Virus record (IMG/VR): IMGVR_UViG_3300025162_000093
Span: 1-42,020 of that record
Direction: 5' to 3' (one strand)
Source of the DNA: a virus
DNA: 42,020 nucleotides
The translations under genes and the position numbers were made by a program. The notes beneath the pieces were generated by a model. It saw only the letters and a program-made list of their open reading frames with translations. It did no database searches and was not told the DNA's origin. Positions 1 to 42,020 of this stretch are shown piece by piece (within the stretch, counting starts at the first letter, position 1; every line of letters begins with the position of its first letter).

Positions 1-133
1 ACTTTGCTTTTTTTTTGGCTGACTTGCTTGGATATTATCGTCTGCCTCTTGTTTAGCTGCCTGTGCTTTCTCTTGATCCGCAGCTGATGGCTGTTCCCCA
101 TCATCGCCTACATCCAATGGCTTTTTGTTTGTA
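1..133. repeat. Left copy of terminal overlap (circular join)
   Basis: Positions 1-133 repeat 41887-42020 apart from one base in a homopolymer: 9 T at 8-16 here against 10 T at 41894-41903. The repeat lies inside a coding gene whose frame continues across the join. It therefore looks like the overlap of a circular (or circularly permuted) assembly. A genuine short direct terminal repeat cannot be excluded from sequence alone. Unit length is about 41,887 bp. Confidence 0.9.
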
Positions 134-1488
134 TCTATTGCTGTTGATGGGGTTGTTGCGATAGAGTTGTATTCCTCCTCACTCATCTCAGGGAGATGGA
201 GGAGTTGTCTGATATGATTTTCTGTCTCGTAGTTTGGTTTGATAACTCATGCTGTCGCCATCTCTGCCATTGATTTTCCGAATGCCGTAACATCAACGAA
301 TCAAACTTGTCAGAATTTCAGTCTTGGCATTCTCTCTGTTTCACCGAAATTCAATGCCACAATCTTTGGAATCAAATATCTATTGATGATCTCAACATCT
401 TTTTCCAAGTATCATTTGACCGCTTGATAGAAAAATTCTGTTGATGTACTAGCCATTCAGTATGATCATTTCTCTGATTTTCCAAGATAGAGGAATTGCT
501 CGAAGAAGATGTCGTTGATATTTTGTTGGTATTGTTGGATAGCTTCTTGTAGTTTGTTTGCGTTGTCGCCGATATTTGTCTGCATCCATTCATAGCCGAC
601 TAATGCTGTACCTTTATCAGGATCAAGATATTCAGTAACATATCCGCTCTCTAGGCTTCTCATATTCTTTGCTATTTCGTTATATTTTGCTACTTCATCG
701 TCAAGCGTTCATTGTGGCACTTTCACTTTCAATGGTGGAATTGCCAATCTCTCTTGGAGGACTGCATGATAGTTCTCGAATTTATCTTTGAAGAATCGGT
801 CTTTTGCTATCTTACGATACAATCCCCATCCTTCGTAGTTTGTTCATTCAGCATTGATATTGAAAAGGATTAGTTTGTTTGCAGGGACATTGATAGTACA
901 AAATCATTCGTTCGCTTCAGGATCATCTGTCTCTTCTTTACCTTTAGGATAGTAAGCAAGTTGTTGTATTCATGGCTCATCTTCTGATGTTCTTCGTCTG
1001 AAGACTGTCTCACAAGCTATTCTAGTCAATTGTGGATAGAATCAACCATTTTTTTTCTCAAAATACAATTCAAACAAAGAAAAACCATCTCTAACATAGA
1101 GGTTTATATCGTCCAATAATCATTTGAATCACTGATTGAGTTTCTCGAATAACGCATCTTGTACAAAGTCTGCAATAACTTTATCTTGTGGGGTTGGCTC
1201 TTTATCGTCTTCAGTAAATGGATCAACGAAGAAATTAGTTGCTGATTTGGTCAAAGCGATAGCGTTCCTCATTTGGAAGACCTGTCCATCATTATCCATC
1301 CTCATAAATAATTGTTGTCTCTCATATTTGCTTTTGAATCTGTCTGAGTATTCCTCAAACAAAAAACCGTTGCTTTGTTTTGTACCAAATCCCGATTCAC
1401 GGATAAACAAAAACTTCGTCTTCTGTTGCTCATCGCTATTTATGGAGAAAGCTTTTATTGCACTTTTGATTTTGTCGATTAGAGCCAT
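1..1488 (-). CDS. Portal protein, N-terminal part of a portal-MuF fusion (continues at 42020-40766)
   Basis: Portal of the Mu gp29/DUF935 kind, which forms the ring at the capsid vertex that DNA passes through. The start is ATG at 1488, three bases after the terminase stop. With TGA as Gly the frame stays open to position 1. A portal-like core includes NKLILFNINAEGTNYEGWG, and the tail is acidic/Ala-Gln rich with a Lys run. Counting across the circular join (1488-134, then 42020-40766) gives 2610 nt, exactly 870 codons, so portal and MuF read as one 869-residue protein. This depends on the T10 run at 41894-41903. If the run is T9, as at 8-16, the portal stops a few codons later and MuF is separate. 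Confidence 0.85.
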
Positions 1489-1491
1489 CTT

Positions 1492-3108
1492 TTAGAAATC
1501 TTTGGTAAAAGAAATTGATTCTCATTTGTATTTATCTATTAGCTCTTGAGCCTTGCTTATTGACTTCTTTTCTGTGGGTATATCATTTTTATTGGGCAAT
1601 TCAACAGATTTTTGGTCGGGAGATTTTATGTTTTGTCTTTCTGCTTGCCTGAGTTGGTATATGAATTTGAGAATCAATGCTGTCATAGAATCCGTCCTGT
1701 CATCGAATTGAACATTAGGGAACTTTATCAGTTGTTTGATAAATGCTTGATCTATGTCGGGTGAGAATACCACTCGTCATCATTCGATGTATGGTTGGCA
1801 TTGTCTAAGTCTTCCGATCTTACTCATCTTTCATGGATCATAGAGGAAGATTTGCATTCGTGGATATTTCATAATGAGAAACTTTCTGAGCGTAATACCT
1901 CACGCCTTGTTCTCTATAACCATGCCATTTGCTTTGTATTCCTTGTAGAGCCATGCCAAGCGTTCACCGATCCTTCACAAATCCTTTTGCCTGCCTTTGA
2001 GTTCTTCTGAATGCCTGAGATTCCGTTTGCCTGTTTCCCTGATTTTCGTTCCTATGGTTATACCTATCGGATCAGTACCGTCTTTGTCGGACTCAGCCGA
2101 ATCGACTGAAATGTATGTGAGGTCTCCAAAGTTAATATGCTGATATTGCTCGTATCTAATCCATTGCTCCTCGATGATCTGTACATCATTCCTCAGTGGC
2201 TCGAGTAAGTAGTTAGCACCGAAGAAATCTCTTCATTGTTCCTTTCTGATTCATTCCAATGATTGGACTTTCTCTTCTTCATTGATTATCCCTGCATTGA
2301 TTCTGTCTGCTGTAGCTTCATCCATAACGAATCTCTCAGGTCGATGCAGTTTGCCATTCTCTATAAACCTTGTATAGACTATCTTCCGTTTTTTGTTGTC
2401 TTTGTAATCTTCTGCCAGTCTTGGTAATACTCCATCCTCATTTATTGTATTTCATAAAATAATCTTCTGCCCTGTGGATCATCAGAAGATTGCTAGTTTG
2501 ACTTTGTTGTATGTCTTGGTAATGGTCTTTGGATTTTCTGTGTTTTCGTCTGTATCAATATCATCCAGTATATCACAATCAGGTCTCATGGACTTATCCC
2601 TAAGGAAAATGTTTAATCATCTGGTTGATTTCTTGATGGAGTTTGCTTTCACGATAATACCATTTGTTGTATTGAATCCCGATGTCCTCTTTTGTTCTTT
2701 TTGCTTGAATATAGAGAATGAGTTTTGTTCGTTGTAGTATAGTCTGCCATAGTCAGAGTTGAAGACACTCGTATCTGATCCAATCAGCATATTGGAGATG
2801 GATGTGATATTCTCTTCTGCTTTCTGTATATCGTATGATGTCCGCCTGAAAAACGATTTTTTCTTGGTGGCTATCCATTTACATATCATCTTGCGGATGA
2901 TTGATGTCTTTGCACATCATCTATATCCAAACCGAATCAGATTCTTTCCTTGTTCCAGTCGCTCAATAATATCTTCGTAATCCAATGGTGTACCAAATGA
3001 ATCGCAGAAGTAGAAGTCCAACCAGTCCATCGGATAATCAGGCAAAATTAACGACCTGAGTTTCGGATCGTTTACCATCTCTTGTCGTTCAGTATCAATA
3101 TCCTGCAT
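1492..3108 (-). CDS. terL: Terminase large subunit
   Basis: 538 residues. ATP-driven DNA packaging motor and nuclease. The ATPase motif around residue 64 reads FGYRGCAKTS, with the Gly encoded by TGA; it is of the RGxAKT type seen in terminases. A Walker-B-like CDILDDID follows near residue 180. The C-terminal RNase-H-like nuclease shows YISVDSAESDKDG near residue 334 and VIENKAGGI near residue 400 (first G of GG is TGA). The start ATG is just after the small subunit's stop, and the end is three bases before the portal ATG, as in a packaging operon. In the standard code it would appear as at least five fragments. Confidence 0.93.
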
Positions 3109-3109
3109 A

Positions 3110-3637
3110 TTATTTTTTCTTTTTTCTAAATCTTTCCAATATAGTTTTCTGCTTGTCAGTCAGCTCCACTGCCTGCGGTGGTGTTAGGTCTTCAATGTAT
3201 TTCGTTGGCTCTTTCTTCTCGACCTTGATGATCTCCCATAGATCTTTGATCTCTTTTGAAATTTTGACTGCACTAGGATCAATTACCCATATTTTCTTAC
3301 CATCCTTCCCTATCTTCTCTATGGTCAATCCATTCAATGCTATCTTAGTCACCGCAATAGCCCTTTGGTGCATCTCTCAAAGCTCCTTGAGAGATGGTTT
3401 GTATATCTTCTCTGCGGTAGTCTTCTCTAATTTTTTGATGGCTATATCCATCACTCTATCTTTGAATGCTTGCTTTTTTACATACCATCATTTTGACTGC
3501 TCTGCCATCGCACCACTGATTCCTTTTGACTCCTTGCTAGCTACTCCTTTCTGTTTTAGAAAAGCAAAGACTTCTTCTTGGTCAGAAGTCAAGTATTCAA
3601 AATAAAGACTTTTCCAATCTCGTTTTGATCTCTGCAT
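3110..3637 (-). CDS. Putative terminase small subunit
   Basis: 175 residues, two in-frame TGA. Small terminase subunits bind the packaging site and hand DNA to TerL. The assignment rests mainly on position (its stop overlaps the bases just before terL), on size, and on a Lys/Glu-rich helical composition with a basic C-terminal KKKK. The N-terminal QRSKRDWKSLYFEYLTSDQ followed by a predicted helical part could be the DNA-binding region. I do not see a diagnostic motif, so another packaging-linked protein is possible. Confidence 0.6.
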
Positions 3638-3643
3638 GGATTT

Positions 3644-4897
3644 TTAAGACTCATCAGATAAAATAATGCTTATGTCAATGTCCCTGTTTAGACACTTAAT
3701 TTCCTTCTCTCAATTAGAGTATTTATGGAATCTTTTGATGATTACTTCAATATACATTGGATCAAATTCCATTCATAAACAAACTCTATTGTTTGCCTCA
3801 CAGGAAATAAGTGTCGATCCTGATCATAAGAAATAATCTATCACCATATCGTGTATCTTAGAAGAATTTAGAATTGCATTTGTTACAAGTGCAACTGGCT
3901 TCATTGTCGGATGAGATCAATCTGAATCTCTTCATATCTCCCAAACAGATTTTGTAAAATCTCATTTCCCATAAAAATTGTGGTTCTTCTTCCATCAATA
4001 AGCTATTGGCTCATGCCTATAATCGTAATCTAATCTTCACATTGAAAATACTGGGGTTGGCTTCACTCGTATTAGTTCGTGCTTAACCTGCCAGTTCTCG
4101 CCCATCATCATCATCATCATCATCATCATCTGATCTCATCACTGAGGCATTGTTAAATAAAAAGAACAGTCGTCTTTTGCGTTGTCGTATAGATTTTTAA
4201 ATACTGGCTTCCGAATATCTTTTGCAATGTCTCCTACTGTCATATCATCATTTTCTATGTGATTGTATTTTTTGTTGCCCAATACTTCATTTTGTTTTTT
4301 TTCATAATTTACTGAATAAGGCGGATCAGTAAACACCATGTCTGCCTTCTTGCCATCCATGAGTTTGTCTACCATTTCCTTTACTGTACTATCTCAACAC
4401 ATTATCCTATGGTTACCTAACTGGAATATATCTCCAACCTGGACAATCTTTGCGGTTGCACTTCCTTGCCCCCCCCCCGCATCTATATCATCTTCTTCGG
4501 GATTGTCATCATTGAATATCTCCATGTCTATTTCCATCGCTGGTAGATCCATCGCTTTGATCTGCTCCAATGTGAAATTATCCTTAATCAATTGGATGTC
4601 TCGCTCTCCATATTCCACATTGTCCTTGATAGCTCTCTCCTCCATAATGTCCTCTGCCAGATCCTCATCGATGTCGATCCAGTCATCAGGGATGTCTTCA
4701 TATCATAGTGCTATCAGTCATTTGAGTCTCTGATTCCCTGCATAGACGATGTACTGGTCTCCCACATGATTGACCAACATCTTTCTCTTCTTCAGGAAGT
4801 CGGAATCTTTCTGTAAGGATTTCTTTAATAGATCAAGATTCTCATCCGTAATACTCCTGGGGTTTTTTCATCGGAATGATAACTGGCTAGACTTCAT
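3644..4897 (-). CDS. ParB-like domain fused to DNA N4/N6 methyltransferase
   Basis: 417 residues. The N-terminal ParB/Srx-like domain (about residues 10-90) shows VYAGNQRLKGLIALGYEDIP. It is followed by an acidic linker and a beta-class DNA methylase: motif IV DPPYSVNY near residue 190, then FSMGRLDYDYRHEPI, then motif I DYFLGSGSTL near residue 354 and VCLGMEFDP. TGA gives Gly at SMGR, FLGSG and CLGME, all strongly conserved. A run of nine Met codons (plus-strand CAT x9 at 4103-4129) follows QGGDQ; I recall poly-Met here in related methylases. It probably methylates phage DNA against restriction. Confidence 0.9.
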
Positions 4898-4932
4898 ATT
4901 GATATATAATGAACTAAAATATACTCCATACT

Positions 4933-5130
4933 CTACTGCTTGTTCTGCTTGAGGGGATGTTGTCCTATGTTAAGTAAAAGAAATCTGATTATGTCATTCA
5001 TGTCGAGGATTACTTTTTGGCGTTTGAATTCGAGTTCCACGATTTGCTTGTTAGTCAAAAGTCTCTTGGCTGTCCTCCAATCAATACCTTTCTCTTCTGC
5101 GTAATGTGCTATTGATTTGTAGTATTCCAT
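4933..5130 (-). CDS. Small helix-turn-helix-like protein
   Basis: 65 residues, stop TAG. The N-terminal YKSIAHYAEEKGIDWRTAKR has the layout of the small MerR/excisionase-type helix-turn-helix used by phage regulators (alternating YA and a second helix with RTAKR). The same frame is open upstream to an ATG at 5250, but the extra residues are hydrophobic and encoded by AT-rich DNA, so the ATG at 5130 is preferred. It is the first minus-strand gene facing the cold-shock gene across a divergent spacer. Role as a DNA-binding regulator is inferred. Confidence 0.6.
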   Translation of the reverse strand: MEYYKSIAHYAEEKGIDWRTAKRLLTNKQIVELEFKRQKVILDMNDIIRFLLLNIGQHPLKQNKQ

Positions 5131-5312
5131 TTCTCTACATATTCAGGTATAAATTTCATCGGCTACTATGTATTTTTTTTTACCAAGAAAGCAAGGGAAA
5201 ATTAGAAATAAAGTATTCGGAAACAGACAGAAAACTGGTATTGAATTCATTTTATGGTTTGATATTCTCTCCTTGAGTCTGACGCTCAAATTTTATTTCT
5301 TTCACAGCAGTA
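5131..5312. promoter_or_regulatory. Divergent intergenic region between HTH-like gene and cold-shock gene
   Basis: 182 bases without a convincing gene, AT-rich, between divergently read genes, so it should hold promoters for both. For the minus strand, TTGCTT (complement of 5189-5194) and TACATA (complement of 5167-5172) lie 16 bases apart, a plausible sigma-70-like pair. For the plus strand I see only weak candidates (TTGAAT at 5241-5246). A short inverted repeat TTGAG/CTCAA flanks about 5280. Confidence 0.4.
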
Positions 5313-5528
5313 ATGGCAACATGAGTAGTAAAATTCTTCGATAAAGCGAAGAACTTTGGATTCATCAATCCCGATGAACCAATGGATGATGGAAAGGATG
5401 TATTCGTACATGGTAGTAATGTCATTGGTAGTATTGCAGAAGATGATGTCGTAGAATACGAAATCGGAGAAGGCAGAAAATGACTAGAAGCCAAAAACGT
5501 ACAAAAAGTTTATTCTGACGAAGAATAA
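5313..5528 (+). CDS. Cold-shock domain protein
   Basis: 71 residues, the only convincing plus-strand gene. Small OB-fold protein that binds single-stranded RNA/DNA. It begins MATGVVKFFDKAKNFGFI, carrying RNP1-like KNFGFI, then DVFVHGSNV (RNP2-like), then RKGLEAKNVQKV, the canonical ending. TGA encodes the Gly of ATG-VVKFF and of RKG-LEA, both typical Gly positions, so the standard code would hide this gene completely. It is close to the usual 65-70 residues and is followed at once by a terminator. Opposite orientation and private terminator suggest a moron, perhaps acquired from a host. Confidence 0.93.
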
Positions 5529-5539
5529 ATCTGTCGCAA

Positions 5540-5567
5540 AAAAACCTGCCAGTGATGGTAGGTTTTT
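5540..5567. terminator. Intrinsic terminator between convergent genes
   Basis: AAAAACCTGCCA, loop GTGA, TGGTAGGTTTTT: a 12-bp stem with one G-U or A-C position and T/A runs on both sides. It lies between the end of the plus-strand cold-shock gene and the end of the minus-strand gene at 5588, so it can serve both directions. Confidence 0.85.
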
Positions 5568-5587
5568 CTTATTGTAGGATATTTCTA

Positions 5588-5848
5588 TTATTCTTTCGTT
5601 TCGTTTTCTACTGGCTCTTCGGTCTTGATTGTCCATGTTTTATGACAATCACTACAATACCTACTTTTGCTTGTCGATGCTTGAACGATTCCTGCTACCA
5701 AGATAATCAATCAGATTAGTGATAATGGTCGGAATACTATTCCAAAGATACACAACACTCATCCAATGGCACATGTTGCTATTGCTCCATTTACGTTTTT
5801 GTGCGATCCGCAATATGGGCATTCAGGATTCTTTAATACTACTGGCAT
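5588..5848 (-). CDS. Small membrane protein with zinc-ribbon ends
   Basis: 86 residues. A CPYCGSHK motif near the N-terminus and YCSDCHKTW after the membrane segment form two CxxC pairs that could build one zinc ribbon. Between them is a hydrophobic stretch (roughly residues 27-52, IFGIVFRPLSLIGLIILVAG) interrupted by one charge. TGA supplies Gly within the hydrophobic part. Similar small proteins occur in bacteria as uncharacterised membrane zinc ribbons. Function unknown. Confidence 0.75.
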
Positions 5849-5873
5849 TATATTTTCATAAGGAATTAAAACA

Positions 5874-6560
5874 TTATTCGTATTCTGATGGTGTAGGGAA
5901 TAGTTGATAAAGAAAATTTCTGAATGAATCTTTTTCTGCTGTATAGATATCATTAGACAAAAATATCTGATCTTCTTCCACTTGCAGTTTTTCTCCATCG
6001 TACAGTTTACAGTCAAGTTTTTCTCCTAATGTCTCTCACTGGACTTTGTAATGATTACAATAGAGGCTTCTTTTTTGTGCAATGGAGTCTTTGTAAATAT
6101 CCATAATATGAAGTAGCTTTTCTTTATTGAAGACAATCGGTGTATGTACCTCGTAACTATCTCATCATGGAAATACTTTATCTATGAGTAATATAGTCCT
6201 GTAATAATAATCAAATCAATGCCTTTCCAATACATTTTTTGCATGATCTAATACTGTTCATCGCTTGTAATACTTTATCTCTGAAATAGGTTTCAATATG
6301 TAGTGGTCATCATTCATAAATATGAAATCAGCACTGATCCTTTCATCGTTGCATATTACTATTTGTTTCTTCTCTACGTTTGCGTATGGCGTTCTCCAAT
6401 CATTATCTTCGCATGGGATATGGATAACATTCTTTACTCGGTCAGGTTTATATCATACGATGAATACTTTACCGTGTGGGATATTTTTCAGTGATCTCAA
6501 TGATATTCTCAATTCCATGCAATCATAATATCATTCTTGTAAGACGTAGACAATATCCAT
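5874..6560 (-). CDS. Putative glycosyltransferase-like protein (NDD motif)
   Basis: 228 residues. It begins MDIVYVLQEG and continues ELRISLRSLKN, then VFIVGYKPD and IHIPCEDNDW, then FIFMNDDHYIL. This order (MDIVYV, ELRxSLRSL, VIVG.P, NDDxxxL) matches a phage/bacterial sugar-transfer family related to Stealth/capsule phosphotransferases, where the NDD acids bind metal and substrate. TGA gives the Gly in FIVG. The ATG at 6560 has no clear ribosome-binding site; the frame is open further upstream, but MDIVYV is the usual N-terminus. It closes the sugar-gene module. Confidence 0.7.
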
Positions 6561-6719
6561 TTTCAATATAATAATTCTGATAAATAATATCGGGTGGGTG
6601 AACGTCTCGAACGTTCGGCGACATAATGTCCTCTCTCTTGTAAGGAGGTTGATTATCTCGCCACCATCGGGTAGCTTTCCCATTCCCACCATATCCTGCC
6701 TCATGGCAGGAAGTATATG
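6561..6719. other. Gene-free GC-rich island with palindromes
   Basis: 159 bases without a gene I trust. The part at about 6601-6710 is near 52% G+C by hand count, well above the AT-rich surroundings. It holds a perfect hairpin CCTGCC-TCAT-GGCAGG (6696-6711) and a palindrome CGAACGTTCG (6608-6617). A 51-codon minus ORF (6469-6624) begins here behind a good AGAGAGG site but runs inside the next gene out of frame. Confidence 0.55.
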
Positions 6720-7025
6720 CTATTCCTCGTTAGCATCATTGGCATCTGCTGTCTCGGGTGGAGTATCAGCATCTACATCTGTCGCTTCGTCCTTTGGCTC
6801 TTCGTCTGTTGGTGTTGCAACAGTAACTAAGGAAGCGAATAATTCTTCTACCATTTCATTTAGTTTTTCGTATTCAGGGACTTCTTCCCCTAGTTCGTTA
6901 AACTTCTCAATCATAATGTTTGTAACCAAAATGACTGCCTCTGGTCTATCGTTTGTTATCAAATCGATAGCTGTTTGCTTAACTTCGGGAGTTTGTTCTT
7001 CCCGAATTTTTTTGATTTCTTCCAT
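6720..7025 (-). CDS. Acidic protein of unknown function
   Basis: 101 residues, no in-frame TGA, stop TAG. The first 65 residues look helical (repeated Glu/Lys with I/L spacing), and the last 35 are a disordered acidic tail rich in D, E, A, T and P. No recognised domain. It is read between the Dps-like gene upstream and the GC-rich spacer downstream. Confidence 0.75.
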   Translation of the reverse strand: MEEIKKIREEQTPEVKQTAIDLITNDRPEAVILVTNIMIEKFNELGEEVPEYEKLNEMVEELFASLVTVATPTDEEPKDEATDVDADTPPETADANDANEE

Positions 7026-7053
7026 GAATATATAATAAAAAGATAAAAATAAA

Positions 7054-7488
7054 CTACACTCCTAATTCAAGGTTGTTCAGATAGATATATGTTCCTAGCT
7101 GATCCCTGAAATCAATAATCTTGGTATTCACTACGCCATCAAATTTGATTGATGCCTCTTCCCATACTTTGAGGAATCACTCCAAATAATCCATATCCTG
7201 TTTCATTATTTTTTTCTGAAGGTTTACATCCTTTTCGATTGTTGGATAAGCTTCTAGTTTACTGGCGATTTGTATCTCTGCGTATTGCGTAGGCGTATCA
7301 ATATCCCAAAATCTTCCTCTCTCCATAATCCGATCCAATTGATCATCAGCTCGTTGATATATTTCTCATAGGTATTTATGGTAATACATAGCTCCTGTTC
7401 ATTTGCAATTGATATGTAAATTATGAACATTATCTCTGAATACAAAGAGCGTTGAGAATAGCTGTGGGATGATGTCTTTGAGTTCCAT
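7054..7488 (-). CDS. Dps/ferritin-like protein
   Basis: 144 residues, helix-rich. NVHNLHINCKGTGAMYYHKY resembles the first metal-site helix of Dps proteins (consensus around HWNVKG...H), with TGA giving the conserved Gly. It is followed by IYQRADDQLDRIMERGRF, matching the D..ae.i.ERi helix. Dps proteins form 12-mers that bind DNA or store iron. The first His-x-Asn and Glu ligands are recognisable, but a full diiron set cannot be confirmed by eye. A degenerate ferritin-like fold used for another purpose is the alternative. Confidence 0.6.
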
Positions 7489-7517
7489 GTTGATTGTCTA
7501 TGAAATAAATATCCACC

Positions 7518-7823
7518 TTATTGCTTTTTTGGTTGTAAATTCAACAAGAAATCTACTGTTATCTTATTGCCTTTTTTGAGTTCCTGCTCAATGATATATT
7601 TGTTGCCATTCGCTAATTTATCAATGCCATGATGTTCTTGTTCATTCGCCACGATGATGATATTATTTGGATCAAGCATATATTTTTTGTGCATTCACTT
7701 ACCCAAGATATGAGCGAAATTTACTGGTCTTGGAGAATAGATAGGTGTGCCTGATACTTCTGACTTGTGGTCGCTATGTAGTCGTACATAGATAAACATA
7801 TCTTTCTGATTTTTGAAGTCCAT
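7518..7823 (-). CDS. HNH-endonuclease-like small protein
   Basis: 101 residues. GTPIYSPRPVNFAHILGKG, then LDPNNIIIVANEQEHHGID, follows the pattern of a phage HNH family (FAHIL-K-G, LxPxNI, xxHxxxD), giving the His, Asn and His of the motif. The cysteines that bind a structural zinc in many relatives are absent. TGA encodes the Gly of GKG. It may be a nuclease in DNA processing or a decayed relative. Confidence 0.6.
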
Positions 7824-7828
7824 TTTTT

Positions 7829-8137
7829 CTAGCTGTCAGTGGATAAAGTTTTTTGTTTGTCCTCTTTGTATTTTACTATGATGTTATAAATATGATTCTT
7901 TAATTCTTTTGATTGATAGTGTAGTTCAGGACAAAGCGTATTCCGTGCCTTGCCGATATAGAGAAGTTCATCCATATATTTTTCAGAAAATCTTCCGAAG
8001 ATTGTTTCCATTTTATGGAAGACGTCCGATAGGAGAATATGGAATATCCTTATTCTTTCTACACCGAATTTATCGGATCATTTTTCAGTTCTACACATAT
8101 TGGTAAGTAGGAATTCGTCCAATTCTTTTTCAGTCAT
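7829..8137 (-). CDS. Hypothetical protein
   Basis: 102 residues, one TGA codon, stop TAG. Helical and charged; contains MTEKELDEFLL at the start. The ATG shares its first base with the stop of the upstream glycosyltransferase (TAATG arrangement at 8135-8139), implying coupled translation. No family recognised. Confidence 0.7.
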
Positions 8138-8934
8138 TATCTTTCTAGTAAAATCTTAAAACCATTCTGTCTGATATATTTGTAGAAATTATCGTATATG
8201 TCGTCATCTCACTTTCAATGCTCTACTCGGCTTGCATTCTTAGTTCATAAATCCCATCACTTTATACTTCATCGCATTTCCATATCTCATGCAGGATGTG
8301 GAGGTACATAGGATCATAATCACATATATTTCTGCAATGTATAACTGAATCGCATATCTTCCCCGCAATACGGACTGTCAGGGATAGGCTCTGCAAAATA
8401 TGCCTTTGATAGAAATTCCCTCTCAAAAAATCGTGAATGTCATATCAAATCAGCTTCTCTTGTTTGTTCATTATTATTGTCCCATCAGTATCTATTGTAT
8501 GAATAGTAGTGTTCTCTTCGTGTTACTGGATCATCAGGTCGGCGTTCCTGTCATCGTCTTCTTGTTCCAAACCTACAACCGATTGTACCATACAATCATC
8601 TTTGCTTTTCGCTCTCATTCAGACAGTTTTCTAGTCGCTTACTTCATGGGATAGTATCATCATCAATAACGTTTACATATTTTGTCGTAGCATTCAAAGC
8701 CACAGTGAATCTGAATCGGACTCCGAAGTTTACGTTGTTTTCTATGATTGTATATTTCTCTTTAATCCATTCGGGAATCGGAGAGAAGCAACCATTATTG
8801 ATTATGATAATTTCCTTTGGCTTCACTGTCTGTCATTCAATAGCTTTAATCTGTTCCTCAATAGCGTGTGGACGTTTGAACAGCGAGAGTATTACAGTAA
8901 TATCTCCTGATTGGAATTTTTCTTTTCTTTCCAT
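8137..8934 (-). CDS. GT-A family glycosyltransferase (GT2-like)
   Basis: 265 residues. The N-terminus DITVILSLFKRPHAIEEQI with EIIIINNG is the nucleotide-sugar fold of GT2 enzymes. The metal-binding acids are in VNVIDDDTIPGS, where TGA gives the Gly after IP. A later GSYVPPHPAGDMEMRGS part resembles phage glycosyltransferases. It transfers a sugar from a nucleotide donor; the acceptor (DNA, capsid or host glycan) is unknown. The chosen ATG at 8934 is 17 bases after the upstream stop; the frame is open further upstream. About 14 TGA codons. Confidence 0.8.
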
Positions 8935-8950
8935 AATGGGAATTGATAAA

Positions 8951-9658
8951 CTAAAACCTGCAATATCTACTAGCATATTTTCATTCCGCATTTTGGAATC
9001 AACGGGTGATACGATTTTTTGTAAATTCATCCAATGCACTTCCTAGATCAATATATGTATTATCGGGATTGGCATTGAACATCTCAAAGATTATTATATT
9101 TGCCATCGGTCATGCTGACACAAAGAATAATTGATCGTGTACACTTTTTGCCAGTTTCGTATACATATCAGCATCTTGTGTATAGTTTTTCTCGAAATAA
9201 TTTACACAATCATCAGGTATTGATATAAATTGCTTCACTGGGAACGGATATGTTTTATCCTTTCATTCATAGTTTGCTATCAGCATCACTTCTCTTTTCA
9301 ATCCGAGTAATCGGTTTTTGAATGGTTGATAATTAGCATTGATAAACACATTTGCAAAGGTTATGTTTTTGCTTTTGATACGCTCCAAATACCATTGCTT
9401 GCAAACAGGAGCACAACAATCACATGGCAAAGCATATCGAAAGTTATCGTCAGTTATATCTAATGTCTTTGATAGTTCTTCTCAGAGTTTTGTCTTTCAC
9501 TTACTTGTCCAATGATCTTGAACATCGGCTTGCGTGCCTTTCCCGACATCTATTCCATCACAAAGCATGTGTTCCCCATCGCCGTAGCGGACTAGCGTGA
9601 AATTTTCTCCACTCTCTATCTTCCTCAGGAAGAAGATTAGGTCTTTACGAAAGTCCAT
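8951..9658 (-). CDS. Putative GT-D-type glycosyltransferase (DUF1792-like)
   Basis: 235 residues. FTLVRYGDGEHMLCDGID near residue 22 matches the fsLvRfGDGE motif of the GT-D/DUF1792 sugar transferases. FFVSAGPMANIIIFEMF and NTYIDLGSALDEF near the C-terminus match the GpxAk and IDiGxxlD parts. The Gly of SAGP is TGA. The start overlaps the end of the epimerase gene by 14 bases, so the two are probably co-translated. Confidence 0.7.
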
Positions 9659-10685
9659 TTGCGAGGATGATAGATAAAATTTTTTTTGATATTGATTTGT
9701 ATTTCATAGGGTTGAATATATTTTTTATTTTTGATGAATCAATCTTATTTAGTTTTGCAATGGCTTTGAATAAATCTCATTTTCGTAATACACTACCGAT
9801 GTATGCTCTTTCTGTGGAGTCACGCATGATGACACATTTCTTCTTTAGGATACAGCATTCTTCTTGAATACCGCCTGAGTCCGTTATGATAAATTCAGCT
9901 CAAGAAATATGCCTGATAGTATCGGAATATGATAGTGGCTCTTTCAATACAAACATATCTGTAAGTCGATTCAATCAGAATAGATTGATCATTTTTATTG
10001 TTCTAGGATGTACTGAGAATATAATTGGTATTTTTGTAGCATTTTGGAATTTCACAAGATCGCTTAATATCTTCTCAAATACCTCTTTATCATCTACATT
10101 TGAATCACGGTGCAAGGTCATAAAAATATATTTGTTATTAGGTAGTATATATTTTTGATCCATTATGCAGTCGCAAGTGGTATTCCCAGTTAAATATATC
10201 TGTCCTTTTAATCACTCTGTTATTACTCTCTCGTAGTCTCTCTCAGTTGGGACAAATAAATAGTCTGAAATCTGATCTATTATCCTGCGGTTGTACTCTT
10301 CAGGGATGTCTGAATTACTACGAATGCCTGCTTCGTTATGTGCCACCTTTATTCCCATCATCTTCGCAGTGATAGCAACAATTATATCAGAGTCGGTATC
10401 TCATTGCACAATTACTATTGATGGTTTCGCACCACTTCATCGCATATTATTGAGCTTGCTTTGTATCTCGATCATACGATCTACTCTATTTGATTCACTC
10501 ACTCATAGATTGATGTCGGGTGTAGGTAGTCCCAATTCCCCGAAAAAATTTCCCGACATATTTTCTGAATAATGCTGTCATGTATGCAGAACATAATAGT
10601 TTATTTTTTGATCAATACATTGCCTAATTAAGCCATATTGCTTGATTATATTAGGTCTCGTGCTAGCTACAATACAGATTTGCAT
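9645..10685 (-). CDS. wecB: UDP-N-acetylglucosamine 2-epimerase
   Basis: 346 residues. Interconverts UDP-GlcNAc and UDP-ManNAc, a donor for surface glycans. Family motifs run the whole length: ASTRPNIIKQYGLI at the start, HTGQHYSENM, NFFGELGLPTPDINLG, VIVQGDTDS, HNEAGIRS, PEEYNRR, TLHRDSNVDD, SVHPRT and ITDSGGIQEE. TGA supplies Gly in HTG, QGD, LGV and SGAEF, all conserved. Full length for the family. It lies upstream of two sugar transferases in the same direction, suggesting one pathway. Housekeeping-type enzyme, unusual in a phage of this size. Confidence 0.93.
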
Positions 10686-10705
10686 TTCATATATTCGGAA
10701 TAAAA

Positions 10706-11278
10706 CTATTTTTTGATTACTAATTTGATCACATTTATATTCTCAAATATGCTTGGTATTACTCAGTTTTTAGTATCTAGTCTGTCTTCTACATCTTCGC
10801 ATTTCACTCACAGAAAGTCCTCTATTTTTACTAAGTCTATTGGAGGGCAATCAAGCGTTATTATCAAATATCATCAGTCTTTTGTGGCATCCAATAAGTT
10901 TTGGATGGCTAATACTTGATCGCTCAAATGCTCTAGGGTAGAAATACACAACACTATTTCTGACTGAAAACCACATTGTTTCAGAATATCGTAGGTTTTA
11001 TAGTTATTGGGTAGTCCTCAATCTCGCCTGCCGTCTGTATCTGAGCTTGTTAAATTTCAAAACTTTTCTAATCCTTCGGCAAACTGTAAATGTATAGCAC
11101 CTCATCAACAACCTGTATTGTGGATTCTTGGATAATCCCATTCCTCCCCATGATTCTCCAATTTTATAGTTTGCAACCACTTGATTACAAAGGGATATTC
11201 ATAGACTCTTGACCACGCTTCCCATTTTACATCATAAGGATCGTTGGTAGAGAAGTATTTGAATTCTAATATCTCCAT
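10706..11278 (-). CDS. SAM-dependent methyltransferase (class I)
   Basis: 190 residues. PRIHNTGCGGAIHLQF is a motif-I-like SAM site, VLCISTLEHLSDQ is the usual motif after strand 4, and KDGGYLIITLD follows as expected. TGA encodes Gly in GCGG and DGGY. It sits at the head of the sugar-gene run, so sugar O- or N-methylation is a reasonable guess; DNA as substrate is less likely. Confidence 0.8.
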
Positions 11279-11284
11279 AATTTC

Positions 11285-11443
11285 CTACAAAAAAGTTAAA
11301 AATTTTTCCAATATATTTATTACTAATGCCATTTCTGTAATCTTCTGCGACATCAAGGTCGGAGATTTTTTGGCAAATACTACTTCTCTCGTGTGTAATT
11401 CATCTTGGCATATCTCGATAGATTTCTTTATCTGATGTTTCAA
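11285..11443 (-). CDS. Small helical protein with non-ATG start, or read-through tail of the upstream gene
   Basis: 52 residues if started at TTG 11443; no ATG is available before residue 30. The sequence KKSIEICQDELHTREVVFAK is amphipathic and looks coding. It is in the same frame as the upstream 209-residue protein, directly after that gene's TAA (11471-11473), so it could also be a 62-codon read-through extension. Function unknown. Confidence 0.45.
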   Translation of the reverse strand: MKHQIKKSIEICQDELHTREVVFAKKSPTLMSQKITEMALVINILEKFLTFL

Positions 11444-11470
11444 GAGATTATTCTCGAATTTAGTGTTTTC

Positions 11471-12100
11471 TTAATCGTTATCAAATTCTTTTTCTAATGC
11501 GATTGTTTGTGGTGAGTATTTTTTCTCTCTCCTTGGTGGTGGCATTGATAGGTACACATTATCATCGCTTTCGTGTTTACATTCCCCACTCTCGCTTGGC
11601 TTCTCCAGGTCTACTTGCGATTGTACTGCACATCAACAAGCACGATAATGTTCTCAGCACTCTGGACATAGATTGCATTCCCATACCTCATCTGTAGTGG
11701 TTGGCGATTTGAGGCTAGTAAGGTCTTTAACTATTTTTGAATGTAATTCATCTATAGAGTTGTACATAAAATCTTCAAATTCTTTATATTTTTCAATCAA
11801 CTCATCAATCCTCTTATCGTTTGTCTTTGGGAGATTGGAGAGGATGGCTTGCTTAAACTTTTCTTTTCGCTTAGGTCGGTCTCGTGCTTCATCGGTACAA
11901 TATTGCTTCCAAGCTAACTCAATCCATTCTCCATCTGCTTCTTTGCTTTCTGTGGTGGTGGTGGGGGCTAATAATTGTTCTCTCCATAACTTCTCTAACA
12001 TACTATGAATTTGTTTGTCTCTTCGTTTACTAGGACTATTTCATTCTATAAACATAATTATGGCTTGCACCTTCTCTATTAAGTCTTTGTTATTCATCAT
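11471..12100 (-). CDS. Hypothetical protein with C-terminal cysteine cluster
   Basis: 209 residues. The start ATG overlaps the stop of the cytosine methylase-like gene as TAATG; a second ATG follows directly. The N-terminal two thirds are charged and helical (IDELIEKYKEFEDFMYNSID). The C-terminal CNLCPECGEHYRACGC is likely a zinc site, with two of the glycines encoded by TGA. No family recognised. Confidence 0.75.
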
Positions 12101-12753
12101 TACTGGTTTAGTAAGTAAAACTCTTTAGCAAACTTCTGTGAACATAACGACCTCATCTCCATATCACTTTGTGGTTCTGGTAAACAATGAAATTCTGTGA
12201 TATGTTTATATGCTGACTTGTGTAATGTGTGCATCTCTGGTTTCCCTGTGTATCTATCGTTCTCTGTCACTCTATTCCTTTTTCTAACCCATAAGTTTTC
12301 ATTTTTAGGCACATCTTCTCGCTTGGTATATACTCTCTGTGGGATATTGAAGTTTCCCCATAATGCTGTTTTCTTAGTTCGTGGACTACCATACCATCGT
12401 GGCTGATATTCATATTGTGGCTTCCCCAAATAATTTCTTAATGCACCAGTAGCAGGATTTTCCATAACTCGGAATTTCAATTCTCAACACTCATCAATAA
12501 TTCTTTGACACTCTCTTACTAAACGCATACCATCTTCTCATAGTCTTGGTTTGCCACCAGTTCTAGCTCTGGAAAATTCTAAACAGGGTGGGTTAGCAAT
12601 CACTCAATAGACATTCTTAGGTGGGTGATAGTTTTCTACGCCTATATCTTTCCCAATACAGATTACAGTATATCAAGCATCTCTGTATGGTTTGCTATCG
12701 CTTCAGGTATCTGCACAAAGATGAAGTATTATCTTGTATTTGTTATTCATCAT
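12100..12753 (-). CDS. Phage-type C5-cytosine methyltransferase-like protein
   Basis: 217 residues. ADTGSDSKPYRDAGYTV at the N-terminus is the SAM-binding motif I type, GVIANPPCLEFSRARTGG holds the PPC with the catalytic cysteine, and FRVMENPATGALRNYLG the motif-VI-like ENP. The downstream QPRWYGSPRTKKTALWG matches compact phage cytosine methylases. TGA gives Gly in DTGS, DAGY and YGVI. Together with the ParB-methylase this implies modified phage DNA, probably against host restriction. Confidence 0.85.
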
Positions 12754-12782
12754 TTGTTTGGTGAGGAAGTAAAGGTTAAAAT

Positions 12783-13037
12783 TTAGGAATTAAGTATTAG
12801 ATAATTTTGTAAATCTTTGTCAGATATTTTTCACACATACGGTTTAGTATTTCATATTGGAGTTTGTTTATATCAAAATTCTGTATGTGCTATTCTATAT
12901 CTATCCCCTCTTAATGTTCAGTAGTATTCCAATAAGTATTCATTCTCTACTCGCCGATATAGATGTCTTGTGTGTTTTCTTATTATGTTTGGAAATTTAC
13001 CAAATTCGGTTATCTCTCTATTCTTTGGTGCTTCCAT
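12783..13037 (-). CDS. Hypothetical protein
   Basis: 84 residues, four TGA codons. Basic and aromatic-rich (FPNIIRKHTRHLYRRVENEY). It begins two bases after the stop of the zinc-finger gene. No domain recognised. Confidence 0.65.
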
Positions 13038-13039
13038 CT

Positions 13040-13183
13040 CTAATCATTATCAAATAAAGCGTATCGTTCTACTATAAACTCTAAGTAATGTTGTTCGCAG
13101 TAATGGAGTGTTGGTAGGTCTAAGTCTGCCTTTATATGTTTAGTTGCCTCTTTATCACATTTATTGCACTTGACTGCTTTCAT
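13040..13183 (-). CDS. Small zinc-binding protein
   Basis: 47 residues, no TGA. VKCNKCDKEATKHI plus LHYCEQHYLEF gives CxxC and CxxH, a likely single zinc site. Typical of small phage accessory proteins; target unknown. Confidence 0.65.
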   Translation of the reverse strand: MKAVKCNKCDKEATKHIKADLDLPTLHYCEQHYLEFIVERYALFDND

Positions 13184-13233
13184 CTGCTCTCTTGGTTAGG
13201 GAATTAAAGGATTTTCATTTGGAAATTAAAGAA

Positions 13234-13443
13234 TTAAAATCTTTTGACTATTCTCCTGATCCTTGCTCTGAATTTATCGAATGCCTCTATTGCATCTCAA
13301 ACATCTCACGACTTATATATTTCTGATTCTAACCTACGCATCTCTCACTCGAATAACATCTTGGCTACTTTCTTACGTTTTTCTTGTACACTATCTCACC
13401 GAATCAATTCTTCCTTGGCGAATAGTGGTTGATGTTTTTTCAT
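13234..13443 (-). CDS. Hypothetical small basic protein
   Basis: 69 residues, four TGA codons, helical and basic, ending RIRRIVKRF. Its ATG overlaps the preceding stop as TAATG (13441-13445), implying translational coupling. Function unknown. Confidence 0.7.
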
Positions 13444-13808
13444 TATAGAATACATGAATATATAAAATCAATACATTCGTCTGACTGGTCGTCTATTGAC
13501 TTGCGTTTGTCTTTCCACAAGATAAATAAACTTTCTAGTTCGTCAAATTCTTCTATATTTAGCTTAAATTTTTTCTCTATCCAATCCAATATATCTCATA
13601 TCATTACTTGGTGTCAGATTATCTTGTCTGACGGTCAGTCTTTCCTCTCTTCAAAATCTCAAAAAAGCTTTCCTCAAAACATACTTTTTGCATAAAAAGC
13701 TTTTCAGTTCTGTGTGATACATTTATCAATTATACACCCAAAACTAAGCGTCTTATCTGCAATTACTTCGTAGATTTTTTCTAGTTTTCTTTCTTTATCT
13801 AATTTCAT
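13443..13808 (-). CDS. Conserved phage-type hypothetical protein
   Basis: 121 residues with eight TGA codons. Contains GHQVMIGDILDWIEKKF, a motif I associate with an uncharacterised phage/metagenome family (IGHPVMIGDVLDWI type), where TGA supplies both Gly. The rest is acidic and helical. Function unknown. Confidence 0.75.
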
Positions 13809-13809
13809 G

Positions 13810-13989
13810 CTACCACTTATTATAGAATAAAATCATAATTCCCACCAATAGAAATCAAAAGCCTATATCGGACAACATGTAGACTGCGTATTTATCATCG
13901 GCTGTCAGCTCATTCATCACGAGAAGGACTACCGCTCAGAGCATACATAGCTTAAGCATAATCAATACTATTCTTCCGAATATATTCAT
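13810..13989 (-). CDS. Small membrane protein, two transmembrane segments
   Basis: 59 residues. Two hydrophobic helices, IVLIMLKLCMLGAVVLLVM and IGFGFLLVGIMILFY, flank a short polar loop with acidic residues. It follows the transglycosylase gene in the transcript, so a role in envelope passage or lysis is possible but not shown. Confidence 0.7.
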
Positions 13990-13992
13990 GTA

Positions 13993-14562
13993 CTATCTTA
14001 AATATTTAAATCTGATTTTGTAGGCTGTTCGTATGTTTTTATCTTTCACGGCTAGTCGCTTATCCACGCAACGATCCGCCTGTCGTTTCCAATCTGATCG
14101 TTGGAGATCATCGATCCATACATTATTGGTTGCGTTTGGCATAAGCTGACACATTCATCTTTCTCCTACCGATCATACTGCGTATGGATTCAATCATGAT
14201 TCTTTTATGAAAGTAGCTACCATATTTATATCGTTATTTTTCGATAGTAGATATTCAGCTATTTCCTTTTGATCATCCCTTAATATCAATTGCGTATAGG
14301 TCTTTTGTATAGCAGTTTTGGCTCTTACTACGGGAGCTTTAGGAAATCATCTACTTGCTGAATTGGTCATGTGGCAGTATTTGTCGTTCATGTATCCACC
14401 TCCTTTGGTTGCTCACATACTATCATTCAGCATATAGTTTTCTCTTGCTCTTGGATGCCTGATAATTGTTGATCTAAGTTTGCTTTCATCCCACTTAGCT
14501 CGGAGATAGTCATATCCTCCAATGCCTTTGGTGGTTGGAATGCTGAGTATACTCTTATTCAT
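13993..14562 (-). CDS. Lytic transglycosylase (SLT domain)
   Basis: 189 residues from ATG 14562; an upstream TTG at 14649 would give 218 but overlaps the previous gene. FIKESGLNPYAVGSVGERGM followed by CQLMP is the SLT signature: catalytic Glu in KES, then the NPxAxS and GxxGxxQ parts. Three Gly here are TGA, so the domain is invisible in the standard code. It cleaves peptidoglycan glycan strands, for DNA entry or release. It is separated from the main lysis genes. Confidence 0.85.
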
Positions 14563-14596
14563 CCTCGGACAAGTGCCGAGATAATTACCAAACTTC

Positions 14597-15076
14597 TTAC
14601 GATTCTTCCGAAACGTTTCATGTGGATTTGTTATGGTTAAAATGATCAAAGACCTCGTCCATATTTTTTAAATATCTTTTGCCTCTTTCGTGATCTACTT
14701 CTTCTTTTGACATCTTTACAATCCTATTTATATCTCAGCGGAAATGATCTCTTGGTTTATTATCAGGTACTTCAGCATTTCTAATTCATCTCTTGAGCTG
14801 TACTCTATCGAAATCACGAATAAGTTCCATGAGGTTTCCTTTCCCGATCAGTTTTTTTTTTGCTTCTTTCTCAGGATCAATTGGTTTTGGCTCTTCTTTT
14901 TTCTCCTCTTCCTTCTCCTCGAAATCTTCTGCTGATCTATGTTGATGTGCAAATTGTGGGAATTTCTTTGGTATTTTTACCATTTCATCCGTTATAGGTG
15001 GAAGATTCATCGTATGTACTTTCTGTTGTGGCTTTGGTTTCTCGGGGAGAAAGCCTAGTCGTCTTAATATACTCAT
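14597..15076 (-). CDS. Hypothetical charged protein
   Basis: 159 residues, three TGA codons. A Pro/Lys/Glu-rich low-complexity middle (EEKEEEKKEEPKP) and a basic C-terminal half (DHERGKRYLKNMDEV). No recognised fold. It lies in the DNA-metabolism run, before the transglycosylase. Confidence 0.7.
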
Positions 15077-15100
15077 GATACACTTTGAAAAATTAAAAGT

Positions 15101-15436
15101 TTATCTTTTTTCCTCTTCATACTTTGCCTTGTTCTTACTGAGGACTGATTCCAAATATGCCCTACCATTTCAATATTTTTCTCTGATTGTCTTTTCCTTG
15201 ATCTCCCTCTCAATCTGTATCTCTTCGCTTGGTGCGTATTCAGCTCTGTGTTGCACGATCCTCGCTGATCTTGTGACTGATTCAAAAGGGAGTTTCCTCA
15301 TTTTGATTCTCTGCTCCTCAGTGAATACACACTCATAAAATTTCTCCATAATGTCACAATACAGATCGGTACGTGAATTCCTAGTATATGGTCTTCACTC
15401 AAAGATATTGATTACCATGTCTTGGACTTCCATCAT
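15101..15436 (-). CDS. Hypothetical protein
   Basis: 111 residues, starting eight bases after the exonuclease stop, two TGA codons. Helical with many charged residues, for example MRKLPFESVTRSARIVQHRA. No family recognised. Tight spacing suggests joint expression with the exonuclease. Confidence 0.7.
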
Positions 15437-15443
15437 ATCTGTG

Positions 15444-15995
15444 TTAGAATAAAACAATCTTCCCTTGCTTGTATAGCTCCAAGAAGCAGTCTTTCGTTGC
15501 CGTAATATCTGACATGGCATCGTGTGCATCTTCGAATCCTTTGTTGAATATTTTTGTATGTAATTCTTGTAGTTTTGGTCGTTTCCCTGCTCAGTAATAA
15601 TCAACCACTCATTGAGTTTTCATGGTACATACTGTTTTTATTTTCTGCCGATCAAAACTTACTCAGCATTTTTCACATTCCATTTTAAGCATTCAGAGAT
15701 CAAAGTCTATATTGTGTCCTATCACCCGATCCGCCTTGTTGATATATGCCAGGAATTCTCTGATGTAGTGATCCATCTTTTTGAATATGGATATTTTCTC
15801 CTTGGATATCCCATGCACTTTGAAAGCTCACTCGCTCATCTCTGCATCAGTATTGATGTATTGGTTGATGATTCTTTCCGTGTGGAATTCCTCCTTCTCC
15901 TTATCATAAAATCAGTAGATCGCTCAGAATTGTATTATCCTACCTCAAGCCTGGAGGAAGCCAGTCGTTTCAGTATCAAAAAATAATAGCTGCAT
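15444..15995 (-). CDS. DnaQ-like 3'-5' exonuclease
   Basis: 183 residues. The three exonuclease motifs are clear: FDTETTGF at residues 6-13 (Exo I), GHNIDFDLGML (Exo II) and HDAMSDITAT (Exo III, DEDDh type with His). TGA encodes Gly in IIQFGAI, SEGAF and DLGML. The family removes 3' nucleotides for proofreading or turnover. No polymerase gene is seen in the genome, so it may act with the host polymerase or in recombination. Confidence 0.92.
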
Positions 15996-15997
15996 GT

Positions 15998-16534
15998 TTA
16001 TTTAATTTGTAAATTCTGAGTGATCTTGATTATTACCCCTGGTACTGACTCTCATAGCTTCAGTGCGTTCTTGATCTCTGTCTTGCTGATATTTGTTGTC
16101 TCCTTTATTACTTTGAATTTCTCGGGGATTAGTGCTTCGTCAACAAATTCTACTGATTCAGATTTACGATAGGATAGCTTATTGAGTTCAGTCTCCATTT
16201 TCTCTATTTTAAATGTTTGTAGAATGTAATCGATCCACTTCTCGATTCTCTCTACTTTCTTTTTGTCTCAATTCATAAGCTCGGTCAATCTCTTAATCTC
16301 GATGTCTCTTCCGTTGAGCATGATTAGTGCATCCTGTCTCTTGGATAATTGATAAGCGACATAGTCATTGGCTTCGGACTTATATACTTCCAATTGGGCA
16401 ATAAGCTCCTGGGATATGTTAGTCACATCCTCCTCTGATAATCATTGCTCCTCGATAAACTGTGGATCGTTTAATTGATCCATGGTATTCATAACATCCG
16501 CTAGGGATTTGATGTTTTCTATAATGTTTGGCAT
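15998..16534 (-). CDS. Siphovirus Gp157-family protein
   Basis: 178 residues. Long coiled-coil N-terminal part, then SVEFVDEALIPEKFKVI and IKNALKLGESVPGVIIKI, which match the C-terminal pattern of the Gp157 family (iPe.y, ik..LK.Ge.VPGa). The Gly of KLGE is TGA. The family sits in phage recombination/replication modules and has been linked to phage resistance in streptococci. Its stop is two bases before the exonuclease start. Confidence 0.85.
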
Positions 16535-16550
16535 GGTATAAAGTAAAATG

Positions 16551-16721
16551 CTAAAATGTTTTGTAATCATCTCCCCTGCGATGAAAGTATCTCTTTCAAT
16601 TATATTTTTTTCTGACTTTCTTCTCGGGGAGATTGTGGATATGTTGGATTATACTTTCTTTGTTGATCGGCTCGTGAAGTTTCTCGAGCAGTTTGTCTTG
16701 CTTAGAATGGAAGTCAATCAT
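16551..16721 (-). CDS. Small basic hypothetical protein
   Basis: 56 residues, one TGA. Starts inside the end of the preceding gene (20-base overlap) and ends KRYFHRRGDDYKTF. No domain recognised. It is supported by tight packing and the absence of other coding in the stretch. Confidence 0.55.
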
Positions 16722-17403
16722 CGTCTGCTTTCTTCTTGCTCCCGATGAGTAGCTTTTTTAGTTCTGAGTCTGAGCTTTTTAGATCCTCAATAAATTTACT
16801 TGCCTGCTCTTTCGTCATGTCCTTGGATGTCTCTACTCCAAATTTGTCTTTCATGAATTGTCTCCTGATCTTGTCGCATTCATCCATTGGTATTCATGAG
16901 TCGATTGCGATCTCATTCCAAAGCCCATGCAGGTACTTTACTTGGGAATCTGTAATTGGTTCACTTTGTTTTGTTGCTGACTGGACAACATCCTTTTCGA
17001 GCTTTTTCAAAAAATCCAGTTGTAGTAGCATCCATGCAAACATTGAATCAGCTTGTGATAACAATTTCTCCATGTTCGCTGTGTCTCCTTGTCAGGATCG
17101 TAAGTCTTTCGCATAGCTCAAAGCGAATCAAATCATTTTTACTTTCGGATCTTCTTGTTGCCATGATCCGTTTTTCTTTTGGTTGTTTTGCTCTTTCTTT
17201 TTCTCAATAATTTTCATTCAATACTTCTCGTCATTCTTTGTTTCATACTCCAATTCATCTCATACCTTGAATGCATCTGATGTTTTCTTGTTTACTTCTC
17301 CAACGTCTCAATTTTCCATTTCAATTTTGATTGCGAACATCGGTCAATTTGTCCCTTGTCGTTCTCTCGATCCGTGAATCTTCACGATTTTTCATTTTGT
17401 CAT
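16702..17403 (-). CDS. Putative single-strand binding/recombination accessory protein
   Basis: 233 residues, eight TGA codons. The N-terminal part (GKIVKIHGSRERQG..., then VGDELEYET) looks like a small beta-barrel/OB-type domain. The C-terminal part, SQVKYLHGLWNEIA followed by FGVETSKDMTKEQASKFIED, resembles the C-terminal region of phage recombination-associated proteins. Position beside Gp157 and the exonuclease supports a DNA-repair or annealing role. Assignment is by pattern only. Confidence 0.6.
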
Positions 17404-17415
17404 CTGACAGATAGT

Positions 17416-17538
17416 TTATGAATAAAAGGGTTTATATCAGGGTAGGAGTTTGTTAGGGTGTTTTATCTCTCATCCAACCTGTCAATGCAGGTACTCGTTT
17501 TCTGATTGCAAGTTACTTATAATAAATTTCTTTTGCAT
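17416..17538 (-). CDS. Small hypothetical protein
   Basis: 40 residues with three TGA codons, filling an otherwise empty gap. Ends HPNKLLPGYKPFYS. A short stem, ACCTG/CAGGT, lies inside it. Function unknown. Confidence 0.5.
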
Positions 17539-17550
17539 TGCAAGAGATAA

Positions 17551-17886
17551 TTAGAGATTTTTTACTTCGGTCTTAGACTCCAAATATCTCTCTATTTCTC
17601 CTATGGAATCGAATCATCTTCCAACATTACTTTTTTTCTCTTTCTCTCTTGCCCTCAGTATGATCTGTATATCTTTTGGCTTTGATAGGATATGGGATTC
17701 TATCTCTCAAATTTGCTGAGGATAGTACCTCTTGATCTGATGGACTGCGATCCTTTCGTCCCCGATCTGTATAAATTTTCTTTCATCTAGCATTCTATCC
17801 AGTTCCGCAGGAGTTGCAGGCGTGAATAGAATTCCGTCAAAAGTTTCAATCTGAGTCAGTTGCTTGTGGAGTTTAATTTCGTTCAT
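17551..17886 (-). CDS. Hypothetical protein
   Basis: 111 residues, two TGA codons. FIQIGDERIAVHQIKRYYP looks like a short beta-rich segment binding a partner, followed by a charged helical C-terminus. Located directly after the replication-type gene. No family recognised. Confidence 0.7.
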
Positions 17887-17909
17887 GGGTTATTGTGGAA
17901 GATATAAAA

Positions 17910-18638
17910 CTAGATTCATGGCAACACTCCTATCGTTTTTTTCTCCTGCATTTTCTTTTTGCAAATTTGCATAAGGCTAGCAAGCTCGAAGTGTATCTTT
18001 TTTGGTCATGAAATCTTGTGGGAATGATATTGATCCTGTGAAACGATCTCGAGGATCATCTCGAGGATTGACTGCCGTGTGAATTTTCAGGCGAGGACGG
18101 AATCTATTTTTTTGAGTTTTCCGATGAGATTTTTAGAGAAAATTCTCTGCTCGCCTTTCGTTCAATCGAGTACTCAGTTGTTATATTTTCAAATTATTTC
18201 TAAACATTCATTTATTTCGTGATCTCAAAATTCTTTAAGATCTTCTTTTTCCACCAAAGAATTTTCTTCTTCAGCTTTAGCTGAAGTATTTATTTCACTA
18301 ACAGTTTCACTATCACTTACACTTACACTATCACTAACAGGTAGATGTTGCTTTCATTTGCTAGCATTTGCTAGCTTTTGCTTTCATTTGCTAGCTTTGG
18401 CAATACCTCAATTCTTACCTGCTATTGTTCTCTTCTCTTTTATCTCTTCCCATTTTTTATTATTTTCATCTAATTCTTTCTTGATTTTATTCCGAACAAA
18501 TTTCAATCATCATATTTCTGAAATTTCTTGTCAATTTTGATATTTCATTATATTATCAAATAGTAGTCATTTTTCCTCCAAAGACATATCCTCCATGTAG
18601 TCGATCCAATCGCAGTAGATGATAAATGTTTTTTTCAT
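17910..18638 (-). CDS. Replication-module protein (DUF6291-like N-terminus)
   Basis: 242 residues. FIIYCDWIDYMEDMSLEEKG, then NKKWEEIKEKRTIAGKNGG, is the N-terminal pattern of a phage family near replication genes (fflyydw, ls.ee.g.L, kWee...R..aGk.GG), with Gly from TGA. A repeated ASKGKQ-type linker and a Ser/Asp/Val repeat follow. The C-terminal half is helical and basic (KGEQRIFSKNLIGKLKK). It probably acts in replication initiation or its control; this is inference from context. Confidence 0.65.
18309..18395. repeat. Short direct repeats inside the replication-type gene
   Basis: GCTTTCATTTGCTAGC occurs at 18350-18365 and 18380-18395, with TTTGCTAGC a third time at 18367-18375. Next to it, 18309-18338 is built of ACTTACACTATCAC-like units. 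They encode a repeated linker, but clustered repeats in a replication gene are also a common form of phage origin (iterons). Confidence 0.6.
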
Positions 18639-18738
18639 GTTTTTTATTGTTTACAATAAAACTGGGCTCGCTCCGCCAAGAGTGCACCCAGTTTCATTCG
18701 GCGGAACGATTTAAGCACTTTTGGTATTTGAACATTAT
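18639..18738 (-). promoter_or_regulatory. Structured leader/operator upstream of the replication-type gene
   Basis: 100 gene-free bases. Three inverted repeats: TTTTATTGT/ACAATAAAA (18642-18661, 9-bp arms, 2-base loop) ending four bases before the ATG; AAACTGGG/CCCAGTTT; and TCGTTCCGCC/GGCGGAGCGA (10 bp with one G-U). The last two are interlocked in the order a-b-a'-b', so they form either competing hairpins or a pseudoknot. The palindrome next to the ATG could be a repressor site for the adjacent small regulator genes. Confidence 0.65.
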
Positions 18739-19020
18739 CTATTCTTTTTCTTTTTGCAAGTCTTTTTTTAATAATCTATCTATCTGCTTCACGAGCAGAC
18801 TTTCCTCGTGTTTATGCTCTTCATAAATTTCCCTGATTATTTTTTGGTACTTTTCAGGCACTGGTCGTCTTCATGATTTCCGCATATACACATTATTCCT
18901 GTGGAATCATAACTTGCCGTACTTGGTCAATTTATTTTTATCCTGAATAGTCTTCGTGAGTTTCACGCAATCTATGATCTGCAATATCATCCTGTATGGA
19001 TCGTGTATCTTGTCTTTCAT
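18739..19020 (-). CDS. Putative DNA-binding regulator
   Basis: 93 residues. A basic N-terminal part with KLTKYGKLGFHRNNVYMRKS and GRRPVPEKYQKIIREIYEEH resembles a short helix-turn-helix protein of the Cro/Cop type (turn, then R/K-rich recognition). The C-terminus is a charged coiled coil. Two TGA codons. It is read into the structured leader at 18639-18738, which could contain its operator. Regulatory role inferred. Confidence 0.55.
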
Positions 19021-19022
19021 TC

Positions 19023-19259
19023 CTAGTCTGAATAATCTAAATAATTCCTGTACTTGATTCCGTATCTATCCATCAATATCTTCACTGTCGAAAACTTCCG
19101 ATCATTATCGAAGTCCATTATGATATTCTTTTTTGCTTTTCTGATTCATTTGGTTGATCGTGTAAGTAGTGTTGGCATATTATATCTGTTCGTTATGTCC
19201 TGTGCATAAATTTCATCTCCATTTACTCTCACGACAACATTATCATTCTCAAATTCCAT
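19023..19259 (-). CDS. Small putative DNA-binding protein
   Basis: 78 residues from ATG 19259, one TGA. VNGDEIYAQDITNRYNMPTL followed by TRSTKGIRKAKK suggests a helix-turn-helix with a basic arm. The frame is open upstream for about 20 more codons without an ATG, so the true start may be non-ATG. It ends two bases before the next gene's start. Confidence 0.5.
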
Positions 19260-19322
19260 CGGTGTTTTTATCGTTAAATATACCGATATATTATCTATCT
19301 TCTTTGTAATTGCAAATGATTT

Positions 19323-19850
19323 TTAAGAGAAGTATTTATCTCTGAATTCCATGAACGAATTGATTCCCCTTGCTCATCGGAAATTCCTATTTATGTCTGT
19401 CTTCCTAGAATGAGTATGCCCATCCCACAATCTCATATCACGACATCATCCCCAAGTGATACACGCATGAGTCAGTATATTTGATTTTGGAACGTTGAAA
19501 GTAGTCTTGAGATACTGCACGAGTTCGATGACTTTATTGAATTGTGCATCGGTGAAGTCATCTACCCCCTCTACCTCTATACCCATCGAGTATCTATTCA
19601 TTAGACATAAATTACCCCAAAAGCTCTCGCCTGCGTGCCATGTGATTTGTTTTGGATCAGCAAGTTTGTATGCCTTGCCCTCCCTATCTATAAAAAAATG
19701 AACGCTGACCGCTCTTCCTGTCTGTCCTAGTAATGTCTTGAGATTTCCTTCCGTTCATAGGACACCTGTACTATGAAGAATAATGAATTGGTCTGTGTTT
19801 ACTCATGGAGAGAAGTTTTTTGTTTGGAGGACTTGGTCTCGTTTAAACAT
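19323..19850 (-). CDS. N-acetylmuramoyl-L-alanine amidase (endolysin)
   Basis: 175 residues, single Amidase_2 domain. FIILHSTGVLG carries the first zinc His, ITWHAGESFWG the substrate-side motif, MGIEVEG the conserved Glu strand, and ILTHACITWGGCRD the second His with a nearby RKTD. TGA encodes Gly in SPG, VLG, WGG and RG. It cuts the bond between MurNAc and the stem peptide. No signal peptide, so it needs a holin to reach the wall. Confidence 0.92.
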
Positions 19851-19882
19851 GGTTTTTATTTATTAGAAAGTAAAATTGGGTA

Positions 19883-20503
19883 CTATTTTCTGAAATCAAG
19901 AAATCTTACTTTCCCAACAATAGCTCACGCTTGGATTGATCTCATAAAAATATTAGTATTTTCGTAGGTGAAATTATTATAGATATTGTTATCTCATCGA
20001 CTACCAAATTCCGTAAGCTTTTTATTTATCAGACATAGATTGACTGCGTGCCAAGCTCATTTGGTTATTATGATTGTATTGATTTCATCATTGTCTCTAA
20101 TATCAGCAAGCACGTTATCGTGGCAATCTCTTGTGTATATAAACGCATATCATGCCAACAACATTTCAGCAAATAATTTCGGACTTTTCATCACGTCTAT
20201 TTCGCCGAGAAAAACGTTGTATCCTTTCAGCTTAAGAAATTCACACATCAAGGATCATGAGTATTTCGTATCATTCCCGATGGGTCATTCAGGACTGAAT
20301 CAGTATGTCTTCAAATAGTTCTTAAATTCGTCAGGAGCTACATCAATCCCTGTCATCATAGCTTGATTATTCAATACTGAATATACCCAACAGTTACCTG
20401 CTGTTTGTGTGTATTTCGATTCCTTTTGGATGGTGATTTGTCTAGGCGTATACTTCACCATGTGCATATAATTTGTTGCGACAATTTGGTTTAATGTTCT
20501 CAT
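19883..20503 (-). CDS. Papain-like cysteine peptidase
   Basis: 206 residues. QTAGNCWVYSVLNNQAMMTG holds the candidate catalytic Cys in the GxCW..S context of papain-type enzymes, and ITKGAWHAVNLCLI the His. An AEMLLAGYAFIYTRD strand lies between, as in C1/C39 folds. Eight TGA codons. Its place between the amidase and a BppU-like gene suggests either cutting wall peptide cross-links or acting as a virion-borne peptidase. The third catalytic residue is not certain. Confidence 0.65.
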
Positions 20504-20506
20504 GGA

Positions 20507-20899
20507 TTAAGAAGTGGGATAAAGATTTCTTTGTGTGGATACTTTCCCGATAGAAATTACTCCAATATCTGTGTTGTAGATACTCTGATCGCTCCATGTT
20601 ATTTTGAAATCATAAGAAAAATCTCAGAGTCCTATTTGTGCGGTATCCTCAGGAGACAAAGTAAGTGTGAATTTCCCATTCGTTCTCGGAGTATCAAAAT
20701 CAGTAATGGTCTTTTCCAATAATGCTTTGCTATCCGTAGGATCAGTCTCTGATAGTTCTGCATTTTTTTTGACAGTGAATAATACTGTTGCACCTGTTAA
20801 GTTGATTGCAGTTCATGCAGAATTAGTCAGAGTTACGAAAAAATTTTTACTGTTTCCATATTTCACATACATGGTTATCATATTTTTTGGATCTATCAT
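20507..20899 (-). CDS. Baseplate/fibre domain protein (BppU N-terminal-like)
   Basis: 130 residues. NFFVTLTNSAGTAINLTGAT, then VLFTVKK, LTLSPEDTAQIGLGDFSYDF and VISIGKV, follow the BppU/upper-baseplate immunoglobulin-like pattern (dLTGatv.f.vK, dT..l..G.Y.Yd). Gly in SAG and GLG are TGA. The start is one of several ATGs (20899, 20881, 20872); the first overlaps the holin-like gene's stop. Likely a structural or tail-tip accessory protein. Confidence 0.65.
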
Positions 20900-21171
20900 A
20901 CGTCACTAGTAGGAGGTAAAGCATCAGCCATTTCTTTTCTATCAACAAGCACATCAGGAGTAATTATGGTGTTGTCTGTATAATAATACTCAAGGAATTT
21001 TAGTCCACAAGAAAATGCTAGACCTCACAATATCCATCGTTGTACTGGTTGTCCTGATTTCAATGCTGTCTCGATTGCCACAAATAATGGAGCAAAAAAG
21101 ATTCCGATGTTTTTCATGAGATTGATAAAATCAGTCACATCAAACGATTTCTTTGGACTTGTTGCGTTCAT
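20893..21171 (-). CDS. Holin-like membrane protein
   Basis: 92 residues. A hydrophobic helix NIGIFFAPLFVAIETAL and a second WILGGLAFSCGLKFLEYY, with a polar C-terminal tail, fit a small two-segment holin. Located upstream of the amidase in the lysis region. Class assignment is by size, topology and position only. Confidence 0.6.
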
Positions 21172-21193
21172 GATAATATATTAAAGAATAAAA

Positions 21194-21310
21194 TTAGTGG
21201 ACGTGTTTGAAAGTAAGAAACAACATTATAATAACAACAATTCCGAGAATAATAAGTCTGATAATTCTATATGTTTTGGATGGCTTCCATTCAGTTCGTC
21301 AATCGACCAT
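21194..21310 (-). CDS. Small single-pass membrane protein
   Basis: 38 residues. A basic N-terminal part (RTEWKPSKTYRIIR) and one strong transmembrane stretch LIILGIVVIIMLLFLTF. Could be a spanin/holin-type accessory. One TGA. Confidence 0.55.
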
Positions 21311-21331
21311 GTGCAATATCAGATGATAAAG

Positions 21332-21400
21332 CTACTTATTTCTTATTCGGCATAACACTACTAATCAAAAGAATACTAATCCTAGTCCAAATTTCCGCAT
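21332..21400 (-). CDS. Very small membrane peptide
   Basis: 22 residues: a basic start, one hydrophobic helix (GLGLVFFGLVVL), then a basic end. An AGGAT sequence lies at the usual distance only from the ATG itself, so support is limited to location, topology and the TGA-coded Gly. Confidence 0.4.
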
Positions 21401-21407
21401 CCTGTTT

Positions 21408-21671
21408 CTAGTTAAGGTTAAACTTTGAGATGATAAAAGCGATGTATGGTTGTCGTCAGTTAAGAGTCGCAAAGATTGCTTTATGATCTGTTTCGTTTAT
21501 TGTGAATTCCTGTTTGATGACTTCTTGGTTTTCTAGCACGAGATTGACTTTGGCGGTGAGAGTAGACATAAACATTACCAACGTTCGCACTCATGCGATT
21601 ATCGAGATCACACTTGCGATTGTTCCAATCTGCTTTGCTAATTTCATCAAGTGAAATATAATGTAAAACAT
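21408..21671 (-). CDS. Membrane-anchored protein of the lysis region
   Basis: 87 residues. An N-terminal hydrophobic region including IGTIASVISIIAG and LVMFMSTLTA is followed by a polar domain (NQEVIKQEFTINETDHKAIF). A spanin or holin regulator role is possible. It is the first gene after the promoter and terminator at 21680-21746; the ATG lies nine bases past the proposed -10 box. Confidence 0.6.
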
Positions 21672-21679
21672 ATGGTTTG

Positions 21680-21708
21680 ATTATTACTACTCTTTCAAAA
21701 GAATTCAA
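21680..21708 (-). promoter_or_regulatory. Sigma-70-like promoter for the lysis block
   Basis: On the minus strand, TTGAAT (complement of 21703-21708) and AATAAT (complement of 21680-21685) are separated by 17 bases. They sit just after an intrinsic terminator and just before the first lysis gene. The expected transcription start is at or next to the ATG at 21671, so the message could be leaderless. Confidence 0.55.
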
Positions 21709-21721
21709 GAGAAGATTCTAC

Positions 21722-21746
21722 AAAAAAATGGGCTTCCCTGCCCATT
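21722..21746 (-). terminator. Intrinsic terminator after the tail gene block
   Basis: Minus strand AATGGGC, loop AGGGAA, GCCCATT followed by a run of T. The stop codon of the 63-residue gene lies at its edge. It separates tail/fibre transcription from the lysis block. Confidence 0.85.
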
Positions 21747-21936
21747 AGTTATTGATTGTGGTTTGTGTATCTCATTTACTATTATCTAATAATTGCAAAA
21801 GATTATTCTGACAATTATATAGTATTTTTAGTTTTGTTGCTATTTCTTTTTCTCTTTCAGGATGTTGGAGAAATCCGTTTTCATACACAGATATATTATG
21901 GTTTATCCTTTGAAGATGTTGATCAGCTTTATTCAT
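21745..21936 (-). CDS. Hypothetical protein
   Basis: 63 residues, polar and helical (HPEREKEIATKLKILYNCQN), one TGA. Last gene before the terminator. Function unknown; it follows the fibre genes and could be a small chaperone or accessory. Confidence 0.6.
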
Positions 21937-21939
21937 CTT

Positions 21940-22137
21940 CTAGTAGATATAAGCTAAAAAATTCCCCTCATTTTCTAGTACCTGTTCCAGTCTTTCTATC
22001 AATGATCCGTGTAGATGAAGATGTATTTGTCATTTTCATACCTCTATCTTTGTCTTCTTATCTATTGGCTTTTTATGTGTTTCTTTGAAGGTGCTATTAT
22101 ACATTTCTAAACGATACTGATCAATGACTTGGCTCAT
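21940..22137 (-). CDS. Hypothetical protein
   Basis: 65 residues. Contains KIEVGKGQIHLHLHGSLIER, where both Gly of VGKG are TGA, a plausible beta hairpin rich in His. It starts four bases after the previous stop and ends four bases before the next start. No family recognised. Confidence 0.6.
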
Positions 22138-22141
22138 AATT

Positions 22142-22258
22142 CTACAATTCTCGTTGCAGTTGCTTCCATTCTCTATCGTATGATCCAACATCCACTGGTC
22201 TCAATCTTTCAATTCTTGCTCGATTTCCTCTATCAATTTCATCCATATCGGTTGCCAT
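22142..22258 (-). CDS. Small hypothetical protein
   Basis: 38 residues, charged, containing DRGNRARIERLRPVDVG, with no TGA. A competing frame over the same bases is also open, but spacing to both neighbours favours this one. Function unknown. Confidence 0.5.
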   Translation of the reverse strand: MATDMDEIDRGNRARIERLRPVDVGSYDREWKQLQREL

Positions 22259-22266
22259 ATAAAGCT

Positions 22267-22491
22267 CTAGGATTCTATGTTCTGATCATTCTCTAAAGCA
22301 ATCTTATCTAAGTTCGCTTGCTTTGTCGCTTCCATGATTCTTTCTACATTATTTTTTTGGATATTTTGCTTATGTGTTTTCATTGCATCTACATCAAAAG
22401 TTTTGAAGTTCTTGCCAAAAACATCCAGTTTCTCTTGGATTGCTTTCGTCTTTTCATCGACTGTCGTAGTATCGTCTGTTGTCATCGTCAT
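22267..22491 (-). CDS. Hypothetical charged protein
   Basis: 74 residues, no TGA. A Thr/Asp-rich start (MTMTTDDTTTVDEK) and a long Lys/Asn/Glu-rich helix. Follows the fibre gene by 13 bases. Possibly a fibre-assembly accessory; no sequence evidence for that beyond position. Confidence 0.65.
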   Translation of the reverse strand: MTMTTDDTTTVDEKTKAIQEKLDVFGKNFKTFDVDAMKTHKQNIQKNNVERIMEATKQANLDKIALENDQNIES

Positions 22492-22504
22492 ATATTTTTA
22501 GAAA

Positions 22505-24661
22505 TTAAATAAGAATACCGAATAATAATATGCTCGCAGTACAATCAGCACCACTACTACTTCACCCGCTAACTATCTTAAAATCTATCTGTTCCAAATC
22601 TCCTACTATTGGGAATCATCCTGTCGGATATCAATTTCATTCGGGAGATATTAGTTGCATATTTCATACTGTACTTATAGATAATGGTCTTTGAAGTGTT
22701 AAACTTAAACCTGATGAACGTATCTGTAATCTAACACTAGGGTACGTTAAGAATCATGACGATGTTTCCATCTTAATAATGAATTGTGTGATTATAAATT
22801 TTTTACCTTTGGGAACAGTATATATCGTTGTTGTACTTCCTGTTCATCCAAGCAAATTTACTATATTTGTAGTTCAGTTTACTAATCTATTTGATTGGTT
22901 TATTTTATCATTCAATTCTTTTGTTACATTCTGCATATCTGTATTTTGTAAATCTGTGTTTCTATTATCGAAATTTTCTCCTTGATTAGTCCACGATCAA
23001 CCTCCTGACGTATCTACTCACACAACGAATACACAGTTATACGAATCCAATTCAGAATTATTATTATTTACGAAGAACATCGAATCGAAATTACTTTGCA
23101 TTACGTTCATATACATAGCATTATTTAGTGTCATTTCTCTTTGGAATTTGGAATTATATGCTTCTATATTAGAGCTATTTACACGATCTCCCCAAGTTAT
23201 ATTATTGCATCATTGTCATACAGAATTATATATCAAAGGACTCTGCATTGCAAATAGATATGATGTGGTATCGACACTTGCGAATACACTATTATAGATT
23301 ATCGGATTATTCAATGATAAATCAGAATAATAACTTTTGATTTGGCAGTTATTGAATTGAGAATTTGCTTGCGATAAATCTCCACCTAGTAATTGTGAGT
23401 CAAAGAATCCATATTGATTTCCTCATACATTCGACGAAACATTTATATTACATCTATATAAATTTACTTGTATTGGAGGATAACTGGCAAGAGTGTTAGC
23501 GACTATATCAATTTCAGGTATTGCCTGACAAGCATTATTTAGTATGATTGAAATATCGGTAGTCAATGCTGTTCCGACTATTTGAGTATCTGCACTTCCT
23601 AAATTAAGTCATTCAGCCACTTCTGCTTGATGTAGGATATTTCTGATTTCGGTAAGTATTGTCGCTTCGTCAGCATCCCAATTTAATACATTCGATCCGT
23701 AAAGATTTGAGCCGTAAGTTATCGCAAATTGATATGCTCATTGCGTTGGTGTATTATCAAGAGAAATTTCTTGGACTTGGATATTCCCTTCAGTAAAAGT
23801 ATTATTCAGATCCACTGTTTGTCATATCGCATTAACCATATCTATATTGTATGCAGACCGATATAATGTTCAGTAATTTGGAGCACCTTGAGGAGCAGGT
23901 AGTCATACCATATAGATCATAAAGTCAAACATAGTAGGAATATTTACTACTGCCTGCGGATAATCTGCTCTGATTGCTGCCTGAATGACGGTAGCATCAT
24001 CGTTCCAATTGAAAACATAGGTATGTGTATCAATCTCTAATTGATACGTTCACGAAACTGGTGCAGACGTTACTGTATATTCTAGTATTCGTGGTGCATA
24101 AGCAGGAGTATTGGGATTGGTCGTGGGAGTAATATATATAGGTGTTAGTGTTGAATTATCTATTACCAAATTCATTGCCGTACAATTGAAGATACAATTT
24201 CCTCATAGTGTTTGTCCTGTTCACAAAAACGAAATAGCTCACATCAGAAACGATGTAAATTCTCCATTTCCTACTAGATATACATATTCAGGTAACGCTA
24301 CATCTTCGGTATTGTAACCACTAAATCTTATTGCTCGGCGATTATAAACTGTTGGGACTGATGTAGCCATGATCCAACTGATGGCATTAGCAAAACTTTG
24401 GAATTGTTTTCAATAAATTTCTTGATCGTTTTCGTTAATAACTAGTTCATTCATAGGCATTCCTGTTATAGTATTTGTTCTATATAATATTGCACCATCA
24501 AATTTATATTCGTATACTCAATCATAATAATACTGATTGACTTCCAGTCCTGTAAGACTGCCTGTGTATGTAGCATAATTCCAGTTACTAGGATTGGTGA
24601 TGTCTGCGATTATTCAGGCATCTGTTATCAGCATTGCTAATTGTTTTGCTTTCGTTTTCAT
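22505..24661 (-). CDS. Large tail-fibre-like protein
   Basis: 718 residues with about 25 in-frame TGA codons, so it is shredded in the standard code. It begins MKTKAKQLAMLITDAGIIAD and then alternates short beta-type repeats rich in N, T, Y and S (for example QLLGGDLSQANSQFNNCQIK), like a beta-helical stalk. The C-terminal part, VPKGKKFIITQFIIKMETSS with VRLQIRSSG, looks like a compact tip domain. Position among tail genes and composition support a fibre or spike. No enzymatic motif seen. Confidence 0.75.
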
Positions 24662-24686
24662 CAAAAATATACGCAGAGATAAAATC

Positions 24687-25406
24687 TTATATTTCTAGCG
24701 TTGTGTATCTAGCTGTTACTTTGTCGGTAGTATCAAGGTCATATCAAGCGTTACTTGAGCTCCAAGTTAATGCTTTTCCTGTTACGGTGAATGAGGCAGG
24801 TGCGATAGTATCTTCTCCAACATGATTGACGAATAACATCGTACTTCAGGTTACTGGTGTGTATCATAAATCAGCAAGAGTATTCAATGCCGTAACATCA
24901 ACGTCTTCAGTGATAAGTGTTCCTCATCCATTACTGAGATCATCATAACTTCTTCTAACGTGATACTGAGTATTTGCAGGACATCTGTATAAATCAAAGA
25001 GATAGAGAAATTCACAATCAATCGCTACGGATGCCGTGAATGAGTACGCTGTTTCTGTTCCATTGATCATAGAATAGAATGTCAGTGTATACGTTCAAGA
25101 ACTTTCAGTAATTTTTCCATAGACTTCGTTTCCATGTCCGTCATTGAATTTCTTTTGTGTTGCGTGGTTAAATAATTCCACCTTGTTTGTTCCTGCGACA
25201 GTTCTTACTCCGATCTGTGTAGAGGTACTTCATGGCTGAATAGGAACAGCTTTCCCACCATCACCTGCTGTCGCAAGGACGGCTGTGATTGCCGATGTAA
25301 CGTTGAGACTGGCGATAGGTGTTGCCACATACGTCAGCGACACATTATTCATTGGTACATACGCATCAAATCGTTTTTTGATTTGCTTTGCTTGGATCAG
25401 GGTCAT
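24687..25406 (-). CDS. Phage structural protein, fibre region
   Basis: 239 residues. A helical start (TLIQAKQIKKRFDAY) followed by beta-rich Thr/Val/Ser sequence such as NVTSAITAVLATAGDGGKAV and DGHGNEVYGKITESSG. It resembles connector-type fibre proteins that start with a short coiled coil. Seven or so TGA codons. Located between the large fibre and the tip genes. Function by context. Confidence 0.65.
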
Positions 25407-25424
25407 GATAATAAGAAAAAAAGG

Positions 25425-25835
25425 TTAAAAAAGATATTCTAGTATGTCGTTTGTTTCCAATACAAATGGATTTAATCGTGTCAGAATACTGGTAGAATCA
25501 TCAATTGTATAGTCTGTTAAATATTTGTACTTTACTCCGTTGATAAATAACTTTCCATTCTCCAAATTCAATGGAAGTACATCGAGAGTGAATGATATTT
25601 GACCATTTGTTACTATATTAAGTAATTGATAATGTGGATTCAATTCTGCAATCAAATCATCTACCTCATCTTTGTTATAGATATTCCCAAAATATCATTC
25701 ACGTGCAGTCATGCTTTGGTTGCCAAGATTGACTGGTTTATATGCTCCAGTATACGGAACAAATTCCACAGGAATTTCTGTGAATTGGAAAACCATATCT
25801 TGCTCTGTTTCTATCTTGACGATGATGTCATCCAT
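25425..25835 (-). CDS. Structural protein, tail-tip/fibre region
   Basis: 136 residues. VKIETEQDMVFQFTEIPVEF at the start, then NIYNKDEVDDLIAELNPHYQ (a short helix often placed before fibre domains) and a beta-rich end, LPLNLENGKLFINGVKYKYL. One TGA. Likely a small fibre or adaptor. Confidence 0.6.
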
Positions 25836-25840
25836 TGCAT

Positions 25841-26182
25841 CTATTTTTTAGATAAAAATTTCTGATTTATTTTTCTCTTGAGGTATTCCATATCTTTTTC
25901 CATCAATTTATCATGTTCAAATCTGATGTCCGCTTTGATGGATTCTGCTTCGGATTGAATTACCCCCTGAAAGATGATGATTGGTAATGCGATCAATTGG
26001 ATTACTCAAGATGAAGCATATTGTGCGTATGGTAGAATTACTGGTCGCATGAATGGGATTGTCACTAGTAATATACAGAAGATCAAAAATGTAGGAGTTC
26101 ACATGAAGTTAGCTATTTTCAAAATGAGTTTCTTGGTCTTAGATAGTTTGGATCTGTGGAGATTGTTTGCGTGAGTTGCCAT
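25841..26182 (-). CDS. DUF1003-like membrane protein
   Basis: 113 residues. ANFMGTPTFLIFCILLVTIP, then SSGVIQLIALPIIIFQGVIQ and a polar segment ADIRFEHDKLMEKDMEYL, follow the DUF1003 arrangement: two membrane helices, then a conserved acidic/basic helix. TGA encodes Gly in FMGTP and SSGV. An odd tenant of a tail operon; it might be a superinfection or envelope factor. Family assignment is by eye. Confidence 0.55.
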
Positions 26183-26198
26183 AATAATATAAAAGAGA

Positions 26199-27635
26199 TT
26201 AAATAGTTATTTGTATTATGTTCCCATTATTACCTGCTCCACCTGCTGTTGCTCATCATCCGCCAGAAGCACCACCCGCTCATCAAGTAGTAGTTATAGT
26301 ACCTAGAGTTATAAGAGTATGATACACTAATATAACACTTCATCATTGTCAACCCGCTCCACCTCATCAAGGAGAGCTTGCTCATCATCATCCACCACCC
26401 GCTCATCAAGTAGTAGTTATAGTACCTGTATTATTGAATGTTCAAACAGCAATAAATATTGTTCAGCCATTCCCACCCGCTCATCATCATCCCCCATTTC
26501 CTCATCAACCGTTTGTATAATATTGTGCTCATCCACCTCCACCCCCGCTACTAGCTCATGGGAGATACTGAGTAATAGGTTGAAAAAATTGAAAAGTAAA
26601 AAATCATGCAGGTCGATAAGATTTATTATAAAATGGTCATCTTGTACTCGTTCCTGCTACTCATCATATTCATCATGTACCAGTAGATGTACAACCAGTT
26701 CAGCCAATAGATCAATTTACGTTTGAAAATGAGTTACTGACTGATGTACCAGCTCAACCATCCCCCCCATTTCCATAACCCCCATTAGCTCAACCACTTC
26801 CTCATCACAATTCAGTTCATAGGGTTCAAGAATGTAATGCAGATCATCAAGTTCAACCAATAGGTGATCAACCCTGTCAACATCCACCACCCGCTCATCA
26901 CACATTACCATTTCTACTAATTATTCCGTTATTTATTAGTATTCATTTTACATAAATTTTATATCAATTTGGATTAAGTATTTGGCTTATAGGTATGGTT
27001 AAATTATTGTAGTACATATCTCTAGTTAAAGTTACTGTTCAAGAAATGGTCACATCTCAATCAGATCAATCTCAAAAAGCTCTCATAAAATTTATCATAG
27101 CTAAACTTGTTGGAATTTCCGTATCAACATTATTTACTGTTGTTTGTATAGACTTTAAACTATCTTTCAAAAGTTTTCCAGTAGCTCAATCGTACAAAGG
27201 AAGATTATTACTTACTGCTCCACTTGGTCAGTTCATATCGCCAGTACCCACATATCCGCCAAATACAGAAGCTTTGTAATTTGTGATACTTACCACATCT
27301 CACGATGCAGTTACCACTATTGCAAGCAACGCCTTGTTTGAATCTGTTGCACTTGCTACGGAGATCACTCAAGAAGAATCAATCAGAATATATTTCGTTG
27401 AGTTGTCTGCTATTACTAGGTCAGTCGTTCACGCATATATTCCATAGTTTCCATGTACTGAATATGGGAACGCTCCAATATCTACTTTCAATGGAGATCA
27501 AGATTGAGCAAAAGAGACACGACCAATGTCGTCTCAATTCTGATAAAGACTATCAAGCTCTGCGTTTATTTGTTGCAGTCTTGTTGCTGATATTTTATCT
27601 CCTGTTGCTCGATTGGTTGATTGTGTTCTTGGCAT
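26199..27635 (-). CDS. Glycine-rich tail adhesin/fibre with TGA-coded poly-Gly
   Basis: 478 residues with about 57 in-frame TGA codons by hand count. The N-terminus, TGDKISATRLQQINAELDSL, and residues to about 210 look like a fibre base (TKYILIDSSGVISVASATD). The C-terminal 230 residues hold repeated glycine tracts such as NVGGAGGGCGQGGSP, ASSGGGGGGAQYY and TTTGGAGGGGGGASSPGGG, separated by short variable polar loops, ending NNGNIIQITI. This recalls phage adhesins built of poly-Gly type II helices (T2/S16 gp38-like). The likely role is host-surface recognition. Confidence 0.8.
26270..26304. repeat. 35-bp direct repeat, copy 1 (inside glycine-rich gene)
   Basis: Identical to 26393-26427, 123 bases away. 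On the coding strand both copies encode GTITTTGGAGG. Typical of domain duplication in glycine-rich adhesins. Confidence 0.85.
26393..26427. repeat. 35-bp direct repeat, copy 2 (inside glycine-rich gene)
   Basis: Second copy of the repeat at 26270-26304, in the same reading frame. It could support recombination that changes the number of adhesin loops. Confidence 0.85.
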
Positions 27636-27659
27636 ATTTTTATAGTGAAGTGGTAAAGA

Positions 27660-28184
27660 TTAACCAGTAATCGTGAAACTCACATTTACGCTAAAATCCG
27701 ATCATCCATCAAAGGTTTCGTTGACATTGATCCTAGACAATAAATATCAGGAGTTTGGTGTCCCGACCAATCCATCAACAAATACTCCGATCTCTTGGAG
27801 ACTCATTGTCCCCATTGTAGCACTTGGAAAATATACATCCAAATATGCTACGTTCTCCTGCGAATATCTATTGTCGAAATTACTTCTTAATGTCTCTGCA
27901 TATAGCTGAGTATCAGTATATTGTGCAGGTGTAGCATCTGTTCCCAGTGCTATGATGTTTGCTTTGAATGTAGGTGTAACTGTTGATCCACTGATCATGG
28001 TTGCGAGATATTTTCTCAATAATAATGGGACAAGATTGTGTCCTTTTCGTACTTTGACTCATGGCACATCATGATCATGAAGATATGCTATTTTTTCTTT
28101 ATTACTCCACAAAAAATCAAGAGATCATTTTGGTATCTTGTAGATTGTGTAGTTTGCTGTGATAGATAGGTTTTGTTTTTCCAT
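27660..28184 (-). CDS. Tail-tip/fibre structural protein
   Basis: 174 residues. Contains KGHNLVPLLLRKYLATMISG and NVAYLDVYFPSATMGTMSLQ, then EIGVFVDGL, a beta-sandwich pattern seen in conserved phage fibre-base proteins (the TLQEIGIF-type motif). TGA codons include those in PKGSL and DVPGV. It starts two bases before the stop of the large tail protein. Confidence 0.65.
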
Positions 28185-28185
28185 A

Positions 28186-30813
28186 TTATGCACCTGCGAA
28201 GCTAAAACCTGCTACTCATGGATTAACTACTGTTTCAGTACGTTGGTCTGCGATGAATACACAACCGAGAAGAAGATCTACAGTCATGGTATCAATTTTT
28301 ACTCAGACTTTACAAAATGATATACTATTATTTGTGGTCAATTCAATTAGATAATTAACAAAATCAGGTAGAGTATTCACGACTGTTTGGGTATTGGTGG
28401 CTAGTAGTTGTTTATTGGAATCATACTCATTTACGAATACTGAAATACTGCCTGCTCCTGACTGACTTAATATCTTCACATCAAACGCTATCTTGAAATC
28501 AGTATTGGCTTTTATCGGGATCAGTTCAGTCTCCGCTGTTGCAGTAGTATCTGTTGCTGTGACTAGCTCCAATGCTTTCGTTTTTGTATATCCCGATACT
28601 GATGGGAACGAAGCGGTTGCTACTCCTGTCATCAATCGCTCTTGGGTGCTACTGCCTATATATCATGCGATGGTTGCTGTTCATATTTTATCCTCGAAAG
28701 TCCAAAACCTGCTTTCATTTAAGCATGCTCTATAAAAATCTCATACCGCCAAGACTGTATAGCTTTCATGTATCCCGATGACCTCATCATCATTTCATGG
28801 GATAATAATCTCTGCGTTGGCGTTTACTTGTAGATTACTAGCTTTCTTAAATAGAAGCTGAAAAAATTCCACATAGTCAAAGAATTTCTTTGTGAGGGCG
28901 ATGGTGTATTGGAACATATTCCCTGCATGTGCCACGACTCACACTTTTTGGATTTGGAAGTATTGGTTTACGCCTCTATCGGGATCAATTACCATTACCA
29001 TTTGACCGAGCTCAAATCCTCACATATCTGTTTTGAATGTGTATGTCACAATCGGGTCTTTCTTACTTTGAACTTCTACTACTGCTCTTTGTCTTGCGAG
29101 CTGTATAGTGTTCAGAGTCTGATCATTTATGATTTTCCCATCAAAAATACCATCTCCGCCGACAAGCGATTTCATTAAATTGATTGAATCATAATCGGCA
29201 TACCTTACAGAAAGCGTTTTGTATGGGTAATAGGTCAAAGTCAAAGTATCTGTTGTCAGTAGGACTGGATATGCACTTGAATTTCTGATGATCTTATTAC
29301 TTCGATTGTATACAAAATTAACTGTCGCTTCATCGACCAGTCATTCCACACCGACAGTTTTTTCTACTCCATTGACAAACGCTTTCAATCCCTGTAATGA
29401 AGTCCCATCGGGATAGTCAACCTCTCCCGCAGGTTTGTAATCCATCGTGAATGAGGTCTGTATTCAGTCAGCTTTCTTTGTTTGGGTATATAATGCTTGT
29501 GCAGGAGCTTCGTTTCATTCTACTAATTGCCTATTTACGATCTGAGTAGTATCGACTGAAACTACCAATGAATTATAGGTTGGTAGTGTTGGTGTTATTT
29601 GGTAGGTACTTATAGCTTCTCAATCTTCGTAGTAATAGTGGAGTTTCCTCTCATAATCAACATACCAAAAATGCTGAAATGCTTTCGTGAGTTGCTCGAG
29701 TATCAAGGATGGTTGTATTCCATTGAATCTCACATCCAACATCTGTACTGTTCCACGCTTCATTGGTCACATAAGGATTCATCCTGTGGTAGCCATAACG
29801 GAATCGAACAAGAAGTAGTTTACTGCCGATCCCTCGTAATAGAAAGCCATCCATGTAATAGCCGAAAGACTTGGGGATCATACTGTGGCATCAGGGTATT
29901 TCAGCGATATTGTCTCATACATCCAACAATCCTCCCAATCTGATCAAATATGTGGATTATTATATTCAAAGTAGTTACTGGCATTAGTGCCGAGCCTCAA
30001 AGTCAATTTTGACATATTATGTCATTGTCCCGCCTGTATCTTCCACCGATAGCGTAAATCTGTGTATACGCTCAAATTTATACTAGTAAAAGCCTTATAT
30101 CGGTATCAATTTCCTGTACATACTCACTTCTGTGAGTAGTTTCACGAGATTTTGTCTGTTCCGTAATTGGTTGTATTTGAGCATAGTCCTGATCACGTCA
30201 TCGCCGTGTCGGCTTCAAATACCATAGCGGAGGAGTCAGGAGCTACAAATTTATAGACGATTCTTCAAAAAATCTCCCTTAGGTACTGCTTGGCATAACT
30301 ATCAATAACTACTTTACGATCCATGAGTTTTTCATATCCTATGACTGAGTATGTGTAGGACATTTCTGTTGTTGATTTGGATAGTCTTGTCTGAGTAACT
30401 TTATCCACTACACCTGCAAAAAATAAGAATCAGTGTTGAGCTTTGACTGGTATATTGGATCAGAATGTGGTCGTGAATGTGATCTTGTTTGTGGTAGGAT
30501 CGACTGCCGAGATAGTCATTCTTTTATTGATTCAAAAAATATCAACGTAAATTACTCTACCTAGAAAGTATTTATTCTCGAATTGGTAGGTATCGTTGAC
30601 GTACATAAAGTTGTCAGCGGAAGATATTGGCTGTATATTGTAGACATAATCGTAAATAGAAAACTGTTCGTTCTCGGAGATATTTACGTCCAACAACGTG
30701 AATCAGCATGTATTTTTGTTATTGTTCAAAGCTTCACTCTTTGATAGTGAGTTCCATTGTAAATAGGGCGAGTAGTCCACCCCATTATTGACTATCAGTA
30801 TCCCATTTCTCAT
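28186..30813 (-). CDS. Large tail-tip/baseplate hub-type protein
   Basis: 875 residues, one continuous frame once about 35 TGA codons are read as Gly. The N-terminus, GILIVNNGVDYSPYLQWNSL, and the middle SYTYSVIGYEKLMDRKVVID resemble the tail-associated proteins that follow a tape measure in siphoviruses (distal/hub proteins rich in beta domains). The later region (TFKTDMGGFELGQMVMVIDP, then QYFQIQKVGV) has the look of a gp27-type hub. It ends SFAGA. It probably forms the tip that holds the fibres. Confidence 0.7.
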
Positions 30814-30828
30814 ACACGAATCCTATAT

Positions 30829-33690
30829 CTAAAATCATTCAAAACTATACTGTCATTTGAATTGCTGTACCATAGCATTGGCAAATCTTTTGGCTGCCTC
30901 ATCATCTGTGCCATATAGATTTCCGATATTTATTACGATTCAACCTCAGCCTCTCATTTCAACAGGGATACTACTACCATTTGGTAGTGGGACAACCGCT
31001 TCGTTGTATTGTCATTCTCCAATCAGTCATAGTGTTGGAGAAGATACGATCCCTCCAGTAGCGAATGGGGTTATTCCTCAAGATATTACTCAACCATCGG
31101 CATATCATTTAGTGGTACTTGCTCTCATGGATACAGTAGAAAGTCTGTTTGCTGCATCTACGGCTTTCTGAATTGATGCAGCTAGTCCATCATAGTAGGA
31201 TTTCATGTCGTCTACTTTCTGCTTTGTTAGATTTGCTTGATCTGTTAATCAATCAGCGTATTCTTTGAATCACTTTTGTACTTGAAGTTTTATCGCAGCT
31301 TGTGCTGCTGTATATGCTGCCGTTATCTGAGTTTGTTGATTTTTCACTGCTGATAATTCATTTTGTAATTGAGTTTGCTTATCGTTATATTGTTGTTGTT
31401 GTAATTGTTTTGTCGTCTGATAATCCTCTAGTTGTCTTTGTATTTCTGTTAATCAAGCTCTTCTTTGTGCTTCAGCTATTTCTGCTGTCAATGTAATTTT
31501 CATCCCCGCAGTATCATTTTGTGCAGCGACCTCAGTAGTAAGTTGTGTTTGAAGATCAAGAATCTCTTGTTTTGCTTTTGCCTGCGATTGTAGATCATTC
31601 AAATAACTATCTTTTGTACTATCATTTCCTATTGCTGCATCAGCTTTGAGTCTATCAGCTATTCTTGCATTTATGTCTGTTAATTTTTTCTGTGCATCAT
31701 CGACAGTTGTATCTCAAGTGACTGCTAGTTTATCAGCTATCTGCTTTTTGAGATCAGCAACCTTTTTATCTTGGGCGATAATTTCTTCCGCCATAGTCTT
31801 ATTATTGTCAGCAGTATCGGTTGAGTATTGTTTATTTATATCTGATAACTGTTTCATAATGTCTTGTGCTTTTGTTTTCAACGAATCCATATCATCTTCA
31901 AATTTCTGTTTCAGGTTGGTCAATGAATCCATAGATTTTGTGCAAAAATCTTGGAAATCTTTTTTCATATCTTTTGTATAATCTTCTACTTTTTTTGCAG
32001 TTCATGAAGTTGCAACTGCTAGATTTCACGCTGCATTTGCAGTATCTCAAAATGTTACTCATAATTTTTTTAATGAATTTGTAGCATCATCGGCTACCTT
32101 TTTTTGGTCTGACTGTGCTTTTGTAAGAGCCACAACAGAAGATATAGACTTCAATATGTTTGCATCAAGTATACCTCAAGCAGATCATTGACCATATACT
32201 TGACTTCAAAAACCATTTTGTTCGACAGCAGTTCTTTTAGTTTGTTCTGCTTGTTGTTCTACCAATAGATTTTTTGCGGCTGTCAAAGTTGCATTCAATG
32301 ACAACGTTGCAGCATCAGCTGCATCTTTTATTTTCATGAGTTCTGCCACCTTCTCTTTTGATGATAGATTACTTCAATTTACCTCTACTATTTTTGCTCT
32401 CATTTCTTCGAGAGTCATTGTGGTATTATTCAATTTCCCTTGTAAATCTGTCTGATCGGTTTTTAATCTTGCCGTCCCTGCTTGATAATCTCATAGTGTT
32501 ATGATTCATCTATCGTATTCATCTTTTAATTCTGCCTGTTTATTTTTATTTTCAGTCAATGCAGATTCCAGTTCTGTATATGATTGTGATGTACCTTTAT
32601 TCGCTCCCTCCAATAATTTTACTCAGATCACAAGTGCTGCGATACCTGCTATAACGAGACCAATAGGTCAAGTCAATACCGCCAATGCAACCTCTATTCA
32701 TCAGCATGCTGCGACCGCAATAGCACCAAATGCTTCAAATCATGCAATAAGCGGTCATATTGCAAGTCCTACTGCTGCTATAAGTACAAGTAATCATGTA
32801 ATTGCGGCTGCGACTATCAATATATTTTTGGTTAATTCTTTGTGTCATTCAACCCACGTTTCTATTCACTTTACTATCGGTTGAATCGTAGCCATCAATC
32901 AAGCTAATGCTGGTTGCAATGCTTCTCCGACTGATCTCTTCATCTCATCGAACTGTACATTCAAAGCATTCATCTGACCTTCGAATGTTGCTGCGTTTGC
33001 TGCTGCGGATCATCCAAATTCTTTTGCTAATTCATCCAAAATAACTTTCTGAGCTCAAAACATATCTCAGCTTTTTTGTAATGTTTTAATTTGATTTTCT
33101 TGTTGAGCAGTGAATTCTACACCGACTCTATGCAATCTTGTATATCACTTTTCAGGATCATTCAATGCTATTCCTAATCTCAACGCCGATTCCCTTGCTT
33201 GATCAGTAGATGGGACAAGACCACCATTCATTGCGGTTGCCATATCTATCGCTGCTTTTGTGGCATCAGGAAATGCCTTTGATCAAACCTGTGTAAAAGT
33301 AAGCATCATATTTTCTGCCGACATCACGACCTCATCTTGTATTCATGAAGCAATAGAAAGCTGTGAAGCGAGTTCGCTTAATGATTTTGTAGTCATTCAC
33401 GAAGCATCGTTTGTTGATTTTAATGCCGCTCACATTTGTGCCATAGCTCTTTGATAGTCCTCAGCAGCCTTTATTGAACTTTGCATAAACGAAGTAATCC
33501 CTGCGAAAGCTAGTCACGCAGCGATTCATATTGCAGCAAATCATTCTCTATTTTTTTTTGACCAATCTTGTAGTTTTTGTGAATTAGTTTGTGCTGCCGT
33601 AGTTACTCAGTCGATATTTTTTTTTATATTATTCAAAACTGGGGATGCCGAATCCGTAGCCGAAACAACGAAATTCATGTTATCTGCCAT
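30829..33690 (-). CDS. Tape measure protein
   Basis: 953 residues, the longest tail gene. Sets tail length and enters the host envelope with the DNA. The N-terminal region (FAGITSFMQSSIKAAEDYQR) matches the TP901-like start of tape measures. A hydrophobic stretch follows (LLVLIAAVGLAIGPL and onward), then a long coiled coil rich in Q, K, D and A. The end, GGIVSSPTLGLIGEGQYNEA with VVPLP and VIVNIGNLYG, is a typical C-terminus. At about 0.15 nm per residue it predicts a tail near 140 nm. The start overlaps the end of the frameshift product upstream. Confidence 0.9.
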
Positions 33691-34266
33691 CTCCCGAGTT
33701 TTTTAAGCGGTTAAATATATCGTTTTTATGAGAGTTGATATTTTGTTCTTGACGTTGAATATATTCTTGATTGGATTTCTCCACAAGATACATCCAACAA
33801 TTATCTCTAAATGATTTTGATGTCTCTAATAGTTGTGTCTCGCTCCAACCGAATTCCTTGCAAAGTGAAATGTTAATGTATTCAAAGAATCGAGTCGGAT
33901 TAACTTCTTCAGGTGAAATTCAAGAAATTAGCTTTCCTCGATATTTTTTTTTTCTTGTGCAGCATTCATATTTAAGAGTCCACTTGTTTGAATAATTTTA
34001 GTTACATCATTGAAGTTGATAGGAAGTGCAGCAAAGTTATCGAAAGTTACTTCCAATGGCTCATCACCATCTGTTAGATTCCAAGACTTTATCAGTCAAA
34101 ATGCCATCTTCAAAGAAGATTCCAAATCGTCTTTTGCTCACTGATAACCTCACATAATAGTCTGCTGATCAAGAATAGATAATTTACATTTTACTTGAAC
34201 GAGTATACCATTACTGATCTCGATTTCTTGGGTGTCATCTTTCATCAAATCGTTTACATCAATCAT
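33680..34266 (-). CDS. Tail assembly chaperone, -1 frameshift fusion (GT-type)
   Basis: 195 residues if the ribosome slips back one base on the A10 run (plus-strand T10 at 33944-33953), an A AAA AAA slippery heptamer. 587 nt plus one re-read base is exactly 196 codons. After the slip the sequence is KKYRGKLISGISPEEVNPTR and continues to SGDGR, ending inside the tape measure start. It has the same order and mechanism as lambda G/GT. The T part should bind the tape measure and recruit tail tube subunits. Confidence 0.75.
33928..34266 (-). CDS. Tail assembly chaperone, unshifted product (G-type)
   Basis: 112 residues: MIDVNDLMKDDTQEIEISNG at the start, ending QEKKNIEES at TAA (33928-33930) just after the slippery A10 run. 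TGA gives Gly in IMGGYQGAK. Position directly upstream of the tape measure, size and acidic helical composition fit gpG-type chaperones, which are made in excess over the fusion. Confidence 0.8.
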
Positions 34267-34292
34267 TAGAATGGGAATAAGGAATAAAATAA

Positions 34293-35762
34293 TTAACCAG
34301 TGTATTGCGTTCATGCTTGGTCATTGATTACTACGACTTGCGTAGAATAACTGTTGCTGAATGAGTATTTTGCTATACCTGTTAATTTTGCTTTGATTAC
34401 TTCGCTTGATTTATCAGTAATGACGTATGTTTCAGATACTACTTCAGGGAAGATAATCTGCATTCTGTATGTTTGATTCAATGTGTCAGTTGCTGATACA
34501 ATCTTTGCCATATCAAACTGCAAAACATAAGCGTTGGATGATACTCTTCTTTGTGCATCTCTATCTACATTGTCTTCGTATGCTTTGTCTATCTCTACCT
34601 TTACATCCAATCCTGTTGGCGTAGCTATGTTTTTCTTGTTTTGTATAATCTCTTCTACATTTTTATCGAATGTTAATACTATTTGCTCGAAATCTATTGG
34701 AGCAGCAGTCAATGCCGTAGTAACGTCTGCACCTCTCTTCAATGAAACATTAGAGAAAGAGAAGAAGTCTGTTGATACTAAGGTCGCCGTTTGCTGAACT
34801 AATTCGACTTTTGTCTGATTTGCTACTGTCATTGCAGTAGACGTGATGAGATCGTTTCCAATCACATCATTATCAGCATCAATATATTTTGTGACTACGT
34901 CTTCAGTATTTCCCAATGAATTGGTATATCTGATTGTATCGCCTGCGATCAATCCTCTGACTGTTCTTTCTCCACAATATGTCATGGAAATTTGGTTTAC
35001 TGTACCACCTGTTCCGACTGTACTTGATACTGTACAATCTACATCGACAGTTGTACTGTTTACAACAGTTATTACTTTCCAATAACCATTATATGCAGTG
35101 ACACTATTCCCTGCAACCTTAACGAGATCGTTTACTACTAATCCATGTGTCGCAGTTACCAATCTCAATAATCCGTTTGTTGGAGTTGCTGAAGTTATGG
35201 CTTTTGTTGATGCTTCAACCTTTTCGTTAGCAAATAAGAAAGCTACATCAAACATACCTTGAGCCTTCAAGACATTTTCCAATTTTACTATATTTTTACT
35301 AGAGATTGTCATCTTTGAGGAATTAGGAACGACACCAAATGATCTCTGAACGATGATATTGGTTTTGTCTGTAGATAATTCACATCAACCTTTTTTGTTC
35401 TCGATAGTTACTGACTTATAGCTACAAACATAATCAGATATGATGTGTTTGTAAACTGATCCATCAGTCAAAGAAGAAACATCTGACGATGCAAGACTTC
35501 CCAAGAGCATATAAAATCGCATTACGATATTTCTTGGATCAACCTCCACATTAAGTCAGCCCTCAATTTTATTTGGTCATTGAGCGACATACATTTTGTT
35601 ATTGAGAATGTTGAATCTACTATCAGAAGAGATATTTGTAACGTTCTTCATCAATGAGTTTTCCACCTCAGGGATGAATTTGTTTGGCATTTTGGGCGTT
35701 CCATTAGTGTCCTCCAACCTTCGGGCGGTGTACACTGCTTTTGAAGAAACTACTCATGACAT
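34293..35762 (-). CDS. Major tail tube protein
   Basis: 489 residues. The start ATG TCA TGA reads M-S-G (SGVVSSKAVYTARRLEDTNG), and the whole frame up to TAA is open only under code 25. The body is rich in beta-forming Thr/Val/Ser (ISMTYCGERTVRGLIAGDTI) with a C-terminal QVVVINDQAGTQYTG. Large for a tube protein, which suggests an added surface (Ig-like) domain. Assigned from its place between head-tail joining genes and the chaperones. No sheath gene is present. Confidence 0.75.
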
Positions 35763-35789
35763 GATCGATTTTGTAAAAAGATAAATATA

Positions 35790-36065
35790 TTATTCATTCT
35801 CAATTACTTCTTCATTCTGAGTATGTTTTTCTTGTTTTGTTTGCCTTTTCAATTCCTTACTATTTTCCAAGAATTCCTTGTAATCTACGTCTTCAGTAAT
35901 TTTTCCTTTTTCAATAGTCACCATGCGGACTTCAAATTGCTTGATAAGAATATCGGCAAATGATCATGGTATTTCCGTCTTACCATTTCACTCGATATGG
36001 ATAGCCATCTCAGGGAGAGATATTTCGTACTTATTAGGATTGACCACATAATACTTTACTTCCAT
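35790..36065 (-). CDS. Small head-tail or tail-linked protein
   Basis: 91 residues. VKYYVVNPNKYEISLPEMAI followed by an acidic/basic charged C-terminus (KELKRQTKQEKHTQNEE). Two TGA codons. Its place before the tube protein suggests a minor structural or assembly role. Confidence 0.6.
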
Positions 36066-36090
36066 CTTTGGATATTTTATAGAATAAAAT

Positions 36091-36612
36091 TTATATTCTC
36101 TGAATTTGTTTGTTGAATATCCTTACTATCATGTCTGCCCTATATCCAACGAATCATTGTTTTGCTAGATTCTGATATTGGATGCTTTCCATATACAATT
36201 CGTTTGATATTATTTGGTTATCTTCGACTATACATTGGATGTTATCGAGTATTCAACACACGGAATATGCGTTGAATTTGGATGATGAGCTATCTTTCTG
36301 CTCCATTATGTTTTGTATATATTTCTTTATTACTACAATTCAAGAGGAATCTGCACCATAAAATTGCTTTGATGCAACGACCACGCTTATTTTTATTCTC
36401 CAAGTCGCTTCGTAGTATTGATTTTCCTTTTGTAAAGCAGTATCCATTGGCTCTAGGATGATTGCAGGCAAGTCAGCTTCATTGTAGGTGATAGGATCAC
36501 CATCGAAAACATTTACTATTTGAGAAAGTTCTACTGTCGGAGCGTTTGCGATAGCATCTGCAATAGTAGTTTCGAATAATGTCTTGAGGTGTGTCATTAG
36601 GATCGGTAGCAT
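36091..36612 (-). CDS. Tail terminator-like protein
   Basis: 173 residues; joins two shorter pieces across a TGA. The N-terminus, PILMTHLKTLFETTIADAIA, is followed by LPAIILEPMDTALQKENQYY and WRIKISVVVAS, a layout like gpU/tail-terminator proteins (helix, then strand with a polar pocket). Located between the virion morphogenesis protein and the tube genes. Moderate support. Confidence 0.6.
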
Positions 36613-36626
36613 GTTTTCGGTTTAAG

Positions 36627-37118
36627 TTATGAAGCTTGCCTTGCATTCCATATTCATACATATTGGTTGAATTGCGTCTGTATGCTTCTCATAATCTCTG
36701 CTTTGATTGCAGGATTGAATTCAAATACTGCCCTATGTTTTGCACCATTACCCATCTGATGATATATGGCGTAATCGGCATTGAATGACATTGTACACGA
36801 TAATTTATCTTTCGTTGTACTGATATTGGTTTGTAGGTTGCTCGTCCATCTCAGTATTCTTGGGTTATTTGGAGCGTTCTTGTAATATCATGTCCTTTTT
36901 GCTCTCGCTGTTGCCGTACCTACTGACAATGGAGCTCGTCTTGGATTATTGGATAGGACTGCTCATTCGGTACTGAATATCTTATCTTTCTCTTTTTTCA
37001 TCGTGTCAAGCACTCAATCTCGATAGTTTTCCCAGTCCATTGCTTGATCCATAAATTGCTCAAGACTCCTAGATAGATTTCATCAGCCGACCATTTCCAT
37101 TTTCAATTCCATGATCAT
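36627..37118 (-). CDS. Virion morphogenesis protein (Mu gpG / tail-completion type)
   Basis: 163 residues. NPRILRWTSNLQTNISTTKD, then MSFNADYAIYHQMGNGAKHR, followed by AVFEFNPAIKAEI, matches the Phage_tail_S/Mu gpG pattern (L..sG.L..s, YA..HQ.G...paR.f). Gly codons include TGA. The protein completes the head-tail joint or tail end. First of two ATGs chosen. Confidence 0.8.
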
Positions 37119-37134
37119 TTCTTATTGATAAAAA

Positions 37135-37623
37135 CTACCACTTATCTCAGACTTTGAATGTTGGAGGTGGCTGATTATTGAACGAACTGCTTACGTTCTT
37201 TGGAGTTGTCTGATTTGGTGATCTTGGTGCGAGATCAAATTCGTCGAGATTCACATCCAATAGTCTTGTATTTCATTTCCTTATATCGTCAAGGATAGCT
37301 AGTTGCTGATCGTATTTAGTTTTTGATCCGTTCTCTTCTTGGAGTCTCTGCATACCATATCATTCATTCAAAAGATAGGCAGAAGCTAATAACATCTGAC
37401 ATCCTTTAAGTAGTCAGTATGCTGTGCTTGCTTGGAATCTTGATGTCGTGAAACTTTTAAGATCATATCTTCAGCTGACGTATGTCCGAACATCGCCGTT
37501 TGCTTTCTCTTGGTAAGTTTGGATGATCTCGTCTGTGACATCTGTATTCTTATTGAATCATGCTGATTTTCTTATCTCATCAACAGTTGCCATATTTTTT
37601 CATCCGAGAATTTCGTCAGCCAT
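37135..37623 (-). CDS. Head-tail connector protein (Mu gp36/DUF1320-like)
   Basis: 162 residues. TVDEIRKSAGFNKNTDVTDE and IIQTYQEKANGDVRTYVSGR, then YLLNEGYGMQ, give the helical pattern of small connector proteins that dock under the portal; residues 15-110 are helical. The C-terminus is a flexible NQPPPTFKVGDKW tail. Assigned from order, just after the capsid genes, and from pattern. Confidence 0.65.
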
Positions 37624-37642
37624 ATTGTTTGGATAGGATAAT

Positions 37643-37677
37643 AAAAAACTACACCTTTTTTTTCGGTATAGTTTTTT
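37643..37677. terminator. Intrinsic terminator downstream of the capsid genes
   Basis: AAAAAACTACACC, loop of nine, GGTATAGTTTTTT: a 13-bp stem with one wobble or mismatch and A/T runs on both sides. It lies between the 108-residue gene and the connector gene, so it could lower tail transcription relative to capsid. Confidence 0.8.
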
Positions 37678-37704
37678 ATTTTAACTATTCAATTGATTTT
37701 TGAT

Positions 37705-38031
37705 TTATTTATCAGTAGCTTTCTGAAGTTCTGCGACTGAGTCTTTCAAATCTTTTCTGAGTCATAGAATCTCTTCGTCTCTCTGATCAATAGTTTCTTG
37801 CAATGCTTTATTCTCTTCCTGTAATTGTGTGATCTTAACGTTTGCTTGGTCAAGGCTTGTAGCTAATGCCACTGGCTCATTCATAGCTAATGCTTGTGAA
37901 TCTACCAACCGACCATCCGCCAAAAACGATTCATACAAAGGATGAGTAGATGTGATCTCTGTACCTTTTTTGTACTGTGTTCCTCCATCTGTTGCATTGC
38001 GATTTAGGTACTTTGTTACTGGTTTACTCAT
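37705..38031 (-). CDS. Hypothetical protein with C-terminal coiled coil
   Basis: 108 residues. An N-terminal part (KPVTKYLNRNATDGGTQYKK) and EITSTHPLYESFLADGRLVD, then a coiled coil (LDQANVKITQLQEENKALQE). Follows the capsid gene directly. A head fibre or minor head protein is possible. Confidence 0.65.
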
Positions 38032-38055
38032 TGGTATTTGAATTATGAATTAAAA

Positions 38056-39072
38056 CTAAGATGCTATATATCATACTGTTGTAGTGATCAATCTAGCACA
38101 TTTCTGATCTACGATGTGCATGTCGTATTCATCCATAACTACTACTAATGAATCCAGACCTTCTTTCATTTGTTCTGTGATTGGGTATGCAGCAGCCAAA
38201 ACTTTTGTACCGCCATTTCTTGTGAAGGTTTTACCGAATCCCTTAGTATAGATTCAAGGAGCTTCATTGTAGAACATGAATACGCTTGATGATACAAGGT
38301 ATTGTAATGTACCTTCAAGTCCATCATTATCGCCAATGTATTTCTGAGCTTCAGTAACGATAATCTCTACTCCTAATACGTTCTTCATCAATTCAATCAA
38401 ATTTGGAACTGTTGGAGAAGTAGTGAATTTAAATCTACTGATTACTTGTGCATTGTTTACCATTGCTATCAATGAATCCAACGTCATAACGATAGTTGTT
38501 GGTCGTGATCAACAAGTATCTTTCAATAACTTTGCTTGTGTATACAAGATTGCTATTGGATCAGACAAAGGTGCATCGAATCTATTAGCATTAGTCAATG
38601 ACGTGTGGTTTGTGATAGTGTTAGTGTCGAAGATTGCACTCAAGCAAGCATATTCCTTTGAAAGATCGTATGATCATTTCAAGATAAACATCTTATCTCT
38701 CTGAGCATCTATTGGGGCATCTGCGTTGTCGATGTCTGATTTGTAGATGTCAGTATAAAGAGCATGCTCTTGTAATGACCGTTCATCCTCGAGCTTTACT
38801 CCAAATTCAATCTTATTAGCACCACCTTTCCAACCTTTTCTTGTCTCATAGATTGACATAGCTTGCATTCCAAGATTAGCGATTTTACCCTTTGGTTTCT
38901 TAACTGCTACTTCAGGAAATACCTTTTTCCAAACGTATTTCGTGTCATCATTTGAGTATGCTCTAAGCATCTGTTGTAATAGCTCAGGAATATATGCATC
39001 CTGAAAATCTCCTGCTGCAAAAAGATTGATTCCAGCGGGTAGACTGAATTGATGTGTTGTATCGTTGTTCAT
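38056..39072 (-). CDS. Major capsid protein
   Basis: 338 residues from ATG 39072. LPAGINLFAAGDFQDAYIPE at the start, ARLITTTVGYIAS at the end, with helical and beta stretches such as RSLQEHALYTDIYKSDIDNA and ATEAQKYIGDND-type capsid folds between. Located between the decoration protein and the connector genes. Size and order fit an HK97-fold major capsid protein of the Mu-like gpT-independent type. In the standard code four pieces would be seen. Confidence 0.8.
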
Positions 39073-39100
39073 GATGTTTTTTTCTGTAAACAAATAAAAG
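39070..39100 (-). promoter_or_regulatory. Capsid gene leader, nearly identical to the decoration gene leader
   Basis: The minus-strand leader CTTTTATTTGTTTACAGAAA and following A-rich bases up to the ATG is almost the same as the leader at 39510-39540. No Shine-Dalgarno sequence. The shared element may set high translation or hold a promoter. Confidence 0.5.
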
Positions 39101-39110
39101 GATTATTGAA

Positions 39111-39512
39111 CTAAGATGTTCTATAAGCTACCACTGGAAGTCTTTTGAATTCTATGTAATCTCCTGCTGCACCAGTTGTCATTGCAACCGCTACATCATA
39201 GTCATGAGCTGATTCTCCAAGAATGAATCCTCCTGCTCAATCAGTCTTAACTTTGTGTCCCATTGTGATTCCTCCACTTCAAACTAATCCAACAAAGTAT
39301 TCAGCCTCATTTACTCCAAAAGGTAGGTTGATGTCTTTATCTTCGTTTGATACTCCCATAAACGTACTGGAATTAGCTCCACATTTTACTGCTGTATCTA
39401 CAACAGAAGATGAAGGTTGTACAGGATCACATTTTACCATCGCTGCTCATGCTACCCAAGATGAAGTTGCAAGAGGGCAAGCGTGTGTTATTACTCCGTA
39501 TGGTGATTTCAT
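39111..39512 (-). CDS. Capsid decoration/head protein (DUF2190-like)
   Basis: 133 residues. VITHACPLATSSWVAGAAMV and the beta-rich VKTDGAGGFILGESAHDYDV match small decoration proteins located before the capsid gene in Mu-like heads. TGA encodes Gly in VAGAAM, VSGG and DGAGG. It probably trims the capsid surface or stabilises it. Confidence 0.7.
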
Positions 39513-39540
39513 GATGTTTGTTTTGTAAACAAATAAAAAG
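39510..39540 (-). promoter_or_regulatory. Decoration gene leader, nearly identical to the capsid gene leader
   Basis: Leader CTTTTTATTTGTTTACAAAA and following bases to ATGAA. It shares about 29 of 33 positions with the leader at 39070-39100, apart from one indel each side. Confidence 0.5.
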
Positions 39541-39548
39541 GTAGTGGA

Positions 39549-40715
39549 TTACTTTTTCTCGATTTCGTAGTCATCTTTCAAAGCTTCATACGCTTTGTTG
39601 AAGTCTACGTTCTTGTCCTTTGCATACCCTTTGCAAAGTTTAGTGAATTCTGCCTCAGTAACTACTTTCTTCTTGCCATCAGCACTCATCTTCTCTTCCT
39701 TGTCAGCTTCTTGGTCAGATGCTTTCTTGGAGAATGATTTTGAGAATTGACCTTGAGTAAGTGTATCAATTACTGCTTCGTACTTTGAGAAGAATTTGTT
39801 TACTGTATCTATATCTTCGTCCTTCAATGTTGCGAAGATTTTCAATACCTTTTCAGCATCATCTTTCTCTTCATCTTCTGATTGATTGAATGCCATCATC
39901 TTTGAGAATTTCTCTTTAGTTACAGAGAATTTCTGAGCTTCTTTCAAAGCACTCAATTCTACTTTTAATGCTTCTTTTTCTTCATCAGTCTTTTCTTCTG
40001 TCTTCTCTACTGCTTCTTCAACCTCCTTTGCTGCCTCTGCTTGTTCGTCAGCAGGAGCATCATTGTAAGTCTTTATAAGTAGAGCTTTCTCAGAAAACGA
40101 AAGAGAAGTTTTTGCAGAATATGACTGCAATAGTTCTTTTAAGTTCATGGTTAGTTTTTTATCAGATAAAGGTTTATTCTTATTATTCTTGATGTCTTCT
40201 TCGGAAGGATCGCTGTGGATTTTCTCCATACCATTGAAGTATGGGTAGTTCGTGAACGCTCCGCCTACTAAGACGTTTGAGAATCGTTTGTTGGTATCGG
40301 GGTCTTGATATTGGTCTGCAATCTCAGCAGAGAAATACTTGTAATGCTGACCATTGAGATTGGATGCACCATCAGCTGTCAATTCTAAATCTGCCCACAA
40401 TTCATCGTCTTTCTGTGAGAGATTTTTTATCCATCATTGAGCGACTGTACGATCATGTTCTTTGTTTACTGGGATTTCATCTTTCTTTACATTGTTGTCG
40501 AAGTTACTGATCATATTAGTGAAGTATTTTTGGTCGATCAATAATTTTCCGTAGATGGGATGATTTCTATTTGCAAATTTGAGAATCTGAATCGGGATAC
40601 GGTCTCCTTGCTTAAAGTCGTTCTTTGCTCAAGCATCCGAGAATAACAACACACCATCGCAATTCTTTACATTGTGGTTTTCTTCTGCAAATTTCATAAC
40701 GATTTTCTGTTTCAT
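39549..40715 (-). CDS. Mu I-like prohead protease with C-terminal scaffold
   Basis: 388 residues. VNKEHDRTVAQGWIKNLSQK, then DELWADLELTADG and YKYFSAEIADQYQD, is the Mu gpI protease pattern (HDRT, GWI..L...., lwa.v.lT..G, Y..fSpe); the Gly of QGWI is TGA. The C-terminal half is acidic and helical (EAAKEVEEAVEKTEEKTDEE), like a scaffold made in fusion with the protease. It is upstream of the decoration and capsid genes, as expected. Confidence 0.88.
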
Positions 40716-40765
40716 CTGCCACGATATGGAAATAAAAACATTGAGTATATAGTATTTGTTTTTTG

Positions 40766-42020
40766 CTATTCAATAGCATTTTGCAATCTTGATATGATTT
40801 CTTCGTTCTTATCTTTTCTCGCACCATTGAGACTATCGTTATTTGCTTGCCTCCAATCAATCTCTTTTTGGATCTGAGACGATGCAGCACTTCATGCTTT
40901 CACCATCGGAGCTTTTAGATATGCTCAAGATGTGAGCGATGTCTTGACTGGAATCTCGTCAGATATATCTGTCAGATCGGGCTTGAAATCTTCATCGTCA
41001 TTGATGAAAACCCGCATACAACGACAATTTATATGATTTGGTGGGCTATAATCATCATATTCAGACGAATCCAATTTGACTACCTGTGCATCCAACGACA
41101 TACAATAATCACATGTAACGTCATCCAATATCGCTGAGTATTGAGCAGCGTAAATCTTATCAGAGTTGATATATGCCACAGATTTTCTTCACGAATTGAA
41201 TGCTTGGTCGATAGCGATAGTTGATAACAATCCACCTGCCTGATCCAAGTATGGTTGGACTGATTGCTTGACTGCTAGTACCACATCGGAAGCGACTGTA
41301 TTCTTCACTCCTACATTCTTCTCGATAGCAGTAGCGACAATAGTCTTTGTATTGGATTCCACTTTGCTTGTAATCCCTGTTGCGATATTGTCTGCGTGTA
41401 TCTTGATAACATCTTTCAAATCTTTTTTGCTTGAAGGTATCTCTACACCTATTTCTCTACTGGCTTCGTTTTTCCCATAATCAAACATCTTCTTGTATGA
41501 TGATGATACAAGAGCGGATATATCTGCACCATATTTAGCAGTCAAATCAACAATAGCATTGATGTCGTTCTTCTCTACTGCTACTCTGACTTGAGCCAGT
41601 AATTTGTCTGACATATTATTACTTATTTCTGAGTATTGTTTTACGATTGAATCCTTTTCGCTTTTCAGATTGTCTTTGATTGATGTGAATGCTACTCTAC
41701 GTTCTGCGAATGTCAAAGGTCTTCGGAATCCTCATAATATAGGATCAGAGAAATTACGTTTTGCTGTTGAGTTCTGTGGTGGTATTCCTGCAATCTGATG
41801 TTGGATAATAGCTTCATGGTCAAAAGTAAATACCATTGGCTGACACTTATCGCATGTACATTTCTTCGTATGTTTTTTAGTTACGGACTTTGCTTTTTTT
41901 TTTGGCTGACTTGCTTGGATATTATCGTCTGCCTCTTGTTTAGCTGCCTGTGCTTTCTCTTGATCCGCAGCTGATGGCTGTTCCCCATCATCGCCTACAT
42001 CCAATGGCTTTTTGTTTGTA
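40766..42020 (-). CDS. MuF-type head morphogenesis part of the portal-MuF fusion
   Basis: C-terminal part of the protein that begins at 1488. After a Cys-rich linker (KKCTCDKCQPMV), RRPLTFAERRVAFTSIKDN and a long helical region lead to YAAQYSAILDDVTCDYCMSL and YSPPNHINCRCMRVF, the MuF/SPP1 gp7 signature (tCdyC, H.nCrC), which probably binds zinc. If the T10 run at 41894-41903 is really T9, this part would start on its own at ATG 41836 (356 residues). MuF proteins are minor head proteins injected or needed for packaging. Confidence 0.85.
41887..42020. repeat. Right copy of terminal overlap (circular join)
   Basis: Repeats 1-133 with one extra T in the run at 41894-41903. See the left copy. 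Confidence 0.9.

Follow-up and report, generated by a model that had tools for sequence, protein, structure and literature searches.

The portal protein and the MuF domain of this phage appear to be encoded by a single gene, and comparison with two independent relatives, both of which carry the same gene unbroken, indicates that the fusion is real. The linker between the two halves contains a run of 10 adenines (A10) on the coding strand, which is predicted to leak a portal without MuF, since this phage has, in its tail chaperone gene, a conserved A10 that must slip.

A portal-MuF frame across the contig ends

The window (the whole stretch of DNA analyzed, 42,020 bases) is a phage contig, and sequence comparison of its two ends showed that they repeat each other. 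The 133 bases at the start correspond to 134 bases at the end, with a single difference, the length of a T run (T9 at positions 8-16 in the start copy and T10 at 41894-41903 in the end copy); the 117 bases past the run are identical in the two copies. An earlier note on this DNA had described a frame of 870 codons running from the portal into MuF across the circular join, with A10 at the joint, and had seen A9 in the other copy, with which the portal ends early. Both observations were reproduced. When the minus strand is read across the join with the T10 copy and genetic code 25, it contains a single open frame (870 codons, counting the stop) that encodes a fusion of 869 amino acids (MALIDKIK...SRLQNAIE; ATG at 1488, stop at 40766), whereas with the T9 copy the portal frame terminates in ...QPKKKQSP followed by TAA. 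Across the contig ends, the 3′ part of the gene connects with the start copy at about window position 134. The parts of the gene are as follows.

1..1488, minus strand: portal part (5′) of the fusion gene, with the ATG at 1488, residues 1-496 (T9-copy reading), open in code 25
40766..42020, minus strand: end of the linker and MuF domain (3′ part), with the stop at 40766, open in code 25
41894..41903, minus strand: A10 run in the linker, in the phase xxA AAA AAA AAA Gxx, codons 491-494
8..16, minus strand: A9, the start copy of the linker run, where the frame is broken and the portal ends PKKKQSP

Most genes of the window lie on the minus strand, with TGA read as glycine. Opposite these TGA codons, the relatives show TGA (98) or glycine (91) in 189 of 232 comparisons, an alignment indicating that code 25 is correct for the phage. 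The hosts are presumed to be bacteria that read TGA as glycine, most of them uncultured. A search of the window for tRNA genes found none. One open reading frame (ORF) of 478 amino acids (26199-27635, minus strand) contains 57 TGA codons read as glycine, at a much higher density than in other genes, and looks like a glycine-rich repeat (fibre- or collagen-like) protein.

The portal half matches the Pfam family Portal_Mu (PF06074; 59-420, E 2e-28), with 100.1 bits against a gathering cut-off of 23.9, and the PHROG portal family phrog_113 (6e-48). The MuF half matches Phage_Mu_F (PF04233; 1.9e-9), likewise above its gathering cut-off (38.7 bits versus 29.6). According to Pfam and PHROG profiles, the fusion is flanked by a terminase upstream and a Mu-type protease downstream, and terminase, portal/MuF, protease is the usual order of a head module. 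Two genes upstream of the terminase, a 417-amino-acid ORF (3644-4897) contains a G10 run on the coding strand (C10 on the plus strand; 4469-4478), which is possibly hypermutable.

Fused genes in two relatives

Two independent relatives, about 60 to 70% identical (64 to 69% in the portal halves), were found. One (L002, IMGVR 3300033512_000657) has an unbroken portal-MuF gene of 843 amino acids. The other has an unbroken gene of 850 amino acids, present in two records (L003 and L004, IMGVR 3300035396_000576 and 3300033420_000436) that carry the same gene and were counted as one relative. Both domains score above their Pfam cut-offs in the ORFs of both relatives, so that portal and MuF lie in one uninterrupted frame there as well as in the A10 copy of the window. 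Our comparisons thus cover three phages, at the level of sequence. The earlier note had left a choice between a true fusion, two genes, and a slippery site giving both products, and the refutation that it named included separate portal and MuF genes in all relatives. This is not what was found: the fusion stands, since both relatives are unbroken, and the two-gene option is contradicted in each of them.

Because the relatives are fused and one of them has A10 in the same phase, we infer that A10 is the state of the joint and that the A9 at the contig start probably arose as an error in assembly or in the reads, or else is a minor variant. The T10 run opens the last 127 bases of the contig, which would suit an assembly-graph break at k=127, but the overlap differs by one from that expected, and this was not used as evidence. 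A single homopolymer error of this kind would make one fused head gene appear, wrongly, as two.

Further searches returned few sequences. An exact search for the joint sequence with variable run length retrieved the window itself alone. Searches of viral collections with alignments of portal, MuF, terminase, and capsid and with a degenerate portal pattern gave the same two phages again, together with a 4.4-kb contig that has a capsid gene like that of L003 and no portal, and no relatives were found in bacterial genomes. A distant MuF match that uses the standard code (L013) likewise encodes portal and MuF together, in a frame of at least 590 amino acids that lacks a long A run.

Among the three phages, the collapse of conservation is confined to the linker, past the portal core, and solved portals align with L002 residues 19 to 445. 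The longest linker A run measures 10 bases in the window, 10 in L002, and 7 in L003, ending in the same codon phase in all three, so the run sought by the earlier note in related phages was recovered in one relative, at the same place in the linker, and was shorter in the other. An AlphaFold model of the L002 fusion, built from an alignment of four sequences, had a mean pLDDT of 35, too low for use. A short CxC motif (CTCDKC, CGCG, and CGC in the three phages) is retained just before the MuF domain, although the linker is otherwise variable; it lies at about 41843-41860 in the window and at the equivalent places in L002 and L003 and is possibly metal binding.

The A10 run of the tail assembly chaperone

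The same genome has a second A10, in the gene that immediately precedes the tape measure gene (phrog_27166, 9e-29).

33928..34314, minus strand: G-type ORF of the tail assembly chaperone, 128 amino acids
33944..33953, minus strand: A10, where −1 slippage leads into the T-type extension; exactly A10 in all three phages
33680..33943, minus strand: −1 frame extension, 87 amino acids after the run, 51 to 62% identical between the three phages

The chaperone A10 lies at 1077-1086 in G001 and at 12943-12952 in G002. The chaperone ORF ends a few codons past the run, and beyond it the −1 frame is open for 87 codons. Substitutions in the extension, counted by codon position among the three phages (36/17/56, 37/17/49, and 29/12/49), follow a pattern that indicates a protein under selection. 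Since this extension is conserved as a protein and is reached only by slippage, the chaperone A10 must slip, and A10 runs therefore very probably slip in this family of code-25 phages. A mild tendency toward RNA structure after the run was seen in the window alone of the three phages (z −1.7).

With a run, the tape measure gene next to it, and a conserved extension, the arrangement has the features of the lambda G/GT-type −1 frameshift, indicating that the ORF represents the familiar tail assembly chaperone case (PMC5009743). The likeness to lambda gpG/gpGT lies in the position of the A10 upstream of the tape measure and in the conserved −1 extension. The portal-MuF joint would differ from it in that slippage there would part one domain from the other, whereas slippage in the chaperone joins two frames.

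Predicted slippage at the portal-MuF joint

The joint resembles the chaperone site in having an A10 and, in phase, the heptamer A AAA AAA. Stops lie in both alternative frames close behind the run, 3 and 5 codons on in the window and 4 and 7 codons on in L002. We consider the best explanation, with moderate confidence, to be a one-gene portal-MuF fusion in which the A9 copy is erroneous or a minor variant and the A10 leaks as an unregulated by-product. The DNA gateway would be formed by the core of the portal, which extends to about residue 443, and the variable, lysine-rich linker would carry the MuF domain on the portal C terminus, so that MuF would enter the procapsid covalently attached to the portal and not by binding to it. 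Because the chaperone A10 of the same phage must slip, a leak is probably to be expected at the joint, too; by a transcriptional or a ribosomal mechanism, the A10 in this tolerant linker would yield a frameshifted product that ends 3 or 5 residues past the run and lacks MuF. This product is predicted to be a complete portal, since solved portals align only as far as about residue 445 (in L002) and conservation drops thereafter. Each fused subunit would bring its own MuF, and the leak would leave some subunits without one.

The role of the fusion protein, including MuF, would follow that of the SPP1-type MuF family. The MuF protein of SPP1, gp7, attaches to the portal, is taken into the procapsid in small numbers, and helps infection to start (PMC6316719). 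A fusion, by contrast with MuF proteins that normally enter the capsid in few copies bound to the portal, forces one MuF on every subunit unless this is relieved. Such relief is what a programmed site would provide, a possible but less probable reading in which the fusion is real and the A10 is a slippery site selected to set the ratio of portal-only to portal-MuF protein. RNA polymerase would slip on the run, or ribosomes would shift −1 on A AAA AAA, and either frame would meet a stop; the outcome would be a mixed portal ring with MuF on some subunits only, a ratio that is sensible given the few gp7 copies entering via the SPP1 portal. The known parallel is dnaX of Thermus thermophilus, where transcriptional slippage on A9 within one ORF gives a truncated product (PMC1088944, PMC5009743). 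The layout is the same: one ORF that carries a long A run, with nearby stops in each of the two alternative frames. The two cases differ in that both products have been shown for dnaX, whereas the short product at the phage joint is a prediction.

Several observations on A runs argue for selection of the site. The joint matches the conserved chaperone site of its own genome in run length and heptamer phase, and in L002 an A10 recurs at this place and in this phase, again with stops nearby. On the main coding strand of the L002 contig (38 kb), the chaperone site and the joint are the only two runs of A≥9, and runs of A≥8 are rarer than expected in the genes of both relatives (6 versus 11.9 expected and 2 versus 8.0). 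The linker of L002 attains A10 in 6% of synonymous shuffles. An exact A10 in the linkers of two of the three phages, with codon-choice probabilities of 0.16 (window) and 0.06 (L002), hints that the run may be more than incidental.

Other observations count against a programmed site. The A10 of the window by itself fits chance codon choice: 16% of synonymous shuffles place an A10 in its linker, and 3 coding-strand A10 runs were seen in the window against 2.6 expected from the shuffling, which is no excess. No RNA structure was found after the joint run in any of the three phages (z +1.5, +0.4, and +2.1). The run is not conserved throughout the homologues, as a dnaX-type site would be: in L003 the run is only A7, and the −1 frame continues without a stop for 66 codons. 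Long runs are also tolerated elsewhere in the window:

14852-14861, minus strand: A10, the third in the window, midway through a 159-amino-acid ORF (14597-15076)
33617-33625 and 33551-33559: two A9 runs, both within 140 bases of the start of the tape measure gene (30829-33690, minus strand)

No homologue of the 159-amino-acid ORF was found in the contig of either relative, both of which are incomplete. The two tape measure runs would matter if A9 slipped strongly.

A reading of lower probability is that this family of code-25 phages uses A10 slippage twice, once at the chaperone, where it adds a domain, and once at the joint, where it would omit MuF and the homopolymer would set the number of MuF domains per ring. 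If the A10 relieves the constraint of one MuF per subunit in this way, it would be a simple and testable means of setting portal-ring stoichiometry. Neither control of a portal ratio by slippage nor an A10 at a portal-MuF joint was found in the literature searched. Even if the joint is not programmed, a conserved A10 frameshift site is documented in code-25 phages.

It is very unlikely that the true run is A9, with the portal ending in PKKKQSP and MuF starting by itself. Apart from the A9 in the start copy, this reading draws on distant phages with the same portal type, the Andromedavirus-type Bacillus phages (Riggi and others), in which the same Portal_Mu and MuF families are adjacent and follow the terminase in the same order; the genes are separate there, MuF being preceded by a gap and by an annotated ribosome binding site, and identity is about 24 to 25%. 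Against it stand the fused genes of both close relatives, one with A10 in the same phase. In addition, A9 in the linker would break the fusion frame, and the CxC motif and an FDHE motif, which follow the run and precede the MuF domain, are conserved in that frame. The next methionine codons in the MuF frame lie at residues 513, 505, and 568 in the three phages; since these differ, MuF lacks a conserved start codon.

Long A runs mutate readily, and A9 and A10 both occur in one assembly, precisely at the contig break, as would be seen if a hypermutable (phase-variable) run toggled MuF on the portal in a population of A9 and A10 genomes; we give this little credence, because slippage on 10 identical bases during sequencing or PCR accounts for the same observation and the exact search for the joint returned no second member of such a population.

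The fusion is a new case of a type already described, and a slippery A10 joint, if real, would be a variant not described before in the literature searched. Portal-MuF fusions are known from Microbacterium phages of subclusters EA3, EA5, and EA8 and of cluster EB (PMC7302621), which likewise have one gene for portal and MuF-like functions among the virion structural genes. Those are phages of Actinobacteria, and the description by which we liken them to the window phage mentions no slippery run at the joint (PMC7302621). The PHROG family phrog_2662 (“portal protein,” 717 positions) is a portal family with a MuF-like C-terminal part, to which the MuF half of the 869-residue protein matches at positions 490-704 (4.6e-5); the match covers this half only, whereas the portal half matches phrog_113 instead.
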